Assembly (NCBI RefSeq): GCF_005222835.1
Contig: NZ_STGA01000045.1
Location: forward strand, 62,001-126,000
Length of the DNA: 64,000 nucleotides
From: Rhizobium sp. FKY42
Lineage (GTDB): Bacteria > Pseudomonadota > Alphaproteobacteria > Rhizobiales > Rhizobiaceae
Direction of reading: 5' to 3'
Below are positions 1 to 64,000 of the stretch, in pieces. The notes beneath the pieces were generated by a model. That model saw only the letters and a program-made list of their open reading frames with translations. It searched no databases and was not told the origin of the DNA. How positions within the stretch are numbered: position 1 is the first letter of the stretch; the number at the start of each line of letters is the position of its first letter. Both the position numbers and the translations under genes were made by a program.

Positions 1-326
1 CCAACGGTAAAGCACGGGTTCAGGCTGGCGATGGGCTCTTGGAAGATCATTGCCATATCTTTACCGATCAGCTTCCGCCGTTCTGCATCGGGCAATTTGC
101 TGATGTCCCGACCCTGGAACTCGATCTTGTCAGCCGTGATCTTGGCTGTCCAAGGCAGAAGGCCCATAACTGCGAGCATGGAAACGGACTTTCCTGAACC
201 GCTTTCCCCGACGATGGCAAGAACTTCGCCTTCGTTGACTGAGAGCGACACACCATCAACAGCCTTGAACCAGCCACTTGCGGTCTCGAACTGAACGGTC
301 AGGTTCTGAATATCAAGAAGCGCCAT
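1..326 (-). CDS. dppD: Dipeptide ABC transporter ATP-binding protein, DppD-like (partial, N-terminal part)
   Basis: First ~108 codons of a peptide-importer ATPase; the rest lies beyond the left edge. The reading starts MALLDIQNLTVQF at an ATG (complement of 324-326). A Walker A GESGSGKS follows near residue 39, and the Q-loop MIFQEP comes just before the edge. The family energises uptake through a DppB/DppC pore; most importers of this type have a second ATPase (DppF), expected just outside the window. It sits 2 bp downstream of the dppC stop, so it is the fourth gene of the dppABCD operon. Family assignment is firm; substrate (dipeptide versus other small peptides or haem) is not shown by the sequence. 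Confidence 0.9.
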   Translation of the reverse strand, partial: MALLDIQNLTVQFETASGWFKAVDGVSLSVNEGEVLAIVGESGSGKSVSMLAVMGLLPWTAKITADKIEFQGRDISKLPDAERRKLIGKDMAMIFQEPIASLNPCFTV

Positions 327-328
327 GA

Positions 329-1237
329 TCAGGACCTCTTCATCTTGGGATCGAGCGCATCGCGCAGACCGTCACCCATGAGATTGATTGCAAGAACGGT
401 GATCAGGATTGCAAGGCCCGGGAAGGTGACCACCCACCATGCACGCAGAATAAACTCGCGCGCTTCCGCCAGCATGGTGCCCCATTCCGGTGCCGGTGGC
501 TGGGCTCCCATTCCCAGGAAACCGAGTGCAGCCGCATCCAGAATAGCGTTCGAGAATGATAGCGTTGCCTGCACGATCAGAGGTGCCGTGCAATTTGGCA
601 GGATGGTCCTGAACATCAACCGGAAAGGCCCAGCTCCGGCAATCCGGGCTGCGGTCACGTAGTCCCGCGTCAATTCCGCCATGACCGCTGCACGTGTGAG
701 ACGCACAAAATGCGGCTGCAACGTCAACGCAATTGCAATCATTCCGTTGGTCAGACTTGGCCCGAGGATAGCGACCAGCACCAGTGCCAGCAACAGGGAC
801 GGAAATGCGAGGATGATATCCATCAGGCGCATGATGACCGTATCGACCCAGCCCCGGCAATAGCCTGCAATTAGGCCCACCACAATCCCTCCGGTCAACG
901 ACAATGTCGTGACGAACAGACCGATAAACAGGGAATACTGCGCGCCGTAGATCAGTCGCGAGAGGATATCTCTTCCCACCGCATCTGTGCCGAGCAGGTA
1001 GGTCGCACGCCCACCCTGAAGCCAGGCGGGAGGGACAAGGACAGCGTCACGGTACTGCTCGAAGGGCGAGTGCGGTGCAATCAGCGGTGCGAACACAGCC
1101 ACGATGACCAATGCAATGAAAACAACGAGGCCGATGACCGCGCCGCGGTTTTCGGAAAAATAGAACCAGAATTCGCTGAGCATCTGGCGGCGCAAAGCCG
1201 CGCTGGTCACTGTTTCTGTCTTGGTCGCTTCTGCCAT
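329..1237 (-). CDS. dppC: Dipeptide ABC transporter permease, DppC-like
   Basis: Inner-membrane pore subunit of 302 residues, normal for DppC. It has a cytoplasmic N-terminus, a first membrane segment near residues 35-52 (VIGLVVFIALVIVAVFAPLI), the family mark LLGTDAVGRDILSRLIYGA, four to five further hydrophobic helices, and an EAA-type loop (AARIAGAGPFRLMFRTILPN) that docks to the ATPase. The end GDGLRDALDPKMKRS is typical. It lies 15 bp after dppB and 2 bp before dppD on the same strand. It works with DppB as a heterodimer to pass peptides delivered by the periplasmic DppA. Confidence 0.93.
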   Translation of the reverse strand: MAEATKTETVTSAALRRQMLSEFWFYFSENRGAVIGLVVFIALVIVAVFAPLIAPHSPFEQYRDAVLVPPAWLQGGRATYLLGTDAVGRDILSRLIYGAQYSLFIGLFVTTLSLTGGIVVGLIAGYCRGWVDTVIMRLMDIILAFPSLLLALVLVAILGPSLTNGMIAIALTLQPHFVRLTRAAVMAELTRDYVTAARIAGAGPFRLMFRTILPNCTAPLIVQATLSFSNAILDAAALGFLGMGAQPPAPEWGTMLAEAREFILRAWWVVTFPGLAILITVLAINLMGDGLRDALDPKMKRS

Positions 1238-1252
1238 GGGATTTTCTCCTTC

Positions 1253-2257
1253 TTAGTGGCGGATACGCGGGTTGACGAGCCCGTAGAGCAAATCAACGAT
1301 GAGGTTGACGATCATGATGATACCGGCGATCAAAAGCAGTCCGCCCTGGATAACCGGATAATCGCGACGGAAAACGCTATCCACCATCCACTTGCCGATA
1401 CCCGGCCAGGAGAAGATCGTCTCCGTGAGAATGGCACCGGCCAGCATCACGCCAATCTGCAGACCTATTGTTGTTATGACCGGGATCATGGCATTGCGCA
1501 GCGCATGCAGGCCAACGACGCGGAACGGGGAAAGGCCCTTGGCGCGCGCAGTGCGAATATAATCCTCAGAGAGCACTTCCAGCATTGCAGAGCGCGTCTG
1601 GCGCGCAATGACAGCGAGAGGAATGGTCGCCAGCACGATAGACGGCAAGATGAGATGGCTGACCGCAGATGAAAAGGCACCTTTCTGACCGGACAGCAGG
1701 GAGTCGATCAGCATGAAGCCTGTCACCGGCTTGAAATAGAACATCAGCGATATGCGGCCGGAAACCGGTGTCCACTGAAGAATGCCGGAAAACAAAATGA
1801 TGAGCAGCAGGCCCCACCAGAAGATCGGCATCGAATAGCCGACAAGGGCGATGCCCATCATGGATTGGTCGACAGCAGAGCCGCGCTTGATTGCCGCGAT
1901 GACGCCAGCTGGAATGCCCAGGGCGACGGCAATGATGATCGCACAGAATGATAGCTCCACGGTTGCCGGAAAGAGCGCGAGGAACTGCTTCAGAATAGGC
2001 GTTTTCGAAACGATCGAGGTGCCGAAGTCGCCCGTGACCACACCGCCGAGATAATCAAGGTATTGGATGACCATAGGCCGATCCAGACCGAGTTGCGCAC
2101 TGATCTGCGCATGGCGCTCGGGCGACATGACGCGTTCGCCCGACAGCAGGGCAACCGGATCACCCGGCAGCAGACGAATGAACGCAAAGGCAATGATTGA
2201 TACCCCGATAAATGTCGGGATCAAGACGGCAAGCCGTCTCAAAAGAAAGCCAAACAT
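1253..2257 (-). CDS. dppB: Dipeptide ABC transporter permease, DppB-like
   Basis: Membrane permease, 334 residues from the ATG at 2257 (MFGFLLRRLAVLIPTFIGVS), which begins directly with the first transmembrane helix as DppB proteins do. An in-frame start at 2329 would add 24 polar residues and is less likely. Seen: the LPGDP motif after helix 1, five more hydrophobic segments, the EAA loop (YIRTARAKGLSPFRVVGLHA) and the C-terminal DLLYGLVNPRIRH. Partner of DppC. It is separated from dppA by ~150 bp containing a strong hairpin, which could lower permease expression relative to the binding protein. Confidence 0.92.
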   Translation of the reverse strand: MFGFLLRRLAVLIPTFIGVSIIAFAFIRLLPGDPVALLSGERVMSPERHAQISAQLGLDRPMVIQYLDYLGGVVTGDFGTSIVSKTPILKQFLALFPATVELSFCAIIIAVALGIPAGVIAAIKRGSAVDQSMMGIALVGYSMPIFWWGLLLIILFSGILQWTPVSGRISLMFYFKPVTGFMLIDSLLSGQKGAFSSAVSHLILPSIVLATIPLAVIARQTRSAMLEVLSEDYIRTARAKGLSPFRVVGLHALRNAMIPVITTIGLQIGVMLAGAILTETIFSWPGIGKWMVDSVFRRDYPVIQGGLLLIAGIIMIVNLIVDLLYGLVNPRIRH

Positions 2258-2362
2258 GGATGAAACCTGCTTATTTTTCTTGGGTCTGGCGGTTCCACGG
2301 AGTCGGCCGTCGGAAGTGCCAGCCTTCATCTGACGATAATCTGATCGTCCAGGCTGAGGAAA

Positions 2363-2390
2363 GGCCGCGGAATGCCCTCATCCCGCGGCC
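2363..2390 (-). terminator. GC-rich hairpin between dppA and dppB (intra-operon attenuator or RNA stabiliser)
   Basis: Perfect 8-bp arms GGCCGCGG / CCGCGGCC enclose a 12-nt loop, starting 23 bp after the dppA stop. No long T run follows on the minus strand, so partial termination or 3'-end protection of the dppA message is more likely than full termination. Confidence 0.6.
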
Positions 2391-2413
2391 CAGTTTAGGA
2401 TTACACCGAAAAC

Positions 2414-4015
2414 TTACTCGGTAATGTCGACATTTTCAAATGTGAAATCGCCAAGCGGGCTCTGAACGAAGCCGGTAACATTCTTACGCATTGGCACGAT
2501 GGACAAAGAGTGGTCGAGCGTCGCCCAAGGCGCTTCGCGCTTGAACACGACCTGCGCCTCTTCATAGAGCTTCGTGCGCTCTGCCTGGTCGGAGGTGACC
2601 TTTGCCTTCTTCACGAGGGCGTCGAACTCCTTGTTGCACCACTGAGCGCGGTTATTGCCGCCCACTGCATCGCATCCCAGAAGCGTATCGAGGAAGTTGT
2701 CCGGATCGCCATTATCACCGGTCCAGCCCAGCATGGCCGCGCCGTCACGATCCTTGGCCTTCGAACGCTGCAGGTATTCAGCCCATTCGTAAGACACGAT
2801 CTCGACCTTCACGCCGATCTTTGCAAAATCGTCCTGGATGATTTCGGCAGCGCGACGAGCGTTGAGCATGTACGGGCGCGAAACCGGCATTGCCCAGACC
2901 TTCATCGAAAGGTTCTTGACGCCTGCATCCGCCAGCATCTTCTTGGCTGCTTCCAGATCGTAGCTGTCGTCCTGAACCTTGTCGTTGTACGACCACATTG
3001 TCGGTGGAATCGGGTTCTTGGCAGGCGTTGCCATACCCTGGAATACGGCGTCCACGATTGCCTTCTTATTGATCGCCTTGTTCAGCGCCTTGCGAACTTC
3101 AGGCTTGTCGAAAGGCGCCTGTGTCGTGTTGTAGGCGAGGTAGGCAATATTGAGGCCTTCCTGCTCCATGACCTTCAGGTTGCTGTCGGACTTCATCGAC
3201 GTCACGTCGGCAGCGTTCGGGTAAGGCATCAGGTGGCATTCGCCAGCCTTAAGCTTCTGGTAACGAACGGCAGCGTCTGTAGTGATCGCGAAGACCAGAT
3301 CGTCGATCTTCGGCGCGCCACCCCAGTAATCGGCGTTCTTCTGGTAGCGGATGACGGCATCCTGCTGATAACCGATGAAGGTGAACGGACCAGTGCCTAC
3401 CGGCATCTGGTTCAGTTGCTCCTTCTTGCCAGCCTTGTCCAGGCTGTCGGCATATTCCTTGGACATTATCGAAGCAAACGGCATCGCAAGATTGGCAAGG
3501 AACGGTGCTTCCGGACGGTTGAGCACCATTTTCACCGTCAGGTCATCGACCTTCTCAACTGACTTGATCAGTTCCGGGAAACCCATGCCAGCGGCATACT
3601 CCCAGGAAGCGCCAGCGATATACTGGTTCCACGGGTTGCTCTTGTTGATCTGACGGTCGATCGAAAAGACGACATCGTCTGCGTTCAGCGTACGGGTCGG
3701 CTTGAAGAACTCGGTGGTCTGAAACTTTACGCCCGAACGAAGCTTGAACGTATATTCCTTGCCGTCTTCGGAAACCTTCCAGCTCTCAGCGAGCGCGGCA
3801 ACCGGCTTCGTTGTGCCAGGTTCGAACTCAAGCAGGCGGCTGTATACCGGATGGGCTGAGGCATCGAAGGTGGTGCCAGCTGTGTAAAGGCCCGGGTCGA
3901 ACCCTTCCGGAGAACCCTCGGAGCAGAAAACAAAGGTCTTCGCACTCGCAGTGGTTGAAAGAAAGGATGCTGCGAGAAGGGCAGCGGCGAAACCAAATTT
4001 ATATTTCATGTTCAT
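2414..4015 (-). CDS. dppA: Periplasmic dipeptide-binding protein, DppA-like (SBP family 5)
   Basis: 533 residues, the usual DppA length. The N-terminus MNMKYKFGFAAALLAASFLS followed by TTASA-K is a clear Sec signal peptide with cleavage near residue 25. Mature sequence shows the family 5 pattern: FCSEGSPEGFDPGLYTAGTT, VHPVYSRLLEFEPGTT-like region, LAESWKVSEDGKEYTFKLRS, and the DPDNFLDTLLGCDAVGG region near the C-terminus. It binds peptides in the periplasm and delivers them to DppBC. First gene of the minus-strand operon; its promoter must lie in 4016-4434. A haem or other peptide-like ligand cannot be excluded. Confidence 0.93.
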   Translation of the reverse strand: MNMKYKFGFAAALLAASFLSTTASAKTFVFCSEGSPEGFDPGLYTAGTTFDASAHPVYSRLLEFEPGTTKPVAALAESWKVSEDGKEYTFKLRSGVKFQTTEFFKPTRTLNADDVVFSIDRQINKSNPWNQYIAGASWEYAAGMGFPELIKSVEKVDDLTVKMVLNRPEAPFLANLAMPFASIMSKEYADSLDKAGKKEQLNQMPVGTGPFTFIGYQQDAVIRYQKNADYWGGAPKIDDLVFAITTDAAVRYQKLKAGECHLMPYPNAADVTSMKSDSNLKVMEQEGLNIAYLAYNTTQAPFDKPEVRKALNKAINKKAIVDAVFQGMATPAKNPIPPTMWSYNDKVQDDSYDLEAAKKMLADAGVKNLSMKVWAMPVSRPYMLNARRAAEIIQDDFAKIGVKVEIVSYEWAEYLQRSKAKDRDGAAMLGWTGDNGDPDNFLDTLLGCDAVGGNNRAQWCNKEFDALVKKAKVTSDQAERTKLYEEAQVVFKREAPWATLDHSLSIVPMRKNVTGFVQSPLGDFTFENVDITE

Positions 4016-4434
4016 CTCCCGTCGGCAAAGGCGAGCAATCAGCCTGTTGCCGTAGTTTCAAGATCTTTGAAGCGCGAGTCTCGTTCAACTTCTTGTTTTT
4101 GTTGCCTTTTCGTCAAGCGACGCATAATGGATGGCTTGAGGACGGATCGTGTCCCCTGATCCAACATGCCGTGCCCGCTTGTTGCGGCGTCCAACTCTCA
4201 TATCTATTAGGCGAACCTTGTAAAGAGCCTGAACTCTTAAGTCTGCCATCTATCCGATGAATTTATGAGCACCTTTCCAGATTGGAAAGATATACGTCCT
4301 TATGAGAAATAATATTGCGCATTTGTGGCGTTGCAGCAAAATTGTCACACAACCGATCAAGGATGCGAAATCCTGTTTCACACCTCTTCCGTGAACGTCA
4401 AAAGCCGGCAAAGGCCGGCTTCGTAGTTTCAGAA
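4016..4434. other. Intergenic region upstream of dppA
   Basis: About 420 bp with no convincing gene; a 62-codon minus-strand reading (4250-4438) has no family resemblance and no good ribosome site. It must hold the dppA promoter, but I cannot place -35/-10 boxes with confidence. An imperfect inverted repeat TAAAGAG-N6-CTCTTAA occurs at 4221-4240. The terminator of the galactoside operon is at the right end. Confidence 0.6.
4401..4421 (-). terminator. Rho-independent terminator of the galactoside operon
   Basis: Read on the minus strand: AAGCCGGC, a short loop, GCCGGCTTT and then T residues, 14 bp beyond the stop of the GH42 gene. Eight-bp GC-rich stem with a T tract; good intrinsic terminator. 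Confidence 0.75.
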
Positions 4435-6381
4435 TCAACCCGAACAGGTTCTAAATCTAAAGACTGATAGCTCTTGCGGAGCCACGATAGGCTCACCAAG
4501 CACCATTTCGCAGCGCGGGGGTATCGACCATGGGCTATCGCCATAGTTGAACGCGAAACTCAGCTCGCCACGGGTTCGAATGCGGATATGATCGGGCACG
4601 TCAACAATGGGCAAACCGGCTTTCGTGGCGACAGACCTCATAGTTGCGGCCAGAAGTTTTTCGTCTGGCCAGCAGGCAAGGTAATAGACATTGTCTTTCT
4701 TCGTCAGTGCCGGATCGCCCCCAGCGAATGTGGAAAGAACCTCAGCGTCAGTCTGCAGATATTCTCGCCAACGAAGACCATTACCTGCCACAGTCCCTGA
4801 AACCGGATCCGAGAGGCCGGGCCGAAGTGTCGAGACCTGAATCACCCGATTGCCGGTCATCTCGGAAAGCGAGCCGGGCGGCAGATTGTGCGGGATCCGG
4901 AAATTGCGATCGCGCGAGCCGGTCCGGGCACCGATCAGGATTGTTCCGCTTGCGGCCTTGAGCGCAGCATGGGCAGCCTCATCGACCTCCGTCATGCAGG
5001 GCACGAGCACAAGATCATATCCCTCGAGCGAAGCACCGGGACGAACGAAGTCGATGTCGAGCCCGAGACGGCGGGCGGCTTCGTACCAGCGGAAACAGAT
5101 TTCCTCGTAGCGGAAGTCTTTGCCCTGCGGCTGGATGACCGTTGTCCAGTAACTTTGATAATCAAAGACCAGTGCAACGCGTGCCTTACGGGTATCGGGC
5201 AGCGTTCCGAGGCTGGCAAGTTCTTGCGCTACGCGCTGAGCTTCAAGTCCACCGGGAGACAACTCGTCCAGACCGGCGAGATTGAGGCCAGCATGCATCT
5301 GCTCCTGTGCAAACGTCGCCTGGCGCCAGCGGAAATAGCTGACGACCTCGGCACCATGGGCAATGGCTTCCCAGGTCCACAGTCGCACCATGCCCGGCTT
5401 GGGAACAGGGTTCCATGGAGCCCAGTTTACTGGCCCCGGTTGCTGCTCCATCACCCAGAACCGGCCGTTTCCGACCGCCCGGTAAAGATCGTGATGGAAT
5501 GGCGCGATATCGGGATGGGATGTTTCCGCCCAGCGATTTCGTTCTGCTTCCGAAAAAGGGAATTTCTCGACGAAGCCGATTGGGTAGCTGTCCCAGGAAG
5601 CGAGATCCAGATTATCGCCGACCTTGAAGTGGTCGAAATCCAGGATAAAGCCCATGAAGTTATGCGTGATCCAGCGACCGGGCGAATGCTTGCGAATGAT
5701 GTTGCACTGCATCTTGTCATAGGCCGCAACCTGATCGGAATGAAAGCGCCAGAAATCCAGCCGCGTCGCGGGGTTTGGTTCGGTCACCGTAAGGTTCGGA
5801 AGCGCTACGTCATCGAAGCTCGTCAGCTCCATTGACCAGAATACGGAACCCCAGGCTTCGTTCAGCTGATCCGGCGATTGATAGCGCATGCGCAGCCAAC
5901 GCTTGAACGCCTTCAGATCCTCCGGCCCCCAGGAAATGATTGTATCGTGGCAGCCATATTCATTGTCTGTTTGCCAACCAACGAGACCCTGGTGATTGCC
6001 GTACCGTTCGGCGACAATCTCGACAATGCGCTTGCTCTCCTTCCACCAGGTTTCGGAGGAAAAGGTATAATGCCGACGTGAACCAAAGCCGCGTGGCTTT
6101 CCGCCCTTGTCGTAGGGAATGATATCAGGGCATTCATCCACCAACCATTTCGGCGGCGTCGCAGTCGGTGTGCCGAGCACAATCTTCAGTCCGGCACGCG
6201 CCAGAATATCCATGGCACGATCAAGCCATTCGAACGCGAACTGGCCGCGCGCAGGCTCCAGCCGAGACCAGGCAAATTCGCCGATGCGAACAAAACGAAT
6301 GCCCAGCTCGACCATGCGCCGGGCGTCGGTTTCCCAACGTGCTTCATCCCAATGTTCAGGGTAATAACAAACGCCCAGCAT
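4435..6381 (-). CDS. Beta-galactosidase, glycoside hydrolase family 42
   Basis: 648 residues, typical for GH42; no signal peptide, so cytoplasmic. It begins MLGVCYYPEHWDEARW, the family's hallmark start. The acid/base glutamate is E141 in QTDNEYGCHD and the nucleophile is E312 in FWVMEQQPGPVNW; both surroundings match GH42. A middle trimerisation domain and a C-terminal beta domain follow. It hydrolyses terminal beta-galactosides. Last gene of the operon: its ATG overlaps the stop of the ATPase gene by one base (TAATG), so it is probably translationally coupled. With the GH36 enzyme upstream, the operon can process both alpha- and beta-galactosides. Confidence 0.95.
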   Translation of the reverse strand: MLGVCYYPEHWDEARWETDARRMVELGIRFVRIGEFAWSRLEPARGQFAFEWLDRAMDILARAGLKIVLGTPTATPPKWLVDECPDIIPYDKGGKPRGFGSRRHYTFSSETWWKESKRIVEIVAERYGNHQGLVGWQTDNEYGCHDTIISWGPEDLKAFKRWLRMRYQSPDQLNEAWGSVFWSMELTSFDDVALPNLTVTEPNPATRLDFWRFHSDQVAAYDKMQCNIIRKHSPGRWITHNFMGFILDFDHFKVGDNLDLASWDSYPIGFVEKFPFSEAERNRWAETSHPDIAPFHHDLYRAVGNGRFWVMEQQPGPVNWAPWNPVPKPGMVRLWTWEAIAHGAEVVSYFRWRQATFAQEQMHAGLNLAGLDELSPGGLEAQRVAQELASLGTLPDTRKARVALVFDYQSYWTTVIQPQGKDFRYEEICFRWYEAARRLGLDIDFVRPGASLEGYDLVLVPCMTEVDEAAHAALKAASGTILIGARTGSRDRNFRIPHNLPPGSLSEMTGNRVIQVSTLRPGLSDPVSGTVAGNGLRWREYLQTDAEVLSTFAGGDPALTKKDNVYYLACWPDEKLLAATMRSVATKAGLPIVDVPDHIRIRTRGELSFAFNYGDSPWSIPPRCEMVLGEPIVAPQELSVFRFRTCSG

Positions 6382-7475
6382 TATCGTGTGAGATCTCCGT
6401 TGATGACCGCATTTCCCTCCTCGTCGAAGAGATGGCAGGCCTTTGTATTGATGCCGAGTTGCAGCGTATCGCCTGGCTTGGCCGAAGCGAGACCATCCGC
6501 CTTCACCGCAATTTCGGTGCCGTCAGCAAGGGCCACAAAGAACAGGGTTTCGGAACCGAGATATTCGGCAAGTTTCACAGTACCCGCAATCATCGCATCC
6601 CCCTGCCCGCCAGCATTGATGTGCTCGGGGCGCAGGCCAAGCGTCATTTGACCGGGACGAATGGCTGCGGTACCAACTTTGATTGTCACGGTCCCGCCCG
6701 GCAGCAGAACGCTTGCCTGACCGTTCTCGACAGTCTCGATCGTAACTTTCAGAAAGTTCATCTTCGGAGAACCGATGAAACCAGCCACAAAGAGATTGTT
6801 CGGGCGATGGTAGAGCTCCAGCGGCGAACCAACCTGCTCGATCCGGCCTGCTGAAAGAACCACGATCTTGTCAGCCATGGTCATGGCCTCGACTTGGTCG
6901 TGGGTGACGTAGATCATCGTGGCCTTGAGATCCTGATGCAGCTTCGATAGCTCTGAGCGCATCTGTACACGCAAAGCCGCATCAAGGTTCGAAAGCGGCT
7001 CGTCGAACAGGAAGACTTCCGGATTGCGAACAATAGCGCGCCCGATGGCGACACGCTGACGCTGGCCGCCGGAGAGCTGGCCCGGCTTTCTCTGGAGCAA
7101 TGGCTCGAGTTGAAGCATCTTCGCGGCAACGGCGGTGCGCTCAGCAATCAGAGGCTTCGAATGGCCGGTCATCTTGAGGCCAAAGCCAATGTTTTCCGCT
7201 ACCGTCATATGAGGGTAGAGCGCATAGGACTGGAAGACCATGGCAACACCACGCTCGGAAGGTCCCACACTGGTCATATCCTTGCCACCAATGGAAAGCG
7301 CGCCTGAGGTAATTTCCTCAAGGCCAGCAATCATTCGCAGCAGGGTGGATTTGCCACAACCGGATGGACCGACGAACACGCAGAACTCGCCGTCCTTCAC
7401 ATCGAGGTCGACACCCTTGATGACGCTGAGCGCGCCAAACTGCTTTTTCACGCCGCGAAGGTTTACGTCAGCCAT
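6381..7475 (-). CDS. Sugar ABC transporter ATP-binding protein, UgpC/MsmK/MalK type
   Basis: 364 residues. Walker A GPSGCGKST at 36-44, Q-loop FQSYALYPHM, signature LSGGQ at 134-138, Walker B VFLFDEP at 154-160, H-loop H192, then a C-terminal TOBE/OB regulatory domain (GLRPEH). It drives the CUT1 importer whose permeases are at 9570-11329. It overlaps the GH36 gene by 8 bp. Such ATPases can serve several importers; the presence of only one in this operon fits a homodimer. Confidence 0.95.
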   Translation of the reverse strand: MADVNLRGVKKQFGALSVIKGVDLDVKDGEFCVFVGPSGCGKSTLLRMIAGLEEITSGALSIGGKDMTSVGPSERGVAMVFQSYALYPHMTVAENIGFGLKMTGHSKPLIAERTAVAAKMLQLEPLLQRKPGQLSGGQRQRVAIGRAIVRNPEVFLFDEPLSNLDAALRVQMRSELSKLHQDLKATMIYVTHDQVEAMTMADKIVVLSAGRIEQVGSPLELYHRPNNLFVAGFIGSPKMNFLKVTIETVENGQASVLLPGGTVTIKVGTAAIRPGQMTLGLRPEHINAGGQGDAMIAGTVKLAEYLGSETLFFVALADGTEIAVKADGLASAKPGDTLQLGINTKACHLFDEEGNAVINGDLTR

Positions 7476-9573
7476 GGGTATTGCCTCCCTCTTGTCGTTC
7501 TAGTTCAAGCATCAATGCACTTTCGGGTCGCAACATCGGTAGCGGCAATCCGCTCAGGACCGCGTTTCGGATATCGAATGAGATCTCACCTGCCAGCAAC
7601 CGCCGTTGCCCATCCGACATCCGGATGAAATCGGGTTCGGCCGGAAGATGCATTCTGATCCTCCACTGCCCCCCAAAGCCTACAAGCTTTGCTGGCAACC
7701 TTAGCGGGGCCGGCTGTTCGCCCACCATCTGTGGCCCTTGCGCAATGAACAACACGATCTTGCCCGCATTTGCGGCGCCCCACACGTAACGGCCATCTTT
7801 TGGTTCAAGCTGAAAATTTGCACCGGGTGCATGTAGGAGTTCGCGAAGCCGTTTGTATTCTGTGATGTAGGTGCTCAACTCGAACTTCTCTTCCGCAGAG
7901 AGTTCAAGCGGGTTGAGCTCGACACCCAGATGATAGGCCATGGCCACCAAGGCCCTGAATGACAGGCTGTGACGACGCCCCGTCTGGTGGTTGGGTGACG
8001 CCGAGATATGGCTTCCGAGAATTTCAGGAGGAATGAACAGAGACGCACCGCGTTGGATTTCCAATCTCTCCAACGCATCAGTGCAATCGGAGGTCCAAAG
8101 GCGGTGCGTCCGCGCGAGAGCACCGTAATCGATGCGCCCGCCCCCCGACGCGCAGCTTTCGATTTCGACCTCTGGATGCGCCTGACGGATCCGGTCCATC
8201 AAGGCATAAACTGCATGGGTCTGGGCAGAGATTGTTGCCCTGCCATCACGCCCCCCGGCATGGGTCAGGTCACGGTTCATGTCCCATTTGATGTAGGAAA
8301 CGGCATGGTTTGAAAGGACCGCATCAATCTTCTCGAAGAGATAATCCGTGACCTCAGCACGCGTCAGATCGAGGACGAGCTGATTGCGCGACAGCAGATG
8401 CGGCCTGCCTTCCACCTGCAGCACCCAATCCGGATGTGCCTCGAACAGGCGAGAGACCGGATTGACCATCTCCGGTTCGAACCATATGCCAAATTGCATC
8501 CCGAGACCGGTAACATGATCGACCAAGGGCTTGAGACCCTCGGGATATTTGCGCGGATCGATATCCCAGTCGCCAAGGCTCGTGGTGTCGTCATCGCGCT
8601 TGCCAAACCAGCCATCGTCCAGAACAAAGCGCTCGATCCCGATCTGCGCGGCGGCGCTGGCCTGATCCTTCAGCGATTGCAGGCGATGATCAAAATAGTT
8701 GCCCTCCCAGGTGTTCAGGGTCACTGGGCGAGCTTGCATCTTTCCTTCCGGCCAGTTGAGCAGTTCCCACCGCACGAAGGCATGGAAAGCCTCCGGATCA
8801 GGACCTGCATAGGCCCACGGACTTTGATAGCTCTCGCCCTGTTTCAGGGTCACCTCTCCGGCTTCGAACAATTCACCGAGGTGAACCAGCCGCTGGCCAT
8901 CATCCGTTCTATCGATCATGATCTGATGGCCGCCACTCCATCCGAGCGCCACGCCAAAACGCTGGCCTTTGCCTTCCAGATAAAGCATCGGAAAGCGATC
9001 ATGCGATGTACGCCCGCGGCGACTTTCCTGCGACCAGATACCGGTGCCCAGAGTCTCGCGACGGATCTGAAACTCTCGTCCCCACATTCCGGTAAACGTA
9101 GTGATCTCGACATCGGGCCAAGCGACAGGAAATGTGCCGGCCATGCACCGATCCAGTTGGTAGGCGTCATTTCCCATATTTGTCAGCGTGGTATTCATGG
9201 CAATGATGCCAGAGGGATAGGCCGACAAGGTGATGGCGAGTGCGAGCTTCGCAACGTCATCGCGCCCGGTCAATTTCGTCGTCTGGCCGGTCTCTTCGAC
9301 CACCCAGTCGCCAAACTGGGCAATGAAATCGCGGCCTTGTCTGTGGCCGGAGATTGCGGGCCAGCCGAAATAGCCCATTCCGCCCGTTGGCAACAGAACG
9401 TTTGCGGGAACCGCGACATCCATGCCGTTGATCCGGCTGGAGCGATCGATTTCAAACAGAGCATCAGGCTGCAGCCGACCAGCCCCGAAGTTCAGAATTT
9501 CCGGCATGCCGAGAGTGGGCAAGCGCAAGCACAGACCGAACTCGGACGAGCCGATGTTTACAATGGTGGTCAT
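7468..9573 (-). CDS. Alpha-galactosidase, glycoside hydrolase family 36
   Basis: 701 residues from the ATG at 9573 (MTTIVNIGSSEFGL). The reading frame is open to 9864, but the extra 97 residues overlap the permease gene and look non-coding. The chosen ATG overlaps the permease stop by 4 bp (ATGA). Domains: N-terminal beta-sandwich to ~residue 280, then a TIM barrel with LNTWEGNYFD, VLDDGWFG, nucleophile D431 in YIKWDMNRD and acid/base D496 in RLWTSDCTD, then a C-terminal beta domain. No signal peptide, so it acts in the cytoplasm on imported melibiose/raffinose-type sugars. Subfamily and exact substrate are inferred. Confidence 0.95.
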   Translation of the reverse strand: MTTIVNIGSSEFGLCLRLPTLGMPEILNFGAGRLQPDALFEIDRSSRINGMDVAVPANVLLPTGGMGYFGWPAISGHRQGRDFIAQFGDWVVEETGQTTKLTGRDDVAKLALAITLSAYPSGIIAMNTTLTNMGNDAYQLDRCMAGTFPVAWPDVEITTFTGMWGREFQIRRETLGTGIWSQESRRGRTSHDRFPMLYLEGKGQRFGVALGWSGGHQIMIDRTDDGQRLVHLGELFEAGEVTLKQGESYQSPWAYAGPDPEAFHAFVRWELLNWPEGKMQARPVTLNTWEGNYFDHRLQSLKDQASAAAQIGIERFVLDDGWFGKRDDDTTSLGDWDIDPRKYPEGLKPLVDHVTGLGMQFGIWFEPEMVNPVSRLFEAHPDWVLQVEGRPHLLSRNQLVLDLTRAEVTDYLFEKIDAVLSNHAVSYIKWDMNRDLTHAGGRDGRATISAQTHAVYALMDRIRQAHPEVEIESCASGGGRIDYGALARTHRLWTSDCTDALERLEIQRGASLFIPPEILGSHISASPNHQTGRRHSLSFRALVAMAYHLGVELNPLELSAEEKFELSTYITEYKRLRELLHAPGANFQLEPKDGRYVWGAANAGKIVLFIAQGPQMVGEQPAPLRLPAKLVGFGGQWRIRMHLPAEPDFIRMSDGQRRLLAGEISFDIRNAVLSGLPLPMLRPESALMLELERQEGGNTHG

Positions 9574-10421
9574 CCCTTGGTCGCTCCGAGCGTCAGGCCT
9601 GCAATGAAGTGTTTTTGCATGAGGAAGAACATCGCGACCGGCGGAAGGGCAGCGATGATGGATCCGGCAGAGACTAGATGCCAGGCGGCAACCCACTGAC
9701 CGTTCAGCGAGTAAAGTCCTGCCGTAACAGGCATCGCGTGCTGGCCTTGCACCAGGACCGTCGCCCAGAAATAGTCGTTCCACACGAAGGTGAACACCAG
9801 AACGGACAGAGCGGCGATGGCCGGACGCATCAATGGCAGGACGATGTAACGAAAGATCCGCCACTCCGACACACCTTCGACACGGGCGGATTCAATCAGC
9901 GCGAATGGCAGCCCTTTGATGAAGTTTCGCATGAAGAGCGTGCAGAACCCGGTCTGAAAGGCAACATGGAAGAGCACGAGACCGAGCGTTGTATCGTACA
10001 GCCCAGCCTTCAGGGTCATGTCTCGAACCGGCACCATAAGGATCTGGAATGGAATGAAATTGCCCGCCACGAACATGAAGAACAGCAGCAGGTTGGCGCG
10101 GAACTTGTAGACCGCAAGTGCAAAACCCGTAAGGCATGATAGAGCGACGGCGCCGATAACGGTCGGGATCGTAACCTTGAAGGAATTCAGGATGTAAAGC
10201 CCAATGGGCGAGTCCCTGAACACTGCAGTGTAGTTTTCGATACCCCCAAACCCGGACGGAATGCCGAAATAGTTGCCGGCGGCGAGATCGCTCGCAGGGC
10301 GCACCGAGGTGATTGCGACGCCGATCAGAGGCAACAACCAGAGAACGAGCGCCAGCGGAAGCACGACCTTGTAGGCGGTCTGTGCGAAAGGAGACGCTTT
10401 CTGAATGGGAGTAGGAAACAT
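9570..10421 (-). CDS. Sugar ABC transporter permease, MalG-like (CUT1)
   Basis: 283 residues with six hydrophobic segments. The cytoplasmic EAA loop ESARVEGVSEWRIFRYIVLP is characteristic of MalG-type permeases. The C-terminus GLTLGATKG matches the typical LTAGAVKG-like ending. It pairs with the MalF-like permease; the two genes overlap by one base. Part of the galactoside importer with the binding protein at 11417-12649. Confidence 0.95.
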   Translation of the reverse strand: MFPTPIQKASPFAQTAYKVVLPLALVLWLLPLIGVAITSVRPASDLAAGNYFGIPSGFGGIENYTAVFRDSPIGLYILNSFKVTIPTVIGAVALSCLTGFALAVYKFRANLLLFFMFVAGNFIPFQILMVPVRDMTLKAGLYDTTLGLVLFHVAFQTGFCTLFMRNFIKGLPFALIESARVEGVSEWRIFRYIVLPLMRPAIAALSVLVFTFVWNDYFWATVLVQGQHAMPVTAGLYSLNGQWVAAWHLVSAGSIIAALPPVAMFFLMQKHFIAGLTLGATKG

Positions 10422-11329
10422 CAGCTATTCCTTTCCTGCATCAGCATGCGCACGATGAAGAGCGTGATGAAGATCATCATGATCAGGAAGAGAACGACGG
10501 CGATCGCAGCCCCATAGCCCATTCGGAAACCGTATTCCGACAGCGCCTGCTCATACATGAAATAGGAGAGAACCTGGCTTGAGCCGTAGGGGCCACCGGA
10601 TGTCATGATGGATACCAGGTCGAAGCAGCGCAGCGAGCCTATGACAGTCACGACCATGGCAATGAAGGTTGCCGGCGCGAGTTGGGGCAAGACCACATAC
10701 CAAAGCAGCTTGATGCCCTTGGCGCCATCCATGCGCGCCGCTTCCACCTGTTCGGGATTGATGTTGTTGAGACCCGTCAAATACAAGATCATACAATAGG
10801 CCGTCTGCGGCCAGAGGCCCGCGACGATGATTCCGTAAGTCACGAAGCGCTCGTCCGCCAGAATGGCGATCTGCTGTCCGGTCAGATTTTCGATCAGCTT
10901 CGAGAACAGCCCGAAATCCGGCGCGTAGAACCAGGTGAAGATCAGACCAACGACAACCTGGCTGATCACGAAGGGAAAGAAAAACAGTGACTTGTAAAGC
11001 CGGATACCGGTAACGGTCTGGTTCAGGAACAGAGCGACGGCGAGACCGGCCGGAATGGAGAGCAGATAGAGCACCAGCCACAGAACGTTGTTCTTGAGCG
11101 ATGTGTAGAAGGAATCGTCGCCCATCAACTCGACATAGTTGCCAAGGCCAATCCAGACCTTATCGCCGAGACCATCCCAGTCATGAAAACTGATCCAGAT
11201 CGACTCGATGATCGGAAAGAGCACATAGATAACGAACATCGCCATGCCAGGTGCCAGAAACAGCCAAGGGGCAAGCCTTTGCTGGTTCTTTTTCCAGTAG
11301 CCGGTTGACGACGAAACAGCCTCGCTCAT
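10421..11329 (-). CDS. Sugar ABC transporter permease, MalF-like (CUT1)
   Basis: 302 residues, normal for short MalF/UgpA-type permeases that lack the large periplasmic loop of E. coli MalF. First membrane segment at ~20-42 (LAPWLFLAPGMAMFVIYVLF), EAA loop VEAARMDGAKGIKLLWYVVLP, and six segments in all. It follows the binding-protein gene after an 87-bp gap that holds a hairpin. The start is supported by AGAGGCG about 7 bp upstream of the ATG. Confidence 0.95.
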   Translation of the reverse strand: MSEAVSSSTGYWKKNQQRLAPWLFLAPGMAMFVIYVLFPIIESIWISFHDWDGLGDKVWIGLGNYVELMGDDSFYTSLKNNVLWLVLYLLSIPAGLAVALFLNQTVTGIRLYKSLFFFPFVISQVVVGLIFTWFYAPDFGLFSKLIENLTGQQIAILADERFVTYGIIVAGLWPQTAYCMILYLTGLNNINPEQVEAARMDGAKGIKLLWYVVLPQLAPATFIAMVVTVIGSLRCFDLVSIMTSGGPYGSSQVLSYFMYEQALSEYGFRMGYGAAIAVVLFLIMMIFITLFIVRMLMQERNS

Positions 11330-11363
11330 GGTCGCGCCTCTGTTGATGACATTGCGAAAGATC

Positions 11364-11398
11364 GGGCAGCCGCGTCCAATGCAAGGTCGCGACTGCCC
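11364..11398 (-). terminator. Hairpin between the sugar-binding-protein gene and the MalF-like permease gene
   Basis: Arms GGGCAG-C-CGCG and CGCG-A-CTGCCC pair over 10 of 11 positions around a 13-nt loop. It begins 18 bp after the binding-protein stop. Similar position to the malE-malF hairpins known in enterobacteria; expected to raise binding protein over permease levels. Confidence 0.55.
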
Positions 11399-11416
11399 AA
11401 GTCCGGGAGGAGGACT

Positions 11417-12649
11417 TTACTTGTGTACGCGCTGACGGATCTTCTCAAGGCGCTCCAGGATGGCGTCAGCCTTATCCGGCTTGACCATGAACTCCTGGAA
11501 ACCTTCCATGCCGGCCTTTGCCATTTCGGCGTTCGCATCACGGTCATAGAACTGCGCAAGTGCATAGGCACCCGACAGCATTTCGAAGCCTTGCTTCAGG
11601 AAGACATCCTGCGGTTTCTCGGCCTTACTGTTGACCGGAAGCTGGCCGAGCGTCGCGTTCATCTTGCTCTGTGCAGCGGGTGATGCGACATAGGCGAGGA
11701 ATTTCTTCGCATCTTCCTTGTTCTTGGCCTTGGCCGGAATGTGGAAGGTATCTGTCGGAGCCTCTTCGGCGACAGGCAGGTTCGGCGTGATCTGCGGGAA
11801 CTGCAGGAAGCCGATCTGCTCCTCCTTAAGGCCGCCGCTCTTCATCGTCGCGACAGCGAAGTTACCCATCAAGTACATGGCGGCCTTGCCTTGAACCATC
11901 TGCGGTACGGCGTCCTGCCAGTCGATGGCGGCATGGTTTGCAACGAAGTAGCCAGGCTTCACCAGTTCTGCCCACTTGGCAAACACGGCCTTCACGCGCG
12001 GGTCCGTATACGGAACCTTGCCGGAAGTGAGGTCCATGTGGAACTCATAGCCATTCACACGCAGGTTCAAATAGTCGAACCAGCCACCGGTTGGCCACAA
12101 CGCTTTTGTGCCGATTGTGAAAGGCGTGATGCCCGCGGCCTTCAGCTTTTCGCAAGCGGCCAGAAGCTCGGCCCAGGTCTTGGGCGGCGTGATGCCCTGC
12201 TTCTCGAAAATGTCCTTACGATAGTAGATGCCCCACTGATAGTAGGTGTAGGGAACGCCCCACTTCTTGCCATCGATCGTCATCGAAGATGCTGCGGACT
12301 TGAGCTGGTCATTCAGTCCATTTGCGGTCCAGACGTCCGAAACATCGGCAAACAGTCCCGCCTTCACGAAGGGCTCCATGCGGTTGCCAGCATACCATGC
12401 TGCCACATCCGGCGCATCGGCAGTTAGAAAGTTGCGGATTGCCGCCTTATAGCCTTCGTGGTCGAAGTTGTTCCACTTCACCTTGATGTCCGGATGTGCC
12501 TTCTGGAAATCGGCAATCAGTTCCTCCATCGCCTTCTTCGGCGCAGGGTCGGAATGGTCAGAATTGATTACGATTTCACCCGCGAATGCCGTGGATGACA
12601 ACAAGGCAGCAGACAAGGCAAGGGCCTTCAGGCCGTTGAAAAAGGTCAT
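11417..12649 (-). CDS. Periplasmic sugar-binding protein of a CUT1 ABC importer
   Basis: 410 residues with an N-terminal signal peptide (MTFFNGLKALALSAALLSS, cleavage after TAFA). SBP family 1 features: LIADFQKAHPDIKVKWNNFD, APDVAAWYAGNRMEPFVKAG, WGVPYTYYQWGIYYRKD, and the C-terminal region with KNKEDAKKFLAYVAS. The ribosome site GGGAGG lies 6 bp before the ATG. First gene of the operon; divergent from the AraC regulator. Substrate is inferred from the two galactosidases downstream (melibiose, raffinose, lactose or galactosylglycerol-like). Confidence 0.93.
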   Translation of the reverse strand: MTFFNGLKALALSAALLSSTAFAGEIVINSDHSDPAPKKAMEELIADFQKAHPDIKVKWNNFDHEGYKAAIRNFLTADAPDVAAWYAGNRMEPFVKAGLFADVSDVWTANGLNDQLKSAASSMTIDGKKWGVPYTYYQWGIYYRKDIFEKQGITPPKTWAELLAACEKLKAAGITPFTIGTKALWPTGGWFDYLNLRVNGYEFHMDLTSGKVPYTDPRVKAVFAKWAELVKPGYFVANHAAIDWQDAVPQMVQGKAAMYLMGNFAVATMKSGGLKEEQIGFLQFPQITPNLPVAEEAPTDTFHIPAKAKNKEDAKKFLAYVASPAAQSKMNATLGQLPVNSKAEKPQDVFLKQGFEMLSGAYALAQFYDRDANAEMAKAGMEGFQEFMVKPDKADAILERLEKIRQRVHK

Positions 12650-12664
12650 GTTTTCCTCCCGATG

Positions 12665-12780
12665 ACCGTCATTCAGTCGCTATCGCCCGACACCCTGCCG
12701 CCAATTTGAATGCACGCGGTTCCGGATCTCAGGCATGACAATATCATTTGCTTTAAAACCGTAATGATCTACCGTCATTC
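12665..12780. promoter_or_regulatory. Candidate AraC-regulator sites between the galactoside operon and its regulator
   Basis: The 10-mer ACCGTCATTC occurs twice in direct orientation (12665-12674 and 12771-12780). A related ACCGTAATGA at 12758 stands 13 bp before the second copy, giving a tandem pair next to the araC-type gene and a distant single site near the operon. This fits paired AraC half-sites, but binding is inferred. Confidence 0.45.
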
Positions 12781-12805
12781 TATCGATCTTTTCCGGAATC
12801 CTAAG

Positions 12806-13717
12806 ATGGAACGTTTGGCGAAAATCAACAACGATGAATCCGTTCCGGTCCATCCTGATCATGACCCACGACATCCGCTCGTCATATTTGGAGATCATCG
12901 GTTCTGTGCGGGAGAATGCCTCGATGTGCAGCGCATGGCCGGGCCGCACATGCACAGCCAGATCGAACTCAATTTCGTCCTTCGTGGACGCATGAGTTAC
13001 TGGTTCGACGGGCGCGAGCTGACGATCGATGAAAACCGCCTTTGCCTCTTCTGGGGAATGATACCGCATCAAGTCACGGACCGGGAGGAAGGCACGCAGT
13101 TCGTCTGCCTCTATGTGCCGATGTCGGTGCTTCTAGGCTTTCCCAACCTCAGCCGGTTCCGCAATGCCGTCTTTCGCGGTGCAGTGATCGAGGCGATGGA
13201 GATGCGTCCCTGGGAAAGCGAGGTCTTCAAGCGCTGGCGGGATGAGTTGCTATCCGGTGATGCCGAACTGATGGAGATCGTTCGCTCGGAACTGACGGCG
13301 CGGGTCATGCGCATCGAGCGCGAAGGATGGCGTGATCTGCGGGAGCAAGGTGACGCGATCGCAAGCTTGGGTAAAAGAGATGCGGATTGGGTGATCCATG
13401 TCGAGAAAATGCTGAGATTCATTGGAGAAGGCGCTTTGAGCGAAATCTCCGCCGAAGATGTGGGGCGGGCTGCAGGCCTGCATCCCAATTATGCCATGAC
13501 ACTGTTCCGCAAGGCAGTCGGCATGACCATCAATCAGGCCATCATTCGGCACAGGCTGGATACGGCACAATCGCTCTTGATCGCAACCGATCTGCCGATC
13601 ACAGAGGTTGCCTACGAATCCGGCTTTGGTTCGCTCTCCACGTTTTACGAAGCATTCCAGCGTCGGTTCAAGGAAAAGCCCGTTCTGTATCGCAAACGTC
13701 TTCGCCCTTCCGGCTGA
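12806..13717 (+). CDS. AraC-family transcriptional regulator of galactoside use
   Basis: 303 residues from the ATG at 12806 (MERLAKINNDESV). The frame is open back to 12710, but the longer N-terminus would cover the probable operator repeats. N-terminal cupin sensor domain at ~25-110 with PHMHSQIELNFVLRGRMSYW; C-terminal double helix-turn-helix at ~205-300 ending with the AraC signature VAYESGFGSLSTFYEAFQRR. Divergent from the importer and galactosidase genes, so it probably activates them in response to an alpha-galactoside, as MelR does. Effector unknown. Confidence 0.9.
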   Translation: MERLAKINNDESVPVHPDHDPRHPLVIFGDHRFCAGECLDVQRMAGPHMHSQIELNFVLRGRMSYWFDGRELTIDENRLCLFWGMIPHQVTDREEGTQFVCLYVPMSVLLGFPNLSRFRNAVFRGAVIEAMEMRPWESEVFKRWRDELLSGDAELMEIVRSELTARVMRIEREGWRDLREQGDAIASLGKRDADWVIHVEKMLRFIGEGALSEISAEDVGRAAGLHPNYAMTLFRKAVGMTINQAIIRHRLDTAQSLLIATDLPITEVAYESGFGSLSTFYEAFQRRFKEKPVLYRKRLRPSG

Positions 13718-13733
13718 TCGGAACAACGAAGGA

Positions 13734-13759
13734 GCGGCGGCCGGTTTCCCGGCCACCGC
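13734..13759. terminator. Hairpin between the convergent araC-type gene and DUF992 remnant
   Basis: Arms GCGG-c-GGCCGG and CCGGCC-a-CCGC close a 4-nt TTTC loop, 17 bp after the regulator's stop. There is no T run, so it may act in both directions or work as a Rho-assisted end. Confidence 0.5.
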
Positions 13760-13767
13760 CTTGCCCA

Positions 13768-13973
13768 TCAGCCTGCGTGGCTCAGTTGGAGGCGGGAAAC
13801 GCCGGCGGCGACATTCAAACCTATACCAACCTGAGCGCTGACTGGCTGCAGGGCAAAATTCTTGGAGCTTCCACCAATCAGTGCGTTGGCACCGACGCCG
13901 ATCCCGGCGGCTGCAGAGGCGGATGCGCCGACATAGCTGCCAGCCAGCGAGCGAGAAGAATGATCTTTTTCAT
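13768..13973 (-). pseudogene. Decayed DUF992 gene (start and C-terminal part joined out of frame)
   Basis: The minus-strand frame ending at 13768 encodes ~58 residues (SLAGSYVGASASAAAGIGVG onward, then ANALIGGSS and GIGLNVAAGVSRLQ) that align with the last third of the intact DUF992 protein at 16390-16923 (AGVGANVLVGG, GLNLAA). In this frame there is no start codon near. An ATG AAA AAG start resembling the intact gene's MKKI signal peptide lies at 13973, but two bases out of phase, and the middle ~100 codons are absent. The simplest reading is an internal deletion with a frame change. A short expressed peptide cannot be excluded. Confidence 0.65.
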
Positions 13974-13999
13974 GGTGTTCACTTTCTTCAGAAGCTGAT

Positions 14000-14308
14000 T
14001 TAGCTATGGTCCGGAATGACCGCGTCATTGACGGCGACATAGCGAGGCAGATGGATCCGTGGCTGCACGGCGAGGTCGGCCAGAACGCTGCGTCCTGTGA
14101 AGACTTCAGCGATGGCAATGGCGGTCTCCAGCGTATCGGTGGAGTCTACCTCGCCTGTAAGCACGATGCGGCCGTCCTCAAAGGCACAGGTAATGCTGCT
14201 TTTTTCGAGGCCCTGCGCATAGGCAAGGATCGACTGCAAGGCAGCACAAACACTGTGATCCTGGGGGTGTCCGCGCATCTGGGAACGTGCGTGTGCGACA
14301 ATCATCAT
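14000..14308 (-). CDS. BON-domain protein (small, cytoplasmic)
   Basis: 102 residues from the ATG at 14308, preceded by GAGGCAGGT; an in-frame GTG at 14323 is the alternative. The middle shows the BON pattern: SITCAFEDGRIVLTGEVDST followed by the helix ETAIAIAEVFTGRSVLADL, resembling single-BON proteins linked to osmotic stress. No signal peptide or membrane segment. It lies ~30 bp downstream of the CsbD gene on the same strand, so the two are probably co-transcribed. Function in binding phospholipid or stabilising envelope is known only for secreted BON proteins such as OsmY; here the role is open. Confidence 0.75.
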   Translation of the reverse strand: MMIVAHARSQMRGHPQDHSVCAALQSILAYAQGLEKSSITCAFEDGRIVLTGEVDSTDTLETAIAIAEVFTGRSVLADLAVQPRIHLPRYVAVNDAVIPDHS

Positions 14309-14338
14309 ACCTGCCTCGCTCACGGGTTGATCCGAAAA

Positions 14339-14518
14339 CTACTTGAGGACGGACTTCACGGAGTCCTTGGCCTTGCCGACAGCGCTCTGCGCTTCGCCGG
14401 CAACCTTATCGGCCTTGCCCTCGATCTCGAGGTCACAATTGCCCGTTACCTTGCCGACGGCTTCCTTGATGGTACCCTTCGCCTGACGGGCAGCACCTTC
14501 GATCCGGTTCTTATCCAT
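14339..14518 (-). CDS. CsbD-family stress-response protein
   Basis: A 59-residue protein. It begins MDKNRIEGAARQAKGTIKEA and contains GKVTGNCDLEIEGKADKVAG, the two defining CsbD blocks, ending KSVLK then TAG. GGAGTAGGATC precedes the ATG. CsbD proteins are small, highly charged, helical and induced by general stress in many bacteria; their molecular role is unknown. The gene lies between the BON gene and the PAS-LuxR gene, with an 18-bp near-palindrome ~100 bp upstream. A cysteine at residue 28 is a slightly unusual position in this family. Confidence 0.9.
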   Translation of the reverse strand: MDKNRIEGAARQAKGTIKEAVGKVTGNCDLEIEGKADKVAGEAQSAVGKAKDSVKSVLK

Positions 14519-14616
14519 GATCCTACTCCTTGTTTCAGTTGGGTCGGCAGCGCTTCATTGCGCTACACGACTGGAGATAGGACCGAATACGGTGCTGATG
14601 CAGAGAGAGAACTACT

Positions 14617-14634
14617 AATCCTGCTAGTAGGATT
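14617..14634. promoter_or_regulatory. 18-bp near-palindrome upstream of the CsbD-BON genes
   Basis: AATCCT-G-CTAG-T-AGGATT: 16 of 18 positions are symmetric around CTAG. Size and symmetry fit a LuxR-type (GerE fold) operator. It starts directly beside the stop codon of the PAS-LuxR gene and ~100 bp upstream of the CsbD start. Little T follows on the minus strand, so a terminator is less likely. Confidence 0.5.
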
Positions 14635-16155
14635 TTACCTTTTTTTGCCGTTGGATTTTTTTCTGGCGGATGCAGAACCCTTTCCGCTGAACCCGCGCTC
14701 CCGTGCCCATATGACGGCTGCGGCGCGGCGATTGACGCCGATCTTGTTGTAGAGAGACGCCACGTGATTGCGGATGGTGTGGCGCGACAGACAAAGGGCA
14801 TCACCCATCTCGGCATCACTCAAACCATCGCAGATCAACCCGAGAATCTCGCACTCACGCTCACTCAGATCTCTCAGTTCAGCCGATGGACTTTTCCCGG
14901 TGGACGCCTGTCGCAACGTCGCGAGACGATCCACGACAGTGCGGCTGAACCAGGAGGTATCGGCCATGACGCTCTCGATGGCCTCTATGAGTTCCAGTTC
15001 AGATCGTCTGCGTTCCGTCACGTCCTGCACCGACCACAGCACGCACGCATGGTCATTGATCTCCACCCGTTCTGCAGAGACCAGACATTCAGCCGTATCG
15101 CCATTTGCCAACATCATGCGCATGGCGACATCCCTCACAGGCACATTGTCACGTAAATTCTGCTCGATTTCCTTACGGGCCTTCGTATCTTCCCAAAGCT
15201 TCAAATCGGCTGCCGTCTTTCCAATGACAGATTCGATCTTCCTGCCACTCAGGGACAGGAAAGCCTCGTTGACTTCCATGAAGACGAAGTTATCCAACCG
15301 CGTAATTGCAGCAGGTGCTGGCGAAAGGCGAAAGGACTTGGAGAACCTCTCTTCGCTCTGCCGAAGAGCGTTCTGCGCTTTACGACGGCCATCGAGGTCG
15401 GCAAATGTAAACAGCATGCATGGCACCTCACCCACGGGAATGGGCTCGCCAGCGACAATGACCAATCGATCTCCACCATCCGGAAGCGGTATCAGGGCCT
15501 CGCGCTGACGTATAACCCACCCTTCCGCCAGCTTGATCATGGCGTCATCACCCGTTTCACAATTCGAGAACAGTCCGATTTCCTCCACCATCTTGCCCAG
15601 CACATCGTCCTGGGTCAGTCCGGTCATTTCCATGAAACCCTGGTTGACCCGTATGAAGCGCTGGTCGTCGAGTCTGCATATGAGTCCTGGCGCAGGATTC
15701 GCGTTGAAGGATTTCTCGAAACGCTTCTCGGCCTCATAGCGCGGAGTTTCGTCGCGAATGATCAGCACCAGAACATCAGGCTTGGCACCAGCGTCTTCGA
15801 GGATCAGCGTACGCACGACATGAACCCAGCACGCGTCAGGATCGCTTGTCGGAGAGACTTCGATGGTGACCCCGTCCAATGCTTCCTCGCCCAGCAGCCG
15901 TTCAAGCGGGTACTGCCCCTCGTCGAGCGTATGGTTGTTTCGATACCGAAGGGTGAAGCGGCGGCGGTAATCCGCAACGGTCTCGCCAAGCCCGGCAAGA
16001 TCCTCGACGCGATGGCTCATTAACGCGGCTTCGTTCGCCCAACTTATTCTGCCATCCGGCTCAACGAGAATCAGGCCGTCCGTAAGGCCTGCAATAAGTT
16101 GCTGCAGGACGGCGCGGTTTATGCGTGGTACTTCAGCGGCTTCGTTCATGGACAT
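14635..16155 (-). CDS. PAS-domain LuxR-type transcriptional regulator
   Basis: 506 residues from the ATG at 16155 (MSMNEAAEVPRINR); the next ATG is two codons on. Three consecutive PAS-like sensor domains can be read: ~20-140 (LTDGLILVEPDGRISWANEA), ~145-260 (NANPAPGLICRLDDQRFIRV) and ~270-385 (LSPAPAAITRLDNFVFMEVN). A C-terminal LuxR helix-turn-helix follows at ~427-487 (LSERECEILGLICDGLSDAE, SRHTIRNHVASLYNKIGVNR), then a basic tail. There is no histidine-kinase or receiver domain, so sensing and DNA binding are in one chain. No cofactor-binding LOV or haem motif is evident. Neighbouring CsbD, BON and DUF992 genes are plausible targets. Confidence 0.88.
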   Translation of the reverse strand: MSMNEAAEVPRINRAVLQQLIAGLTDGLILVEPDGRISWANEAALMSHRVEDLAGLGETVADYRRRFTLRYRNNHTLDEGQYPLERLLGEEALDGVTIEVSPTSDPDACWVHVVRTLILEDAGAKPDVLVLIIRDETPRYEAEKRFEKSFNANPAPGLICRLDDQRFIRVNQGFMEMTGLTQDDVLGKMVEEIGLFSNCETGDDAMIKLAEGWVIRQREALIPLPDGGDRLVIVAGEPIPVGEVPCMLFTFADLDGRRKAQNALRQSEERFSKSFRLSPAPAAITRLDNFVFMEVNEAFLSLSGRKIESVIGKTAADLKLWEDTKARKEIEQNLRDNVPVRDVAMRMMLANGDTAECLVSAERVEINDHACVLWSVQDVTERRRSELELIEAIESVMADTSWFSRTVVDRLATLRQASTGKSPSAELRDLSERECEILGLICDGLSDAEMGDALCLSRHTIRNHVASLYNKIGVNRRAAAVIWARERGFSGKGSASARKKSNGKKR

Positions 16156-16389
16156 TCGGTTCCAACTTGAATGGACCTTAAAGTGTGAACGATCTTGTGC
16201 AGGACAAGTGGCCACACTCCAATGTCGAACTCAGTGGAAAAAACGGCTGGCGACTGAAGAAATAAACAAAGAGTTTACGAGGATCATTTTTTTGCCACGC
16301 GCGTTGATGAGGAAATTCACGAGCGTCAGCATTGCTGAGTCGAGAACTGCCGCACCGAATGCATAGAGTAATACCCAAGGAGTAAACCC

Positions 16390-16923
16390 ATGAAGAAAAT
16401 CCTCGCAGTTGCCATCTCTGCACTGCCCGTCATCGCCAGCGCTGGCACAGCAATTTCAGCTGATACCATCTCACGCTTCGACCGCGCTCCGGTCGCTCAG
16501 GAACAGGACCAGCGGGGCGGCGTGCGCATCGGCTATCTCGATTGCACGATCGGCGGCGGCGTTGGCTATGTACTGGGTTCTGCGAAGGAAGCTGACTGCG
16601 TCTTCACGTCCGCAATGGGTGGCGAACCACTCGACCGTTATACGGGGGTCGTACGAAAGATGGGGGTAGACCTTGGCTTTACGACGAAACAGCGCATGGT
16701 CTGGGCCGTTTTCGCCCCGACTGCAGGTTACCACCGCGGTTCGCTCGGCGGCCTATACCAGGGTGCAACGGCTGAGGTAACGGTTGTCGCAGGCGTCGGT
16801 GCGAACGTTCTCGTTGGTGGCACGTCCGGATCTATCCACCTTCAGACGGTCAGTGTCCAGGGGCAGCTTGGCCTCAACCTCGCCGCAACCGGAACCTCCG
16901 TGACGCTTACTCCTGCGAGCTAA
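16390..16923 (+). CDS. DUF992 family exported protein
   Basis: 177 residues with a Sec signal peptide (MKKILAVAISALPVIASAGT, cleavage near residue 24). Mature part has RIGYLDCTIGGGVGYVLGSA, a second cysteine in ADCVFTS (C52 and C70, possible disulfide), AVFAPTAGYHRGSLGGLYQG and the glycine-rich C-terminal block VVAGVGANVLVGG. This is the conserved pattern of DUF992, a periplasmic family of unknown function in Rhizobiales. AAGGAG lies 9 bp before the ATG and a strong terminator follows, so it is probably a single-gene transcript. A decayed copy lies 2.5 kb away. Confidence 0.88.
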   Translation: MKKILAVAISALPVIASAGTAISADTISRFDRAPVAQEQDQRGGVRIGYLDCTIGGGVGYVLGSAKEADCVFTSAMGGEPLDRYTGVVRKMGVDLGFTTKQRMVWAVFAPTAGYHRGSLGGLYQGATAEVTVVAGVGANVLVGGTSGSIHLQTVSVQGQLGLNLAATGTSVTLTPAS

Positions 16924-16948
16924 AGTCAGCGGTATTACTGAACATGAA

Positions 16949-16976
16949 AGCGTCTGCCCCGGCAGGCGCTTTTTTC
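16949..16976 (+). terminator. Rho-independent terminator of the DUF992 gene
   Basis: AGCGTCTGCC / GGCAGGCGCT stem (one G-T pair) with a 2-nt loop, followed by TTTTTT and CTTGG; 26 bp after the stop codon. Confidence 0.85.
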
Positions 16977-17092
16977 TTGGCCTTGTCATTATTCAGATTT
17001 GCTTGAAAAGACTTGATCTATCGTCGCTGGTTCGATTTGGATCCATCGGCACATGATCAACCCACCGTTTCTATGCCGAACCGGAGTTCCAG

Positions 17093-17728
17093 ATGACCGC
17101 TCTCATCGAAAATGCCAAGCGATTGGCTGACCGCCTCCTATCGTCCTACTCGGGTCCTCGGCTTCTGGCAGGCATGGCCGGAGCGCCCGGATCCGGCAAA
17201 TCGTCACTGGCGGATGCAGTGGTGGAAGAGATCAACCACAAGCAGCCAGGCCTTGCCGCGGTCTTCCCGATGGACGGATTTCACTACGACGACGCGGTGC
17301 TTCGAGATATGGGCCGCCTTGCCAACAAAGGTGCCATCGATACGTTTGATGCCCACGGTCTGAGGCATATGCTGCAAAGGCTGAAGGCAAATGAAGATGA
17401 TGCAGTCGCCGTTCCGGTTTTCGATCGATCCATCGAAATTGCCAGGGCTGGGGGTCGCCTCATACGGCGTGAGACGGGCATCATCGTTTGTGAGGGTAAT
17501 TATCTGCTGATGCGCAATGAGCCCTGGGACCGGCTACATCCGATTTTTGACCTCACTGTTCTGGTTGAAGTTCCAGTCGAGGAGTTGCGCCGACGTTTGC
17601 GAGAGCGCTGGTTCTTCTATGGGCTCGATGAAGAGGGCATTCGCCGAAAGCTGGACGACAATGACATTCCAAACGGGATGGCCATCATGGACGGCAGCAT
17701 CGAACCTGATGTCCGGGTTCCGAATTAA
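17093..17728 (+). CDS. P-loop nucleoside/sugar kinase-like protein (FrcK/uridine-kinase type)
   Basis: 211 residues. Walker A GAPGSGKS at 30-37, then VFPMDGFHYDDAVLRDMGRL (the uridine-kinase/phosphoribulokinase-like substrate segment), IDTFDAHGL, VPVFDRSIEIA, IIVCEGNYLLMRNEPWD as the Walker B/acceptor region, and lid arginines in ELRRRLRERWFF. It resembles FrcK, the kinase-like protein of the rhizobial fructose transport locus, and the YfdG/PanK-like subfamily; substrate is unknown. GGAGTTCC precedes the ATG. Followed after 30 bp by the ArsB-type permease, with which it may be co-transcribed; no functional link is known. Confidence 0.75.
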   Translation: MTALIENAKRLADRLLSSYSGPRLLAGMAGAPGSGKSSLADAVVEEINHKQPGLAAVFPMDGFHYDDAVLRDMGRLANKGAIDTFDAHGLRHMLQRLKANEDDAVAVPVFDRSIEIARAGGRLIRRETGIIVCEGNYLLMRNEPWDRLHPIFDLTVLVEVPVEELRRRLRERWFFYGLDEEGIRRKLDDNDIPNGMAIMDGSIEPDVRVPN

Positions 17729-17758
17729 AGCAGCGATGCGCCTCAAGGACATGATTGC

Positions 17759-19021
17759 ATGACTTCGCTTACTATGACCTGGCTTATCGCGGGCATGACT
17801 GCCTTCGGCGTCGTCTTCCGTCCCTTTCGATGGCCAGAAGCGGTTTGGGCTGTTGCAGGGGCCGCGATGCTCCTCCTCTTCAACATCATCGGCTGGAGCA
17901 GTGCCGTCAGCGGGGTCCTGAAAGGGTTCGACGTATACCTCTTTCTCATCGGGATGATGTTGTTATCGGAGCTTGCCAGGCGGGAGGGCTTGTTTGACTG
18001 GATCGCCGCGATTGCGACCTGCGCTGCAAAGGGTTCTCCGCGCCGTCTTTTCTGTCTGGTTTACGCAGTCGGCATCGTCGTTACGGTCTTTTTGTCGAAT
18101 GATGCGACTGCGGTTGTCCTGACACCCGCCGTTTATGCCGCCTGTCGTGCAGCGAAGGTAAAGGATCCTTTGCCCTATCTCCTTATCTGCGCGTTCATCG
18201 CCAACGCCGCGAGCTTTGTCCTCCCCATTTCAAATCCTGCAAACCTTGTCATCTTCGCGGGCGGAGAGATGCCGCCTTTATCCCGCTGGCTGGCGACCTT
18301 CTTAATACCCTCCATTGCAGCGATCGGCGTTACTTTCGTTTGCCTCTACGTAACGCAGCGCAAAGCATTGATGGCAGATGAAGTGGCAGAAAACATTGCA
18401 ACACCGGAATTGACGCACGCCGGCAAAGTGTCCGGGGTCGGTCTCTGCATCACCGCCGCTGTGCTCGTCGTCGCGTCTGCCCTGCATCTCGATCTGGGAA
18501 TCCCGACCTTCGTAGCCGGCATCATCACAACCCTCGGCGTCCTGCTGCTCACCCGCCAGAACCCTCTTGAGGTCCTACGCGGCGTCAGTTGGAGCGTGCT
18601 GCCACTGGTCGCAGGACTGTTCGTTGTTGTGGAAGCCGTGAACAAGACCGGGCTCACATCACATCTCGTGCAACAACTGGCAACGCTCGCGGCGGAATCC
18701 GAGGCTCAAGCGATAGCCATCGCAGGCACCGGCGTCGCGATTGTCTCAAACCTCGTAAACAACTTACCGGCAGGTCTCTTCGCAGGGAGCGCAGTACAGG
18801 CCGCCAATGTGTCAGACGCCATCGCGGGCGCTGTTCTGATTGGGGTCGACCTCGGCCCGAACCTGTCAGTCACGGGATCGCTTGCCACCATCCTCTGGCT
18901 CACGGCACTGAGGCGCGAGGGCATTCACATGAGTGCCCTCGCCTTCCTGAAGTTGGGAGTCGTCGTCATGACCCCAGCGCTTGCGGCTGCACTGGGCGTT
19001 CTCATCCTACAAAGCGTCTAG
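17759..19021 (+). CDS. ArsB/NhaD-type (ion transporter superfamily) permease
   Basis: 420 residues with about 11-12 hydrophobic segments. Two family repeats are visible: FLSNDATAVVLTPAVYAACR with NAASFVLPISNPANLVIF in the first half, and SNLVNNLPAGLFAG with GVDLGPNLSVTGSLATILWL in the second. These mark ArsB arsenite pumps and relatives. No arsR, arsC or arsA is nearby, so use as an arsenite pump is an inference from family only; other anions are possible. The stop lies one base from the convergent mmsB stop. Confidence 0.85.
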   Translation: MTSLTMTWLIAGMTAFGVVFRPFRWPEAVWAVAGAAMLLLFNIIGWSSAVSGVLKGFDVYLFLIGMMLLSELARREGLFDWIAAIATCAAKGSPRRLFCLVYAVGIVVTVFLSNDATAVVLTPAVYAACRAAKVKDPLPYLLICAFIANAASFVLPISNPANLVIFAGGEMPPLSRWLATFLIPSIAAIGVTFVCLYVTQRKALMADEVAENIATPELTHAGKVSGVGLCITAAVLVVASALHLDLGIPTFVAGIITTLGVLLLTRQNPLEVLRGVSWSVLPLVAGLFVVVEAVNKTGLTSHLVQQLATLAAESEAQAIAIAGTGVAIVSNLVNNLPAGLFAGSAVQAANVSDAIAGAVLIGVDLGPNLSVTGSLATILWLTALRREGIHMSALAFLKLGVVVMTPALAAALGVLILQSV

Positions 19022-19022
19022 T

Positions 19023-19901
19023 TTACTTCGTGCGGAGCATCTCAATGATGCCGGAAAAATCCGTTCCACCATGGCCTGCAGCTTCGAACTCGCGGTAAAG
19101 GGCGGCAGCCGTAGCACCCAGCGGTGTGCTTGCTCCGCTGCTGTTTGCCGCATCCTGGGAAAGCAGGAGATCCTTCAACATCAGGGCTGCCGCGAAACCG
19201 GGCTGGTAATTGCGATTTGCAGGCGAAGTGGGAACGGGACCGGGAACAGGGCAATAGGTATTGACCGACCAGCACTGACCGGACGATGTGGATACCACGT
19301 CGAAGAGCGCCTGATGGGTCAGTCCGAGCTTTTCGCCCAGCGCAAACGCTTCGCAGGCACCAATCATCGAAATGCCGAGCAGCATGTTGTTGCAGATCTT
19401 TGCGGCCTGACCAGCGCCGGCTCCTCCGCAATGCACAATGCGTTTTCCCATCGCTTCGAGGATGGGACGTGCCGCACCGAAAGCTGCCTGGGTGCCTCCC
19501 GCCATGAAAGTGAGCGTTGCCTGTGCAGCACCGGAGATTCCGCCTGAAACCGGCGCATCAAGAGAGAGACACGCAGCTTCGGCTGCGAGTTGATGCGCCT
19601 CACGAGCTGAATCAACGTCAATGGTCGAGCAATCGATCAGCAATGTACCGGACGCCACCGATGGTTTGAGCTCCGACCAGACGGAAAGCACATGCTCTCC
19701 CTTCGGCAACATGGTAATGATAACGGTTGCGTCTTGGCAGGCTTCTGCAAGCGATATAGCAGCCTTGACGCCGGCCTCTTCGGCAGCCTTGCGACTTTGC
19801 TCCGACAGATCGAAACCGCGAACCACATGTCCGGCCTTCACCAGATTGGCGGCCATTGGTCCGCCCATGTTTCCAAGTCCAACAAATGCAATATTCGCCA
19901 T
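19023..19901 (-). CDS. mmsB: 3-hydroxyisobutyrate dehydrogenase
   Basis: 292 residues from the ATG at 19901; GGGAGG is correctly spaced for it and too close to the TTG two codons upstream. N-terminal Rossmann motif GLGNMGGPMAANL, substrate loop DAPVSGGISGA, catalytic lysine in GQAAKICNNMLLG, and the MmsB-specific stretch SSGQCWSVNTYCPVPGPVP. These distinguish it from GarR-type reductases. It oxidises 3-hydroxyisobutyrate to methylmalonate semialdehyde in valine degradation. Last gene of the liv operon, 21 bp after the GMC gene; the other valine genes are at 49.9-64 kb. mmsA is not beside it. Confidence 0.92.
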   Translation of the reverse strand: MANIAFVGLGNMGGPMAANLVKAGHVVRGFDLSEQSRKAAEEAGVKAAISLAEACQDATVIITMLPKGEHVLSVWSELKPSVASGTLLIDCSTIDVDSAREAHQLAAEAACLSLDAPVSGGISGAAQATLTFMAGGTQAAFGAARPILEAMGKRIVHCGGAGAGQAAKICNNMLLGISMIGACEAFALGEKLGLTHQALFDVVSTSSGQCWSVNTYCPVPGPVPTSPANRNYQPGFAAALMLKDLLLSQDAANSSGASTPLGATAAALYREFEAAGHGGTDFSGIIEMLRTK

Positions 19902-19922
19902 AATCAACGTCCTCCCAATGCT

Positions 19923-21518
19923 TTATCCATTGTCTTCCAAAATCATCATGGCTGCCTTTTCCGCAATCATGACGGTTGGCGAATTCGTGTTTCCCGAAGT
20001 GATCGTCGGCATGATGGAAGCATCTGCTATTCGCAGACGTCCCAAGGCTCGCATACGCAACCGCGGATCGACAACGCTCTCCGGATCGGGTCCCATTCGG
20101 CAGGTACCGACAGGATGGAAAATGGTCGTTCCGATCTCGCCAGCCGCTTTGACCAGCTCCTCCTCGCTCTGGTAGCTCGGACCCGGTTTGTATTCCTGCG
20201 GATTATAGCGGGCGAAGGAAGGCTTCGAAACAATCTCGCGCGTCAGGCGGATCGACTGGGTTGCGACCATCCGGTCACTCTCCGTCGAAAGGTAGCGGGG
20301 CGCGATGGCAGGCTGCTGCGCAAAATCCGGGCTTCTTGCATGCACAGAACCTCGGCTGTCAGGCCGTAGGTTGCACACACTTGCCGTGATGGCCGGGAAG
20401 GTGTGAACAGGATCGCCGAACTTGTCGAGTGAGACCGGCTGTACGTGATACTGAAGGTCTGGTGTTTCCTTCTCGGGACCGGAGCGTGTGAATATGCCCA
20501 ACTGGCTAGGTGCCATCGCCATAGGGCCAGACCGCTTTGCGAGATATTCGAGCCCAATCGCCATCTTGCCAAAAAGGCTGGACGCCTTCTCGTTCAGCGT
20601 TGGAACACCGGTCACCTTGAAGGTCAGGCGCAATTGCAGATGGTCCTGCAAGTTTTCGCCGACCTGCCCGACTTCCTTGACAAGGTCGATTCCAGCATTT
20701 TGCAAAACGTCTCCCCGCCCGATGCCTGAGAGTTCCAGAAGGTGCGGCGAGCCGATAGCGCCAGCCGAAAGCACCGTTTCGCGCCGGGCATAGAATCGCT
20801 GATCGACGCCCCCGACAGAGACCTCAACCCCCTTCACCTCGCCCTGTTCAATGATGAGCTTCCTGGCTTGCGCCTTAGTCACGACGCGCAGATTGCCGCG
20901 CTTCATGGCGGGCCGAAGAAAGGCCTTGACCGTGTTCCAGCGAATGCCCGAACGCTGATTGACGTCAAAATAGCCGGAACCCTCATTGGTGCCTCGATTG
21001 AAATCGGGCGTCTTGGGAATACCTGCCTCTTCTGCCGCCTGCTGGAAGGCATCGAGAACCGCCCAGCGAACGCGCGCCGTTTCCACGCGCCATTCGCCAC
21101 CTACCCCATGCATGTCATCGCCGCCGCGGTGAAAATCCTCGGATTTCCGGAAAATCGGCAAGACGTCGTCCCAACCCCAGCCGGGATTGCCCATTTGTCG
21201 CCACTGATCATAGTCGCGTGCCTGGCCGCGCATGTAGATCATGCCGTTGATCGAAGAGCAGCCGCCAAGCACCTTGCCGCGCGGATAGTTCAGCGCCCGA
21301 CCGTTGAGGCCCCGTTCCTTCTCGGTCTGGAAGCACCAGTCCGTCCGGGGATTGTTGATACAATATAGATAGCCGACCGGAATATGGATCCAGTGATAAT
21401 TGTCGTTACCGCCAGCCTCCAGCAGAAGAACTGTATTCTTCCCGTCGGCGGAGAGCCGATTGGCCAGCACACAGCCCGCGGTACCTGCACCAATGATAAT
21501 GTAATCGAAGCTATTCAT
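19923..21518 (-). CDS. GMC family FAD-dependent oxidoreductase (choline-dehydrogenase-like)
   Basis: 531 residues from the ATG at 21518 (MNSFDYIIIGAGTAGC); the frame extends to 21572 but the ADP-binding strand starts here as usual. FAD motif GAGTAG at 10-15, GMC signature 1 in YPRGKVLGGCSSINGMIYMR, signature 2 in GAIGSPHLLELSGIG, and C-terminal active-site region IFHPVGTCRMGPD with TSGNTNSPTVMIAEKAA. Oxidises a primary or secondary alcohol; choline itself is not shown. Located between livM and mmsB in one transcription unit, which suggests an alcohol or polyol substrate imported by the Liv-type transporter. Confidence 0.9.
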   Translation of the reverse strand: MNSFDYIIIGAGTAGCVLANRLSADGKNTVLLLEAGGNDNYHWIHIPVGYLYCINNPRTDWCFQTEKERGLNGRALNYPRGKVLGGCSSINGMIYMRGQARDYDQWRQMGNPGWGWDDVLPIFRKSEDFHRGGDDMHGVGGEWRVETARVRWAVLDAFQQAAEEAGIPKTPDFNRGTNEGSGYFDVNQRSGIRWNTVKAFLRPAMKRGNLRVVTKAQARKLIIEQGEVKGVEVSVGGVDQRFYARRETVLSAGAIGSPHLLELSGIGRGDVLQNAGIDLVKEVGQVGENLQDHLQLRLTFKVTGVPTLNEKASSLFGKMAIGLEYLAKRSGPMAMAPSQLGIFTRSGPEKETPDLQYHVQPVSLDKFGDPVHTFPAITASVCNLRPDSRGSVHARSPDFAQQPAIAPRYLSTESDRMVATQSIRLTREIVSKPSFARYNPQEYKPGPSYQSEEELVKAAGEIGTTIFHPVGTCRMGPDPESVVDPRLRMRALGRLRIADASIMPTITSGNTNSPTVMIAEKAAMMILEDNG

Positions 21519-21610
21519 GACACAGCTCGTGAGATGGGCAAAGGTTGACATGGGCGCGCTCAATGCGCCCATGCGGAGTTCAAACTAGCAGTTTTGGTGG
21601 GATTATCGGG

Positions 21611-22621
21611 CTAGAGCCAGCGCGCCAGTCCGAATTTCCGGCCGATCCTTGAGGCTGCGAGTTCTCCTACCACGCCACGTCGGAAAACGAGAACGCAGAT
21701 CATGAACACAGCGCCGGTTATGATCGTTACGGGAAAGCCAGTCGTTGCCAGATAATTCCCCAGCATCACCACAATGGCCGATCCGAGGATCGGACCAAGC
21801 ATGGTGCCAATCCCGCCAAGCAGTGTCATCAGGATCACCTCGCCGGACGTCTGCCAGCCCACATCGGTGAGCGTCGCGAACTGGAATACGAGAGCTTTTG
21901 TGCCGCCTGCCAATCCGGCAAGTGCTGCCGACATGACGAAGGCTCCGAGTTTGTAGCGCGCGACGGAATAGCCGAGCGAGATAGCCCGTTGCTCGTTCTC
22001 ACGGATGGATTTCAGGATCATGCCGAATGGCGAATGCACGAAGCGCCAGATGATGAAGACACCGATCAGGAAAATCGCGGCCACGGTGTAATACATGGCG
22101 AACGGCTGGCTCAGATCGATGAAGCCAAAGAGATGCCCACGCGGAACAGACTGGATGCCGTCCTCACCATGCGTGAACTTGGCCTGCAGGCAGAAGAAGA
22201 AAAACATCTGAGCAAGCGACAGCGTGATCATGGAGAAATAGATACCCTGTCGCCGGATCGCGAAAAAGCCCATGATCAGCCCGAGAGCGGCGCCGCCTGC
22301 GGTTCCGATGAGAATTCCAAGTTCTGGTGGAACACCCCATTCCTTCACGCTGTGAGCCGTAAAGTAGGCAGCACCGCCGAAAAAGGCCGCATGCCCGAAG
22401 GAAAGGAGCCCGGTGTAGCCAATCAGAAGATTGAAGGCTGCCGCAAAGAGAGCAAAGCAGAGCACCTTCATGATAAAAACCGGGTAGATCAGGAAGGGCG
22501 CAACAAGCAGAAGCAACAAGCCTGCCACAAGCGCAAGACGTCTCGCCGTGATCTCGGATTTCGAAACAGAACAGTCATCAAGCGCATCTGACGGGACGGT
22601 CGAGGTGTGAATTTCAGCCAT
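21611..22621 (-). CDS. livM: Branched-chain amino acid-type ABC permease LivM
   Basis: 336 residues with ~8-10 membrane segments, family landmark GYTGLLSFGHAAFFGGAAYF and the cytoplasmic SIRENEQRAISLGYSVARYK loop that contacts the ATPases. The start ATG lies 4 bp beyond the livH stop. A ~90-bp gap separates it from the GMC gene. Forms the pore with LivH. Confidence 0.95.
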   Translation of the reverse strand: MAEIHTSTVPSDALDDCSVSKSEITARRLALVAGLLLLLVAPFLIYPVFIMKVLCFALFAAAFNLLIGYTGLLSFGHAAFFGGAAYFTAHSVKEWGVPPELGILIGTAGGAALGLIMGFFAIRRQGIYFSMITLSLAQMFFFFCLQAKFTHGEDGIQSVPRGHLFGFIDLSQPFAMYYTVAAIFLIGVFIIWRFVHSPFGMILKSIRENEQRAISLGYSVARYKLGAFVMSAALAGLAGGTKALVFQFATLTDVGWQTSGEVILMTLLGGIGTMLGPILGSAIVVMLGNYLATTGFPVTIITGAVFMICVLVFRRGVVGELAASRIGRKFGLARWL

Positions 22622-22625
22622 GTTC

Positions 22626-23510
22626 TTACTCCCGTCCGAACAGTCCGGCAGGCCGGACCAGCAGGACTATTGCCATGATGACAAAAATGACCGTGTTGGA
22701 AGCTTCCGGGTAGAAAACCTTGGTCAACCCCTCTGTGATGCCAAGCACGTAGCCAGTTACGATGGCACCAAGGATCGAGCCCATTCCGCCCACGACGACC
22801 ACCGCGAAAACGACGATGATGATGTTGGACCCCATGAGCGGAGAGACCTGATAAATTGGTGCAGCCAGAACACCTGCGAAGGCAGCGAGCGCGACACCCA
22901 GCCCATAAGTCAGCGTGAGCAGGATCGGCACATTGACGCCGAAGGCCTGCACAAGCGTGGAATTTTCCGTTGCTGCCCGCAGATATGCGCCAAGCTTTGT
23001 CTTCTCGATCAGCAGCCATGTTCCGATGCAGACCACCAGCGAGGCGACAACCACCCAACCGCGGTAGTTCGGCAGGAACATGAAGCCGAGGTTGGTGCCG
23101 CCTGCAAGCGATGGCGGCGTGGCATAGGGTTGTCCGGAAGCACCATAGTAGTAGCGGAAGATACCTTCCAACATCAGCGCGAGGCCAAAGGTGAACAGCA
23201 GCCCGTAGAGCGGATCGAGGCCATAGAGCCGTTGCAGGAACAGCCGCTCGATCACGGCGCCGAACACGCCGACGATGATCGGCGTGAGGATGAGCGCTGG
23301 CCAATAGCCGATACCCGCAAAATGCAACAGCAGATAGGCCGTGAAGGCACCCAGCATGTATTGAGCGCCATGGGCGAAATTGATCATCCGCAGCAGACCG
23401 AAGATGATCGCCAGCCCGAGCGACAGCAGGGCATAGAAAGACCCGTTGATCAGTCCGATCAGAAGCTGACCCAGCAGCGCGGGAAGCGGAACTCCGAAAA
23501 CCATTGTCAT
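22626..23510 (-). CDS. livH: Branched-chain amino acid-type ABC permease LivH
   Basis: 294 residues. The start LLGQLLIGLINGSFYALLSL and the motif MINFAHGAQYMLGAFTAYLL are typical of LivH, as is the conserved AFGVNVPILLTLTYGLG region. About eight hydrophobic helices. Gap to livF 3 bp and to livM 4 bp, so tightly coupled. Confidence 0.95.
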   Translation of the reverse strand: MTMVFGVPLPALLGQLLIGLINGSFYALLSLGLAIIFGLLRMINFAHGAQYMLGAFTAYLLLHFAGIGYWPALILTPIIVGVFGAVIERLFLQRLYGLDPLYGLLFTFGLALMLEGIFRYYYGASGQPYATPPSLAGGTNLGFMFLPNYRGWVVVASLVVCIGTWLLIEKTKLGAYLRAATENSTLVQAFGVNVPILLTLTYGLGVALAAFAGVLAAPIYQVSPLMGSNIIIVVFAVVVVGGMGSILGAIVTGYVLGITEGLTKVFYPEASNTVIFVIMAIVLLVRPAGLFGRE

Positions 23511-23513
23511 GGT

Positions 23514-24215
23514 TCAGACTCCTAGAACTTTATGGAGTTCGTCCATGCGCTCACCAAGCTGCGCAACAGGAAACTCCGATTGAATATGGCCGTGATCCAT
23601 GAGGTAGAAGCGGTCGGCAACGCGACTTGCAAACCGGAAATTCTGCTCCACCAGAAGGACCGTAATACCGCGCTGTTTCAGGCGGATAAGCACGTCACCG
23701 ATCCTTTGTACGATCACGGGCGCAAGCCCTTCCGTCGGTTCATCGAGAAGCAGCATCCGCACACCCGTTCGCAAGATCCGCGCAATAGCCAGCATTTGCT
23801 GCTCGCCACCGGAAAGCTTTGTGCCGGGGCTGTTACGCCGCTCATGCAGGTTTGGAAACAGTTCGAAAATCTCATCGACGGTCATGCCGTTCTTGGCGAT
23901 CTGCGGCGGCAGCATGAGGTTTTCGATGACACTGAGGCTTGCAAAGATGCCGCGCTCTTCCGGCACGAAACCAAGTCCATGGCGCGCAGTCTTGTGCAGC
24001 GGCACGGGCATCATGTCCTGATCATTAAAGCGGAGCGTGCCCTTGCGTTGGCGGATAATGCCCATGATGGTGCGCAACGTCGTCGTCTTGCCGACGCCAT
24101 TGCGGCCAAGAAGGGTCACCGTTTCGCCTTCGCGGATCTGCATGTCGACCCCATGCAAAACGTGGCTTTCGCCATACCAGGCATTGAGGCCGCGAACGTC
24201 CAGTAATGCGTTCAT
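23514..24215 (-). CDS. livF: Branched-chain amino acid-type ABC ATPase LivF
   Basis: 233 residues: Walker A GRNGVGKTT near 37-45, YWY/ESHVLHGVDM start, GFVPEERGIFASLSVIENL, signature LSGGEQQM, Walker B MLLLDEPTEGLAP, and the LivF-typical VLLVEQN. The shorter C-terminus separates it from LivG. Its ATG is one base after the livG stop (TGAGATG). Confidence 0.95.
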   Translation of the reverse strand: MNALLDVRGLNAWYGESHVLHGVDMQIREGETVTLLGRNGVGKTTTLRTIMGIIRQRKGTLRFNDQDMMPVPLHKTARHGLGFVPEERGIFASLSVIENLMLPPQIAKNGMTVDEIFELFPNLHERRNSPGTKLSGGEQQMLAIARILRTGVRMLLLDEPTEGLAPVIVQRIGDVLIRLKQRGITVLLVEQNFRFASRVADRFYLMDHGHIQSEFPVAQLGERMDELHKVLGV

Positions 24216-24216
24216 C

Positions 24217-24999
24217 TCAATCCTCCTCGCGGCCCATATAAGCGGTTCGCACTTGCGGATCCTGGCTGACGGTTGCGTAATCCCCCGCCGCGAGGATTTC
24301 GCCGCGCTGAAGCACGGTAACCCGATCGCAGATGTCGGCCACGACGGAGAGGTTGTGCTCGACCATCAGAACAGCGCGGGTTTTGGCAACCGAACGGATG
24401 AGCCCGGCAATAGCAGTGATATCTTCCTGCCCCATGCCTGCCAGTGGCTCATCGAGCAGAAGCACTTTGGGATCGAGAGCGAGCGTCGTCGCAATCTCCA
24501 GAACACGTTTGCGCCCGTAGGAAAGGTCCGCCGCAAGCGCGTCGCGCTCTCGCATAAGCCCGACGATTGTAAGCAAGGCTTCGGCTTTCCCTGTCAAGCC
24601 GTCGAGAGCCGACATCGGACGCCAGAACTGGTGTGCCAAACCGTTGGGTCGCTGCAAGGCTACCCTCACATTGTCCAGCACCGTCAGATGCGGGAAAACC
24701 GCCGAAATCTGGAATGAGCGCACCAACCCCATTCGTGCCACGCGGTCCGGGGAAGTGGACGTGATGTCTTCGCCCATGAGGGTGATTTTACCCGCCGTCG
24801 GCTGCAAAAATTTTGTCAGCAGATTGAAGACGGTTGTCTTCCCGGCGCCATTCGGCCCGATGAGCGCATGGATCTCACCATGGAAGACGTCGATATCGAC
24901 ATTGTTGACCGCCAGAAAACCACCGAAGCGGCGAGAGAGACCACGCGCGGTAAGGACCGCGCGTTGCTCCCCCAGGGACTGTGGGGATGGTGCGTTCAT
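24217..24999 (-). CDS. livG: Branched-chain amino acid-type ABC ATPase LivG
   Basis: 260 residues: LSRRFGGFLAVNNVDIDVFH, Walker A GPNGAGKTT, the long insert with VRSFQISAVFPHLTVLDNVR, LSYGRKRVLEIATTLALDP in place of the canonical signature (normal for LivG), Walker B VLLLDEPLAGM, and LMVEHNLSVV. It starts 12 bp after the livK stop. With LivF it powers LivHM. Confidence 0.95.
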   Translation of the reverse strand: MNAPSPQSLGEQRAVLTARGLSRRFGGFLAVNNVDIDVFHGEIHALIGPNGAGKTTVFNLLTKFLQPTAGKITLMGEDITSTSPDRVARMGLVRSFQISAVFPHLTVLDNVRVALQRPNGLAHQFWRPMSALDGLTGKAEALLTIVGLMRERDALAADLSYGRKRVLEIATTLALDPKVLLLDEPLAGMGQEDITAIAGLIRSVAKTRAVLMVEHNLSVVADICDRVTVLQRGEILAAGDYATVSQDPQVRTAYMGREED

Positions 25000-25011
25000 G
25001 AAAAGACCCGT

Positions 25012-26217
25012 TTATTTTACGAGGGGGCAGCCGCTCTTGGCCGGGTCGATATAGGCTTCCTTGCCAGGAATGGTGGCAAGGACCTTGAAGTAATCCCAAG
25101 GCTTCTTGCTCTCGGACGGCTTCTTCACTTCAAGCAGATACATGTCTTTGATCATGCGGCCATTCGGGCCAACAGTTCCCTTACCTGCAAAGACATCTTC
25201 AACCGGCATTTCGTGCAACTGCTTGGCCACAGCCTCGGTCTCGTCGGTACCCGCCTTCTGGATAGCCTTCAGATACTGGAGAACGGCAGAATAGGTGCCC
25301 GCCTGAATCATGTTCGGCATCTTGCCAGTACGCTTCATGTAACGTTCGCCGAACTTGCGGCTTTCGTCATCACGATCCCAGTAGAAGCCTTCGGTAAGTG
25401 TCAGCCCTTGTGCCGCCTCAAGCCCCAGACCGTTGACTTCAGCAAGCGTGAAGAGCAATGCCGCGAGGCGCTGGCCGCTTTGCGTGATGCCGAATTCAGC
25501 GGCCTGCTTGATAGCGTTCTGCGTATCCGCACCAGCATTGGCAAGGCCAACGACGTTTGCACCGGAAGACTGCGCCTGAAGAAGGAACGATGAGTAATCA
25601 GAGTTGCTGAGGGGATGGCGGACCGCGCCCACCACCTCACCGCCATTGGCCTTGACGAATTCGCTGGTCTGGCCTTCAAGCGAATAGCCAAAAGCGTAAT
25701 CGGCGGTCAGGAAGAACCACTTCTTGCCACCCTGCTTGACGAGTGCGCCGCCGGTGCCGACAGCCAGAGCATGCGTATCGTAGGCCCAATGAAAGCCATA
25801 GGGGCTGCACTGTTTGCCCGTCAGTTCTGTCGTCGCAGCACCGGTAACGATGTCGATCTTCTTCTTTTCCTTGGCAATGGCCTGCACCGCGAGCGCAACA
25901 GAGGACGTCGTCAATTCCATGATGGCATCGACCTGGTTCGTGTCGAACCACTGGCGGGCGATGTTGGATGCGATGTCCGGCTTGTTCTGGTGGTCGGCGT
26001 CCACGATCTCGATTGCGCTGTCCAGCACCTTGCCGCCGAAATCCTCAACAGCCATTTTCGCCGCTTCAACTGAACCTTTCCCGCCAAAGTCCGCGTAGAC
26101 GCCGGACTGGTCGTTCAGGATGCCGATCTTCACTTTTCCGTCGGAAACGGAAGCAGCAAGTGCCATGGATGTGCTGGCCAGAAGCGCCGCAGCCGACGCC
26201 AAAATAGTTCCGCGCAT
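25012..26217 (-). CDS. livK: Periplasmic binding protein of a Liv-type ABC importer
   Basis: 401 residues from the ATG at 26217, which has GGGAGG ~9 bp upstream; the frame extends to 26253. Signal peptide MRGTILASAAALLASTSMAL-A. SBP family 6 pattern: VKIGILNDQSGVYADFGGKG, ADHQNKPDIASNIARQW, and YDTHALAVGTGGALVKQGGK. The ligand may be a branched-chain amino acid, but proteins of this subgroup often bind aromatic or other small acids; the GMC dehydrogenase and mmsB downstream point to a branched C4-C5 compound. First gene of livKGFHM-GMC-mmsB. Confidence 0.88.
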   Translation of the reverse strand: MRGTILASAAALLASTSMALAASVSDGKVKIGILNDQSGVYADFGGKGSVEAAKMAVEDFGGKVLDSAIEIVDADHQNKPDIASNIARQWFDTNQVDAIMELTTSSVALAVQAIAKEKKKIDIVTGAATTELTGKQCSPYGFHWAYDTHALAVGTGGALVKQGGKKWFFLTADYAFGYSLEGQTSEFVKANGGEVVGAVRHPLSNSDYSSFLLQAQSSGANVVGLANAGADTQNAIKQAAEFGITQSGQRLAALLFTLAEVNGLGLEAAQGLTLTEGFYWDRDDESRKFGERYMKRTGKMPNMIQAGTYSAVLQYLKAIQKAGTDETEAVAKQLHEMPVEDVFAGKGTVGPNGRMIKDMYLLEVKKPSESKKPWDYFKVLATIPGKEAYIDPAKSGCPLVK

Positions 26218-26367
26218 ATCGTTATCCTCCCAGAGATATTGCGTGGCGCTCATATGAGCCTGTTCAAAAATAGCCTGCTGGCTCTCCTCAAAGCCCGCAG
26301 CTTGATCATTATGTTTCTCTTAAAAATCCGCTTGTGCAAGCGATTGCGCGAACTAATTTCAAACAGT

Positions 26368-26389
26368 ATCTGTTCAAAATTGAACAGAT
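26368..26389. promoter_or_regulatory. Perfect 10-bp-arm palindrome between livK and the LysR gene
   Basis: ATCTGTTCAA and TTGAACAGAT flank a 2-nt AA centre. A matching half-site CTGTTCAAAA occurs near 26259, nearer livK. The palindrome overlaps an upstream ATG of the LysR frame, supporting translation from 26403. Probable operator of the LysR protein for itself and the liv operon; the TTCAAnnTTGAA core is also met in other regulators. Confidence 0.65.
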
Positions 26390-26402
26390 GGGAGCGAGTT
26401 GG

Positions 26403-27362
26403 ATGTCAAAGACGCATTTTACCTGGGATGATCTGCAATTCTTCCTCGCAGTAGCCCGCTCAGGCCAGCTGTCGACGGCGGCAAGAAAGCTGAGAACAAG
26501 TCATGCTACCGTCTCACGTCGCATCGATCGGCTGGAGTTTACGCTGAAGGTCAAGCTCTTCGAGCGGAACCCGCGCGGCTATGTGCTGACACCAATTGGG
26601 CAGCGATTCGTGGAAACTGCGGAGAAAGTGGAGCAGGAAACGGAACGGCTGGAGGCGGAACTTGCCGGTCAGGGTCCGGCCCAGCAAGGTGTTGTTCGGA
26701 TTTCCGCACCAGAGGGCTTCTCGAACTTCTTTCTCGCGGCGCGTTTTGGAGAACTTTCAGCGCGTTATCCCAATCTGGCACTGGAACTCGTCACGATCCA
26801 GCAGATCATGGCGCTCTCGCGCAAGGAGGCCGATCTTGCCGTTGTACTCGATCCACCGAAAGCAGGTCCGTATCATGTTGAAAAACTGACGGACTACGCT
26901 TTGCAAATCTATGCAAGCCAGAGCTATCTCAATCGTCGCGGCACGCCTGAAAGCCGCGAAGATTTGCTGAACCATCAGTTCATCGGCTATATCCAGGATA
27001 TGATATTTGCGCCAGGGCTGGACTATCTTGGCGACATCCATCCTCGGATCCAGCCAAGCCTGCAAAGCTCCAGCATCTTCGCGCAATTGACCGCAACGCG
27101 AAACGGATTGGGCGTTTGCGTTCTACCATTCTTCATTGCACGACAGTATCCAGAACTTCAGCAAGTTCTGAGCGACGTGAAACTGGACCGGCATTACTGG
27201 CTCGTCTGCCATCAGGATCTGGTGCAATCCAGCCGCATTCGGGCAATCATCGCCTTTCTTCGGGATATCGTGGCGAAGGAGCAGATCCAGTTTCTGTCAA
27301 ACGGCGTTGATGAACCCCGCGCAAAAGGCAGAGGCAGACACACGACAGTCTCATCCGGTTGA
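26403..27362 (+). CDS. LysR-family transcriptional regulator
   Basis: 319 residues from the ATG at 26403, preceded by GGGAGCGAG; earlier in-frame ATGs lie in or before the palindrome. Helix-turn-helix at ~8-66: LQFFLAVARSGQLSTAARKL followed by SHATVSRRIDRLE. The C-terminal domain is periplasmic-binding-protein-like (GVVRISAPEGFSNFFLAARF, and RNGLGVCVLPFFIA). Divergent from livK, so it most probably controls the liv-GMC-mmsB operon; inducer unknown. The last 12 bp overlap the convergent epimerase gene. Confidence 0.9.
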   Translation: MSKTHFTWDDLQFFLAVARSGQLSTAARKLRTSHATVSRRIDRLEFTLKVKLFERNPRGYVLTPIGQRFVETAEKVEQETERLEAELAGQGPAQQGVVRISAPEGFSNFFLAARFGELSARYPNLALELVTIQQIMALSRKEADLAVVLDPPKAGPYHVEKLTDYALQIYASQSYLNRRGTPESREDLLNHQFIGYIQDMIFAPGLDYLGDIHPRIQPSLQSSSIFAQLTATRNGLGVCVLPFFIARQYPELQQVLSDVKLDRHYWLVCHQDLVQSSRIRAIIAFLRDIVAKEQIQFLSNGVDEPRAKGRGRHTTVSSG

Positions 27363-28226
27363 CAGAACAGACACGCGAACCGATCCGGCAATCGCTTCGC
27401 TCGGTTTCAAAACGGTCAAATCTCTTGCCTGCCGCTGGTCCTGGTCCAGATTCAAGACGCCCGCTGCCGCGCTCACCGGTTCAAGGCATAAATAGCCTTC
27501 TGTGCGGTGGACGGCGATGTGCTTGAAGACAGGATCTGCAGTCACGGCCACGTCCCATCCCCTCTTCGGAGAGTAGGATGCCTCTGTCCAGTCGCGAAAA
27601 TGCAGTGTGTAGCCAACCTCAGCGGGAATTTCTTCCGATTGACGAGCAAGAGGCTCGGCCGGTGTCGGCAGGTTCTGCACATCCAGGACATAGGCATTCC
27701 GGGCATCTGTGCGGGCGGATGCGGATAGATCCGCAGCAAGATAAGGATGCCAACCGAAACATCCGGGCATGGGATCGTCAGAACGATTAACAAGCTTCAG
27801 GTGCACCGCCAGGCCATGCTCATCGAGGTCAATCTGTTGTTGCGCGACGAAGGAAAAAGGCCAGTCGGCATCGGCTTCATAATCCAGACGCAAGGAAACG
27901 GACGCACCGTAGGACGAAATGACCTTCCATGCCCGTTGATGCGCAGGTCCGTGCATCACATCCCCATCAAGCGCAGGATGCGGCCGCAACTGATGTCGCA
28001 CACCGTCATGATAGAACGCGGCTTGCCTGATACGATTATGAAACGGAAAGAGTGGATAACCACCAGCTTTCGGCCAGTTCGAAGGATCGAATTCCGATGC
28101 CGTGATCGGCAACAGAATATCACCCGCCTCCGCATGGCGAAGACTGGCAACCCGCCCGCCCCAAGCAGGAATGACACGGGCCGAAAATGGCCCGTGCGTG
28201 ATGCCGATCATCTCAAGCGAAGGCAT
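27351..28226 (-). CDS. Aldose 1-epimerase family protein (GalM-like)
   Basis: 291 residues from the ATG at 28226. ATGs at 28235 and at 28211 (one base after the preceding stop) are equally possible; none has a strong ribosome site. Seen: FDPSNWPKAGGYPLFPFHNR with the family R, HPALDGDVMHGPAHQRAWKV carrying the catalytic-type histidine, PMPGCFGWHPYLAA with the second histidine, and an acidic EPVSAA near the end. The family interconverts alpha and beta anomers of aldoses. Co-directional and overlapping with the sugar-acid dehydratase gene, so the substrate is probably the sugar released after ABC import. Confidence 0.88.
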   Translation of the reverse strand: MPSLEMIGITHGPFSARVIPAWGGRVASLRHAEAGDILLPITASEFDPSNWPKAGGYPLFPFHNRIRQAAFYHDGVRHQLRPHPALDGDVMHGPAHQRAWKVISSYGASVSLRLDYEADADWPFSFVAQQQIDLDEHGLAVHLKLVNRSDDPMPGCFGWHPYLAADLSASARTDARNAYVLDVQNLPTPAEPLARQSEEIPAEVGYTLHFRDWTEASYSPKRGWDVAVTADPVFKHIAVHRTEGYLCLEPVSAAAGVLNLDQDQRQARDLTVLKPSEAIAGSVRVSVLSTG

Positions 28227-29406
28227 AGGAACCATCGGGCCGCTTGGGCACTCGGCGCTGCCAATGCACGTAGCCATCTTCCTGCATGGCCTTTTCATCC
28301 ATTTCGACACCCCAACCGGGACGATCCGGACGCAGTTCCAGATATCCATCCTTCGGCAGATACGGATCGACAACGTAACGCGTTTCGTCTTCACGCGTCT
28401 CGACATCGGTCCCGCCGTAGACGTAGCACTGGCCGCGCGGCAGGCGATATTCAAGGATACGGAAGTTCTGGGTGGCTGCCGCGAAATGCACGTTCACCGC
28501 CGTGGCAAGCGGACCCATGGGATTATGCGGTGCCATACTGACGAAGTGCGCCTCGGCTAGGACCGCGATCTTGCGCATTTCCGTAATGCCGCCGACGACG
28601 CAGATATCCGGCTGGATCCAGTCTGCACCCTTGACCTGCAAGAGGCGCAGAAATTCAAAGCGGCTGTAGAGACTTTCACCCGTGGCAAGCGTGCAGTTGA
28701 GGCCCTGCTTCAGATCGCCCCACGCCTCGATATTCTCAGGGCGCAAAGGTTCTTCGAAGAACAAGGGATCATAGGGAGCAAGCGCATTGCCGAGCTGACG
28801 CGCCGCCGCAGGTTCAAAGATCTTGGCATGGGCATCGAAGGCGATTTCGTAGTCGGAGCAAATGGTCTCGCGCAGAGAGCGGAAATACTCCGCCGAAGCG
28901 CGAACGACCTCACCCCAGCGATTGGCATGCAGATCGATCCGCCAAGGGCTGAGTTTGAAGGCGGTAAAGCCCCAGCCTTCGTTCAGGCGGTCCAGCTCTT
29001 CCTTGGCAGCGGGCGCATCCGGTGCCGTATAGACACCCGCGTAAACGCGGATCTTGTCCCGCACTGCCCCACCCAAGAGCTTGTAGACCGGCACATTTAC
29101 GGCTTTGGCCGCCAGATCCCACAAGCAATGGTCAATCGCTGAAATTGCAGAAAGCCCAAGCGCACCGGGGGGGAAGCGGCTTTGCTGGATCAGCAGGTTG
29201 ACGAGATACTCCACGCGCGTCGGATCCTGCCCGGCGATGAAGCCATAGAGGTAATCCAGCAGCGGCGGAAGGGCGAGGTCCGGGCCGTGGTTGTAGCACT
29301 CGCCCCAGCCGGTCAGTCCATCATCAGTGTCCAGCGCAACGATAACGCGTGGACGGTCCTTGTCGCGCGTCACGAAGACGCGCATGCGATCAATTTTCAT
29401 GGTCAT
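28213..29406 (-). CDS. Enolase-superfamily sugar-acid dehydratase (galactonate-dehydratase-like)
   Basis: 397 residues, mandelate racemase/muconate-lactonizing fold. N-terminal capping domain, then TIM barrel. The usual KxK is replaced by FKLSP (150-154). The base dyad fits the DgoD type: H193 in FDAHAKI with D191 as metal ligand, E219 in FFEEPL and E244 in ATGESLYS as further ligands, and H294 in MAPHNPMGPLATA. It probably removes water from an aldonate to give a 2-keto-3-deoxy acid; which sugar acid is not determined. GAGG precedes the two adjacent ATGs (29406/29400). Located between the epimerase and the ABC ATPase genes, same strand. Confidence 0.85.
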   Translation of the reverse strand: MTMKIDRMRVFVTRDKDRPRVIVALDTDDGLTGWGECYNHGPDLALPPLLDYLYGFIAGQDPTRVEYLVNLLIQQSRFPPGALGLSAISAIDHCLWDLAAKAVNVPVYKLLGGAVRDKIRVYAGVYTAPDAPAAKEELDRLNEGWGFTAFKLSPWRIDLHANRWGEVVRASAEYFRSLRETICSDYEIAFDAHAKIFEPAAARQLGNALAPYDPLFFEEPLRPENIEAWGDLKQGLNCTLATGESLYSRFEFLRLLQVKGADWIQPDICVVGGITEMRKIAVLAEAHFVSMAPHNPMGPLATAVNVHFAAATQNFRILEYRLPRGQCYVYGGTDVETREDETRYVVDPYLPKDGYLELRPDRPGWGVEMDEKAMQEDGYVHWQRRVPKRPDGSYAFA

Positions 29407-29425
29407 GCCTCATGCAATTGGGTGG

Positions 29426-31150
29426 TTATCGCCCCGCGCTGCCGTTTTTGACCGGTGCGGGTTCGACGTAGCGGAAGCGGCGCGAACGATCGCGGTCGCG
29501 TGGATCTGGACGGGGAATGGCGGAGAGAAGCGCCTGCGTATACGGATGATCAGGCGCATTACAGACCTTTTCAGCCTCGCCCACCTCGACGATCTTGCCG
29601 CGATACATGACGCCAACGCGGTCGCACATGTAGCGGATGACGCCGATATCATGGCTGATGAAGATGTAGGCGAGCCCCAACTGGTCCTGCAGTTTCATCA
29701 ACAGGTCGAGCACCTGGAAACGAACGGATACGTCGAGCGCCGACGTCGCCTCATCGGCCACGATGATGCGCGGGTTCAACGTGATGGCGCGGGCAATCCC
29801 GATACGCTGGCGCTGACCACCGGAAAAGGCATGCGGATAGCGTTCACGACCACGAGGATCGAGCCCAACCTGCTCCATGAGGTGGCTGACCCGATCGTCC
29901 AGTTCGCGGCCCCTGGCGATGCCATTGACGAGGAGCGGCTCACCAATGACCTGGGCGACCGTCATGCGTGGGTTCAGGGAGCCGAAAGGATCCTGAAACA
30001 CCATGCGCAACTCGCGCCGGGCCTTTTTCAGTTCCTCGCCCTCAATCTTCGCGAGATCAACCACGGAACCATCGGCCTTGCGGTAGAGCATCTCCCCGGC
30101 CGACGGGTCGTAGAGCCGCATGATGGCGCGGCCCATGGTCGTCTTGCCGGAACCACTTTCGCCAACGATACCGAGAGTTTCGCCGGGCAGCAGTGATATG
30201 GAAACGTTATCAAGCGCTTTCACGGTACCAAATTGCTGCGAAAGATTGCGCACCTCTAGAATGGGTGGCGCAGTCTGGTCCAGCGGCGGTCGGGCAAGCC
30301 GGATTTCCGCCTTTTGCTCCAGCTTCAGCACAGAGCCGATCAGCATCTTCGTGTAGGTATCCTGTGGCGAATGGAAAATCTGCTCGACCGTTCCATACTC
30401 CTTGGCGACACCGTGATGCATGACCAGCACGTCATCGGCAATCTGCGCCACCACGCCCATGTCGTGCGTGATGAACAGTACCGCCATGCCGCTCTGCTTT
30501 TGCAGACGGGCGATGAGGTCAAGGATTTCAGCCTGCGTCGTCACATCGAGCGCCGTCGTCGGTTCATCGGCAATCAAGAGCTTTGGACGGCAGGCCAGCG
30601 CCATGGCAATCATGGCGCGCTGACGCATGCCGCCGGAATACTGGAATGCGTAACGGTCGATTGCCAGTTCCGGGTTTGGAATTTCCACCTGCCGCAACAG
30701 ATTGATCGCCTCGGCGCGGGCCTCGTCCTTGGTCATCTTCATGTGAAGACGGATGGCTTCCGTGATCTGGTCGCCCACGGTATGCACCGGCGATAGCGAG
30801 GACATCGGCTCCTGGAAGATCATTGCAATGTCACGTCCGCGCACGGCACGGATCGCCTTGCTGCGCGGATGCAGTTTTGCCAGATCGATCGAGACGCCAT
30901 CTGCTGTGTTCAGCATGATGGAGCCGGAGGCGATTTGACCGGGCGCGTCGACAATCTGCAGGATCGAACGGGCGGTCACCGATTTGCCGGATCCACTTTC
31001 GCCGACCACGCAAAGAGTCTTTCCCGCTTCGATCGAGAAAGACAAATCGTTGACGGCGCGGAATACACCGGTTCGCAGCGGGAATTCCGTCACGAGGTTG
31101 CGAACTTCCAAAAGCGGCTTGCGGGCGGGCATGGAGAGAACATCAGACAT
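29426..31150 (-). CDS. Fused ABC ATPase (two DppD/DppF-type domains)
   Basis: 574 residues carrying two complete ATPase domains: Walker A GESGSGKS at 50-57 and again near residue 350, two signatures (YSGGMRQR and FSGGQRQR), two Walker B motifs ([13 protein letters not shown] and [13 protein letters not shown]), and the oligopeptide-type C-terminal extension in each half. This is the GsiA/YejF-like fusion of the paired peptide ATPases, so one gene supplies both. It partners the permeases at 31160 and 32292. The tail [14 protein letters not shown] is typical. Confidence 0.93.
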
Positions 31151-31159
31151 CGTTCGCCC

Positions 31160-32281
31160 TCACTTGTTGTAGGGATCGGCTGCATCGCGCAGACCGTCAC
31201 CCAGAAGGTTGAGAGCCATGACGGCGACGACAACGGCAGCTCCGGGCATGAACAGCCAAGGAGCAGTCGCAATCGAGCGAATGTTCTGAGCCTCACGTAG
31301 AAGCACACCCCAGGAGATCGTCGGCGGCTGAAGGCCGAGGCCGAGGAACGAAAGAGATGTCTCGGCAAGAATCATTGCCGGAACCGCAAGCGTAACCGAC
31401 GCAATGATATGGCTGGAGAAGCTCGGCAGCATGTGGCGGAAGATAATTCGACCTTCTGAGACACCATCAAGACGGGCGGCGGCCACGAATTCTTCCGTTC
31501 TTAGTGACAGGAAGCGGCCACGAACGACGCGGGCAAGCTGCGCCCAGCCGGTAAGCGACAGGATAATGGTGATCATCATGTATTGCATTGTGGCGGGCCA
31601 GCCCTGTGGCAGGGCGGCGGCCATGGCAAGCCAGATCGGGATCGTCGGTAGCGAAAGGACGAAATCGATGACCCGCTGCATGAAGAAATCGATACGCCCA
31701 CCGTAATATCCCGAAATACCGCCGAGAATGATCCCGAGCATCAGCGAGATGAACACCCCGACCAAACCGATCGAGAGCGAGATCTGCGCACCCTGAACGA
31801 CGCGGCTGTAGACATCGCGACCCAGACGATCGGCGCCGAACAGAAAGAGCGGGCGGGATGGATCGCTTGACGCCAGCAGGTGGACATTGCTGTTGAACAG
31901 GCCGAGCACGGAGTATTCGTATCCACGACCGAAGAACTGGATCGGCACTTTCTTCGTCGTGTCCTCAACGAAGATTGCAGCCAGCGTCTGCGGATCGCGC
32001 GTCAGCTTCATGGGGTGGAAATAAGGCCCGATGGAAAAGCCGTTCGATGTATCGAACAGATGAATCCGCTGCGGCGGCGAAAACGTAGCCCGAGCATTCT
32101 GTGCAACAGGATCATTGATCGCGAAGAAACCGGGAACAAGCGCCACGATATACATGGCAACCGTGATCCAGAGCGAAATCATCGCAAGTTTGTGGCGCTT
32201 GAATGCCCACCAGATAAGCTGCCACTGCGAAGCAACGGCGGCGCGGTCCGGCTGGATGTTGGTGATAGCAGCATCAACCAT
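31160..32281 (-). CDS. ABC permease, DppC/YejE-like with enlarged periplasmic loop
   Basis: 373 residues, ~70 longer than the DppC at 329-1237. The extra length is a segment between the first helix and the pore domain (FDTSNGFSIGPYFHPMKLTR onward), found in permeases of family 5 systems with very large binding proteins that often import oligosaccharides. Pore motifs LFGADRLGRDVYSRVVQGAQ and ARLDGVSEGRIIFRHMLPSF (EAA loop), ending GDGLRDAADPYNK. The gap to the ATPase gene is 9 bp. Confidence 0.92.
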   Translation of the reverse strand: MVDAAITNIQPDRAAVASQWQLIWWAFKRHKLAMISLWITVAMYIVALVPGFFAINDPVAQNARATFSPPQRIHLFDTSNGFSIGPYFHPMKLTRDPQTLAAIFVEDTTKKVPIQFFGRGYEYSVLGLFNSNVHLLASSDPSRPLFLFGADRLGRDVYSRVVQGAQISLSIGLVGVFISLMLGIILGGISGYYGGRIDFFMQRVIDFVLSLPTIPIWLAMAAALPQGWPATMQYMMITIILSLTGWAQLARVVRGRFLSLRTEEFVAAARLDGVSEGRIIFRHMLPSFSSHIIASVTLAVPAMILAETSLSFLGLGLQPPTISWGVLLREAQNIRSIATAPWLFMPGAAVVVAVMALNLLGDGLRDAADPYNK

Positions 32282-32291
32282 GGTCGCCCTC

Positions 32292-33278
32292 CTATTCGAG
32301 ACGGATACGCGGATCGACCATGGCCAGCAGGATATCGCTGATCAGGGATCCGATGAGGGTGAGAGCGCAGATGAGAAGTACGAACGCACCGGCAAGATAC
32401 ATGTCCTGCGCCATCAGCGCCTGAAGCAGAAGCGGCGCTGCCGTCGGCAGGTTCAGGACGATGGCAACCACCACCGATCCGGAAATCAGGTTCGGCAACA
32501 GCCAGGCAATCGTCGAGATGAAGGGGTTGAGCGCGATGCGCATCGGGTACTTCGTCAAAAGACGGAACTCCGAAAGCCCCTTGGCGCGGGCGGTCGTGAC
32601 ATAGGGCTTCGGCAGTTCGTCCAGCATGTTGGCGCGCATGACGCGGATGAGGCTGGCCGTGGACGAGACAGCAAGAATGGTCACCGGCAACCAGATGTGC
32701 GTCATGAGGTCCACCATCTTGGCGATGCTCCAGGGCGCCGTTTCATATTCCTGCGAGAACAGGCCGCCAACATCGGCCCCGAATTCGACCGCGGCAACGT
32801 ACATCAGTACGAGCGCCAGCAGGAAGGAAGGAACGGAGAGACCGAAGAAGCTGAAGGCCGTGAAGGCGTAGTCACCAATCGAGTATTTCTTGACGGCTGA
32901 GTACACTCCGATGGGCAGGGCGATTGCCCACGTTGCCAACAGGCTTGCGATGGCCAGAACGAGAGTGAGCGCCATGCGCTCCCAGATCAGGCCGGACACC
33001 GGCTGCTGCCATTCGAAGGAGATGCCGAAATCGCCGCTGCTCAAGATGCCCCACATCCACTTGCCATACTGGACCAGCAAGGGGTCATCGAGGCCGAAAC
33101 GTTCACGCAGCTGCGTGGCCGTGTTCTGGTCGACGACTTCGTTGGAGGCGGCAAGGGTCGCGATATAGGTTGTGACATAGTCGCCCGGTGGCAACTGAAT
33201 GAGCACGAAGGCTAGAAAGCTGACTGCGAACAGGGATGGTATCATCCAGAGCAGCCGTTTCCCGATAAATTTCAGCAT
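32292..33278 (-). CDS. ABC permease, DppB-like
   Basis: 328 residues from the ATG at 33278 (MLKFIGKRLLWMIPSLFAVS); a GTG three codons upstream is the alternative. QLPPGDYVTTYIATLAAS after helix 1 replaces the usual LPGDP, another sign of the oligosaccharide-type branch. The EAA loop is YVTTARAKGLSEFRLLTKYP and the end is AMVDPRIRLE. Forms the pore with the 373-residue permease, 10 bp downstream. Confidence 0.92.
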   Translation of the reverse strand: MLKFIGKRLLWMIPSLFAVSFLAFVLIQLPPGDYVTTYIATLAASNEVVDQNTATQLRERFGLDDPLLVQYGKWMWGILSSGDFGISFEWQQPVSGLIWERMALTLVLAIASLLATWAIALPIGVYSAVKKYSIGDYAFTAFSFFGLSVPSFLLALVLMYVAAVEFGADVGGLFSQEYETAPWSIAKMVDLMTHIWLPVTILAVSSTASLIRVMRANMLDELPKPYVTTARAKGLSEFRLLTKYPMRIALNPFISTIAWLLPNLISGSVVVAIVLNLPTAAPLLLQALMAQDMYLAGAFVLLICALTLIGSLISDILLAMVDPRIRLE

Positions 33279-33356
33279 GGCAGGCACTCATGAGCAAGGT
33301 CCGTCGGACGCCAACGCCAAACCTTGGCTGTCGTCCGGGAAACTTCGTGGGATGGA

Positions 33357-33380
33357 GCGCCGCCCTCAACAAGGCGGCGC
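33357..33380 (-). terminator. Hairpin between the binding-protein gene and its permease gene
   Basis: GCGCCGCC / GGCGGCGC arms with an 8-nt loop, starting 13 bp after the binding-protein stop at 33393. No T tract, so partial termination or message protection is likely, as for 2363-2390. Confidence 0.55.
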
Positions 33381-33392
33381 CAGCTCTGGTGA

Positions 33393-35342
33393 TCAGGTAT
33401 TGAAGGTGAATTGCTGCGGCAACGCAGGGCCCGGGTTCGGCCAGGACCAGCTGTCAGGCTGCTTTTCCGGGACGTTGCGCAGGTTGTTGCGAATGACGCC
33501 GAAGCCGCCAACCGCAAGGCATACGCCGATCGTTTCGAACTCTTCAGCCGTGATGTCGAAGAGCTGCTTCATGATCGCGCCGCGCTTTTGCAGGTCCGCT
33601 GTGGAACGCGCTTCGTCAAACAGCTTGAAGCGCTTCTTCTGGCTTTCCGGCGGCTCTTCGCCTTTCGTACCGTTGGACGTATACCAAAGCGTCCACGGAA
33701 TGGCATAACGGGAGCCCTGCGGGTGGAACGCGAAGAAGTCGCGAGGATCGAGCATCGGGTCCAGACCGCCCGGCCCCGGCCACACCGCCGCATCATGCGC
33801 ATTGTCGTCGCCGCGTGTGTAGTAGAGTGCGCGCTCGATCGTATTGACCTTGATGTCGACACCGATACCAGCCCATTGCGTCTTCACCAGTTCGAGCACA
33901 TCAACCAGATCCGGATAAAGCGTTGGGATCACGTCGATGGCAAAGAAGACAGGCTGACCATCTGGCCGCAAACGGATGCCATTTGCATTTTTCTTGCTGT
34001 AGCCCGCCTTGTCCAGAAGCTCATTCGCCTTGGCCGCATCGAATTCGGTAAACTGCTTGCCCAGCTTTTGATGATGCCATGGATGACCCGGACGCGGCCC
34101 CGTCTGATAGGGCTCGCTCTGGCCGAAGTAGACGATATCGATGATTTCCTGGCGGTTCATGCCGAGAGACAGAGCCTGACGGAACGACTTGTCGGCAAAC
34201 ATCTTGCGCATTGCCGGATCTTTGTGCGTCATGTTCAGATAAATCTGGCACTGTTGGGCAGCCGATGGCACCAGCGTCAGCAGGCGATAATCGCCCTTCT
34301 TCATATTCTCGGAAAGCGTCGGCTTGTTGGCGAGAACGCTGACATGGCGCTCTTGGATATCAATCTTGCCGGAGATGACGTTCAACATCAGTGATTCAAC
34401 ATCCTGGCTGATGCCGAAGTTGATTTCATCGATGTAAGGCAGTTGGTTACCTTCGGTATCGACCTGCCAGAAGTAAGGGTTACGCGTCATCAGCACGCGT
34501 GTTGCACCGCCGGAATAGGCTTCCTTGACAACCCAAGGGTCGAGGGTCGGCTTTTCGACATTGCCCCAGCGAGACGGGATTTCGATATCGCCGCACTTTG
34601 CACGGAAGAGTTCGGGCCAGCTGTTAACGCCCGCAGCCTTCACATCATCGGCCAGCTTCGGATTGTACTTGGGCAGGAACTTGCTGCAATAGTGCTTTGC
34701 AAACAGCGTCGGGTGCTGCCCAAGCGGCGTGGCAAGGTTTTCAAGATAGAGCGCATTCGGTCCGGCGAACTTGAACTTGACCGTGTAGTCGTTGACCTTC
34801 GTGACTTCGACCGCTTTGCCTGCCACAGAAAGCTGTGCCGGAGTAGCACTGTAAAGCTCCTTGTTCTTGACGCAATCTTCGATAGCGAAAACAACGTCAT
34901 CGGCAGTGAACGGATTGCCGTCAGACCACTTTACACCCTGCAACAGATGGAAGGTGAACTCTGTCGCATCGGCGCTGACTTCCCATTTTTCTGCAAGGTT
35001 GGGCAGAACCTCGGTGAAGTCCATGTTCCAGCGCACCAGACCCTGGTTGCCGACCATGCGCAAAATGCCGTTATGGTCGGACGAGCCACGCAGGCCACGG
35101 CGCAGAGAGCCACCATAGGAACCAATTTTCTCAAACGGCTTCACCACCATCGGCTTCGGCGGAATACGCTCGGCAAGCGGCGGAAGCTTCCCGTCTTTTA
35201 CCATCGCCGCAAGCTGAGGCGCCTCTTTGCCAGTCGCAGCCGAAGCACCCCGTGGCGCAAGCGACATGGCAGCCGCCGCCCCGATGCCTGCCAGAACCGT
35301 ACGGCGTGAAACGCCCGGCATCTTGTTATCCCCGTCACCCAT
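33393..35342 (-). CDS. Large family 5 periplasmic binding protein with Tat-type signal
   Basis: 649 residues from the ATG at 35342, which has GGAGGAG 6 bp upstream; the frame is open to 35396. The N-terminus carries SRRTVLAGIGAAAAMSLAPR, matching the twin-arginine consensus with a weakly hydrophobic core ending at GASA. So folded export by Tat is likely. Mature part: LAEKWEVSADATEFTFHLLQ, KWSDGNPFTADDVVFAIED and long C-terminal lobes. The size (~100 residues above peptide-binding proteins) matches family 5 proteins that bind oligosaccharides, such as rhizobial AgpA. Sugar-acid or oligogalacturonide-like ligands fit the neighbours; this is inference. Confidence 0.9.
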   Translation of the reverse strand: MGDGDNKMPGVSRRTVLAGIGAAAAMSLAPRGASAATGKEAPQLAAMVKDGKLPPLAERIPPKPMVVKPFEKIGSYGGSLRRGLRGSSDHNGILRMVGNQGLVRWNMDFTEVLPNLAEKWEVSADATEFTFHLLQGVKWSDGNPFTADDVVFAIEDCVKNKELYSATPAQLSVAGKAVEVTKVNDYTVKFKFAGPNALYLENLATPLGQHPTLFAKHYCSKFLPKYNPKLADDVKAAGVNSWPELFRAKCGDIEIPSRWGNVEKPTLDPWVVKEAYSGGATRVLMTRNPYFWQVDTEGNQLPYIDEINFGISQDVESLMLNVISGKIDIQERHVSVLANKPTLSENMKKGDYRLLTLVPSAAQQCQIYLNMTHKDPAMRKMFADKSFRQALSLGMNRQEIIDIVYFGQSEPYQTGPRPGHPWHHQKLGKQFTEFDAAKANELLDKAGYSKKNANGIRLRPDGQPVFFAIDVIPTLYPDLVDVLELVKTQWAGIGVDIKVNTIERALYYTRGDDNAHDAAVWPGPGGLDPMLDPRDFFAFHPQGSRYAIPWTLWYTSNGTKGEEPPESQKKRFKLFDEARSTADLQKRGAIMKQLFDITAEEFETIGVCLAVGGFGVIRNNLRNVPEKQPDSWSWPNPGPALPQQFTFNT

Positions 35343-35457
35343 CGTCTTCTCCTCCAGAAACTGAATGGCATCCGTACCGCCGACTCCTCGCGGCACCGAT
35401 GCGGCCCCTCCAGGCCAGCGGTCGAACCATATGCACGTTTTCAGATGATTACAAGTA

Positions 35458-35488
35458 TTGACAGATTTTTACAGCTTTTATAAATCTG
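35458..35488 (+). promoter_or_regulatory. Candidate promoter and overlapping inverted repeat upstream of the RraA-like gene
   Basis: TTGACA at 35458-35463 and TATAAA at 35479-35484 (15-bp spacing, slightly short). An imperfect palindrome with CAGATTT / AAATCTG arms covers 35462-35488, i.e. the promoter itself. A repressor such as the FadR-type protein encoded next in the operon would block it. Confidence 0.5.
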
Positions 35489-35544
35489 CCGCGATATTGC
35501 GAGCCCAGTGGGTTCGCCGAGGGGTTTCAAAGGGAGACGACGAA

Positions 35545-36258
35545 ATGGCAGTCAGCGAAGCGGCGCGCGACAAATTGAAAGCGGTTTCGACCGCAACCTT
35601 GACGACTGTCATGCTGAAACGCGGTTTTCGAAATGTCTTCATCGCCGGCATTCACAAGATCAACCATGATGCACCGCGCATGGTGGGGCCAGCATATACC
35701 TTGCGTTATATTCCCGCCCGCGAAGATCTTGATCATCTTGGTGTTTTTGCAGACCGCGGTCATCCGCAGCGTCGCGCTGTGGAAGAGTGCCCGGAAGGGG
35801 CCGTTCTGGTCATGGACAGCCGCAAGGATCCAAGCGCTGCATCTGCCGGCAGCATTCTAGTGACGCGTCTCTGGAAGCGTGGAGTTGCAGGCGTCGTGAC
35901 CGACGGAGGGTTCCGGGATACGCCAGATATCGCCGAACTCCCCTTCCCCGCCTATCACGCTGCTCCATCAGCGCCGACCAACCTGATCCGCCACCATGCC
36001 TTGGACATCAATCAGCCCATCGGCTGCGGTGATGTGGCAGTTTACCCGGGAGACATCCTGGTCGGCGACAACGAAGGCGTTGTCGTTATCCCTTCCGATA
36101 TCGCCGAGGACGTGGCAAACGAAGCCTTCGAACAGACGGTTTTCGAGGACTTCGTCGAAGAACAGGTGCGCGCAGGTCGATCGATTTTCGGCATCTATCC
36201 ACCAAGCCCGGAAGCTGAAAAAGAATTCGCCGCCTGGCGAAAAGAAAAGGGGCGCTAA
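35545..36258 (+). CDS. RraA-like / HMG-aldolase family protein
   Basis: 237 residues from the ATG at 35545 (MAVSEAARDKLKAVSTATLT) with AGGGAG upstream; the frame extends to 35458 through the promoter region. Longer than true RraA (~160). It keeps the metal/substrate motif VTDGGFRDTPDI (R and D) and GDNEGVVVIPSD, as in 4-hydroxy-4-methyl-2-oxoglutarate aldolases and oxaloacetate decarboxylases of this fold. Probably cleaves or decarboxylates a 2-oxo acid made from a sugar acid. First gene of an operon with FadR, SMP-30 and DapA-like genes; its stop overlaps the next start. Confidence 0.82.
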   Translation: MAVSEAARDKLKAVSTATLTTVMLKRGFRNVFIAGIHKINHDAPRMVGPAYTLRYIPAREDLDHLGVFADRGHPQRRAVEECPEGAVLVMDSRKDPSAASAGSILVTRLWKRGVAGVVTDGGFRDTPDIAELPFPAYHAAPSAPTNLIRHHALDINQPIGCGDVAVYPGDILVGDNEGVVVIPSDIAEDVANEAFEQTVFEDFVEEQVRAGRSIFGIYPPSPEAEKEFAAWRKEKGR

Positions 36259-36971
36259 TGAACAAACCCGAGCTCATTGCGAGCCAGAAACAGGATCCGC
36301 GATTCAGCGACATCATCTATGAGAAGATCGTGGGAATGATTGCTGATGGTCGCTTCCCTGTCAACGAACGACTTCCCTCGGAGACCAACCTCTCGACAAT
36401 GCTGGGCGCGTCGCGCCCCGTCGTCCGCGAGGCTCTGGAAAAACTCCGCGCGGACCAGTTGATCGTGTCTCGCAAGGGTTCGGGTTCTTATGTTCGCCAG
36501 AGGCCGGATCAGTCTGTTCTAACGGAGGTGCCGGTCGGTTCCTTGGCTGATGTTCAGCGGTTCTTCGAATTTCGCGCTGGGCTGGAAGCGGAAGCCGCCT
36601 CCCTGGCGGCGAAGAACTGGCAAATGCAGGACAAATCCCTGATCGAATCTCGTTTCGATGAACTAGAAGCCTGTCTTCAGCGTGGAGATCTGGGCGCCAA
36701 GGAGGACCAAGCCTTGCACGATGCCATTGCCCTTGCGACGGGCAACCAGTTCCACACTCTGGTTAGGGAATGGTTCAAGCCGCATATCGCTATCGGCATG
36801 TCGGTTACCCGTTCACTCAGCCTGAAGAGAACGCCAGCGCATGTTCGTGCCGTCCAGGATGAGCATGCGGAAATTGTTGCGGCCATCTTCGCGCGTGATG
36901 AACAGCGAGCCCATGGGGCAATGAAGACACACATATTGAACGCCCGGGCGCGGATGTTCCAGGGCGTATGA
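36258..36971 (+). CDS. GntR-family (FadR subfamily) transcriptional regulator
   Basis: 237 residues. N-terminal winged helix ~17-80: IIYEKIVGMIADGRFPVNER, LPSETNLSTMLGASRPVVRE, ALEKLRADQLIVSRKGSGSY; C-terminal FCD helical domain with acidic/histidine metal ligands (ALHDAIALATGNQ, QDEHAEIVAAIF). Starts TAATG on the preceding stop. FCD regulators of this type commonly repress sugar-acid operons and respond to an aldonate, uronate or keto acid; here it probably controls its own operon and perhaps the divergent ABC genes. Confidence 0.9.
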   Translation: MNKPELIASQKQDPRFSDIIYEKIVGMIADGRFPVNERLPSETNLSTMLGASRPVVREALEKLRADQLIVSRKGSGSYVRQRPDQSVLTEVPVGSLADVQRFFEFRAGLEAEAASLAAKNWQMQDKSLIESRFDELEACLQRGDLGAKEDQALHDAIALATGNQFHTLVREWFKPHIAIGMSVTRSLSLKRTPAHVRAVQDEHAEIVAAIFARDEQRAHGAMKTHILNARARMFQGV

Positions 36972-37035
36972 CCAGCAAGGCACGGCGGGAGGAGAAGTCG
37001 CCTGCCTTGGGTAAAGAATGCAATTGGAGGACATG

Positions 37036-37917
37036 ATGCCATCGCCACGCGTGATACATCCGAAGGTGCGCCGTCTCATGGACACGCCTTTGAGGGTCGG
37101 GGAGTCGCCGACATGGGACGACCGGACAGGAGATTTGTGGCTGGTGGATGTGCTGGCTCCCGCAGTCTACTGTATCCGCGCGGATGGGGGGCTGAGCCAT
37201 TATCCGATGCCCGCATTGATCGGTAGCCTTGCGCTGTGCGAAAGCGGCAAAATCATCGTGGCATTGCAAACCGGCGTCCACGTGCTGGACCCGGACTCAG
37301 GCTTGCTGACCTTGTTCTGCAATCCGGACAATGGTCGTCCTGATAGCCGCTTGAACGATGGCAAGGTGGGTCCGGATGGCCATTTCTGGATAGGGACACG
37401 GGATGAGGCAATTCCGCCAACCGGCAACGGGCGTCTCTACCGGGTGGCACCTGACGGAACATTTCAGACAATCATCGAAGATGGCCTGTTCACCTCCAAC
37501 GGCCTGGCATGGAGTGCGGATGGAAGAACGATGTTCCATTCCGATAGCAGCGGTCAATTCCTGCAAAGTTTTGACTTCGACCCGGCCACAGGCTCGCTCG
37601 GACCTGCGAGACGGCTGACGACATTCACCAACGCGGAAGGCCGTCCGGATGGGGCCGCCACCGATGTGGATGGCTTCTACTGGAGTGCCGGGGTTCTGGA
37701 TGGAAAGCTGAACCGGATAAGCCCGGACGGTGAGATCGTCGAGCTCTACCAACTGCCGCTGAGCGGACCGACCATGCCGTGTTTCGGCGGTCCGGATCTG
37801 CGCACCCTTTTCGTCACGACGCTTGTGCGTGAGGTGAATGGCGAAATGGAGCACGGAACCGTCATCGCAATCGACGTGGATGTGACCGGCGTGCCGGTTC
37901 CCCGTTTCCCTATCTGA
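37036..37917 (+). CDS. SMP-30/gluconolactonase family lactonase
   Basis: 293 residues from the ATG at 37036, five bases after GGAGG; ATGs at 37018 and 37033 are less well placed. Six-bladed propeller family with metal ligands: E24 in VGESPTWDD, N and D in SRLNDGKVGPDGHFWIGT, N in SNGLAWSADG, and D in the ATDVDGFYWSAG/VLDGKL region. It hydrolyses an aldonolactone to the free acid, feeding the dehydratase step. 64 bp after the fadR-type gene, 24 bp before the DapA-like gene. Confidence 0.9.
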   Translation: MPSPRVIHPKVRRLMDTPLRVGESPTWDDRTGDLWLVDVLAPAVYCIRADGGLSHYPMPALIGSLALCESGKIIVALQTGVHVLDPDSGLLTLFCNPDNGRPDSRLNDGKVGPDGHFWIGTRDEAIPPTGNGRLYRVAPDGTFQTIIEDGLFTSNGLAWSADGRTMFHSDSSGQFLQSFDFDPATGSLGPARRLTTFTNAEGRPDGAATDVDGFYWSAGVLDGKLNRISPDGEIVELYQLPLSGPTMPCFGGPDLRTLFVTTLVREVNGEMEHGTVIAIDVDVTGVPVPRFPI

Positions 37918-37941
37918 ACCCAATTCTCCGAAAGGTTTCCC

Positions 37942-38844
37942 ATGTCCATTCAAGCCATCAAGTCGGCCCTCGCCGGCGTATCCGGTGTGCCGGTCACTGC
38001 CTATGATTCCGCCGGAGAAGTGAACCCGGAGGTCACTCGTGAAGTCTATCGTCGCGTCGCGGATGCGGGCATCCACAATATTGTCGCTGCCGGAAATACC
38101 GGGGAGTTCTACGCTCTGACGGTCGACGAAATCTACAAGGTTCAGGACGCTGCAGTTGCGGGCGTCAACGGCAAAGCTCCCGTCACCGCTGCAATCGGCC
38201 GCTCCCAGCGCGAAGCCTTGCAGATGGCACGGCGTGCAAAGGAGATCGGCGCAAGTGCGGTCATGTCCCACCAACCGGTTGACCCCTTTGCCGCTCCGCA
38301 ATCGCAAATCGACTATTTCCGTGGATTGGCAGAGGGAAGCGAACTACCGCTGATTGCTTATGTGCGCGCAGATGGCTTCAGCGTGGACGACATGAAGCGG
38401 CTGGCCGATCATCCGAACATTGCTGGCATTAAATTCGCAACGACCGATCTCATGCTGTTGTCGCGCGCGATTTCCGCCTCCCATGCAAACGGCGCTCTCT
38501 ATGTCTGCGGTCTGGCGGAAAGCTGGGCTCCGGCCTTTGCCGCAGTAGGCGCAAGAGGCTTCACATCCGGCCTCGTGAATGTCGCACCGCAATTGTCTCT
38601 CGAAGTTCACAGGGCATTGAGTGAGGGAAATTTCGAAAAGGCACGACAGGTTGCCGAAAAGATCGAGCTGTTCGAGCGTCTGCGCACAAAGTTCCGCAAT
38701 GGCGCTAACGTCACCGTCGTAAAAGAAGCGCTGGAAATTCAGGGGCTTAAAGTTGGTCCCGTGCGTGTTCCCGGCCTGCCTCGCCTGGATGAGGCCGACC
38801 GGGAAACGCTGCGCCAGTTGGTCGAAGGCTGGAACGTCAGATAA
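37942..38844 (+). CDS. DapA/NAL-superfamily aldolase or dehydratase
   Basis: 300 residues, TIM-barrel class I aldolase. GNTGE at 51-55 (carboxylate binding), Schiff-base lysine K164 in AGIKFATTDL, and Y140 in LIAYVRADG where DapA has YN. It is therefore not lysine-pathway DapA. It more probably splits or dehydrates a 2-keto-3-deoxy-aldonate (YagE-, KdgD- or L-KDA dehydratase-like). AAAGG precedes the ATG. Last gene of the plus-strand operon; its end overlaps the convergent uxuB by 8 bp. Confidence 0.85.
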   Translation: MSIQAIKSALAGVSGVPVTAYDSAGEVNPEVTREVYRRVADAGIHNIVAAGNTGEFYALTVDEIYKVQDAAVAGVNGKAPVTAAIGRSQREALQMARRAKEIGASAVMSHQPVDPFAAPQSQIDYFRGLAEGSELPLIAYVRADGFSVDDMKRLADHPNIAGIKFATTDLMLLSRAISASHANGALYVCGLAESWAPAFAAVGARGFTSGLVNVAPQLSLEVHRALSEGNFEKARQVAEKIELFERLRTKFRNGANVTVVKEALEIQGLKVGPVRVPGLPRLDEADRETLRQLVEGWNVR

Positions 38845-40246
38845 CCCGATGCTCACGAATGGAAGCGTTGATCTGGTCACGCCAGTTCCGCGCTTCCTTC
38901 AGCGCCTCGGGAAAAAGCCCTGGGATGGCAAAAAACGAAGCTGACGGATCACTCGGCTCCATGGCATGCGCGGCGGCGAGAACTTCGGCGCGCCGCGGGT
39001 CATCGCAGTCCCCGCGCTTGCGAACTGCAGCCATCCAGGTGCCGACAGCGTAGGCGGTTGCGCCCGCAGTTTCTCCCCGCATCAGGGCATCGATAGCAGG
39101 AGCCAGCAGACGTTGAGGCAATTTCTGCGTCGTATCCATCGAGATCTGTCTATTGCGATGTGCAATCGTTGGATTGGCGAAGCGGGTGAGAAGCTCATCG
39201 ATATAGGCCGGAAGATCGATACCTGGCACAGGATCAAGCGTACTAACCACGTCCTCCATGTGCCTGCGCGCCTTTGCAGCCAGTTCCGGAACGGCCATGA
39301 CCTCGCGAATGTAGTCCAGACCGTTGAGGATGCCGAGATGCGCGAGCAATGTGTGCGAACCGTTCAGCAGGCGGAGCTTCATCTTTTCATAGGGCTCAAC
39401 GTTTTCGGCGAAAATCGCCCCTCCCGCTTCCCAGGTAGGACGCCCATCAACGAACCTGTCTTCGATCACCCATTGCAGGAACGGTTCCGTATCGAGTGCC
39501 AGTCGATCATCCACGCCGAGAAGAGAGGCGGCACGCTGGCGGGTTTCTTCTGTTGCGGCAGGAACGATGCGATCCACCATTGAGCACGGAAAAGCGCCTT
39601 CCCGTTCAATCCAGTCTGCCAAACCGGTATCTCGGAAACGGGCCATTTCCGACACCAGTCGCTGAATGACCCTGCCGTTGGAGGGAAGATTATCGCAGCA
39701 GAGAACCGTGAACGGCTTCAACCCTGCGGCATGGCGGAGTGCCAGACCTTCGACGATGAAGCCTAGAACACCACTCGGCTGATGCGGATTTTGCATGTCG
39801 TGCGCCACGGCTGCGTGGTCATGATCAAGTCCGCCAGTCACCGGATGCAGCCCATAGGCTTTTTCCGAGACGGTCATCGTTACGATCCTGATGACCGGAT
39901 CAGCCAGATAATCGAGGACGCGTTGTCCGTCCTTTGCAGCGCAGATCCAGTCGACCGTTGCTCCCAGAACTTCTGAACTGTCTCCTGCCTCGCTCCGCAC
40001 TGTGATGGAATAGAGCCCATCCTGTGCGGCAAGCGCCTCCACCGGCTCCGGCGAACGAAGGTTTACGGCAACGATCCCCCAATCACCAAACTGCGTCTCA
40101 AGGGCTCTCTGCGTATAGACCGCCTGATGAGCCCGATGAAACGCGCCGAGACCGATGTGAAGGATACCGGGTTTCAGCCTATCCCGATCATATCCGGGGC
40201 GACGTATATTGGCTGGCAGGTCTGAATCTTTGGAAAGAAGTGCCAT
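38837..40246 (-). CDS. uxuB: Mannitol-dehydrogenase family, fructuronate reductase (UxuB-like)
   Basis: 469 residues, long-chain polyol dehydrogenase type. N-terminal coenzyme motif ILHIGLGAFHRAHQAVYTQR, FTVLCCDNLPSNGRV, and the catalytic-type K-x4-N-x2-H seen in EKMKLRLLNGSHTLLAHLG. It reduces D-fructuronate to D-mannonate, the UxuA substrate; uxuA is 2 bp upstream. D-mannitol or D-arabinitol dehydrogenase is the alternative, but the uxuA neighbour favours UxuB. Last gene of the GntR-TRAP-idnD-uxuAB operon. Confidence 0.88.
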   Translation of the reverse strand: MALLSKDSDLPANIRRPGYDRDRLKPGILHIGLGAFHRAHQAVYTQRALETQFGDWGIVAVNLRSPEPVEALAAQDGLYSITVRSEAGDSSEVLGATVDWICAAKDGQRVLDYLADPVIRIVTMTVSEKAYGLHPVTGGLDHDHAAVAHDMQNPHQPSGVLGFIVEGLALRHAAGLKPFTVLCCDNLPSNGRVIQRLVSEMARFRDTGLADWIEREGAFPCSMVDRIVPAATEETRQRAASLLGVDDRLALDTEPFLQWVIEDRFVDGRPTWEAGGAIFAENVEPYEKMKLRLLNGSHTLLAHLGILNGLDYIREVMAVPELAAKARRHMEDVVSTLDPVPGIDLPAYIDELLTRFANPTIAHRNRQISMDTTQKLPQRLLAPAIDALMRGETAGATAYAVGTWMAAVRKRGDCDDPRRAEVLAAAHAMEPSDPSASFFAIPGLFPEALKEARNWRDQINASIREHRVI

Positions 40247-40248
40247 CT

Positions 40249-41448
40249 TTATGCTCCCAGCCCATAGCGCTGGTGTTTGAGTGTTCTTTCGATGCCACGC
40301 AACTCCGCCAGACCCTTGAGACGCCCGATGGCCGGATAGCCCGGTTGCGCGCCGCGCGTCAGGTCGTCCAGAATTTCCTGGCCGTGGTCCGGCCGCATGG
40401 GGATCTGGTGGTCCGCGCGCCCTTCCTCCAGGCGCCGTGCCTCTTCCGAGACTAGCGCTGCGATGACGGCAACCATGTCTGTGCCACCTTCCAGATGCTC
40501 GTCCTCAAAGAAGGAGCAAGGCACTGTATCCGTATCACGCGTTACATTGCGCAGATGCACGAAGTGAATGCGATCGGCAAAGCGCGTAGCAATAAATGGC
40601 AGATCATTGTCCACGCGGGCGCCGAGCGAGCCGGTGCAAAGGGTTACACCATTGGCGCGGGCATCCACTTGGCTAAGCATATGCGCATAGTCTGCCTCGG
40701 TGGAAAGAATGCGCGGAAGCCCTAGAAGCGGCCAGGGCGGATCATCGCCATGGGCGCAGATGTTGATGCCCACCTCTTCTGCAACAGGAGTTACCTCACT
40801 CAGGAAGTCGACGAGGTTCTGCTGCAACCGCTCGCGGTTGATACCCTGATAGGTGCGTAGCTTCTCCAGCAATTGATCCAGCGTGTAGCCATCCGCCGAG
40901 CCAGGTAGACCTGCACCGATATTCTTGCCCAGCGCTGCGATCTTGCCATCTGCCATCTCAGAGAAGCGACGATGAGCCTCCTCCCTCAACCATTCCGGAT
41001 AATCGAGCGCGGCATTCGGTCGTTTCAGGATATGGACATCAAAGGCGGCAAAATCCGTGAGGTCGAAGCGCATTGCCTTGGCGCCGTGCCGCGTTTCCCA
41101 ACGCAAATCCGTGCGCGTCCAATCCAGCACCGGCATGAAGTTATAGCAAACCGTGCGGATGCCAGACGCGGAAAGACGGCGAAGCGTTTCCTGCCAGTTG
41201 GCGATGTGTCGCTTCCAGTCGCCCGTCTGGGTTTTGATGTCTTCCGAAACCGGAACGCTTTCGACGACATCCCAGTACAGGCCACCTGCCTTGATCTCCT
41301 GGTGTCGCTTCGCAATCTCGTCGACAGGCCAGACTTCGCCCGTCGCGATATGGTGCAGAGCACTGACAATACCTTCAGCACCCGCCTGTGCCGCATCCCG
41401 CACACTTACCTTGTCGATCGGGCCGAACCACCGCCACGTATGTCTCAT
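40249..41448 (-). CDS. uxuA: Mannonate dehydratase
   Basis: 399 residues, xylose-isomerase-like barrel. Start MRHTWRWFGPIDKVSVRDAA is diagnostic; further marks are IRTVCYNFMPVLDWTRTDLR, NICAHGDDPPWPLLGLPRIL (metal ligands) and IHFVHLRNVTRDTDTVPCSF. It converts D-mannonate to 2-keto-3-deoxygluconate (KDG) in glucuronate breakdown. KDG kinase and aldolase are not in this window. Two bp before uxuB, 18 bp after idnD. Confidence 0.96.
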   Translation of the reverse strand: MRHTWRWFGPIDKVSVRDAAQAGAEGIVSALHHIATGEVWPVDEIAKRHQEIKAGGLYWDVVESVPVSEDIKTQTGDWKRHIANWQETLRRLSASGIRTVCYNFMPVLDWTRTDLRWETRHGAKAMRFDLTDFAAFDVHILKRPNAALDYPEWLREEAHRRFSEMADGKIAALGKNIGAGLPGSADGYTLDQLLEKLRTYQGINRERLQQNLVDFLSEVTPVAEEVGINICAHGDDPPWPLLGLPRILSTEADYAHMLSQVDARANGVTLCTGSLGARVDNDLPFIATRFADRIHFVHLRNVTRDTDTVPCSFFEDEHLEGGTDMVAVIAALVSEEARRLEEGRADHQIPMRPDHGQEILDDLTRGAQPGYPAIGRLKGLAELRGIERTLKHQRYGLGA

Positions 41449-41466
41449 CGTCTTTTCCTTAAAATT

Positions 41467-42516
41467 CTAATCCGTCTGCTTGAAGGTCAATTGCACCTTG
41501 CACGCGACAGTTCTGTCACCGGCCTGCTCGAAGGCTTCGATTGCCTGTTCGAGAGGAAACTCATGGGAGATGATCGGCCTGACATCGATGGCTCGGCCTG
41601 AAATCAGATCAACGGCCTGAGCGAACTCGGTATGGAAGCGTTGCGATCCACGCCAAACGATCTCTTTGCCGACCAGCGCATTCAGCGGAATGGTAATGTC
41701 ACCTGTCACCCCGACCTGCACGATCGTTCCTCGCGGCTTGATGGCTGCGAAGGCGGATCTGAGAGCAGGACCTGCGGCGGAACAATCAAACACCACGTCG
41801 AATTTGCCCTTGTTCTCCTGATAGGGAGCCAGCGCCTCGGCATCGCGCGCCACATTGATAACGACATCAGCTCCCATGGCTGGAGCACGGGCAAGAGCCG
41901 CATCCGTCAGGTCCGTCACAACAATTGTGCCAGCTCCGGCATGCCGGGCCGCCGCAACAACCAGCAAACCAATCGGGCCAGCGCCCGTTACAAGTACCGT
42001 CTTTCCCGCCAGATCACCTGCTTGAGAAACCGCATGCAGGCAGACAGCCAAAGGTTCAGCACATGCGGCCTCGCCTGCCGTGACATTACCGCCCACCGCA
42101 TGGCATTGTTTGGCTGGTACGACCAGTTGATCGCGGAACATTCCGTTTTCGTGCGGCAGGCGCATGGCAGAGCCCATGAACCGCATATTCAGGCAATGGA
42201 TTGGCTGGTTGATGGCGCAGTATTCGCAATGGCCACAGGGTTGCGACGGGTTGACCGCCACCAATTGCCCTATGGCAAGATTGCTGACGCCGGACCCAAG
42301 CGCCTTCACAAAGCCGGAAGCCTCATGCCCTGCGATGATGGGTTCGCGCACCCGCACCGGTCCGAAACCTCCATCCTGATAGTAATGCAGATCCGATCCG
42401 CAAATACCACCAGCTGCCATGGCAAGGAGAACTTCGCCCTCCCCAGGCATCTGGGTGCCAATTTCCTCCACGCGAAGATCGCGTGTTGCGTGGAGACGAG
42501 CAACGCGCGTCTTCAT
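41467..42516 (-). CDS. Zinc alcohol dehydrogenase, L-idonate 5-dehydrogenase type
   Basis: 349 residues from the ATG at 42516 with GAGGCTAG 5 bp upstream; the frame runs to 42609 into dctM. Catalytic zinc C39 (GGICGSDLH) with H64/E65 (GHEASG); structural zinc C94, C97, C100, C108 (PCGHCEYC...IHC). Rossmann motif VLVTGAGPIGLLVV. The N-terminal part with DLHYYQDGGFG matches IdnD. It would oxidise L-idonate to 5-keto-D-gluconate; other aldonates or polyols possible. Between dctM and uxuA in the operon, suggesting the TRAP system brings in an aldonate or uronate. Confidence 0.85.
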   Translation of the reverse strand: MKTRVARLHATRDLRVEEIGTQMPGEGEVLLAMAAGGICGSDLHYYQDGGFGPVRVREPIIAGHEASGFVKALGSGVSNLAIGQLVAVNPSQPCGHCEYCAINQPIHCLNMRFMGSAMRLPHENGMFRDQLVVPAKQCHAVGGNVTAGEAACAEPLAVCLHAVSQAGDLAGKTVLVTGAGPIGLLVVAAARHAGAGTIVVTDLTDAALARAPAMGADVVINVARDAEALAPYQENKGKFDVVFDCSAAGPALRSAFAAIKPRGTIVQVGVTGDITIPLNALVGKEIVWRGSQRFHTEFAQAVDLISGRAIDVRPIISHEFPLEQAIEAFEQAGDRTVACKVQLTFKQTD

Positions 42517-42575
42517 GTGTCTAGCCTCGATGATTGAGATAGTGGCTCTCGCAACGCAATGCGGGAGCCTTCTGA

Positions 42576-43982
42576 TTAGCGGATGAGGCCCATTTCCTTC
42601 GGCAGCCACAGTGTGATGCCGGGGATGAAGGTGATCAACATGAGCGCGATGACCAGCGGCACAAGCCAGGGAACAATGGCCATGGTCGTCCGCTCGACGG
42701 ACAGTTTGGCGACGCGCGACAGAACGAACAGCACCATTCCCAACGGCGGGTGAAGGAGACCGATCATCAAGTTCAATGTCATGATCAGACCGAAATGGAC
42801 CGGATCAATACCAAACTGCTTCACGAGCGGCAGCAGGATCGGCACAAGAATGGTGATTGCCGCAATCGTATCCAGGAAGCAGCCAACGAAGAGCATCAGC
42901 AGGTTCACAAGAATGAGGAAGACCCACTTGTTGCTGGTGATCGACAGGATTGCATCCGAAAGAAGCTGCGCGGTCTGGCTCACAGTTAGCAACCATGCAA
43001 AGACTGAGGCGGCTGCAACGATGAACAGAACCGAAGCCGTGGTCTCCACTGTATCCAGTGTCGCCTTGGCAACCGACTTGAACGTCATGGTACGATAGCG
43101 GACCATGCCCAGGAAAAGAGACCAGAGCACTGCAGCGACAGCTGCTTCGGTGGGCGTGAACCAGCCCATGGTCATGCCACCAATCAGGATGACCGGTGTC
43201 ATGAGCGCCATGACGGCGGAGAAATCAAAGTACCAATCGCACAGCAAAAGTACGATCAGGGCAACGAAGATAGCCCAGTTCAACGACAGACCGAGCATCG
43301 TCAGGATCCAGATGCCGGTCGGCACAGCCATCACGACCAGAACCTCAAGCGATGCACCCAGCAAGTTCTTGATGCTGAAAGGCGTATCGGAACCCCAGCG
43401 CTTGACATAGGCGAAGATCGCGACAGTCACCATCATCAGAACCGTCATCACCACGCCCGGAACAATGCCCGCCATGAACAGGGCGCCGATGGAGACATTG
43501 GCCATCATTCCGTAGATGACGAAGGGCAGCGAAGGCGGGAAAATCGGCCCCAATGTTGCGGATGCTGCCGTCACACCAACCGCTGCTTCCACCGGATAGC
43601 CGTGGTCTTTCATGGCCTTGATTTCGATCGTGCCGATACCCGCCGCATCCGCAAGCGCCGTACCGGACATCCCCGAAAAGACGACAGAGCCGATGATATT
43701 GACCTGCGCCAAACCGCCTTTCATCCAGCCGACCAGCGCGACCGCAAAGGAATAGATACGACCGGTCACACCGGCAATGTTCATAAGATTGCCGGCCAGG
43801 ATGAAGAAAGGAACGGCCAGCAGAGGAAAGCTTTCAACGCCCGCGATCAGACGCTGAGCGGCAATGATATCCGGCGCGACATCATAGAACACGATGTACA
43901 GAACCGACGAAACAGCCATGGAAACCGCAACCGGCAGTCCCAGCACCATCAACGCCAGAAAGGATCCAATCAGGAGAAGCAT
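42576..43982 (-). CDS. dctM: TRAP transporter large membrane subunit, DctM
   Basis: 468 residues from the ATG at 43982 (MLLLIGSFLALMVLGLPVAV); a TTG at 43991 inside the dctQ end is too close to AGAGGA. About 12 hydrophobic segments; landmarks PFFILAGNLMNIAGVTGRIY, GMSGTALADAAGIGTIEIKA, and DPVHFGLIMTLNLMIGLLHP. Slightly longer than usual (~430), from an extended central membrane region (~residues 225-260). Couples sodium-driven uptake to the DctP binding protein. Confidence 0.94.
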   Translation of the reverse strand: MLLLIGSFLALMVLGLPVAVSMAVSSVLYIVFYDVAPDIIAAQRLIAGVESFPLLAVPFFILAGNLMNIAGVTGRIYSFAVALVGWMKGGLAQVNIIGSVVFSGMSGTALADAAGIGTIEIKAMKDHGYPVEAAVGVTAASATLGPIFPPSLPFVIYGMMANVSIGALFMAGIVPGVVMTVLMMVTVAIFAYVKRWGSDTPFSIKNLLGASLEVLVVMAVPTGIWILTMLGLSLNWAIFVALIVLLLCDWYFDFSAVMALMTPVILIGGMTMGWFTPTEAAVAAVLWSLFLGMVRYRTMTFKSVAKATLDTVETTASVLFIVAAASVFAWLLTVSQTAQLLSDAILSITSNKWVFLILVNLLMLFVGCFLDTIAAITILVPILLPLVKQFGIDPVHFGLIMTLNLMIGLLHPPLGMVLFVLSRVAKLSVERTTMAIVPWLVPLVIALMLITFIPGITLWLPKEMGLIR

Positions 43983-43987
43983 ATCAA

Positions 43988-44566
43988 TCAATCCTCTGCG
44001 TTCTGGAAGGCTTCAGGGCGCTCGAGAACGGAATAGCCGCGGCGCATATTGGCAATGAAAACCTGGATGGATCGGCCCAACATCAGGACGAAAGCGGCAA
44101 GAACCGTGTAGAAAACAATGTTTCGGGGCAGTTGGACAGTCACCATTTCCTCGTCGGCGACGATCTCCATGTAGCGCCACATGAGCCAGGAGCCGTAGGC
44201 GAAGAAGCCGATGCGAATGATATCCACCGCCGTGGCCATGATGCGCGTCACGCGTGCCGGGAGATAGTGGTAGAGAACATCGACCTGAATATGCCGCGAC
44301 ATTCGCACGCACATGACCGAGCCCATGAACACGACGCCGATCAGGCAGTTGACGGCGATTTCTTCAGTCCATGCGTAACTGTCATTCAGCACATAGCGCG
44401 TGAAGAACTGGAGAAAGACGCAAGCCGTCATCAACCAGAAGAGACCAAGCGTGAGCCAGTCCTCGAAGGCATAGACCTTGAGATCGACATGAGCCGGCGC
44501 TTCATCGAAAGTATGCGCCAATTCCTCCGGCGTAACCGGTGTATGGATTTCCTGTGCCGCAGACAT
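43988..44566 (-). CDS. dctQ: TRAP transporter small membrane subunit, DctQ
   Basis: 192 residues from the ATG at 44566 (MSAAQEIHTPVTPEEL), with AGGA 9 bp upstream; 44590 (MFLNRKLL) is an alternative, and the open frame to 44734 runs through the hairpin. Four membrane segments: FWLMTACVFLQFFTRYVLN, CLIGVVFMGSVMCVRM, a third near VDIIRIGFFAYGSWLMW, and VFYTVLAAFVLMLGRSI. The W-TEE motif (YAWTEEIAVN) after helix 1 is the family hallmark. Four bp before dctM. Confidence 0.92.
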   Translation of the reverse strand: MSAAQEIHTPVTPEELAHTFDEAPAHVDLKVYAFEDWLTLGLFWLMTACVFLQFFTRYVLNDSYAWTEEIAVNCLIGVVFMGSVMCVRMSRHIQVDVLYHYLPARVTRIMATAVDIIRIGFFAYGSWLMWRYMEIVADEEMVTVQLPRNIVFYTVLAAFVLMLGRSIQVFIANMRRGYSVLERPEAFQNAED

Positions 44567-44676
44567 CAGCAATTTCCTGTTCAAGAACATAGCTTCGCCG
44601 CTCAGGCAGTGGCCTGAATTTTGAAGAGGCCTGTCGATTGACGACAAGGCGCGGATCGAAGCGGATTGCAGAGTGG

Positions 44677-44699
44677 GGCGCGGCGGCTGCCGCCGCGCC
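44677..44699 (-). terminator. Very strong hairpin between dctP and dctQ
   Basis: Perfect 10-bp arms GGCGCGGCGG / CCGCCGCGCC with a CTG loop, 7 bp after the dctP stop. No T run follows. It would protect the dctP message or reduce read-through to dctQM. Confidence 0.6.
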
Positions 44700-44706
44700 G
44701 AAGGCG

Positions 44707-45681
44707 TTACTTGATCGCGCGGATGGCGTCCCAATCAGCCTTTTCGTAACCGAAATCCTCGAGTTTGACCTTCTCGATGACGTTCTTCTGGAAATCAGCC
44801 TTATCGACTTCCGTGACCGTGATGCCCTTCTTCTTGAACTCGTCGACGAGTTCCTTCTCGCGAGCCTCGATCTTCTTGGTGCCACGCTCCGCTGCCTGTT
44901 GAGCCACTTCGGAGAAGATCTTCTTGTCCTCGTCGGACAGGCTGGTCCAAAGCTTCTTTGAGAAGAGCGTATTCAGGTGATCGACAATATGGCCGCTCAG
45001 GACGATGTTTTTCTGAACTTCGTAGAACTTCTTTGCTTCAATCGTCGTCAGCGGATTTTCCTGCGCATCGACGGTGCCATTTTGCAGGGCAAGATAAACT
45101 TCGGCGAAAGCAATCGGCGTCGTGTTTGCACCGCAGGCACGCGGCATTGCAAGGTAGGCAGGCACATCCGGAACACGCATCTTCACGCCCTGCAGATCCG
45201 CGCATTTGGAAATCGGCTTGTTGGATGTGGTGTGGCGCGTGCCGTAATAGGTGACGGCTGCGATGTGGTTGCCGGTCTTATCCTCGTAGCCCTTTGCCAG
45301 ACGCTTGAAGACGTCACTCTTGGTGTAGGCTATCAGGTGGTTCGCATCACGAAAAATGTAGGGATAATAGGTAACGCCGATCGGCTTGAAATCACGCGCA
45401 GCAAAGCTGGAGCCGGAGATGATGATATCGACCGTACCAAGTTTGAGGCCCTGGTTGATATCCGCTTCCTTGCCAAGCTGCGAAGCCGGGAAAACGTCGA
45501 TCTTGTAGCGACCGTTCGTCCGCTTTGCGATTTCCTGCGCCGCCCAGACGGATTCCGTGTGGAACGGCTCGGACGTTTCATACACATGCGCCCACTTGAG
45601 CGCCGTTTCAGCATGCGCTGAAAGGGTTGATGCCACGATGACTGCGGCAGCCCCCAGCAATGTCTTGAATCTCAGTTTCAT
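44707..45681 (-). CDS. dctP: TRAP transporter periplasmic binding protein, DctP
   Basis: 324 residues. Signal peptide MKLRFKTLLGAAAVIVASTL with cleavage after SAHA. DctP features: ALKWAHVYETSEPFHTESVW, FPASQLGKEADINQGLKLG, the carboxylate-binding arginine in CADLQGVKMRVPDVPAY, and AEVYLALQNGTVDAQENPLT. The arginine means a carboxylic acid ligand; uronate or aldonate is suggested by uxuAB and idnD. GGGAGG 5 bp upstream of the ATG. 55 bp after the GntR gene. Confidence 0.94.
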   Translation of the reverse strand: MKLRFKTLLGAAAVIVASTLSAHAETALKWAHVYETSEPFHTESVWAAQEIAKRTNGRYKIDVFPASQLGKEADINQGLKLGTVDIIISGSSFAARDFKPIGVTYYPYIFRDANHLIAYTKSDVFKRLAKGYEDKTGNHIAAVTYYGTRHTTSNKPISKCADLQGVKMRVPDVPAYLAMPRACGANTTPIAFAEVYLALQNGTVDAQENPLTTIEAKKFYEVQKNIVLSGHIVDHLNTLFSKKLWTSLSDEDKKIFSEVAQQAAERGTKKIEAREKELVDEFKKKGITVTEVDKADFQKNVIEKVKLEDFGYEKADWDAIRAIK

Positions 45682-45736
45682 TCTTTCCTCCCAAGTGAAA
45701 CCAGACCTATCGAACGACTGAACCGGAGCGGCTCAA

Positions 45737-46450
45737 TCATTTCTCCTTCGGTTGCTCCTCCCCGAAGCTTTCCGAGAATCTCTTTTGCGCCAATGTCAGA
45801 TGACTGCGCATTGCCTCGCGCGCGGCGGCAGGATCGCCCGTCGCCAGCGCATCGCGAATGATATGATGCTCCTCCAGTGCCGATTTCCAGGTATGTGGTC
45901 CCTCGAAATAGCTGGCAAGCTTGGTGAAGTAAGGCGACATGCGTGAATCGTAGATCAGCCCGGTGAAGTGTTTGAGGGCCGAATTTCCGATCATGTCTGC
46001 AATGGCCGTATGAAAATCACGATCGCAGCCAAGCGCTACGTCCGGTTCATCGAGTGAACGCGCCATACGCTGCAGCGTCGCATCGATCCGCTGAAGGCCT
46101 GATGGCGTAACGCGCCGCGCGGCCTCTTCAGCGATCGCGCTTTCGATAAGGCATCGCGCCTCCAAAATTTCCAGCGGACCTTCGGTGTCTTCCAGTTGGC
46201 GAAGCTCACCAGACCCTTGCGATCTCTGGTTGATATAAACACCCGATCCCATACGGATCTGTATGTGACCCTCAACCTCCAGGACGATCAGCGCTTCACG
46301 GACCGTCGGCCGAGAGACCGCAAAGCGCTCGGCAAGCTCACGCTCCGGCGGCAGACGTGTACCGGGCTTTAACTCACCGGCTTCTATCAGCGCGCGTATC
46401 TGTTCCGCGACCTGCCGATAAAGGCGGCGCGGCTCCAAAGCCACGAACAT
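45737..46450 (-). CDS. GntR-family (FadR subfamily) regulator of the uronate/TRAP operon
   Basis: 237 residues from the ATG at 46450, placed 6 bp after GGGGAGGG; the frame is open to 46486, where it would run into the operator. Winged helix at ~10-75 (RQVAEQIRALIEAGELKPGT, LPPERELAERFAVSRPTVRE, IRMGSGVYI), FCD domain after (DRDFHTAIADMIGNSALKH). First gene of the operon. The clear palindrome at 46488-46504 in its leader suggests autoregulation, resembling UxuR/ExuR-type control by a uronate or KDG-path intermediate. Confidence 0.92.
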   Translation of the reverse strand: MFVALEPRRLYRQVAEQIRALIEAGELKPGTRLPPERELAERFAVSRPTVREALIVLEVEGHIQIRMGSGVYINQRSQGSGELRQLEDTEGPLEILEARCLIESAIAEEAARRVTPSGLQRIDATLQRMARSLDEPDVALGCDRDFHTAIADMIGNSALKHFTGLIYDSRMSPYFTKLASYFEGPHTWKSALEEHHIIRDALATGDPAAAREAMRSHLTLAQKRFSESFGEEQPKEK

Positions 46451-46487
46451 TGAGCCCTCCCCGCGCGCCCTCTCCCGACGCGCCATC

Positions 46488-46504
46488 GGTCAGATTGTCT
46501 GACC
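46488..46504. promoter_or_regulatory. Palindromic operator upstream of the GntR-TRAP-uxu operon
   Basis: GGTCAGA-TTG-TCTGACC, perfect 7-bp arms; read on the minus strand TTGGTCAGACAATCTGACCGA contains the FadR-subfamily pattern TnGT...ACnA. Located 38 bp upstream of the GntR start. Confidence 0.75.
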
Positions 46505-46559
46505 AATTTCCACTATGGGTTAATTCCTGCAGGTGTCAAGCGGGAAAGTTAAGGAGATG

Positions 46560-47642
46560 CTAAGAGGCAGGAGCATCGATCGGACTTGGCAATCTGACAC
46601 CGTATTCCTCTGCGAGAGCGCTGAATGCATGAGACGTGGCCGGATCAAGTTGAACGCCTGCGGCCTCTCGCTCCCGCGCGACACGCCATTCGCGATCGCC
46701 CGGCGCCATGACTTCGCCACCCTCTCGCGGACGCGATCCACGCAACTGTTCCAGATATCTCTGCATTCCTGCGTCGAACGTCGCTCGATCCACGAAGGCT
46801 TCCGGCTTCAGTGCCAGCACGAAAGCACCCATTTCTCTAGGCGCTGCAAAATCCGGTCCACCCATCGGAGCGATGTCGAACGAGAGGCGCATGCCGGACA
46901 GAACGGCACTGAAGATTTCGGCAACACCTGCCAGTGCAGCCCCTTTGAACCCGAAAGCCGCACCGAGCGGCGCCAGCATTTCAGTTGCGTTCGCGTCCGT
47001 CGTATCAACACCATTATCATCCGACGCGACCGCTGGCGGCAGGGGCAGGCCGAGGCTGCGGTAAAGAAGAACGCGATTAAAGGGAACAGCGCTCGTTGCC
47101 ATGTCCAACAGCCAGGGCGCATCTCCAGAGACGGGAACCGCGACACTGATCGGGTTCGTGCCGTGAAAGCGCTCAGCACCGTCATGCAAGCGGACAAAAC
47201 TATCGGAGTTACAGAACGTGATGCCAACAAAGCCTTTCTCGGCCGCATGAAGCGAATAGGCGCCTGCCGGACCGAAGTGCGATGTATTGCGGATGGCAAC
47301 GGCGCCGATCCCGAATTGACCGGCAAGATCTATTGCAAGGTCCATTGCCTCGTATGCGGCCAACGCGCCATGAGCATGGTCGGCGTCCAAAGAAGCCACC
47401 GCACCGAAACGTTTTGCGACCTTCAAATCGGGCGCCTTATTGACCCGTCCGCCATTCAGGACCTGCACATAGTGGGGTAGCAGCCGTATGCCGTGGCTAT
47501 CCACGCCAAACCGCGCTCCATGCATCATGGCGCGCGTGGCGGCCTTTGATGTCGGCTGATCGGCACCCACGGCCAACAGGATGTCGAACGTAAATCGCTC
47601 AACTTCAGCCAGCGTCAGTCGGGGTTCGATGTTGTGGTCCAA
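46560..47642 (-). CDS. Malate/L-lactate dehydrogenase (Ldh2) family oxidoreductase
   Basis: 360 residues from a TTG at 47642 (reading LDHNIEPRLTLAEVERFTFD), with GGAAGAG upstream. No ATG lies at the front of the frame, and the open frame to 47720 would place the inverted repeat 47661-47686 inside the gene, so a start near 47642 is preferred. Family marks: SHGIRLLPHYVQVLNGG with the catalytic histidine, NTSHFGPAGAYSLHAAEKG, NPISVAVPV, and GAALAGVAEIFSAVLSG. These NAD(P)H enzymes reduce 2-keto acids (malate, 2,3-diketogulonate, ureidoglycolate, pyrroline-carboxylate types). Substrate unknown; the neighbours suggest a keto sugar acid. Confidence 0.82.
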   Translation of the reverse strand: MDHNIEPRLTLAEVERFTFDILLAVGADQPTSKAATRAMMHGARFGVDSHGIRLLPHYVQVLNGGRVNKAPDLKVAKRFGAVASLDADHAHGALAAYEAMDLAIDLAGQFGIGAVAIRNTSHFGPAGAYSLHAAEKGFVGITFCNSDSFVRLHDGAERFHGTNPISVAVPVSGDAPWLLDMATSAVPFNRVLLYRSLGLPLPPAVASDDNGVDTTDANATEMLAPLGAAFGFKGAALAGVAEIFSAVLSGMRLSFDIAPMGGPDFAAPREMGAFVLALKPEAFVDRATFDAGMQRYLEQLRGSRPREGGEVMAPGDREWRVAREREAAGVQLDPATSHAFSALAEEYGVRLPSPIDAPAS

Positions 47643-47660
47643 GAGATCATCTCTTCCATA

Positions 47661-47686
47661 AACGTCTAATGCACACACTAGACGTT
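47661..47686. promoter_or_regulatory. Inverted repeat between the Ldh2-type gene and the double-HTH regulator
   Basis: AACGTCTA and TAGACGTT, perfect 8-bp arms with a 10-bp spacer, about 20 bp upstream of the proposed TTG start and ~40 bp from the divergent regulator start. Good candidate binding site for that regulator. Confidence 0.65.
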
Positions 47687-47723
47687 TCAAATTATATGTG
47701 CAATCCCTTATAGCCACCAATCA

Positions 47724-48710
47724 ATGGGAAATCGCCGCCACCTCATGCAAACAATCAATCGTGTCCCGAAACTGTACCGACAGGCGTATGACGTGCTGGT
47801 CCGCGACATCCGTTCCGGGGCATATCAACGTGGGATGCGGCTGAGCGAAACCCAGATTGCCGAGCGCTTCAGCATAAGCCGGGCTCCAGCGAGGCAGGCA
47901 CTTTATGAGCTCGAGCGGGACGGCTTAGTGCGCAAGGGCGAAGGCCGGGGATACGAGGTTAGCGACTGCGACAGACTGGGCCATTCTCAGCTTGTAGCAG
48001 AGCTGCCTCTTGCAGAAGTCGAACCCCGATCAAGCTGGGAACTCATCTATCCGGAAGTAGAGCTGGAGATCGTCTCGCGCACGGCGCTTGCCAGCTGGCG
48101 GATCAACGAGGCTGTGCTTGCTCGCCACTACGGGGTCAGCCGTACCGTAGCGCGTGATGTAGTTGCTCGTTTGCAAGAACGTGGCATTGTTCGCAAGGAG
48201 ACCAGCGGACGCTGGTTTGCACCTGCGCTAGCGGCCCAGCATACCGAAGAACTGTTCGAACTGCGCTGGGTTCTGGAACCGCTGGCGCTGCAGAAGGCTG
48301 TTCCGCACCTGCCAGAAGGCTTTCTGGCGACACTGCGCGCCAACCTCGAGGCGGCTATGGCAGCGAGGGAAGTCAAAAGCGAACAGCTCGACATTCTCGA
48401 ACAGGAAATGCATGTGGATCTGTTAGGCCATTGCGGCAACCAAGCCCTTTTACGGGCAGTTAGCCTGCCGCAGTCATTGCTTGTTGCTCACCATTTTCTC
48501 TACCGCCAGACAACCCACCTGTTCGAGACGGAACCATTCCTTCCAGAACATCTGTGCATCATCAGTCATCTTGAACGGTGCGATGTTCCGGCAGCTTGCG
48601 AGGCGCTCGTTCATCACCTTCAGGTTTCCCGCCAACGAGCCATGCTGCGCATTGAAGCCGTGGCTAACAGCATTACGCCTGCCGCACTGCCTTATCTTGC
48701 GCAGCTATAG
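47724..48710 (+). CDS. GntR-like regulator with two winged-helix domains and an FCD-type domain
   Basis: 328 residues (a second ATG at 47745 is possible). First winged helix ~15-80: [20 protein letters not shown] with [18 protein letters not shown] second complete one at ~105-168: [20 protein letters not shown] with [18 protein letters not shown]. Then a helical FCD-like ligand domain ([38 protein letters not shown]). Ordinary FadR-type proteins have a single DNA-binding domain and ~230 residues, so this duplication is unusual. Divergent from the Ldh2-type gene and 35 bp upstream of the second enolase-superfamily gene; it probably controls both. Confidence 0.88.
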
Positions 48711-48745
48711 CGGTAGCCATTCGATATCCTGGAGGAGGATCCGCA

Positions 48746-49864
48746 ATGAAAATCACTGCCGTCGAACCGTTCATTCTGCATTTGCCGCTCACATCGGATT
48801 CCATTTCCGACTCCACCCATAGCATCACGCACTGGGGTGTGGTCGGGGCAAAAATCACCACGGCCGACGGGCTTGAAGGCTATGGCTTCACCGGCACACA
48901 CGCGCATCTGGCCTCAGACAGGTTGATCACCGCGTGCATTCGCGATTGCTATACGCCGCTGCTGCTGGGAGAGGACGCGGCGGACCATCAACGTCTGTGG
49001 ACCAAGCTCGCGCGCTACCCTGCCCTGCAATGGGTGGGACGGGCAGGCATTACGCATCTGGCACTTGCCGCCGTTGATGTTGCGCTATGGGATATCGCGG
49101 CCAAAAGAGCGGGCGTTCCGCTCTGGTCGCTGCTGGGCGGCGCCAGAACGGAAAAGCTGGAGGCCTATAACACGGATATTGGCTGGATTTCTTTTTCGAA
49201 GGAGGCGTTGATTGCCGGCTCGGCGCGCGCTGTGGAAGAAGAGGGCTTTACCCGCATCAAGATCAAGGTCGGACATGATGATCCGAACGTCGATGTTGAA
49301 CGGCTTGCGGCCGTGCGCGCCCGTTTGGGGAATAGCATTCGTATCGCCATCGATGCGAACGGGCGCTGGGACCTGCCCACCTGCCAGCGGTTTTGCGCAC
49401 GGGCTGAAGGGCTGGATATCTACTGGTTCGAAGAGCCCATGTGGTATGACGATATTGCCAGCCATGCAGCTCTCGCCCGCAATACACCAATCCCCGTCGC
49501 ATTGGGCGAACAGCTTTACACCGTGGATGCCTTTCGCAGCTTCATCAATGCGGGAGCGGTTCATTATGTGCAGCCGGATGTGACCCGTTTGGGCGGCATT
49601 ACCGAATACATCCAGGTCGCCGATCTGGCGCTTGCAAACCGTTTGCCGGTCGTACCCCACGCCGGTGAGATGAGCCAGGTGCATGTGCATCTTAGCTACT
49701 GGCACCCGGCCTCCATGATCCTGGAATATATTCCATGGATCAAGGACCATTTCCATGAACCCGCCCACGTGAAGGACGGCGTTTTCCTGCGTCCGCAACA
49801 GCCGGGGGCAAGCACGACACCCTTGGCCGAAAGCGTCCAGCGCTACGGTAAATCGCTTTCCTGA
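48746..49864 (+). CDS. Mandelate racemase/enolase superfamily sugar-acid dehydratase
   Basis: 372 residues. Unlike the paralogue at 28213 it keeps the base motif KIK (K172, K174 in RIKIKVG); other active-site residues are D203/N205 in IDANGRWD, E229 in FEEPMW, E255 in LGEQLY and H305 in [10 protein letters not shown] placement fits the mandelate-racemase group of acid-sugar dehydratases, which includes talarate/galactarate, lyxonate and rhamnonate enzymes. Exact substrate unknown. GGAGGAGG lies ~8 bp before the ATG. Probably in one transcript with the regulator; convergent to the hydrolase gene 4 bp beyond. Confidence 0.87.
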
Positions 49865-49868
49865 GCGA

Positions 49869-50906
49869 TCAACGGGCGGGGAGCTGCAAGTCCCCGCCTT
49901 CGGCTTCCTGCATCATCAGCGCAAGCAGCTCGCGCGGTACATCATCCAAACCGGCATATTTCCAATGCGGGTTGCGATCCTTGTCTACAATGACGGCGCG
50001 AATGCCTTCAATGAAATCGCCATGCTCCAGAACGCGAGAAACGAAGCGATATTCATTACGAATGCCGATTTCCAACGTATGTGCATCGCGAATGGCTTTC
50101 AGTGTTGCCTGAAGCGAGATGGGGGAACCACGGCGAATAGCTTCCAGCGCCTTCACGGCCCATTCGGATGACAGTTCGCGCAGATGATCGACGATATCGT
50201 GGACGGTCTCCCCGCTGAACGCACGATCGATTTCCGCCTGCCTTCCAGCAAGAACCGATGTTGGCGGCGAAGAAGAGAATTCGGCAATTGCTGCCGCATC
50301 GCCTGTATCTATCAGCCGGGCCTTCAGAGCCACCAGTTTTTCTCGCTCAACATAATGATCCGCGAAATTGGCATAGATTGCATCCGCGCCGTTCATGCGC
50401 GTCCCAGTCAGCCCCAAGAATTCGCCCAAATGGCCAGGAGCCTGATGCAGCAAATAAGTGCCACCCACATCGGTGATCAGGCCGATGCTGCATTCCGGCA
50501 TGGCAACGACAGAGTTATCGGTTACGATACGATGCGAGCCATGGACAGAAAGGCCCACACCGCCGCCCATCACGATACCATCCATGAAGGCGACGTAAGG
50601 CTTAGGATAGCTCGCAATCATCGCATTCAGGCGATACTCCTCCCGCCAGAAGGCGTTTCCGGCATCAAAACGACCGGCTCGCCCATGCTCGTACATGGCC
50701 GACAGATCGCCACCGGCAGAGAAAGCTCGTTCACTATCGGAATCCACCATGACCAGAGAGATAGACGGGTCACTTGCCCAACGCCCCAGTGCTTCCGTCA
50801 TCCCGGCGACGATAGCTTCGTTGACTGCATTCAGCACCTTGGGACGCGTCAGCGTGATATAGCCGACACGACCTTCGACGCGGATGATAAGATCGGAATT
50901 GCTCAT
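49869..50906 (-). CDS. 3-hydroxyisobutyryl-CoA hydrolase
   Basis: 345 residues, longer than simple crotonases, as HIBCH proteins are. Oxyanion-hole segments AFSAGGDLSAMYE and FMDGIVMGGGVGLSV; the specific block MPECSIGLITDVGGTYLL carries the catalytic glutamate and aspartate; LGLTGTRMNGADAIYANFAD follows. It releases CoA from 3-hydroxyisobutyryl-CoA in valine degradation; the free acid is then the substrate of MmsB (19023-19901). Last gene of the large minus-strand cluster, 24 bp after the methylglutaconyl-CoA hydratase gene. Confidence 0.92.
   Translation of the reverse strand: MSNSDLIIRVEGRVGYITLTRPKVLNAVNEAIVAGMTEALGRWASDPSISLVMVDSDSERAFSAGGDLSAMYEHGRAGRFDAGNAFWREEYRLNAMIASYPKPYVAFMDGIVMGGGVGLSVHGSHRIVTDNSVVAMPECSIGLITDVGGTYLLHQAPGHLGEFLGLTGTRMNGADAIYANFADHYVEREKLVALKARLIDTGDAAAIAEFSSSPPTSVLAGRQAEIDRAFSGETVHDIVDHLRELSSEWAVKALEAIRRGSPISLQATLKAIRDAHTLEIGIRNEYRFVSRVLEHGDFIEGIRAVIVDKDRNPHWKYAGLDDVPRELLALMMQEAEGGDLQLPAR
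49875..49898. terminator. Hairpin at the convergence of the MR/MLE and HIBCH genes
   Basis: GGCGGGGA / TCCCCGCC arms with an 8-nt loop, lying over the last codons of the hydrolase gene and 11 bp after the plus-strand stop. GC-rich but without a T run; may serve as a terminator for the plus-strand transcript. Confidence 0.45.
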
Positions 50907-50930
50907 GCCGGATATCCTGTCATGACGGAT

Positions 50931-51716
50931 TTAATTGTGGTCCCAACGGGGTTTACGCTTTTCGAAAAAGGCGGCAATGCCTTCTTTAGCCTCATCCTGC
51001 TCCCAGACATCGGCAAGCGCGGTGATGCTTTCCTCAATCCGGTCAGCGTCGAGCGAACGGGAGAGAGAACGCGCCAATGCTTTTGCAGAAGCGACAGCTC
51101 CCGGTGCCGTGGCGAGATAATATTCCGCCTCGGCCAAGGCTTCCCTCATCAAAACGTCCGCGCTGACGACCCGCGAAATGATGCCGAGTTCAACGGCTTC
51201 TAGGGTGGAAAACCGCTTTGCCGACATGAACACGCGGCGCGCGCGCCCCTCGCCCATGCGCGCCAGCATATAGGGACCGATGGTCGCGGGAATGATGCCC
51301 AGCTTCGTTTCGGTCAGACCGAATAAAGTTTCCGGCGTTGCGAGCGCCAGATCGCATGCGCAGGCCATGCCAACGCCGCCACCGAAAGCGCTGCCGTGGA
51401 TTGCGCCGATCAGCGGCTGTGGCAGCGAATTCAAAGCGCCGAGCATATTCGCCAGTTTGCGCGCTTCCGCGATGCGCGTCTGCCGGTCTGCCTGCATTTG
51501 CTCGCGCATCCAGTCCAGATCACCGCCAGCACAGAAGGCCGCCCCCTCGCCAGAGAGAATGACGGCGCGCCAATCGCGCCGCTCCTGCGCACGTGCGGCA
51601 AACGCCGTCAGCTCCGCGATCATCTGCCCCGAAAGCGCATTGCGCTTTTCCGGCCTGCTCAGCCGAAGCTGGACGATGCCGCGGGAATCGACCTCTACCT
51701 TGATCGTCTCTGTCAT
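50931..51716 (-). CDS. liuC: Methylglutaconyl-CoA hydratase (enoyl-CoA hydratase family)
   Basis: 261 residues. Crotonase motifs RLSRPEKRNALSGQMIAEL, AFCAGGDLDWMREQ and IHGSAFGGGVGMACACDLAL, then LTETKLGIIPATIGPYMLAR. The AxIGPYVL-type segment and the place beside HMG-CoA lyase and the carboxylase genes point to 3-methylglutaconyl-CoA as substrate in leucine degradation. Overlaps liuE by 4 bp. Confidence 0.9.
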   Translation of the reverse strand: MTETIKVEVDSRGIVQLRLSRPEKRNALSGQMIAELTAFAARAQERRDWRAVILSGEGAAFCAGGDLDWMREQMQADRQTRIAEARKLANMLGALNSLPQPLIGAIHGSAFGGGVGMACACDLALATPETLFGLTETKLGIIPATIGPYMLARMGEGRARRVFMSAKRFSTLEAVELGIISRVVSADVLMREALAEAEYYLATAPGAVASAKALARSLSRSLDADRIEESITALADVWEQDEAKEGIAAFFEKRKPRWDHN

Positions 51717-52570
51717 GCCGCGCTCCTCAAGGTTCTGGCGAAGGCCGCCGCCTCGTCGAGAGCGCTCAGATCGAGACCGGTTTCAAATCCATTGCTCGCC
51801 AGATGCCGCGCCAAGGCTTCCGTTGCAACATTGCCTGCAGCCCCCGGTGCGTAGGGACAACCACCGAGCCCCCCAACCGATGCGTCAAACACGCGCAACC
51901 CCTTTTCCAGCGCCACATCTACATTCTGAAGCGCCAGACCCGACGTATCATGAAAATGCCCCGCCAGCTTTTGAACCGGAACCACATCCAGCACAGCCTC
52001 CAGCATGGCTGCCACTGCTTGCGGCGTTCCGCGCCCCAGTGTCTCGCCAAGTGAGATTTCATGGCAACCAAGCGCCGCGAGCTCTACGGCGACTTTGGCA
52101 ACCTGAAGCGGCTCAACCTTTCCATCGAACGGACAATCGGTGACGACGGATACATAGCCGCGCAACCGCAGCCTATCACCAAGGGCTGTCTCGGCCACTG
52201 GCTTCAAGCGTTCGAGACTTTCGGCAGTGGATGCGTTAAGGTTGGCGCGGCTGAAGCCTTCCGATGCCGATACGAAGATTGCCACCTCATCAGCACCGGC
52301 CAGCTTTGCTGCCTCGTATCCCTTCAAATTCGGTGCAAGCACAGCATAGGAAAGACCGGCGCGACGTGGAACCTTCGCCATCACCTCAGCCGCATCTGCC
52401 ATTTGCGGTACCCATTTGGGGCTGACGAAACTGGTGGCCTCAATACGGCGAAACCCGCAGCGGCTTAATTTTTCGATCAGAGCCAGCTTATCAACGGTCG
52501 GGATAACCCTCTTCTCGTTCTGCAGCCCGTCGCGCGGACCGACCTCATAGAGTTCAACGAATTCAGCCAT
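51713..52570 (-). CDS. liuE: Hydroxymethylglutaryl-CoA lyase
   Basis: 285 residues from the ATG at 52570 (MAEFVELYEVGPRDGLQNE); the frame runs further into the carboxylase gene, which it overlaps by 8 bp. Metal/substrate region EVGPRDGLQNE, FRRIEATSFVSPKWVPQMAD, GHFHDTSGLALQNVDVALEK, and the catalytic cysteine loop GGLGGCPYAPGAAGNVATE. Splits HMG-CoA to acetyl-CoA and acetoacetate, the last step of leucine breakdown. Confidence 0.95.
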   Translation of the reverse strand: MAEFVELYEVGPRDGLQNEKRVIPTVDKLALIEKLSRCGFRRIEATSFVSPKWVPQMADAAEVMAKVPRRAGLSYAVLAPNLKGYEAAKLAGADEVAIFVSASEGFSRANLNASTAESLERLKPVAETALGDRLRLRGYVSVVTDCPFDGKVEPLQVAKVAVELAALGCHEISLGETLGRGTPQAVAAMLEAVLDVVPVQKLAGHFHDTSGLALQNVDVALEKGLRVFDASVGGLGGCPYAPGAAGNVATEALARHLASNGFETGLDLSALDEAAAFARTLRSAA

Positions 52571-54515
52571 GCGGCACTGCCTCAGGTTCCAGTTGAACCA
52601 GTGGATCACCCGCAGAAAGCTGCGCTCCTTCGGCGACAAACACCTCTGCGACACGGCCGGCACGCGCAGACTTTAGCGTGTGCTCCATCTTCATCGCCTC
52701 AAGAATGCACAGCGGTTGACCGGCCTCCACCGCCTCCCCCGTTTGCACCAACAGGGCGCGCACCAGCCCCGGCATCGGCGCCAGCGTTACATCACCGCCG
52801 GGACCAGCCGACTGATCGCGATCCAGCGGATCGTGCAGACGGAAGCTCAAGGAGCGCCCAGACGAGAAGACATGGATGCCATCGGCATCGACCATCTGCA
52901 TATGAGGATGGCTCTCGATAGACCAACCCGCTGCACGGCGAATGGCCTGAAGGCGAACACCATCCACGTCTACTTGCGCCTGATCAGATCCTGTAACGTG
53001 CAGACAAACCTCCAGCGTCTCGCCTGCCCGTTCCAGAACCAGTGTCCGCTCCAGTGGTGCCCAGAGAGAAAATCCGGCAAGTGGATCGCTCGGAATTGCC
53101 GCAGCATGCAAAGCAGCTAAGGCTGCCATGGCCTGATCCGTCTTGCCTGTGTCGCGTTTGGCCGTGAGTGTCGTCAGATCACGAGCAATCAAGCCCGTGT
53201 CCACCTCACCTTTGGCGAAACCCGGATGCCGGGACAGCGCACCAAGGAAGGCGAGATTGGTAACCGTTCCCGCCACCTGCGCTTCATCCAACGCGCGGGA
53301 AAGCCTTGAAAGCGCGACATCCCGCGTTGGTCCGTGTGTAATGATCTTGGCGATCATCGGATCGTACCAGGGCGAAATTTCATCGCCGCTACGCACACCG
53401 GTATCGGCACGGCAGTTCGAGGGAAAAGCAAGATGCGCCAGCCTGCCTGTTGCGGGCAGAAAACCGGCCTCGACGTCTTCCGCATACAATCGCGCTTCGA
53501 AGGCGTGGCCGTTCAGCTTGATTTGATCTTGGCGCAAAGGCAGCGGCTCGCCGCTTGCCACGCGCAGCTGCCATTCCACGAGATCAATGCCAGTGACAGC
53601 TTCTGTGACAGGATGTTCCACCTGAAGCCGCGTATTCATTTCCATGAACCAGAACCGATCCGGGCGCAGCCCTTCGGAGCCATCGACGATGAATTCGATC
53701 GTGCCTGCACCGGAATAGCCGATGGCTTTCGCCGCCTTGACCGCCGCCGAGCCCATGGCCTCGCGCATCTCTTCCGTCATGCCCGGGGCTGGCGCTTCCT
53801 CGATCACCTTCTGATGACGGCGCTGAAGCGAGCAATCCCGCTCGAACAGATGCACGGCCTCCACCCCATCACCAAACACCTGCACCTCGATATGGCGCGG
53901 TGCAGCCACATACTTTTCGATGAGAACGGCATCATTACCAAAAGCGTTCGAAGCTTCCGCCTTGGCAGCGCGAAGCGCGTCGGCAAACTCACCTGCGCTT
54001 TCCACACGCCGCATGCCCTTGCCACCGCCACCGGCCACGGCCTTGATAAGAACAGGATAGCCGATGCGGTTCGCCTGCTCGGCTAAAAACGCAACGTCCT
54101 GATTGTCGCCGTGATAACCGGGAACGACCGGAACACCCACCTTTTCCATCAGCCCTTTAGCCGCATCCTTCAAGCCCATGGCACGAATGGCATCGGCGGA
54201 AGGGCCGATGAAGACGAAACCAGCGCCCTTCACCGCATCGACGAAATCCGGATTTTCCGACAGAAAGCCATAGCCCGGATGGATGGCCTCGGCACCCGTT
54301 TGGAGCGCGGCAGCGATAATGGCCTCGCCTTTCAGATAGCTATCCTTTGGGGCCGCGCCGCCGATGTAAACCGCCTCATCGGCCAAAGCCACATGCAACG
54401 CGTTTCGATCCGCGTCGGAATAGACGGCAACAGTAGAAACACCCATCGTACGCGCCGTTCTCATAATCCGGCAGGCAATCTCACCGCGATTGGCAATCAG
54501 GATTTTGCGAAACAT
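52563..54515 (-). CDS. liuD: Methylcrotonyl-CoA carboxylase biotin-carboxylase/biotin-carrier subunit
   Basis: 650 residues from the ATG at 54515 (MFRKILIANRGEIACRIMRT), with AAAGGAGA upstream. Biotin carboxylase N-domain, ATP-grasp glycine-rich loop AVAGGGGKGMRRV, HIEVQVFGDG, the MNTRLQVEHPVTE active-site segment, a linker domain, and a C-terminal biotinyl domain with K609 in ILEAMKMEHTL. Assigned to methylcrotonyl- rather than acetyl- or propionyl-CoA because of the flanking liu genes. Partner of the carboxyltransferase subunit 20 bp upstream. Confidence 0.93.
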   Translation of the reverse strand: MFRKILIANRGEIACRIMRTARTMGVSTVAVYSDADRNALHVALADEAVYIGGAAPKDSYLKGEAIIAAALQTGAEAIHPGYGFLSENPDFVDAVKGAGFVFIGPSADAIRAMGLKDAAKGLMEKVGVPVVPGYHGDNQDVAFLAEQANRIGYPVLIKAVAGGGGKGMRRVESAGEFADALRAAKAEASNAFGNDAVLIEKYVAAPRHIEVQVFGDGVEAVHLFERDCSLQRRHQKVIEEAPAPGMTEEMREAMGSAAVKAAKAIGYSGAGTIEFIVDGSEGLRPDRFWFMEMNTRLQVEHPVTEAVTGIDLVEWQLRVASGEPLPLRQDQIKLNGHAFEARLYAEDVEAGFLPATGRLAHLAFPSNCRADTGVRSGDEISPWYDPMIAKIITHGPTRDVALSRLSRALDEAQVAGTVTNLAFLGALSRHPGFAKGEVDTGLIARDLTTLTAKRDTGKTDQAMAALAALHAAAIPSDPLAGFSLWAPLERTLVLERAGETLEVCLHVTGSDQAQVDVDGVRLQAIRRAAGWSIESHPHMQMVDADGIHVFSSGRSLSFRLHDPLDRDQSAGPGGDVTLAPMPGLVRALLVQTGEAVEAGQPLCILEAMKMEHTLKSARAGRVAEVFVAEGAQLSAGDPLVQLEPEAVPHG

Positions 54516-54534
54516 CGTTCTCTCCTTTTTGCTA

Positions 54535-56139
54535 TCACATGCGGAACAGGCCGAAGCGGGTTTCCGCAATCGGCGCATTCAGGCTGGCAGACAGGGATAA
54601 AGCCAGAACCTCGCGTGTTTTTCGCGGGTCCACGATGCCGTCATCCCACAGCCGTGCTGAGGCGTAGAGCGGATGGCTCTGCCGCTCGAACATCTCAAGT
54701 GTCGGGCGCTTGAACTCGGCTTCATCGTCTGCGCTCCAGCTACCACCCTTGCGCTCTATGCCCTCGCGGCGAACGGTGGCCAGAACACCCGCGGCCTGTT
54801 CCCCACCCATGACCGAGATACGCGAATTCGGCCATGTCCATAAGAAGCGGGGCGAGAAGGCACGACCCGCCATGCCATAATTTCCCGCCCCGAAAGAGCC
54901 GCCCACCAGCATGGTGATCTTTGGCACGGCAGTCGTTGCCACTGCCGTCACCATTTTCGCGCCATGGCGGGCAATACCTTCATTCTCGTATTTTCTACCC
55001 ACCATGAAGCCGGTGATGTTTTGCAGGAAAATCAGCGGAATGCCCCGCTGCGAGCACAGCTCAACGAAATGCGCGCCCTTCTGCGCACTTTCGGAAAACA
55101 GAACACCATTGTTCGCAACGATACCGACCGGACAACCCATGATATGCGCGAAACCGCAGACCAGCGTTTCGCCAAACCTCGCCTTGAATTCATCAAAGCG
55201 GCTGCCATCCACCACGCGGGCAATCACCTCGCGAATGTCATACGGCGTGCGCAGATCGGCAGGCACCACGTCCAGCAGTTCGTCGGGGTCATAGGCCGGT
55301 TGCTCCGGCGACTGCCAAAGAACCGAATACGGCTTCTGCCTGTTGAGGTTGGCTACAGCACGGCGAGCCAGCGCCAGAGCATGCGCATCATCTTCCGCCA
55401 GATAATCCGCGACACCGGAAAGGCGCGTATGCACATCACCGCCGCCCAGATCTTCAGCGCTGACGACTTCACCGGTCGCCGCCTTCACCAGCGGCGGCCC
55501 TGCCAGAAAGATCGTTCCCTGCTCGCGCACGATGATGGAAACATCCGACATGGCAGGCACATAAGCGCCACCCGCCGTACAGGACCCCATGACGACGGCG
55601 ATCTGCGCAATGCCTTTCGCGCTCATCTGCGCCTGATTAAAGAAAATGCGGCCAAAGTGATCGCGATCCGGGAACACCTCATCCTGGTTTGGCAGGTTCG
55701 CGCCACCGCTATCCACCAGATAGATGCAAGGCAGATTACAGGCCTCGGCAATCTCTTGCGCGCGAAGGTGCTTCTTCACGGTCATCGGGTAGTAGGTGCC
55801 GCCTTTCACCGTCGCGTCATTGGCGACGACCATGATATCCTGCCCCTCGACCCGGCCCACGCCTGCAATCAGGCCTGCCGCAGGTGCAGCACCCTCATAC
55901 ATATCATGCGCCGCAGTCGCCCCGATTTCCAGAAAAGGCGAACCGGGATCGAGAAGATTTGCGACGCGCTCCCGTGGCAGCATCTTGCCTCGGCTTGCAT
56001 GGCGTTTGCGTACTTCCTCACCGCCACCTTGCGCGGCAAGATCTGCCGCTGCACGAACGGTTTCCAGCATGGCCAAATGCGCAGCGCGGTTCTTCTTCGC
56101 ACTTTCCGATCCGGCAACGTATTGGGATTTCAGTTTCAT
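54535..56139 (-). CDS. liuB: Methylcrotonyl-CoA carboxylase carboxyltransferase subunit
   Basis: 534 residues, matching MccB. Marks: [74 protein letters not shown], and [20 protein letters not shown]; the last two are typical of MCC beta. GGAGGAG is 4 bp before the ATG. Carboxylates 3-methylcrotonyl-CoA using the biotin of the alpha subunit. Confidence 0.95.
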
Positions 56140-56175
56140 CGGCTCCTCCAGCCGTTACGCCACAAAAGAGGAAGT

Positions 56176-57339
56176 TCAGGCCATTGCGGCCATCAACTCC
56201 CGACCGATCAACATGCGGCGAATTTCGGATGTGCCCGCACCGATTTCCATGAGTTTGGCATCACGAAACAGACGGCTGACAACACTGTCGTTAAGAAAGC
56301 CGGCTCCCCCCAGCGCCTGCACCGCCTGATGTGCCTGCACCATGGCCTGCTCGCTGGCGTAAAGCACAGCACCCGCCGCATCCTGCCGGGTCACGGCACC
56401 ACGATCACAGGCCTTCGCCACTTCGTAGACATAGGCGCGCGCCGTGTTCAGGCCGACATACATGTCAGCAATCTTGCCCTGCATGAGCTGGAAACTGCCG
56501 ATCGGCTGGCCGAACTGCTCGCGAGTGGAGACATAAGGCATCACCTCATCCAGACAGGTGGCCATGATGCCAAGCCCGATGCCGGACAGCACGACGCGCT
56601 CATAGTCCAAGCCGGACATCAGCACCCGGACGCCCTTGCCTTCTGCGCCAAGCACATTTTCGAAAGGCACTTCTACGCCATCGAATATCAGCTCTGCCGT
56701 GTTGGAGCCGCGCATGCCCAGCTTGTCGAAATGCGGACTGGTGGAAAAACCCTTCGTTCCCTTCTCGATAATGAAGGCAGTGATGCCCTTCGATCCGGCA
56801 TCCGGGTTGGTCTTCGCATAGACCACCAGCACATCCGCATCCGGGCCATTGGTGATCCAGTATTTATTGCCTTTCAGCACATAGTAGCCATCTCGCTTGT
56901 CGGCCTTCAGCTTCATGGAGACGACATCAGACCCAGCCCCCGGCTCCGACATCGCCAGCGCGCCGACATGTTCGCCGGACACGAGTTTCGGCAGATACTT
57001 CCGTTTCTGCTCATCCGATCCATTCAGCTTGATCTGGTTTACGCAGAGATTGGAGTGAGCCCCATAGGAAAGGCTGACGGAGGCGGAAGCTCGAGCAATC
57101 TCTTCCACCGCCACCGTATGCGCCAGATAGCCCATTCCCGCACCGCCATAGGCTTCGTCTACCGTGATGCCCAGCAGACCGAGATCCCCCATCTCCTTCC
57201 AGAGCTGGTTCGGGAAACTGTTCGTGCGATCGACCTCCGCAGCGAGCGGCTTTACCCGCTCCTGCGCCCAGGCATGCACGGTTTCGCGCAGTGCCGCGAC
57301 ATCCTCTCCCAGTTCGAAGCTCATTGTTGCGTGAAACAT
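56176..57339 (-). CDS. liuA: Isovaleryl-CoA dehydrogenase
   Basis: 387 residues from the ATG at 57339, seven bases after GGAGG; the frame extends to 57363. Acyl-CoA dehydrogenase signatures [18 protein letters not shown] and [14 protein letters not shown]. The catalytic glutamate is at the isovaleryl-type position, E247 in [11 protein letters not shown], while the usual C-terminal site reads EIGAGTSE, lacking it. That separates it from the paralogue at 58273. Oxidises isovaleryl-CoA to 3-methylcrotonyl-CoA and passes electrons to ETF. Confidence 0.95.
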
Positions 57340-57372
57340 GAAGTCTCCTCCCTTCCCGTTCACGAGGCAGGC

Positions 57373-57475
57373 TAGATCGTTTCATTTTTTTGGAAATGCC
57401 GAAACGATCTATCTCTTTGGCTTTTCGCAATTACGGACGCGAAACCGGTTTCCACTTTCGCTGGAATTGCTATGC
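57373..57475. repeat. Rhizobial-type interspersed palindromic repeat in the gap before liuA
   Basis: TAGATCGTTTC (57373-57383) pairs perfectly with GAAACGATCTA (57401-57411), 11-bp arms around a 17-nt loop. It is followed by ATCTCTTTGGCTTTTCGCAA, ACGGACGCGAAACCGGTTTC and CACTTTCGCTGGAATTGCT. From memory, this order of blocks matches a short non-coding repeat found in many copies in Rhizobium, Agrobacterium and Brucella/Ochrobactrum genomes. It fills most of the 137-bp gap between the enoyl-CoA hydratase stop and the liuA start. Confidence 0.65.
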
Positions 57476-57476
57476 T

Positions 57477-58250
57477 CTACCTGTTCTTGAATTCCGCCGG
57501 TCGGCGCGCCACAAATGCGGCCATGCCTTCAGCGCGGTCTTCCAGCGCAAAGGTTGAATGAAACAGACGGCGTTCGGCCAGCAGACCTTCTGCGAGCGTG
57601 GTTTCAAAGGCGCGGTTGACCGCCTCCTTCGCCATGGCGGCCACCGGCTGCGACATGCCTGCCACAACGGCAGCAACCTTCACGGCCTCTTCCACCAGAT
57701 CCGCCGCCGGGAAGACGCGGCTGACGAGACCGCAACGTTCTGCTTCGCCAGCATCCATCATGCGGCCTGTCAGCACCATATCCATGGCCTTGGACTTACC
57801 TACGAAACGGGTGAGGCGCTGCGAACCGCCCATGCCAGGAATGGTGCCGAGCTTGATTTCCGGCTGGCCGAACTTGGCCGTGTCCGATGCCAGAATGAAA
57901 TCGCACATCATGGCCAGTTCGCACCCTCCGCCCAGCGCGAAGCCGGAAACGGCTGCGATGATCGGCTTTCGGCGATTGGTAAACAGCGACCATTCCGAAA
58001 ATTTGTCGGTGATTGCGACATCCTGAAAGGTCAGCGGCTGCATTTCCTTGATATCCGCGCCCGCTGCAAAGGCCTTTTCTGAACCGGTCAGAACAAGGCA
58101 ACCGATGCTGTCATCAGCCTCGGCTTCAGCCGTGACAGTGATCAGCTCCTGCGCCACGGTCGCATTCAAAGCATTAAGCGCTTCCGGCCTGTTGAGGCGG
58201 ATAAGCAGTACACTCTCGCGACGTTCGGTCAGAATGGTTTGGTAAGTCAT
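57477..58250 (-). CDS. Enoyl-CoA hydratase (short-chain, valine branch)
   Basis: 257 residues from the ATG at 58250, with GGGAGAG 6 bp upstream; the frame is open to 58286. Crotonase motifs [55 protein letters not shown] (first catalytic glutamate) and [20 protein letters not shown] (second). Close to ECHS1-type hydratases; here it probably hydrates methacrylyl-CoA, since it lies directly after the isobutyryl-CoA dehydrogenase gene. A general fatty-acid role is possible. Confidence 0.9.
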
Positions 58251-58272
58251 AGTGTCTCTCCCTTCGGCCTGC

Positions 58273-59415
58273 TCACGCCTGTGCAATCACCGCACGTGCC
58301 ACGATCAGCCGCATAATTTCGTTCGTGCCTTCCAGAATCTGGTGAACGCGCAGGTCCCGCACGATCTTTTCGATTCCATAATCGGCAAGATAGCCATAAC
58401 CACCGTGCAGTTGCAGCGCCCGGTTGGCAACCTCGAAACCGGCATCCGTCACATGCTTCTTGGCCATGGCGCAAAGCTGCGTCGCTTCCGGCAGTTTGGC
58501 ATCCAGCGCCGCCGCCGCCCGCCACAGGAAGGTGCGCGAGACTTCGAGATCGATTGCCAGCTCGGCCAGCGTGAATTGAAGCGCCTGAAACTCATTCAGC
58601 TTCTGACCAAAGGCCTTGCGCTCATTGGTGTAGGCAACAGCCTTTTCGAATGCAGATTGCGCCCCACCCAGAGAGCAAGCGGCAATAGATGTACGCCCGC
58701 CATCCAGCGCTTCCATGGCAAGCTTGAAGCCCGCACCTTCCGGCCCCAGCATGGCATCGGCCTTAACCCGCACCTTGTCCAGCATCACCGTGCGGGTCGG
58801 CTGGGCGTTCCAGCCCATTTTCTTTTCATTGGCACCGAAGGAAAGGCCGCCCGCATCCTTCTCCACCAGAAAGGCAGAAACCCCTTTGGCGCCGGGGCCG
58901 CCGGTGCGCGCCATGACGACGTAGAGATCCGTAGCACCTGCTCCCGAAATGAACATCTTCTGGCCGGTCAGCAGATACTCATGGCCGTCGCGTTCGGCGC
59001 GGGTTGTCAGTGCCGCCGCATCAGAACCACATGAAGGCTCGGTAAGGCAGTAGGAGGCCAGCAGCTCACCAGTGCACAAGCGCGGCAGATAGGCGGACTT
59101 CTGCGCCTCGCTTCCATGCTTGTCGATCATGCTGGCGACCATGTTGTGGATCGACAGATAGGCGGAGAACGCAGCGCAGCCCTTGGCCAGCGCCTCATAG
59201 ACCAGAACCGCCTCGACACGGCCCAGACCTGAGCCGCCATGCGCTTCCGAAACCATGATGCCGCCGAGACCGAGCGCCATGGCGCCTTTAAGCACATCCA
59301 CCGGAAAATGCTTGGCCTGATCCCACTCTATCGCTTTCGGTGCGACTTCATCCTGCGCAAAGCCTTCCGCCATCTCCCGAATGGCCGTCTGCTCTTCCGT
59401 CAGCGAAAAATCCAT
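58273..59415 (-). CDS. Acyl-CoA dehydrogenase, isobutyryl-CoA type
   Basis: 380 residues from the ATG at 59415 ([20 protein letters not shown]), with GAGGAGG ~9 bp upstream; the frame extends to 59508 into the lpd gene. FAD/substrate signatures [20 protein letters not shown] and the catalytic glutamate E362 in [12 protein letters not shown], the position used by short-chain and isobutyryl-CoA dehydrogenases. Similarity to ACAD8-type proteins plus neighbours support isobutyryl-CoA (valine) as substrate; 2-methylbutyryl-CoA is possible. Confidence 0.88.
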
Positions 59416-59434
59416 GGGGTCTTCCTCCTCAATT

Positions 59435-60823
59435 TCAAGCGTGTAACGCCTTGCCCAAGCCCGCCCATGCTGCTTCCTGCACCGTTTCACCGAGTGTCGG
59501 GTGCGCATGGATGGTCGCGGCGATATCGGTCAGCGTCGCACACATCTCAAGCGCAAGCGCAAATTCTCCGGCAAATTCGGACACACCAGCGCCAACCGCC
59601 TGAATGCCGAGAACCAGACCGCTCTTCTTTTCATGCACAATGCGCACGAAACCATCAGTCCGCTCAAGCGTCATGGCGCGGCCATTGGCCCGCAGTGGAT
59701 AGGTCGCAACCGCCGCATCGGCATTCGCCGCACGCGCCTCATCCGGCAAGTGGCCGACAACCACGATCTCAGGATCGGTGAAGCAGACGGCGGGGATTGC
59801 CCGCTTCTCCCAACTTGCCGCCTCGCCCGCAATCATCGCGGCTGCAATCTCCCCTTGCGCCATTGCGCGATGGGCCAGCATGGGCTCGCCGGTGACATCG
59901 CCGATGGCATAGACCTCGCGCATCGACGTCTGGCACTTGCCGTTGATCTTGATGTAACGGCCCTGCATGTCGAGGCCCAAGCTGTCCGCTCCGCAATCAG
60001 CAATGACGGGTCTGCGACCGACCGTGACCAACACCTTTTGCGCCGGGACAACGAGATCGCCATCCGATGTTTTCACCTGCAAAACGCCATTTGCATACAA
60101 GCTTGCCTGTGCATTCAGGTGCACCTCGACACCCAGCGCCTTCAGCCGCGCCTGAACCGGCCGGGAAAGCTCGCTGTCATATTGCGGCAGGATCTGCGGT
60201 CTGGCCTCCAGAATGGTCACTTGGGCGCCAAGCTTTGCATAGGCTGTGCCAATCTCAAGACCGATGTAACCACCGCCGACAACGGCCAGCGTCTCTGGCA
60301 CAGTTTCCAGCGAGAGGGCCTCCGTCGAGGAGAGAATATCTCCGCCAAAGGGAAGCGATGGAACCTCGATAGGCACCGACCCACTTGCGATCACAAGATG
60401 TTCGCAGCTTATGCGCAAAAGCCCATCGGCGGTTTGAACCTCTACGGTCTTGCCATCCAGAATGCGCGCCTCGCCATCAACCTTGCGCACACCCGCCTTG
60501 CGCAACAGACCGCTCACCCCGCCGGTCAGTTGGCGGACAATGCCGTCCTTCCAGCTCATGGTTTTGGCGAGATCGATCTTCGGCGAGGACGTTAAAATTC
60601 CAAGCGCCGAATGACCCGTCGCGGCGTGTGCCACTGTATGAAACTGCTCTGCGGCATGGATCAGCGCTTTGGACGGAATACACCCAACATTGAGACATGT
60701 ACCGCCAGGTGCCGCCTTCTCCACAATGATCGTATCAAGACCCGCCTGCCCCGCCCGGATGGCACAGACATAGCCGCCCGGACCAGCGCCAAGCACCAGC
60801 ACTTTGCATGAAAGATCAGTCAT
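59435..60823 (-). CDS. lpdV: Dihydrolipoyl dehydrogenase (E3) of the branched-chain complex
   Basis: 462 residues. FAD motif VLGAGPGGYVCAIRAGQ, redox disulfide C43/C48 in GGTCLNVGCIPSKAL, NAD motif VVGGGYIGLEIGTAYAK, and the C-terminal His-Glu pair in HAHPTLGETVQE. Fourth gene from E1 alpha, 4 bp after the E2 gene, so it is dedicated to this complex. Confidence 0.95.
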   Translation of the reverse strand: MTDLSCKVLVLGAGPGGYVCAIRAGQAGLDTIIVEKAAPGGTCLNVGCIPSKALIHAAEQFHTVAHAATGHSALGILTSSPKIDLAKTMSWKDGIVRQLTGGVSGLLRKAGVRKVDGEARILDGKTVEVQTADGLLRISCEHLVIASGSVPIEVPSLPFGGDILSSTEALSLETVPETLAVVGGGYIGLEIGTAYAKLGAQVTILEARPQILPQYDSELSRPVQARLKALGVEVHLNAQASLYANGVLQVKTSDGDLVVPAQKVLVTVGRRPVIADCGADSLGLDMQGRYIKINGKCQTSMREVYAIGDVTGEPMLAHRAMAQGEIAAAMIAGEAASWEKRAIPAVCFTDPEIVVVGHLPDEARAANADAAVATYPLRANGRAMTLERTDGFVRIVHEKKSGLVLGIQAVGAGVSEFAGEFALALEMCATLTDIAATIHAHPTLGETVQEAAWAGLGKALHA

Positions 60824-60827
60824 TTGA

Positions 60828-62117
60828 TCAATCCTTCATAAAAATCAGAGCGGGAGATTCGAGCAATGTCTTCATCTTCTGAACGAAGACTGCTGCATCC
60901 CATCCGTCAATTATGCGATGGTCGAAGCTGGCCGAGATATTCATCATGGTACGCGGCACAAAGGCGCTGCCGTTCCAGCTTGGCCGTACCGCCATGCGGT
61001 TGACGCCAAGAATGGCGACCTCGGGCTTGTTGATGATCGGCGTCGTGGCAATGGCACCCAGCGGCCCCAGAGAGGTGATGGTGATGGTGGAGCCGGAAAG
61101 TTCCTCCCGCTTGGCCTTGCCCTCCCGGCACGCATCTGCAAGACGGGTGATCTCACCCGCAAGCTGATAAGGCGAAAGCGACTGCGCATTGCGCACGACC
61201 GGCACCATCAACCCCGCTTCGGTCATCGTCGCGATGCCAATGTGAACGGCAGTGGAGTAATGCACCTCTTCGGCTTCATCGTCATAGCGGGCGAATATCT
61301 TCGGGCAGGTTTCCTTCGCCTTGACCAGTGCCGCCGCAATGAGCGGCAGGATCGTCAGTTTCGGTTTGTCGCCCCGGCTCTCGTTCAGTTTGGCGCGCAG
61401 AGCCTCGATTTCAGTGACATCCACTTCTTCCACGACGGTGATATGCGGGATAGTGGCGTTGGCCTCGCTCATGCGCTTTGCAATCATACGCCTCAGGCCG
61501 ACGACCTTCACGGTTTCCACTGTTTCCGGGCCGGACACCGAACGATCCTTCGCCTGCCCGACGTTCTGGAACAGGTTATCGAGGTCTGCGTGGGTGATGC
61601 GACCTGCTGGTCCGCTACCCGCAACGCCCCTGAGGTCGATACCGTTTTCCCTGGCGCGGGCGCGAACTGCAGGCGAAGCAAGAACAGCGGCACCTTCTGC
61701 GCGCGGAGGAATGGCAGCTGTGGCAATGGTTGCTGGCCGATTTTCCACCACCTTCAGCGAAGGCGGTGATTTCAGCGGGCAGTTGTCCGCCTGCACATTG
61801 CCTTCCGGCCTGGATGCCTGGGCGGGCTGCGCTGGAGTAGCGGCAGGGGGCGAAGCGGTATCATTTCCACCTTCTGTCTCATCCTCGATGCGAATGAGGT
61901 CCGACCCGATGGCGAGCGTCTTGCCTACCTCGCCGCCGATCCAGATAACCTTGCCGCTATAGGCAGACGTAATTTCCACCGTCGCCTTGTCCGTCATGAC
62001 GGCAGCAATCGGATCGTCCTCGCGTACCAGATCACCCGGTTTGACGAGGATTTCTGTGACTTCGGCTTCCGTTACACCTTCGCCGACATCCGGCAGACGG
62101 ATTGTTCTGATCCCCAT
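60828..62117 (-). CDS. bkdB: Branched-chain 2-oxoacid dehydrogenase E2 (dihydrolipoyl acyltransferase)
   Basis: 429 residues. One lipoyl domain with K44 in MTDKATVEITS, a Pro/Ala-rich linker (~95-140), the E1/E3-binding domain LASPAVRARARENGIDLRGV, and the catalytic domain ending with FDHRIIDGWDAAVFVQ (active histidine). The DKATVEI type of lipoyl site is typical of branched-chain complexes. One base after the E1 beta stop. Confidence 0.95.
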   Translation of the reverse strand: MGIRTIRLPDVGEGVTEAEVTEILVKPGDLVREDDPIAAVMTDKATVEITSAYSGKVIWIGGEVGKTLAIGSDLIRIEDETEGGNDTASPPAATPAQPAQASRPEGNVQADNCPLKSPPSLKVVENRPATIATAAIPPRAEGAAVLASPAVRARARENGIDLRGVAGSGPAGRITHADLDNLFQNVGQAKDRSVSGPETVETVKVVGLRRMIAKRMSEANATIPHITVVEEVDVTEIEALRAKLNESRGDKPKLTILPLIAAALVKAKETCPKIFARYDDEAEEVHYSTAVHIGIATMTEAGLMVPVVRNAQSLSPYQLAGEITRLADACREGKAKREELSGSTITITSLGPLGAIATTPIINKPEVAILGVNRMAVRPSWNGSAFVPRTMMNISASFDHRIIDGWDAAVFVQKMKTLLESPALIFMKD

Positions 62118-62118
62118 C

Positions 62119-63132
62119 TCAAGCCTCCATCACTGCTTTGAGGGCGCGAGATACGCGCTCCTGGCCGGGGAAATAATCCCATTCAAGTGCATGCGGATAA
62201 GGCGCATCCCAACCCGTCACACGCTGGACCGGGGCTTCGAGATGGTAGAAACAGGCTTCCTGCACGATGGCGATGATTTCGCCAGCCAGGCCTGAGGTTT
62301 TCGTTGCCTCATGCAGTACCACGCAGCGCCCGGTCTTTCGCACCGATTCCTCGATTGCCTCCAGATCAAGCGGCAGGAGCGAACGCAGATCGATAATTTC
62401 AGCATCGATGCCAAGCGAATTGACCGCAGCTTCCGCAACGAAAACCATCGTCCCATAGGTGAGAATGGTCACTGCCGCACCTTCCCGGTGGACCCGCGCC
62501 TTGCCGATCGGGATTGAGTAGTGTCCCTCTGGCACCTCGCCCAGCGCATGATTTTTCCAACTTTGGGCCGGTGCCTTGTGATCGCCGTTGAATGGACCGT
62601 TATAGAGGCGCTTCGGTTCCAGAAAGATCACTGGATCCGGATCTTCCATCGCTGAGATGAGCAGGCCCTTGGCATCGTGCGGCGTGCAGGGCAGTACTAC
62701 TTTCAAGCCTGCCACATGCGTAAACAGGGCTTCAGGGCTCTGGCTATGCGTCTGCCCGCCGAAGATACCGCCGCCGGTCGGCATGCGGATGACGATAGGG
62801 CAGGAGAACTGCTCATTGGACCGATGGCGGATGCGGGCCGCTTCCTGCGTGATCTGATCATAGGCCGGATAGACATAATCGGCGAACTGGATTTCCACGC
62901 AAGGCTTCATGCCCTGTGCAGCCATGCCGATGCCGAGACCGACGATGGCACTTTCGTTAATCGGTGTATCGAACACCCGCTCTTCGCCGTACTTCTTCTG
63001 CAACCCGGATGTGCAGCGGAAGACGCCGCCAAAGTAACCCACATCTTCTCCGAAGATGACGACCTTCGGGTCGCGCGCCAGCATCACATCCATCGCATCG
63101 CGAAGGGCTTCAATCATCGTCAGTTGCGCCAT
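62119..63132 (-). CDS. bkdA2: Branched-chain 2-oxoacid dehydrogenase E1 beta
   Basis: 337 residues from the ATG at 63132, two bases after the E1 alpha stop; GGGGG provides the ribosome site. Marks: GEDVGYFGGVFRCTSGLQKK, FDTPINESAIVGLGIGMAAQ, EIQFADYVYPAYDQITQEAA, and TYGTMVFVAEAAVNSLGIDA. It forms the alpha2beta2 thiamine-diphosphate enzyme with the next gene upstream. Confidence 0.96.
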   Translation of the reverse strand: MAQLTMIEALRDAMDVMLARDPKVVIFGEDVGYFGGVFRCTSGLQKKYGEERVFDTPINESAIVGLGIGMAAQGMKPCVEIQFADYVYPAYDQITQEAARIRHRSNEQFSCPIVIRMPTGGGIFGGQTHSQSPEALFTHVAGLKVVLPCTPHDAKGLLISAMEDPDPVIFLEPKRLYNGPFNGDHKAPAQSWKNHALGEVPEGHYSIPIGKARVHREGAAVTILTYGTMVFVAEAAVNSLGIDAEIIDLRSLLPLDLEAIEESVRKTGRCVVLHEATKTSGLAGEIIAIVQEACFYHLEAPVQRVTGWDAPYPHALEWDYFPGQERVSRALKAVMEA

Positions 63133-63134
63133 GG

Positions 63135-64000
63135 TCAAACCCCCAATTCCTGCCGCTGACGGCGGATATGTTCAGGCATTTCGGCGTAGACACCCTTGAA
63201 GATGGTGGCTCCGGGAATGGGCTTTGGATCGATCATCGTACCGGCAGCCTCAACGCGCTTCTGCACTTCGACCACCGTCGAGAGCACTTCCGCTTCCGCC
63301 TGGACGTGTCGCTGTTCGCTCCATTCACCAATGTGGATGAGGTGCTTCTTCAATCGGTCTATGGGGTCGCCGAAGGGCCACGCCTTGCCTTCGTCTCTCG
63401 GGCGGTAGGCGCTGGGATCGTCGGATGAGGAATGCGCACCCACCCGGTAGGTATACCATTCGATCAGGACAGGCCCATGGTCTGCACGCACGCGCCGTGT
63501 TGCCCATTCCGAAACTGCCAGCACCGCAAGGTAATCATTGCCATCGACGCGAATGGCCGGGATCCCATAGCCTAGAGCGCGCGCGGCGTAGGTTCTGCCC
63601 CTACCCTTGGCGACGCCGGTATAGGTCGAGATGGCCCACTGGTTATTCACGACGTTCAAGATCACGGGCGGACTGTATGATGATGCCGAAAGGAGCGCCG
63701 TATGGAAATCGTTGGATGCGGTTGAACCATCACCGATCCAGCCGATCGAGATGTTATCCTTCTGGGTAAGCGCATTGGCCATGGCCCAGCCAACCGCATG
63801 TACATATTGCGTGCCGAGATTGCCGGAAACGGTGAAATATCCATAGTCACGGGCGGAATGTAGCGTTGGCAGTTGGCGGCCCTGCAGCGGATCGAAAGCG
63901 TTGGAATAAAACTGGCCCAGCAACATTTCCAGCGGATAGCCGCCGGCGATCAGCAGACCCTGCTGGCGATAGGTGGGGAAGTTCATGTCGCCCGCCTTCA
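63135..64000 (-). CDS. bkdA1: Branched-chain 2-oxoacid dehydrogenase E1 alpha (partial, N-terminus outside)
   Basis: C-terminal ~288 codons. An ATG at 63986 is internal: the frame continues as KAGD before MNFPTYRQQGLLIAGGYPLE, which is mid-protein in this family, and runs off the right edge. Thiamine diphosphate/Mg site GWIGDGSTASNDFHTALLSA...NNQWAIST, and the loop TYRVGAHSSSDDPSAYRP that holds the phosphorylation serines in mitochondrial homologues. Decarboxylates the 2-oxo acids of Leu, Val and Ile. First visible gene of the bkd-liu cluster; the promoter is outside the window. Confidence 0.95.
   Translation of the reverse strand, partial: KAGDMNFPTYRQQGLLIAGGYPLEMLLGQFYSNAFDPLQGRQLPTLHSARDYGYFTVSGNLGTQYVHAVGWAMANALTQKDNISIGWIGDGSTASNDFHTALLSASSYSPPVILNVVNNQWAISTYTGVAKGRGRTYAARALGYGIPAIRVDGNDYLAVLAVSEWATRRVRADHGPVLIEWYTYRVGAHSSSDDPSAYRPRDEGKAWPFGDPIDRLKKHLIHIGEWSEQRHVQAEAEVLSTVVEVQKRVEAAGTMIDPKPIPGATIFKGVYAEMPEHIRRQRQELGV

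Follow-up and report, generated by a model that had tools for sequence, protein, structure and literature searches.

The regulator gene at 47724..48710 (plus strand) of the window, that is, the whole stretch of 64,000 nucleotides of Rhizobium sp. FKY42 analysed here, encodes a GntR/FCD protein with two winged-helix (wHTH) heads per chain, and it lies beside a 24-bp putative operator composed of four half-sites. On balance, we think it probable that an FCD-type dimer with four heads reads these four half-sites and thereby represses the divergent Ldh2 operon as well as itself. GntR proteins rank with the most common repressors of bacteria; those FCD members named here that have been characterised possess one head per chain and two per dimer. 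A two-headed branch that reaches from the family and the order into other parts of the phylum, together with a sharply conserved four-part operator in one clade, offers a test of how head duplication affects specificity. Furthermore, such an operator makes it possible to predict from sequence the targets of uncharacterised regulators, and it ties an uncharacterised group of Ldh2 dehydrogenases to a likely control site.

The gene was delineated from the list of open reading frames, Pfam and the homologue alignment, and as called it encodes 328 amino acids. The start is probably the ATG at 47745, giving 321 amino acids, since codon 1 of the close homologue L009 is ATA and its codon 8 encodes Met. 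The first-pass annotation had read two winged-helix domains followed by an FCD domain in these 328 residues, and this was borne out. Pfam GntR (PF00392) scored 72.5 bits against a cut-off of 27 in two matched stretches, and FCD (PF07729) scored 43.6 bits (cut-off 24.3) over residues 176–300. When excised, head 1 (residues 1–92) reached 57.4 bits to Pfam GntR, and head 2 reached 25.0 bits (E 1.5e-5), slightly under the curated cut-off of 27. Profile-profile comparison of the two heads, using an alignment of 88 homologues, gave a probability of 98.6 and an E-value of 8.6e-16. Based on Pfam and conservation, wHTH1 (47772..47960, plus strand) spans residues 17–79, with the motif S52-R53-A-P-A-R57 and a G-R-G wing. 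For wHTH2 (48036..48227, plus strand; residues about 105–168, with the motif S139-R140-T-V-A-R144 and W164 in the wing), the profile comparison and a model were considered in addition. The FCD domain (48249..48623, plus strand; Pfam and conservation) carries E226, H230, H276 and H298, which we take to be the FCD metal ligands.

R53 and R140 are both invariant in 88/88 homologues (57/57 close and 31/31 distant), as is W164, and by eye head 2 is at least as well conserved as head 1; these homologues were retrieved with a two-headed query, so the presence of both heads partly reflects selection. The four metal-site residues are found in all 57 close homologues, and in the 31 distant ones E226 is kept in 30, H230 in 27, H276 in 29 and H298 in 31. 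The linker measures 25–37 residues across homologues. No NCBIfam model came near its cut-off for this protein, and in the FKY42 genome separate places match its first and second parts, e.g., residues 19–86 and 109–306. With its two heads, the protein departs from the one-wHTH-per-chain trait of the characterised FCD members named here, and on sequence grounds it is filed as a variant within the FCD subfamily of the GntR superfamily.

The AlphaFold2 prediction of the whole chain, made with two alignment rows, had a pLDDT of 45.6 and was poor for most of the chain; head 1 alone was fair, with block means of 69–80 over residues 21 to 80. The prediction of wHTH2 plus FCD with five alignment rows reached 71.6, and three of these five rows are one-headed relatives with their wHTH aligned to head 2, so that the model depends on that homology. 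Head 2 is predicted here with block means of 51–70, comprising helices 108–121, 129–136 and 140–152 and a pair of short strands at about 157 and 164, followed by the FCD helices. The FCD part of this modest-confidence model contains six helices and a C-terminal tail helix. The best fold matches were FCD regulators across nearly the full length (4p9f with Z 17.4 and rmsd 4.8 over 207 residues; 3sxy with Z 15.8). Head 2 alone superposes on the DasR wHTH with Z 8.0 and rmsd 2.3 over 63 residues, a value that may also reflect a common arrangement. In the model, head 2 and FCD together resemble an ordinary regulator, complete in itself, with head 1 as an addition. Searching with the family profile retrieved 32 solved sequences; their best-matching stretches correspond to head 1, to FCD or, in 7u5q, to head 2 plus FCD, and there was no sign of a solved structure spanning both heads among these 32 matches, for three of which residue alignments were available.

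Two-headed relatives occur well beyond the window. Counting the FKY42 genome itself in each case, matches were obtained in 41/57 genomes of the genus at E 1e-40 (including G489, matched from residue 103), in 38/199 genomes of the family at E 1e-30 (one match covering only residues 13–219), in 43/297 genomes of the order at E 1e-25, and, with the family profile at E 1e-40, in 12/349 genomes of the phylum draw, eight of the twelve lying outside the class. A class-wide search with the distant homologue L065 at E 1e-75 gave no match. Among plasmid records, 91 match at 1e-20, with names including Klebsiella and Pantoea, and in 74 of them a single place covers 80% or more of the query; scans of viral contigs returned one short relative. 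The homologues with displayed names are annotated as GntR or FCD proteins only. In titles and abstract openings of the open-access literature on tandem or two-headed GntR regulators, no GntR/FCD protein with two wHTH domains was found. Judged by these searches, two-headed FCD GntR regulators are a widespread, unnamed subfamily that is common in the family and the order.

The operator was found by an inverted-repeat scan upstream of the homologues, with the loci oriented to the regulator strand. In the window it occupies 47662..47685 (unstranded) and reads ACGTCTAATG-CACA-CACTAGACGT, while the consensus is ATGTCTWGTG-TRYA-CACTAGACAT. Previously, a repeat with a 10-nucleotide spacer had been placed at 47661–47686. 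The inverted repeat in the divergent promoter is indeed exact, with 9-bp arms at 47660–47668 and 47679–47687, but the conserved site is the 24 bp given above, and its inner half-sites lie inside the supposed spacer. The half-sites follow the order (AYGT-N3-RTGT)-N2-(ACAC-N3-ACRT), with two same-direction half-sites per arm and the arms inverted. Four key G:C pairs, namely G3 (47664), G10 (47671), C15 (47676) and C22 (47683), are spaced by 7, 5 and 7 bp. The inner pair G10/C15, 5 bp apart, sits in the core TGTRYACA of the consensus (TGCACACA in the window itself), and the outer pair G3/C22 lies 7 bp outward of it, in AYGT and ACRT. Over 42 distinct sites G3, G10, C15, A16, T18, A19 and C22 are invariant, and the four key bases are kept in 53/53 sites (44 distinct) at a threshold of 15, bearing in mind that these four bases are part of the consensus used for the counting. 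With up to three mismatches allowed, the window contains one match to the 8-10-8 pattern (0.04 expected; a match in 4/100 shuffles). A longer operator pattern with the same tolerance has its sole match on both strands of the 4.9-Mb genome at the window site, while a backward control pattern has three, so chance matches do occur at three mismatches. A Sigma-70 promoter scan of 47560–47800 found none.

Within −500..+30 of the regulator start, the operator scored at least 14 of 22 in 50/57 close loci, compared with 18/1140 shuffles, 1/57 coding controls and 4/31 distant loci; at 16 or more it was present in 48/57 close loci and 0/1140 shuffles. The consensus was derived from the same loci as were counted, a circularity that the shuffle and coding controls answer only in part, and relatives neighbouring on the tree are not independent. 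The single coding-control match is, by its score, the site of L101, whose start was called too far upstream. Apart from L101, which is a carrier, the loci missed at this range are L078, L079, L083 and L084, with the site 884–908 bp upstream, and L092 and L093, with no site. When the range was widened to −1100..+150 at a threshold of 15, 53/57 close and 3/31 distant loci were positive; L091 (14), L111 (14), L093 (12) and L092 fell below. On the tree, the carriers of the close set fall in one clade of 56 rows (support 100/99) that includes the non-carriers L091, L111 and L093, with L092 outside. Duplication and repeat co-occur throughout one clade. The refuting condition named in the first-pass annotation, homologues that lack the repeat, therefore gave a split outcome: nearly all close homologues carry it, while more distant two-headed ones are without this sequence.

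The position of the operator follows the promoter facing Ldh2 and not the start codon of the regulator, as seen from the loci in which it lies far upstream: in L078 and L084 an SDR-like gene (identified by eye) stands between the operator and the regulator, and L079, L083 and L154 likewise have distant sites. The site of L154 lies about 850 bp upstream and scores 18 of 22; L144, from the same genome, appeared empty in a scan reaching 550 bp upstream, and the longer stretch L154 has the operator. L074 carries the operator twice, 130 and 151 bp ahead of the regulator, as neighbouring copies with a slight overlap, which suggests the binding of two dimers. G489, the genus genome matched from residue 103 only, was considered as a natural one-headed close homologue and ruled out, since both heads are encoded in different reading frames (L153, 2598–3558), with the operator intact upstream (17 of 22). 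This frame break is either a real split gene or a sequencing error.

The constant partner of the regulator is an Ldh2-family (PF02615) dehydrogenase gene (46560..47642, minus strand), which has a probable TTG start 19 bp from the operator. It is divergent to the regulator in 27/28 neighbourhoods, either directly adjacent or separated from it by at most about 2 kb. The gene of an enolase-superfamily (MR_MLE) sugar-acid dehydratase (48746..49864, plus strand), probably in an operon with the regulator, neighbours the closest homologues only, at least 80% identity being found in 6/28 neighbourhoods. The locus had been taken as a small sugar-acid module; the evidence does support a locus for the catabolism of an organic or sugar acid, but the version with the dehydratase as its conserved core was rejected on these counts. 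Further along the minus strand are a one-headed FadR-type GntR regulator gene (45737..46486; open reading frame list, Pfam and upstream dyad), present at 60% identity or more in 6/28 neighbourhoods, and TRAP transporter genes (42576..45681; DctP by profile, DctQ and DctM by eye), of which DctM or DctP at any identity occurs in 22/28. Neorhizobium sp. NCHU2750 has the same gene order. A dyad near TTGGTCAGA-CAA-TCTGACCAA (idealised, as it varies among the seven loci) abuts the FadR-type start codon at 46486–46506 in the window and in six related loci, and is probably the autoregulatory site of that gene. Among solved structures, the TRAP binding protein (44707–45681) is closest to sialic-acid-binding proteins (4mnp, 182.8 bits); no sialate genes were seen among the window open reading frames read.

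The dehydratase matches the solved 3tj4/4h19 over its full length (741 bits) and the Ldh2 protein is close to the solved 1z2i (515 bits), all of them presumably Agrobacterium proteins. Clues to the substrate of the dehydratase may therefore already exist with 3tj4/4h19. Since 4h19 holds D-ribonohydroxamate, a five-carbon aldonate would be a fair guess, and no firmer than that, for the substrate. Given the constancy of the Ldh2 neighbour, an acid of the Ldh2 step is a more likely inducer than one of the dehydratase step.

For the four-headed dimer, we propose the following course. The regulator would dimerise through its FCD domain, giving four wHTH heads per dimer. One pair of heads, most likely wHTH2, which adjoins and is joined to the FCD domain, would read the inner TGTRYACA core in the way of an ordinary FCD dimer, and the other pair, wHTH1, would read the outer guanines. 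At this site, which lies 19 bp from the start of Ldh2 and 38 bp from the called regulator start, the dimer would repress both divergent transcripts, until its FCD domain takes up an acid handled by the Ldh2 pathway and the repressor comes off the DNA. We prefer this reading because each arm contains two half-sites, the FCD domain is complete, including all four residues of the metal site, and the inner core equals an ordinary FCD-dimer operator; in addition, R53 and R140, the putative base-reading arginines of the two heads, would provide one arginine for each of the four G:C pairs. The 25–37-residue linker would allow head-to-head geometries other than the proposed row of four.

An alternative that we consider unlikely, while giving it some weight, is that one head pair alone reads the DNA specifically, the other wHTH serving in protein contact (dimer or tetramer assembly) or in non-specific DNA contact, and the outer bases representing a promoter element or a weaker second dimer site. 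The right arm of the operator is better conserved than the left, in which the non-key positions 1, 2 and 5–8 vary and carry 0.3–1.2 bits, and such a skew towards CACTAGAC could be caused by a promoter element. A long dyad is no proof of two heads either, as a 9-3-9 dyad also accompanies the one-headed FadR-type neighbour, and the GntR relative NanR makes its dimer-dimer contact by an N-terminal extension (PMC8012715). However, the base-reading arginine position is invariant in both heads (88/88), and the outer G3 and C22 show no less invariance than the inner G10 and C15, both of which speak for two reading pairs. The first-pass annotation had instead suggested a lone monomer with one head on each inverted arm. 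Two heads, two arms and a linker of 25–37 residues agree with this idea, but there are two half-sites in each arm, the inner core corresponds to the operator of a dimer, and the intact FCD domain belongs to a type that dimerises (PMC7797058); the monomer thus appears improbable and was abandoned as the main reading. Slightly less probable still is that another regulator uses the repeat as its operator, or that it is an Ldh2 promoter element, and that it merely travels with the module, for although the divergent Ldh2 gene in 27/28 neighbourhoods means that co-occurrence cannot separate site, Ldh2 and regulator, the GntR-type half-sites with a VanR-type core suit the encoded protein, and the FadR-type neighbour has its own different dyad and is present in only 6/28.

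Turning to the distant homologues, the L065 clade (37–38% identity to the window protein) has TATG-centred upstream sites such as GATTTTTG-TATG-CAACAATC, with which the best conserved 20-mers of three reference loci coincide. The frame G-N6-G-N4-C-N6-C occurs in at least one site in 7 of the 12 loci examined (L131, L132, L134–L137 and L038; not L133 and L138–L141). L034, L036 and L066 also show the 7-5-7 frame, and L031 is without it. A blind period-7 scan of the 31 distant loci gave 4/31 compared with 4.2% in shuffles, a weak excess, with a period of 6 being equally good. No clear non-coding site was seen in subgroups B, C, D, F and G of the distant loci, and no convincing one in six loci outside the class (L147–L152), of which L150 alone has a weak GC-rich frame match with 7/10 dyad positions. 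These results do not support a universal frame for all two-headed regulators; by sequence comparison, the 7-5-7 frame is firm in one clade, likely in a second and suggested in a third. L148–L150 share a different near-perfect dyad around TGTACA (AAAATGTACATTTTAT), which in L148 stands some 302 bp upstream of the matched region. For the subfamily as a whole we tentatively suggest, with a chance a little short of even, that the dimer lays four winged helices in a row on half-sites whose guanines are spaced by 7, 5 and 7 bp, each guanine being read by a single arginine, and that the clades changed the outer letters (GTCT, GATT, GACT) and kept the frame. Such a row of four winged helices per dimer would, if true, be a mode that we found described for no GntR protein.

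In comparison with known systems, the PRD-type PTS regulators also have two HTH domains per chain before the sensory part, but their sensory domains are PRD and EIIB and they are not GntR proteins (PMC3302838). E. coli NanR, likewise a GntR repressor of the FCD type, resembles the window protein in its enlarged N-terminus and in having an operator of several parts, whereas its three cooperating one-headed dimers assemble on a repeat operator via a 32-residue extension with no second wHTH (PMC8012715). The wHTH2-FCD model superposes on solved FCD GntR proteins (McbR, TM0439 and FadR; the 4p9f and 3sxy matches above), which are without the extra N-terminal wHTH. Atu1419 of Agrobacterium fabrum belongs to the VanR group, which has a six-helix FCD domain, while the FadR group has seven helices (PMC7797058). 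It is a one-headed FCD regulator binding ATGTATACAT, and Arg45 of its helix 3 reads the essential G3, whose partner C8 lies 5 bp away; changing G3/C8 abolishes binding (PMC7797058). The shared SR motif suggests that R53 and R140 correspond to this Arg45. The short VanR-type palindrome TGTATACA may have its counterpart in the TGTRYACA inner core, which is present here but within a larger conserved site, the putative operator. Atu1419 (PMC7797058) shares with the window protein the wHTH-FCD architecture, the TGTRYACA core, key G:C pairs 5 bp apart and an arginine at the matching SR of helix 3. It differs in having one head per chain, a 10-bp palindrome and a tetramer able to loop two palindromes, in contrast to the two heads per chain and the 24-bp operator with four half-sites of the window.
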